Both the position numbers and the translations under genes were made by a program. 9,121 nt of DNA from the NCBI GenBank assembly GCA_013152945.1, contig JAADFL010000022.1, positions 1 through 9,121 on the forward strand, given 5' to 3'. This document shows, piece by piece, positions 1-9,121 of this stretch. The stretch comes from Deltaproteobacteria bacterium (GTDB taxonomy: Bacteria; Myxococcota_A; JAADFL01). Numbering within the stretch: position 1 is the stretch's first letter; every line of letters starts with the position of its first letter. The notes under the pieces are model-generated. The model made no database searches. It worked only from the letters and a program-made list of their open reading frames with translations, and was not told the origin of the DNA.

Positions 1-502
1 CGTGCCGAAGGGGAATACTGTCAAAGAGGCCGACCTCCGGGCGTGTGAAGAACTCATAGAATTTGGACGCATGGTAGAAGGCCGATACTTCTGCGTGGAT
101 ATCGTCTGGGTCGAAGATGCCTGCTACGGCGTCCTCGTAATCCGTGTAAACGAAGCTGCCGTTATCGTTTTTGTTGGCGCGCTGTACAAGGCTGCAGATT
201 CGCTGCACCGTGGGGCCATGCCCGATATTGATGGTGTTGGTTGCGCCCTCGTCGGCGCAGCTATAGACCGCAAGACGTCGTAAGCCGTCTGCGTCTGCCG
301 GGCTCACCAGGACGCCTTTCGCATCGTTCGCGGCCGGGAGCACCAGCTTCTCCATGGAAGGCGTGGCGACCGGGTTGATCGGGAAGACGAGCGCCAGGTT
401 GGAAGGCTTGGTGTCGCCGGAGTCATGTGAGCTGATGCACCCGGTGGCGACGAGTAACAGGATCACCCAAGCAATGAGGAATGGCCTTTTCAACACGGGC
501 AT
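1..502 (-). CDS. Secreted lipoprotein, N-terminal part (runs off left edge)
   Basis: The minus strand is open from an ATG at 502 to the window edge, giving 167 codons with no stop. The N-terminus has a classic lipoprotein signal: Lys5-Arg6, a hydrophobic core (residues 8-20, with LLLV) and a lipobox ending ATGC with the lipidated Cys at residue 22. An AGGAGA ribosome site (plus coordinates 507-512) lies 4 nt before the ATG. The mature part is polar, with two more cysteines (near SCADEG and RICSL) and a segment reading AEVSAFYHASKFYEFF near the visible end. That helix-like Tyr-His pattern loosely recalls the stretch entering the catalytic domain of thermolysin/fungalysin-like secreted metallopeptidases, but no zinc motif is in view, so I do not assign a function. 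Isoleucine is never ATA (0 of 10), unlike the che genes. The gene is divergent from the che operon and probably unrelated to it. Shorter plus-strand frames here have no such signals. Confidence 0.75.
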   Translation of the reverse strand, partial: MPVLKRPFLIAWVILLLVATGCISSHDSGDTKPSNLALVFPINPVATPSMEKLVLPAANDAKGVLVSPADADGLRRLAVYSCADEGATNTINIGHGPTVQRICSLVQRANKNDNGSFVYTDYEDAVAGIFDPDDIHAEVSAFYHASKFYEFFTRPEVGLFDSIPLRH

Positions 503-506
503 GTTC

Positions 507-530
507 TCTCCTGCTCTATTGGTCAGTATA
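507..530 (-). promoter_or_regulatory. Ribosome site and -10-like box of the lipoprotein gene
   Basis: On the minus strand AGGAGA (plus 507-512) sits 4 nt before the ATG at 502. A TATACT hexamer (plus 525-530; 5 of 6 to TATAAT) lies about 22 nt upstream of the start codon. No good -35 hexamer is present at 15-18 nt spacing. If TATACT is used, the mRNA leader would be only about 15 nt. The ribosome site is solid; the -10 call is weak. Confidence 0.35.
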
Positions 531-590
531 AGGCACAAAAGCGTCTTTACATCCACACGGTCATAACGTCTCATCCCCGGGGCGGCTTAG

Positions 591-619
591 TCAACCAATG
601 ATGGAACGATTGATGTTGA
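591..619. repeat. Imperfect inverted repeat, possible operator
   Basis: TCAACCAAT (591-599) is matched by ATTG (609-612) plus GTTGA (615-619), i.e. a near-palindrome with a 2-nt bulge in one arm and 9 nt between arms. It overlaps the candidate -35 hexamer at 610-615, which is where a repressor site would be expected. Short imperfect repeats of this kind also occur by chance. Confidence 0.25.
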
Positions 620-639
620 AAAAACTGTTGAGCTATTAA
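610..639 (+). promoter_or_regulatory. Candidate sigma-70-type promoter of the che operon
   Basis: TTGATG (610-615; 4 of 6 to TTGACA) is followed after 18 nt by TATTAA (634-639; 4 of 6 to TATAAT). It lies about 90 nt before the cheY1 start, in the only intergenic space upstream of the operon. The match is modest and the real start site could lie elsewhere between about 540 and 720. Confidence 0.3.
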
Positions 640-731
640 GGAAAGCTGAAGAGTTGCTTAATTCAGTCACGGAACCGCATCCAATTCGACTATCTTTACA
701 CCTCCTTGTTTGTATGGTAGTAAAGGTGGAT

Positions 732-1127
732 ATGAGCAAGAAGGCACAAACCAAAGACTTGCGTATCTTGATAGTGGATGATTCCGCAGCAACCCGCTCA
801 TTCGTGATATCCATCCTCGAATCGATCGACGGGTGCTCGGTCACAGCCACTGCAAACGGATTCGAGGCCCTTAAAGTATTGCCCAGGGGTGATTTCGACC
901 TGATAATAACAGATATTAACATGCCTGACATCAATGGACTGGAGCTCATCAACTATGTAAAGAAAATGCCGAGCTATAAGGATGTTCCTTTGTTCATAAT
1001 ATCCACCGAGGGTGCCGAGCGTGACAGGACAAAGGGACTATCTCTCGGGGCGGACGAGTACCTTGTAAAGCCTTTTTCACCCGACTCCCTGGAAACACTG
1101 GTCAGAAAACATCTTTTCAAGGAGTGA
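732..1127 (+). CDS. cheY: CheY-type response regulator (CheY1), intact phospho-acceptor
   Basis: This is a stand-alone receiver domain of 131 residues, the usual CheY length, with no output domain. All five conserved positions are present: Asp16-Asp17 (metal binding), Asp61 in DLIITDINMP (phospho-acceptor), Ser91 in the Thr/Ser switch position, and Lys113 in YLVKPF, with Tyr110 at the Tyr106 position of E. coli CheY. It should receive phosphate from CheA and act as the diffusible output of the pathway. I chose the ATG at 732, just before the first beta strand, with AAGG (723-726) 5 nt upstream. The frame stays open upstream to 591, and a TTG at 654 or ATG at 714 would add residues with no family support. 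Half of its Ile codons are ATA (6 of 12) and half its Arg codons AGG/AGA (3 of 6). It is the first gene of the operon; cheA starts 3 nt after its stop. Confidence 0.93.
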   Translation: MSKKAQTKDLRILIVDDSAATRSFVISILESIDGCSVTATANGFEALKVLPRGDFDLIITDINMPDINGLELINYVKKMPSYKDVPLFIISTEGAERDRTKGLSLGADEYLVKPFSPDSLETLVRKHLFKE

Positions 1128-1130
1128 GGG

Positions 1131-3263
1131 ATGGACTCAAAGTCGGTCCCTCCAGGTTTGCAGGACTTTCTATCCGAGGCCCAGGAAATACTCGAGGGGC
1201 TGGGAAGTGAGCTTCTTTCTCTCGATCGCAGCGGTGATTCGGCGACCATTGACCCGGACATGCTCAATTCGATATTCAGGAGGGCTCATTCCCTCAAGGG
1301 TCTCGCCGGCATGTTCGGTCTCATGGTCATCAGCGATGTAGCTCACCACATGGAGGATGTACTGGATGACTTGCGGCTCGGCAAGGTATCCCTGGAGCCT
1401 GGTATCCTGGACCTGCTTTTCGAAGGAGTGGAATTCCTGACCAGAATCCTGGCCGATCTCGAATCTGAAAAAGACGAAAAAAAGCACCAGGACAGAGCGA
1501 CAGAATACCTGGAGCGCCTGAAAAAGGTTGTTTTTGGTTCAAAAAAAGGCGGCAGCGAACCTGACCTGTCTGACTTGGACTCAAGAATCATCGATGTCCT
1601 GACTGAATATGAAGAGCACAGGCTCAAAGAAAACCTTAAACAGGGGAGAAATCTATATCTTGTCCATTCCGAGTTCGACTTGATGAGCTTTGACCAAAGG
1701 CTGACCGATATCAACAAGAAATTAAAATCCAGGGGAGAGGTCATCTCCACCCTGCCCAGCGCCACTCCGGGTGATGAAAACAGTATTAAATTCGATCTCC
1801 TGTACGGTACTGAACTTGATATTGAACAGGTACAGAAGTTGGTCGCAGGTGAAGGCATTTCTGTGTCACAAGCTTCGTCAACTTCAGTCAAAACAAAAAA
1901 AACGGATTCGAAGGAGTCTCAACCCCTTGACTCGACGGTCCCGAAAAACAAACCTCCCGATTTTGCAAAATCACAGGCATTGGTACAAACGCCGGCGGAT
2001 GACTCGATCCAATCCGGTGTTCCGAGAGGAGTAGGACATACCGTAAGAGTCGACATCAGGAAACTCGATGAACTCATGGAAATAGTCGGAGAACTCGTTC
2101 TTTCCCAATTGGCATTAAAGCAGATCTACTTTGACCTTGAAAGGGGTAAAGAGCTTCATACGCCGTTGATGTCTCTTTTCAGGGAGCAAAGAGTCCTGGA
2201 AAGAAAAATACTGACTTTGCGTGATGCGGTTCTCACGATTCGAATGGTTCCACTGGGACCGACTTTCGACAAGGTCGCAAGAATAGTACGCAGAATATGC
2301 AGGGAGAACGGCAAAGAGGTCAGGCTGGAAATATCCGGAGGCGATACAGAACTGGACAAGATGATTGTAGAAGAAGTGGGCGATCCCCTGGTTCATATGA
2401 TAAGGAACTGCCTGGACCATGGAATCGAGCCCCCTTCGGTCAGAAAAAAGAATGGTAAGCCCGAGATTGGAGTAGTTAGGCTGTCGGCCAGACAACATGG
2501 TAGTCATGTAGTCCTTGAAGTGTCTGATGACGGGGCCGGAATAGATCTCGACCAAGTTCGTTCCGCTGCAATAAAGCGGGGCATGGTGACCCCGGAACGT
2601 GCCAGGGAACTGGATGAACATGGCGTCTTGGACCTGCTGTTCGTCCCGGGCATGACCACGAACGACAAGGTGAGTGAGCTATCCGGCCGGGGAGTAGGGC
2701 TGGATGTAGTAAAAGAAAATATTTCCAATATGTCCGGTCTGGTGGAGGTGGAAACACAAAAGGGTAAAGGTACTACATTCAGGGCGACTCTTCCCATGAC
2801 ACTGGCCATAATCAGGGCCATGTTGGTAGGTGTCAGCGGACGAACCTATGCCTTGCCTTTGACTTCAATTCAAGAAAGCGTTGCCGTTGGATACGGCGAC
2901 ATCGACAACGTGGGCGGTTCTGACGTTTTCGAATACAGGGGAACCACCTTGCCGGTACTGCGCCTGTCCGAATTCTTCAAATTGACGCCGCTTGGTCATT
3001 CCATGATTCAAGACAGGTTATGGACAGATGAAGGAGGACAGACCTACATGGTCGTGGTAGGCCTGGCAGAGAAAAAACTCGGCCTGATGGTGGATAGATT
3101 ACTTGGCGAACAAGACCTGGTAATAAAACCATTGGGGCCTGCATTCAAGGGTATTAAGAGTTTCGCCGGGGCTGCGGAACTGGCCGACAAGAGCACGATA
3201 TTGGTCCTTGATACAGCAGGATTGATGGAAGTCTCTTTGGATCCTGGCGGCGCAAATGGCTAG
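1131..3263 (+). CDS. cheA: Chemotaxis histidine kinase CheA
   Basis: This 710-residue protein has full CheA architecture. P1/HPt covers about residues 8-135 with the phosphorylated His53 in RRAHSLKGLAG. A region at 171-243 (NLYLVHSEFDL, GEVISTLP) resembles the P2-like regulator-docking domain seen in many non-enteric CheA proteins. A polar Lys/Ser/Gln/Pro linker spans about 244-300. The P3 dimerisation helices span about 304-372 (KLDELMEIVGELV). The P4 ATPase has an N box at 418-433 (Asn426, Asp429-His430), G1 DDGAGID (466-472), a variant F box FVPGMTT (504-510), G2 GRGVGLD (519-525) and G3 GKGTTF (545-550). P5, the CheW-like coupling domain, spans about 556-705. It should be a cytoplasmic kinase bound to receptors through the two CheW proteins. 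AAGGAG at 1119-1124 sits 6 nt before the ATG and inside the end of cheY1. No receiver domain is fused, unlike FrzE-type hybrids. The stop overlaps cheW1. Confidence 0.97.
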   Translation: MDSKSVPPGLQDFLSEAQEILEGLGSELLSLDRSGDSATIDPDMLNSIFRRAHSLKGLAGMFGLMVISDVAHHMEDVLDDLRLGKVSLEPGILDLLFEGVEFLTRILADLESEKDEKKHQDRATEYLERLKKVVFGSKKGGSEPDLSDLDSRIIDVLTEYEEHRLKENLKQGRNLYLVHSEFDLMSFDQRLTDINKKLKSRGEVISTLPSATPGDENSIKFDLLYGTELDIEQVQKLVAGEGISVSQASSTSVKTKKTDSKESQPLDSTVPKNKPPDFAKSQALVQTPADDSIQSGVPRGVGHTVRVDIRKLDELMEIVGELVLSQLALKQIYFDLERGKELHTPLMSLFREQRVLERKILTLRDAVLTIRMVPLGPTFDKVARIVRRICRENGKEVRLEISGGDTELDKMIVEEVGDPLVHMIRNCLDHGIEPPSVRKKNGKPEIGVVRLSARQHGSHVVLEVSDDGAGIDLDQVRSAAIKRGMVTPERARELDEHGVLDLLFVPGMTTNDKVSELSGRGVGLDVVKENISNMSGLVEVETQKGKGTTFRATLPMTLAIIRAMLVGVSGRTYALPLTSIQESVAVGYGDIDNVGGSDVFEYRGTTLPVLRLSEFFKLTPLGHSMIQDRLWTDEGGQTYMVVVGLAEKKLGLMVDRLLGEQDLVIKPLGPAFKGIKSFAGAAELADKSTILVLDTAGLMEVSLDPGGANG

Positions 3264-3912
3264 ACGAAAAGATAATGACAGGAGGAATCGCAGGCGGTCG
3301 GGCGAGCCCGGAAGGAGGCGCGAAGACCTTGAAAAAATCGAGATTGCCGGTTCGTATGAGAACACTGCGCAGACAACTTCGTCCGAGGTTTCAAGCGGAT
3401 CACTTACCGACGTGTTTAATTCCATCCCGGTTGCTACCATCGAGGCGTACCGGGCGGCATTGAGCGCCAGACGAGGAAAAAGACAAATATCCGCCGATCA
3501 GTCGGACATCATAGTCTTTCATGTAAGGGACCAACTCATTGGTATCGAGTTGTCCCATGTCGAGGAAGTCAGGAAGATTCCTGAAATTGTGGAGGTGCCC
3601 GGGGCACCACCTGGAATCATGGGAATCGTAAATTTGAGGGGTAAGATGATTCCAATCTGGGATACAAAAGAGATATTGGGACTCGGAGAATCCAAAATAC
3701 CCGAGGCCGGCAGGTTGATACTGGTAAAACACGAAAATGAAGTTCACGGCTTGTTGGCTGACTTTGTGGAAGGAGTCGTGCGTGTCAAGAAAAGCAGTAT
3801 CGAGGATCCTCCACCTTTTTCAGAACCGCTCGGTTCCGTTGCAAAGGGAGTAATAAGGCGGGACAATGGTATGGTAATATTGTTGACTGCTGGAGTGATC
3901 TTTGGCAAGTAG
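3256..3912 (+). CDS. cheW: CheW coupling protein with Arg-rich N-terminal extension (CheW1)
   Basis: The 218 residues split into an unusual N-terminal extension of about 82 residues and a standard CheW domain (about 84-216). The CheW core shows GIVNLRGKMIPIWD with the conserved Arg128 of the kinase/receptor interface, then the second barrel half ending in VILLTAGVIFGK. The extension begins with an extremely basic tract (10 Arg in the first 22 residues) followed by an acidic/polar stretch and a predicted helix around residues 50-72. CheW proteins are usually about 140-180 residues. Its ATG overlaps the cheA stop by 8 nt and has only weak GGCGG upstream, so translation probably depends on coupling to cheA. 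A TTG at 3460 (residue 69) would remove the tail but has no ribosome site, so I keep the long form. It bridges CheA to receptors; the tail is unexplained. Confidence 0.9.
   Translation: MARRKDNDRRNRRRSGEPGRRREDLEKIEIAGSYENTAQTTSSEVSSGSLTDVFNSIPVATIEAYRAALSARRGKRQISADQSDIIVFHVRDQLIGIELSHVEEVRKIPEIVEVPGAPPGIMGIVNLRGKMIPIWDTKEILGLGESKIPEAGRLILVKHENEVHGLLADFVEGVVRVKKSSIEDPPPFSEPLGSVAKGVIRRDNGMVILLTAGVIFGK
3892..3898 (+). promoter_or_regulatory. Ribosome site that fixes the TTG start of cheW2
   Basis: GGAGTGA ends 3 nt before the TTG at 3902 (6 nt if only GGAG pairs), inside the last codons of cheW1. No in-frame ATG exists near the beginning of the CheW domain, so this site decides in favour of the TTG start. 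Confidence 0.6.
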
Positions 3913-4435
3913 CACCGATAACAATCAAATTGAGAAAACAAATACCTCTCTGGATGTGGTGCTGGTCATATTCAGGGTCGGACCCGACCTGTATTCCATC
4001 GATGTATCAGTGATCCAAGAGGTAATACCGGTTATTGCCGCCACCAAGGTACCTTCGGCCCCGGATTTCATCGAGGGTGTAATCGAGTTACGGAAGTTGA
4101 TTGTTCCAGTCGTGGATCTTAGGGCACGATTGGGCTATGCTAAAACGGATGTGGGAAAGAGGGCCAGGTATTTGATCGTTTCCGTGTCCGGACGAATAGT
4201 GGCCATGATGGTAGACGAGGTGATAGAAATAGCTCATGTCAATCCATCTTCCTTCTCGCCTGCACCGGAAATAATAAGGGATGCGGGCGTTAAGTATGTT
4301 TGCGGCGTTCTTCGCAGGAATGGTTTGACTTTGGTGTTGGATTTGGAGGGAGCCCTTTCTCAAAAAGAGATAGCGGCGTTGAAAGAAATGGACCAAGTGT
4401 CCCTGCCCGGTAAACAGCGGGACGAGGGAGAATGA
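3902..4435 (+). CDS. cheW: CheW coupling protein, compact form (CheW2)
   Basis: This 177-residue protein is essentially one CheW domain from about residue 18 to 155: LDVVLVIFRVGPDLYSIDV for the first strands, FIEGVIELRKLIVPVVDLR for the conserved core (Arg64, Asp72), and YLIVSVSGRIVAMMVDEVIEI for the second half. The core has Lys65 where most CheW proteins have Gly (LRG), a small deviation close to the interface Arg. The C-terminal 20 residues or so are charged. Initiation is at TTG 3902, overlapping the cheW1 stop by 11 nt, with GGAGTGA just upstream. The stop overlaps the next start as ATGA. Having two different CheW proteins in one operon suggests either mixed CheA/CheW rings in the array or two receptor classes. 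Its N-terminus lacks the Arg tail of CheW1. Confidence 0.92.
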   Translation: MASSTDNNQIEKTNTSLDVVLVIFRVGPDLYSIDVSVIQEVIPVIAATKVPSAPDFIEGVIELRKLIVPVVDLRARLGYAKTDVGKRARYLIVSVSGRIVAMMVDEVIEIAHVNPSSFSPAPEIIRDAGVKYVCGVLRRNGLTLVLDLEGALSQKEIAALKEMDQVSLPGKQRDEGE

Positions 4436-6477
4436 ACGTGAGTAAAAAAGATATTGGTAACCGACTAAATGATTCTGATGAAGAAGTACGGCGTCTTGCG
4501 GTAATCGAATTGGGGCCGCCGGGAGGCGAGGATGCCCGCAAAATGCTGATATCGGCGCTGGGAGATGAAAGCTGGCGTGTTCGAAAGGTTGCTGTTGAGC
4601 AAATCCTGGCTTTCGGTTCGAGTGACGAGAATATCAAAGACTTGCTTCAATGTCTCCACGAGGAGGATAATGCAGGCCAACGGAATGCAGCCGCCGAGGC
4701 ACTTGCAAGAATAGGACAACCAGCGGTCGAACCACTAATTAAAATGTTGAATGACGATGACAAGGACGCCCGCAAGTTTGCCGTGGACATATTAGGGGAG
4801 ATTGGAGACCGGCAAGGCCTGAAAGGAATCTTGACCGCTCTGGAAGATGAAGACGAAAACGTACGTGTAGCAGCGGCGGAGGCCCTTGGAAGAAGTGGAT
4901 GGCAGGATGCAAAAGACGCATTGTTAAAAGCCCTGGACAGGGAAGATACCATGCTTAACGCCACTGTTCTTGATGCCTTGTTTCACATCGAGGCCCGGGT
5001 GGATGCGGATATGATGGAGCCCTTTCTAAAGGATCCCATATTGAGACGTCCGGCCCTGTTGGCTCTCGGGGGCGCAAGCGACGAAAAGGCGTTCGAGCTG
5101 CTCATCCAATTCTTACCGGACCGCAGGAAGGGATCGAGAGAGGCCGCCATTCTTTCTCTTGACAGGCTGCTCTCCAGATATCCGGAACCGGAGCGTCAGT
5201 CGGTCATCGAAAAGCTGAAAGAGAGAGCTTCCAACAAGGTGCTGGAAGGCATGGAGTCCGCGGTAGTCACCGGCGACCGTGAAACCAGAACCGCGGCGGC
5301 AAGGCTGCTCGGAACGATCGGAAGACCGGAAAGCTCCCCTGCCCTGCTTCAGGCTGCGGCTGATGAAAGCATCAGGCGCGAAGCCTTGAAGGCTTTGCGT
5401 CAAATCGGAGAAGGAGTGATTCCTTCACTATTGGACGCATTACCCGGCTTGTCACTTGAAGAACAAGTTCTCACTTTTGAGGTCCTGGCCACACTTGGGG
5501 ATGAAAGAACCTTGCCGGCAATGATAGACGCTTTGAATGAACCGGATGACCGGCTGAAGGAAGCGGCGGCCGAGGCCATTGGGGCGCTCGGTGATGCCCG
5601 CGGCATAGAACCTCTCACCGGGTTGCTGTCTTCGGATGAACCAAATGTATCCAGGGTGGCCATAAACGCGCTGATATCATTGGCCGGGATGCATCCTGAA
5701 AAAGTAAGGAAGGCGGCTATTTTTGCCTATGAAAATGCATCTTCACCGGCCCAAAGGAAATCCGCCCTTGATATCCTGGCCGAGGTGCCGGCCGGCGGAC
5801 ATGACGAGATTATTCTTTCCGCTGTTCATGATGACAATGCAATGGTCAGAATAGCGGCACTAAAGGGTATCAAGAGTCTGCACAAATCGAGAGCTTCCGG
5901 AAAGTATTACAATGCCCTTGTAGCGGCATTGACAGATGAAAATGCCGATGTGCGAGCCTCCGCCTCTGATTATCTCGGAGAATTGGACGACGCCAGAGCT
6001 GTAAGACCCTTGCTCTCGATGTTGCATGACGACAATGTCCTGGCCAGAGTTGCGGCCATCAAAGCCCTTGGAAAAATAGGCGATCCGTCTTGTTCGCCTG
6101 CATTGCGGGAAATGTTGAAAAACACTGTCGGCCTGGTTACGGTGGCGGCAATTGAGGCGCTTTCCAAGGTCGCACCTGAAGATTTTCTGGAAGAGATGGA
6201 TACATTCATGGAATTCGATGATCCGGAAGTGCTCAAAGAGGTCGCAAGAGCTTTGCGTACCATACCTTTGAAGGCAGCGGAGGATGCCTTGGTTTCATTA
6301 TTGGACCGGACAAGCTGGGAAGTTCGCAGCGAGGCTGCTGGTGCCCTGGCCGACCGCGGGGCCGCGGAAAAGATCCCCGAAATAAAGGCCCGGTTGGAGA
6401 AAGAACAGGATGATTTCGTTCGAGCTGTTCTGCACAAGGCGATAGCACGGCTTCACGGCGAGGCCAAAGAAATCTGA
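4432..6477 (+). CDS. HEAT-repeat (PBS-lyase type) solenoid protein in che operon
   Basis: The 681 residues are built almost wholly from about 21 HEAT/PBS-lyase-like helical repeats of roughly 27-34 residues. The clearest are at about 98-126 (ARKFAVDILGEIGD), 129-156 (VRVAAAEALGRSG), 361-388 (LKEAAAEAIGALGD), 493-520 and 523-551 (ARVAAIKALGKIGD). Repeats at about 160-275 and 420-455 are more diverged. There is no signal peptide, membrane segment or recognisable enzyme motif, so it is predicted to be a cytoplasmic, acidic protein-binding superhelix. The ATG overlaps the cheW2 stop (ATGA) with GAGGGAG just upstream, so its synthesis is locked to the che proteins. HEAT-repeat partners in che clusters have precedent: Cpc7 of the Myxococcus xanthus Che7 system is a HEAT-like protein reported to act with CheY7. 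By analogy this protein may bind one of the two CheY proteins, CheA or CheR/CheB. A PBS-lyase function is not implied; the repeat family is named after those enzymes. Confidence 0.88.
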   Translation: MNVSKKDIGNRLNDSDEEVRRLAVIELGPPGGEDARKMLISALGDESWRVRKVAVEQILAFGSSDENIKDLLQCLHEEDNAGQRNAAAEALARIGQPAVEPLIKMLNDDDKDARKFAVDILGEIGDRQGLKGILTALEDEDENVRVAAAEALGRSGWQDAKDALLKALDREDTMLNATVLDALFHIEARVDADMMEPFLKDPILRRPALLALGGASDEKAFELLIQFLPDRRKGSREAAILSLDRLLSRYPEPERQSVIEKLKERASNKVLEGMESAVVTGDRETRTAAARLLGTIGRPESSPALLQAAADESIRREALKALRQIGEGVIPSLLDALPGLSLEEQVLTFEVLATLGDERTLPAMIDALNEPDDRLKEAAAEAIGALGDARGIEPLTGLLSSDEPNVSRVAINALISLAGMHPEKVRKAAIFAYENASSPAQRKSALDILAEVPAGGHDEIILSAVHDDNAMVRIAALKGIKSLHKSRASGKYYNALVAALTDENADVRASASDYLGELDDARAVRPLLSMLHDDNVLARVAAIKALGKIGDPSCSPALREMLKNTVGLVTVAAIEALSKVAPEDFLEEMDTFMEFDDPEVLKEVARALRTIPLKAAEDALVSLLDRTSWEVRSEAAGALADRGAAEKIPEIKARLEKEQDDFVRAVLHKAIARLHGEAKEI

Positions 6478-6490
6478 AACGGGACAGGTA

Positions 6491-7345
6491 ATGAGTTTTA
6501 TTACTCCACGCCACAGGCTGGACGAGGATGAGTTCAGGGTACTTCGTACCATTGTGAACGATTATGCAGGCATCTATTTTCATGATGAAATGCATTATAT
6601 ACTCGAACGAAGGCTTAGTGCCCGGATAGATGAATTGGGGCTTTCAGGCTTTTCAGACTACATACGGTATATTCGATTCAATCCACGAGGCAGGAGCGAA
6701 TTGGAGGAAACCGTCGAATTATTGAGTACGAACGAGACATATTTTTTCAGGGAAGATTTTCAATTGAAGGCATTTACCGATGAAATCCTGCCTCTCATGT
6801 CCAAATCGGGTCGAAAATCCTTGAGGATATGGAGCGCCGGTTGTTCTTCGGGAGAAGAGCCTTACACAATAGCCATGCTGTTTCTGGAAAGTAGTTTCTC
6901 GCGGAAATTTGAATTGGATATTTTTGCAAGCGATATCAGCCGCAACGTACTTGCACTGGCCAGGAAAGGAACCTATGGAAAGGGTTCATTCAGGCAAACA
7001 CCTGCGCTGTACCTGAGCCGGTACTTCTCCAGGCGGGAAAACAAGCACAAGATTTCGGACCACCTAAAATCCATGGTTACCTTTGGCCACCTCAATCTCC
7101 TTGAAAGAGACAAGGTTGAAGCGCTTGGAAAATTCGACATCATCTTTTGTAGAAATGTTTTGATTTACTTCGACATTCCTTCAAAGAAAAAAGTCGTTGG
7201 CAGCTTTTACAATGCATTGAGACCCGGAGGATTTCTACTTCTCGGCCATTCCGAATCCCTGATGAATATTTCCACGGCCTTCGAACTCGTACATTTTAGA
7301 AATGATATGGTTTATAGAAAACCGGAAAAACACACGACCGTTTAA
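6491..7345 (+). CDS. cheR: Chemoreceptor glutamate methyltransferase CheR
   Basis: This 284-residue protein is the SAM-dependent methyltransferase that methylates glutamates on chemoreceptors, opposing CheB. It has the N-terminal helical domain (about 10-80, with YILERRLSARIDELG) and the diagnostic NETYFFRE (81-88). The SAM-binding motif I is WSAGCSSGEEPYT (114-126), followed by FASDIS (145-150) for the ribose contact. The beta-subdomain lies at about 160-197, then FCRNVLIYF (219-227) and LGHSESL (251-257). All expected catalytic-domain motifs are intact and the length is normal. The ATG is 13 nt after the HEAT stop, with GGGACAGG just upstream. Its presence, with CheB, shows that this pathway adapts through receptor methylation. 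No receptor is encoded in the window, so its substrate must lie elsewhere. Confidence 0.97.
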   Translation: MSFITPRHRLDEDEFRVLRTIVNDYAGIYFHDEMHYILERRLSARIDELGLSGFSDYIRYIRFNPRGRSELEETVELLSTNETYFFREDFQLKAFTDEILPLMSKSGRKSLRIWSAGCSSGEEPYTIAMLFLESSFSRKFELDIFASDISRNVLALARKGTYGKGSFRQTPALYLSRYFSRRENKHKISDHLKSMVTFGHLNLLERDKVEALGKFDIIFCRNVLIYFDIPSKKKVVGSFYNALRPGGFLLLGHSESLMNISTAFELVHFRNDMVYRKPEKHTTV

Positions 7346-7347
7346 CC

Positions 7348-7353
7348 GGGAGG
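7348..7353 (+). promoter_or_regulatory. Ribosome site bearing on the cheB start
   Basis: GGGAGG is strong but awkwardly placed: 1 nt before an in-frame TTG at 7355 and 13 nt before the ATG at 7367. One nucleotide is too short for initiation, while 13 is long but tolerated, so the ATG is preferred. The four extra residues of the TTG form would precede the first beta strand. Confidence 0.5.
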
Positions 7354-7366
7354 TTTGAGCAGCATA

Positions 7367-8449
7367 ATGAAAAAAGTAAGGGTCCTGGTCATAGATGACT
7401 CCACTTTCAATCGAAGAAGCATTATTTCCATGCTCGAATCCAGCGGAGAAGTCGACGTGGTCGGTTCTGCCGCCGACGGCGAAGAAGGATTGAAAAAGTC
7501 AATCGAACTCAAACCTGACGTGGTCACGCTGGACCTTGAGATGCCCAAGATGGATGGATTCACCTTTCTCCGTCTTCTGCTCTCCAGGCAGCCCACCTCG
7601 GTCATAATAATAAGTTCGAATTCTCAGAAACAGAATGTGTTCAAGGGACTTGAACTGGGTGCCCTGGATTTCCTGGCCAAACCGTCAAGGCACATAGATC
7701 CGGGAATGTCCGCGATACGGGATGAACTGCTGAAAAAAGTATTGGTGGTAAGACAATTACGCCGCAGGGCGTTTAAGAGCGGCATAGGCGTAGCCATGGG
7801 ATCAGCCAAAAGGCCGCCTGAACGCGCAATACGGCGCAGAAAAAGCACGGGCAAAACGATATCACCGGCAAAGCTGAAGGTCGTGGCCCTGGGTGCCTCA
7901 ACCGGAGGTCCCTCGGCCATAACACGAATCCTGCGGGAATTGAAATCCGAGCCTGTGATGGCACTGCTGATAACGGTCCACATGCCCGCCAAGTTCACCA
8001 AGGCCTTTGCCGACAGGTTGAACAAGCTATCCAGGTACAATGTCGAAGAAGCAAAGCAGGGAATGTCAATCATGCCCGGTACGGCATTTGTAGCGCCTGG
8101 CGGAAAACACATGGTTGCTGTACCTGGAAGGCCCTGGCCCAAAATAAAAATTCTGGATGAATCCGGGGAGGCCAAGTACAGGCCATCTGTGGATCTGTTG
8201 TTTTCATCCTGTTCCAAGGTATTTGGGAAAAACCTGACCGCATTTGTTCTGACAGGCATGGGGGATGACGGAAAGAAGGGAATCAAGCTGGTCAAGGAAC
8301 AAGGGGGCACCACTATAGTGGAATCCGAGGACACGGCGATAGTATTTGGAATGCCGCACGAAGCCTTTAACACAGGAGCAGTGGATCGAAAGATTCCATT
8401 GGATGAAATACCGGCCGCTATTGACGCACTCGTTTCCATTCGAGGATGA
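7367..8449 (+). CDS. cheB: Chemoreceptor methylesterase/deamidase CheB
   Basis: This 360-residue two-domain protein removes methyl groups from receptors and can deamidate receptor glutamines. The N-terminal receiver (about 1-120) has Asp10-Asp11, phospho-acceptor Asp56 in VTLDLEMPKMDG, Ser83/Ser84 at the switch and Lys105 in FLAKPS. A basic linker follows (about 129-170, rich in Arg/Lys). The C-terminal esterase domain (about 171-360) carries the catalytic triad Ser178 (GASTGGP), His205 (VHMP) and Asp301 (TGMGDDG, where most CheB proteins read MGNDG). The domain is complete and should be active when phosphorylated by CheA. Start choice is discussed with the ribosome site at 7348. The stop is 6 nt before cheY2, whose ribosome site lies in the last cheB codons. 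Confidence 0.96.
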   Translation: MKKVRVLVIDDSTFNRRSIISMLESSGEVDVVGSAADGEEGLKKSIELKPDVVTLDLEMPKMDGFTFLRLLLSRQPTSVIIISSNSQKQNVFKGLELGALDFLAKPSRHIDPGMSAIRDELLKKVLVVRQLRRRAFKSGIGVAMGSAKRPPERAIRRRKSTGKTISPAKLKVVALGASTGGPSAITRILRELKSEPVMALLITVHMPAKFTKAFADRLNKLSRYNVEEAKQGMSIMPGTAFVAPGGKHMVAVPGRPWPKIKILDESGEAKYRPSVDLLFSSCSKVFGKNLTAFVLTGMGDDGKKGIKLVKEQGGTTIVESEDTAIVFGMPHEAFNTGAVDRKIPLDEIPAAIDALVSIRG

Positions 8450-8455
8450 TCTAAA

Positions 8456-8833
8456 ATGACCAAGGCTTTGATAGTAGATGATTCACCCAGTATGAGAGAA
8501 CTGCTTTCTTATGTTCTATCGAAGCTTCCCGGCCTTGAAGTGGAAACTGCACAAGATGGACTGGATGGATTCAAGAAATTACTCTCTTCCAGGTATGACC
8601 TGGTCATCACCGAGATCTACATGCCGATAATGGACGGTTGCAAGCTTGCAAGATTGATCAGGAGCGATCCGAATCACAAGCATATTCCGATATTGGTCCT
8701 GACAAGGGAGACGGACAGGGAATCAAGGAAAAACATGCTTTCCTGTGGAGCAAATGAATACTTGACCAAGCCAATACAAGCTCCTGACGTACTAAGCTTG
8801 GTCAAAAGGCTGCTGTCAGAGAAAAAGTTTTGA
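8456..8833 (+). CDS. CheY-like receiver with Glu at the phospho-acceptor site (CheY2)
   Basis: This is a single receiver domain of 125 residues, similar in size to CheY1. Asp8-Asp9 (metal site), Thr83 (switch), Tyr102 and Lys105 (YLTKP) are all present. The residue that should be the phospho-accepting Asp is Glu53: the motif reads DLVITEIYMP, codon GAG, where CheY1 reads DLIITDINMP. The surrounding MPIMDG turn is normal, so alignment is unambiguous. The domain probably folds but cannot form the standard aspartyl phosphate. It may be locked in an active-like or inactive state, or regulated by binding alone. GAGGA (8442-8446) inside the end of cheB is 9 nt before the ATG. It is the last gene of the operon. 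ATA is again a common Ile codon, so it belongs compositionally with the other che genes. A single-base sequencing error (GAC to GAG) is the main alternative. Confidence 0.92.
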   Translation: MTKALIVDDSPSMRELLSYVLSKLPGLEVETAQDGLDGFKKLLSSRYDLVITEIYMPIMDGCKLARLIRSDPNHKHIPILVLTRETDRESRKNMLSCGANEYLTKPIQAPDVLSLVKRLLSEKKF

Positions 8834-8883
8834 GTCACTTAATTTATTTGACCCTTCCCGCCCCTGGCTTTTTCTTTACCGGT
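8834..8883 (+). other. Spacer after the che operon, no clear terminator
   Basis: About 50 nt, first AT-rich (AATTTATTTG) then pyrimidine-rich (CCCTTCCCGCCCCTGGCTTTTTC). There is no GC-rich hairpin followed by a T tract on the plus strand. The shift into higher-GC sequence with different codon use occurs here. Confidence 0.5.
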
Positions 8884-8887
8884 AAAG
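8874..8887. repeat. Perfect 14-bp palindrome
   Basis: CTTTACCGGTAAAG is exactly self-complementary and lies at the boundary between the che operon and the toxin-antitoxin remnant. It could be a dimeric regulator site or a remnant junction sequence. It lacks the T tract needed for a plus-strand intrinsic terminator. Confidence 0.5.
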
Positions 8888-9121
8888 CAGACGTAGACTT
8901 CAATCTCTTATGGGAGCAACGGGGACGGAACGCGAGCTTCTGGCCAATAACCGCGTCGTGTTCAACATCGGCGGAAACAAGTACCGCCTGGCCGTCGCCG
9001 TTAAGTACCGGGCGGGTATCGTGTACATCCGCTTCATCGGAACACACGCCGCCTATGACGAGATTGACGCGGAGGCAATCCTGTTTCGCATGGAGCAGCT
9101 CGGCCTGAGCCGTAAAGACCT
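8884..9121 (+). pseudogene. Degraded higB-higA toxin-antitoxin module, fused remnant (runs off right edge)
   Basis: From 8910 one frame reads the C-terminal half of a HigB-type mRNA interferase: LANNRVVFNIGGNKYRLAV, then IVYIRFIGTHAAYDEID, the family's end signature. Upstream, a different frame reads KADVDFN from 8884 and NASF at about 8928-8939, which match the preceding HigB segment (KADW... and the residues just before NRVVFNI). The spacing is one nucleotide short of in-frame, so a frameshift is likely. The N-terminal half of HigB is absent. After DEID the frame continues directly into AEAILFRMEQLGLSRKDL, which resembles the helix-turn-helix portion of HigA antitoxins (typically IEAIxFRMEQxGLxxKDLEP). 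HigA's first 60-70 residues or so are therefore missing and the two proteins are joined in frame. The ATG at 8910 has no ribosome site. Codons differ from the che genes: no ATA among 6 Ile and no AGG/AGA among 7 Arg. A functional shortened protein cannot be excluded because the 3' end is outside the window. Confidence 0.7.

Follow-up and report, generated by a model that had tools for sequence, protein, structure and literature searches.

A CheY with glutamate at the acceptor position in a deltaproteobacterial chemotaxis operon: a probable aspartate-less pseudo-receiver

Introduction

The last gene of a deltaproteobacterial chemotaxis operon, cheY2, encodes a receiver in which glutamate stands where the phospho-accepting aspartate is expected. 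Did this substitution arise by itself or as one part of a wider change, and what could such a protein do beside a CheA kinase? Aspartate-less receivers (ALRs), which match the receiver profile with the acceptor Asp replaced (PMC4395418, PMC12632262), make up about 4% of receivers in published surveys, and Glu is the commonest replacement (26%) (PMC4395418; PMC12632262). Published ALRs often lack other active-site residues as well. The mode of activation or inactivation of bacterial pseudo-receivers has been called a mystery (PMC12632262). A preliminary description of this DNA had reported Glu53 amid otherwise conserved catalytic residues and read it as an isolated Asp-to-Glu swap. The window, by which we mean the whole stretch of DNA analysed, is an entire contig of 9121 bases from a genome assembly of 4.84 Mb in 218 contigs, 94% complete.

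Results

The window carries on its + strand an operon of cheY1, cheA, two cheW genes, a HEAT-repeat gene, cheR, cheB and cheY2. CheY1 (732-1127) is a receiver with an intact acceptor Asp (ITDINMPD), and the acceptor is likewise kept in CheB (7367-8449), which joins a receiver to a methylesterase. CheA (1131-3263) comprises Hpt, dimerisation, ATPase and CheW-like domains; Pfam searches identified the two CheW proteins (3256-3912 and 3902-4435) and CheR (6491-7345), and the gene of the HEAT-repeat protein (4432-6477) has the same position in the orthologous operons. The operon is probably the organism's only chemotaxis system, since its CheA is the only one detectable genome-wide, three MCP places lie above the cut-off and a flagellar operon is present. 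The latter includes FliM, whose N-terminal start, MDQILSKNEVDALLSA, resembles the CheY-binding N-terminus of FliM. Two further reading frames run off the ends of the contig. The one at 8910-9119 (+ strand) matches Pfam HigB_toxin (E 1e-18), a RelE-like toxin type of toxin-antitoxin systems; the one at 2-574 (- strand), divergent from the che operon, begins with a stretch resembling a lipoprotein signal (LLLVATGC) and had no match in the Pfam search.

The cheY2 gene (8456-8833, + strand) starts 6 bp past the cheB stop, downstream of a GAGGA that is ribosome-site-like, and encodes a single-domain receiver of 125 residues. In a profile search residues 5-116 match Pfam Response_reg (PF00072) with an E value of 1.9e-25, and the AlphaFold2 model, which informs on the fold and does not reliably resolve the switch state, has a mean pLDDT of 94.4 and a TM score of 0.9 against solved CheY structures. 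With the PF00072 profile covering the whole domain and a (beta-alpha)5 fold, CheY2 is a receiver domain. Codon 53 (8612-8614) is GAG, as had been reported, and places Glu53 at the acceptor position; the frame and its motifs are intact, and a misread frame was rejected. Sequence and orthologue alignment agree that Asp8, Asp9, Thr83 and Lys105 are intact, again as first described, and that Tyr102 is present too. CheY2 thus has the acidic pair, the Thr/Ser and the Lys of a canonical phosphorylated receiver and lacks the acceptor Asp at the end of beta3, so that it is an ALR by the definition given above.

The ancestral state of the acceptor is apparent from the relatives. Position 53 is Asp in all 119 distinct relatives aligned, a set collected in the phylum and in public genomes, and by parsimony Asp is therefore ancestral. 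Of these relatives 113 make up the operon set, in which the order HEAT-CheR-CheB-(GAF)-CheY2 was found at every locus whose flanking DNA allowed a check; at some loci this DNA was of insufficient length or had diverged too far upstream of the gene. When about 150 other receivers were added to the tree, the CheY2 of the window grouped within the orthologue clade, the two enclosing nodes having support of 0.97 and 0.83, although local support is low and does not fix its exact neighbour; by operon position and clade placement it belongs to this orthologue group. The genome was also searched for another CheY2 orthologue that might still have Asp, and none was found, the next best receivers being 28-37% identical. 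No close relatives were found in viral contigs, and plasmid matches were all below 60% identity.

The combination of a Glu acceptor with a complete remaining active site proved as unusual as the preliminary description had suggested. Across 111 genomes of the phylum we counted 1561 matches to a DNA pattern encoding Asp-x-x-Met-Pro-x-[Leu/Met/Val]-x-Gly and ten to its Glu counterpart; nine of the ten are non-receivers and the sole real receiver is the CheY2 of the window, giving about 1 in 1560 by this motif survey. Since published ALRs often lose other active-site residues, a Glu acceptor with all other catalytic residues intact is rare here, yet of a known kind. A literature search of partial coverage turned up no description of a che operon whose CheY is naturally of the Glu type.

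Contrary to the first reading, Glu53 does not stand alone: neighbouring positions that are invariant or nearly so in the orthologues have changed too. Of the 22 positions that never vary among the 113 operon-set orthologues, the CheY2 of the window keeps 17 and has lost Asp53, Asn55, Asp90, Ala94 and Leu97, together with the near-invariant Thr84, Arg93 and Leu62. At D+2, Asn (113/113 orthologues) has become Tyr55 (N55Y; TAC, 8618-8620), and at T+1, directly after the conserved switch residue Thr83, Thr (112/113) has become Arg84 (T84R; codons 83 and 84 at 8702-8707). Helix alpha4, which spans residues 88-96 in the predicted structure and is part of the usual output face, carries with its end (residues 88-97, 8717-8746) the changes D90S, R93N, A94M and L97C. 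Four of the five conserved alpha4 positions are thereby altered, whereas all 11 conserved positions of beta5, with Lys105, the beta5-alpha5 loop and alpha5 (residues 98-121, 8747-8818) are kept; the clustering in alpha4, tested post hoc, reaches modest p values of about 0.02 and 0.01. We rejected the possibility that the alpha4 block was swapped in from another receiver, as a 39-residue block matches the orthologues best among the loci compared (63%). The alpha4 of a non-operon receiver (L214, at about 8935 of its locus), SDRESRLRAIECG, resembles the derived alpha4 of the window, TDRESRKNMLSCG, and this likeness is probably convergence on a common receiver motif.

These linked changes bear on whether Glu53 is real and whether it could still be phosphorylated. 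A sequencing or assembly error at one base, with GAC or GAT as the true codon, is suggested by GAG lying one base from either and by the source of the sequence, one contig of one fragmented draft assembly, with one genome of the class in the comparison set. It had been proposed beforehand that Asp in orthologues would point to an error or a strain-specific mutation. Asp was indeed found in all of them; however, the D+2, T+1 and alpha4 changes and the fast branch described below accompany Glu53 and make a base-calling error unlikely, and a chance error at the acceptor codon of precisely the receiver with those losses would be improbable. We regard an error as extremely improbable, and from one genome of the class it is not fully separable from fixation in the strain, in the species or class-wide. 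It is also very unlikely, in our estimation, that CheY2 is still regulated by phosphorylation, be it on Glu53 or on some other residue, and switches at a normal or reduced rate. It retains the metal-binding acidic pair together with Thr83 and Lys105, and phosphorylation of Glu is chemically possible (PMC4395418), but that source knew of no phospho-Glu example in bacterial signalling, and bulky residues now occupy positions that gate the site, T+1 controlling access to the acceptor and D+2 lining the path (PMC8510515).

The whole gene has also evolved fast. On a tree fixed from CheR and CheB, with the terminal-branch share compared gene by gene, the branch of the window takes up 10.3% of the CheY2 tree against 2.8% for CheR and 2.6% for CheB. 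Identities in a 16-operon subset, comparing window with orthologues against orthologues among themselves, are 0.49 and 0.74 for CheY2, 0.50 and 0.59 for CheY1, 0.48 and 0.59 for CheR, 0.44 and 0.51 for CheB, and 0.42 and 0.54 for CheA. The window lies within the orthologue range for CheY1, CheR and CheB and marginally under the lowest orthologue for CheA (0.418 against 0.427), whereas its CheY2 lies far under it (0.493 against 0.601). As the other four proteins compared are within or barely below the orthologue range, the acceleration is largely specific to CheY2 and not the property of a divergent genome.

A coiled-coil GAF-domain gene stands between cheB and cheY2 in most of the orthologous operons (including L022, L027, L030 and L045), and its product is a candidate partner of the Asp-type CheY2. 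The gene is absent from the corresponding 8449-8456 of the window, and the best match genome-wide is a weak GAF match. Loss of this gene was rejected as a sufficient cause of Glu53, because other lineages without it keep Asp53; they keep alpha4 as well.

Rapid change could also mean decay, in which the role of CheY2 was lost, selection relaxed and Glu53 was a step towards a pseudogene. CheY2 is the only fast-evolving protein among those compared, residues invariant in the orthologues are gone, and so is the GAF gene found beside cheY2 in most relatives. We nevertheless argue that CheY2 is still under constraint, because the reading frame has stayed intact over a long branch, GAGGA precedes it, 17 of the 22 invariant residues are retained and the receiver fold is predicted with confidence. 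The losses are moreover unevenly spread, every conserved beta5-alpha5 position having been spared, and we hold decay to be unlikely.

Discussion

The closest comparison for CheY2 by descent is its orthologues in the che operons of Myxococcota/'Deltaproteobacteria' (CheY1-CheA-CheW-CheW-HEAT-CheR-CheB-(GAF)-CheY2), which share the operon position, the single-domain fold and the beta5-alpha5 face at 47-56% identity. They have Asp53, Asn55, Thr84, the invariant alpha4 residues and, mostly just upstream, the GAF gene, in all of which the CheY2 of the window differs. Glu-type ALRs are already known in CmrT, AtvR and ChxR, and CheY2, with the most frequent of the ALR replacements, adds a member to this kind. 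CmrT of Clostridioides difficile (PMC12548384) also has its Glu at residue 53 and keeps the Thr and the Lys; its gene, like cheY2, lies in one operon with those of a kinase and of a regulator of the Asp type, and it works without phosphorylation, as CheY2 probably does. Unlike CheY2, it is an OmpR-family DNA-binding regulator with an altered acidic pair (DGD) and does not belong to a CheA system. AtvR of Pseudomonas aeruginosa, according to PMC12548384, combines the Asp-to-Glu acceptor with retention of the Thr/Ser, the Lys, Tyr at K-3, Pro at D+4 and Gly at D+8, as CheY2 does, but is a NarL-family regulator without one residue of the acidic pair. ChxR of Chlamydia trachomatis (PMC4395418, PMC3960148) likewise has a Glu acceptor, and is itself active without phosphorylation; it differs in being an OmpR/PhoB regulator with a DNA-binding domain and in having a pocket structure that is partly missing. 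A pseudo-receiver is also found in FrzS, a motility protein of Myxococcus xanthus that acts by protein contact (PMC4395418, PMC12632262), unlike CheY2 a multidomain protein with an Ala acceptor and a C-terminal coiled coil. We infer that CheY2 would work most like CmrT, AtvR or ChxR, but as a single-domain CheY within a CheA operon.

We propose that CheY2 is a lineage-specific aspartate-less pseudo-receiver with a phosphate-independent binding role, an explanation that we consider likely. Comparison with its relatives shows that its ancestor was an ordinary CheY with an Asp acceptor, of the kind still seen at the same operon position. In the lineage of the window Glu has taken the place of the acceptor, the bulky Tyr55 and Arg84 stand at the mouth of the pocket and alpha4 has been remodelled; the fold is retained, as are the acidic pair, Thr83 and Lys105, and the face formed by beta5-alpha5. 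With Glu as the acceptor and access to it narrowed, a usable phosphoryl transfer from CheA to CheY2 is very probably absent. The cluster of Glu53, Asp8, Asp9 and Lys105 most likely holds the fold in one phosphorylation-independent conformation, as in the crystal structure of CmrT, where Glu53 is hydrogen-bonded in an active-like pocket (PMC12548384). CheY2 most likely acts by stoichiometric binding within the chemotaxis system, using the faces that it has kept as well as those that were rebuilt, which would leave CheY1 and CheB as the signal-carrying substrates of CheA; candidate partners are CheA, FliM, the HEAT protein or something new. One detectable CheA together with an encoded flagellum suggests that CheA-CheY1 probably carries the phosphate signal and that CheY2 works without phosphorylation.

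The chances that this conformation is like that of 'active' CheY are roughly even. A stronger form of the pseudo-receiver explanation is that CheY2 is a constitutively active output, in which Glu53 mimics phospho-Asp and the protein sits permanently on its target, the flagellar switch or another, setting a basal bias that CheY1 modulates. Asp-to-Glu substitution is often partly activating in receivers (PMC4395418), the switch residues Thr83, Tyr102 and Lys105 are kept, and K+2 is Ile, a residue type that shifts CheY to active conformations and that the orthologues share. An active-like state of the NtrC D54E type, as proposed for CmrT and AtvR, is plausible for CheY2, if unproven. However, the alpha4 portion of the output face is rebuilt, the Asp-to-Glu change is by itself often insufficient for activation, also in CheY (PMC4395418), and replacing the glutamate of CmrT (E53A) barely affects that protein (PMC12548384). 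This stronger form is in our judgement possible but tentative. The preliminary description had also put forward, as possible roles, a competitor of CheY1 for CheA or the HEAT protein and a structural subunit.

It may also be surmised, with considerable doubt, that in the operon of the only detected CheA CheY2 became in one lineage a pseudo-receiver independent of that kinase and, with its rebuilt alpha4 face, took a new partner. If this were true, flagellar chemotaxis would have a built-in component that does not depend on phosphate. The ancestral state is represented by numerous orthologues with Asp in this conserved operon, and the derived state by one lineage with few accompanying changes. 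As both states are visible and the list of changes is short, the operon offers a clean system for asking which of Glu53, Tyr55, Arg84 and alpha4 make a phospho-switch independent of phosphate.

One locus of the comparison (L025) has, adjoining its CheY2, a CheB-like receiver with Asn at the acceptor position (ITLNLEMP; 8638-8868 of that locus). Its spacing differs from that of the other operons, so that this receiver may be an assembly problem.
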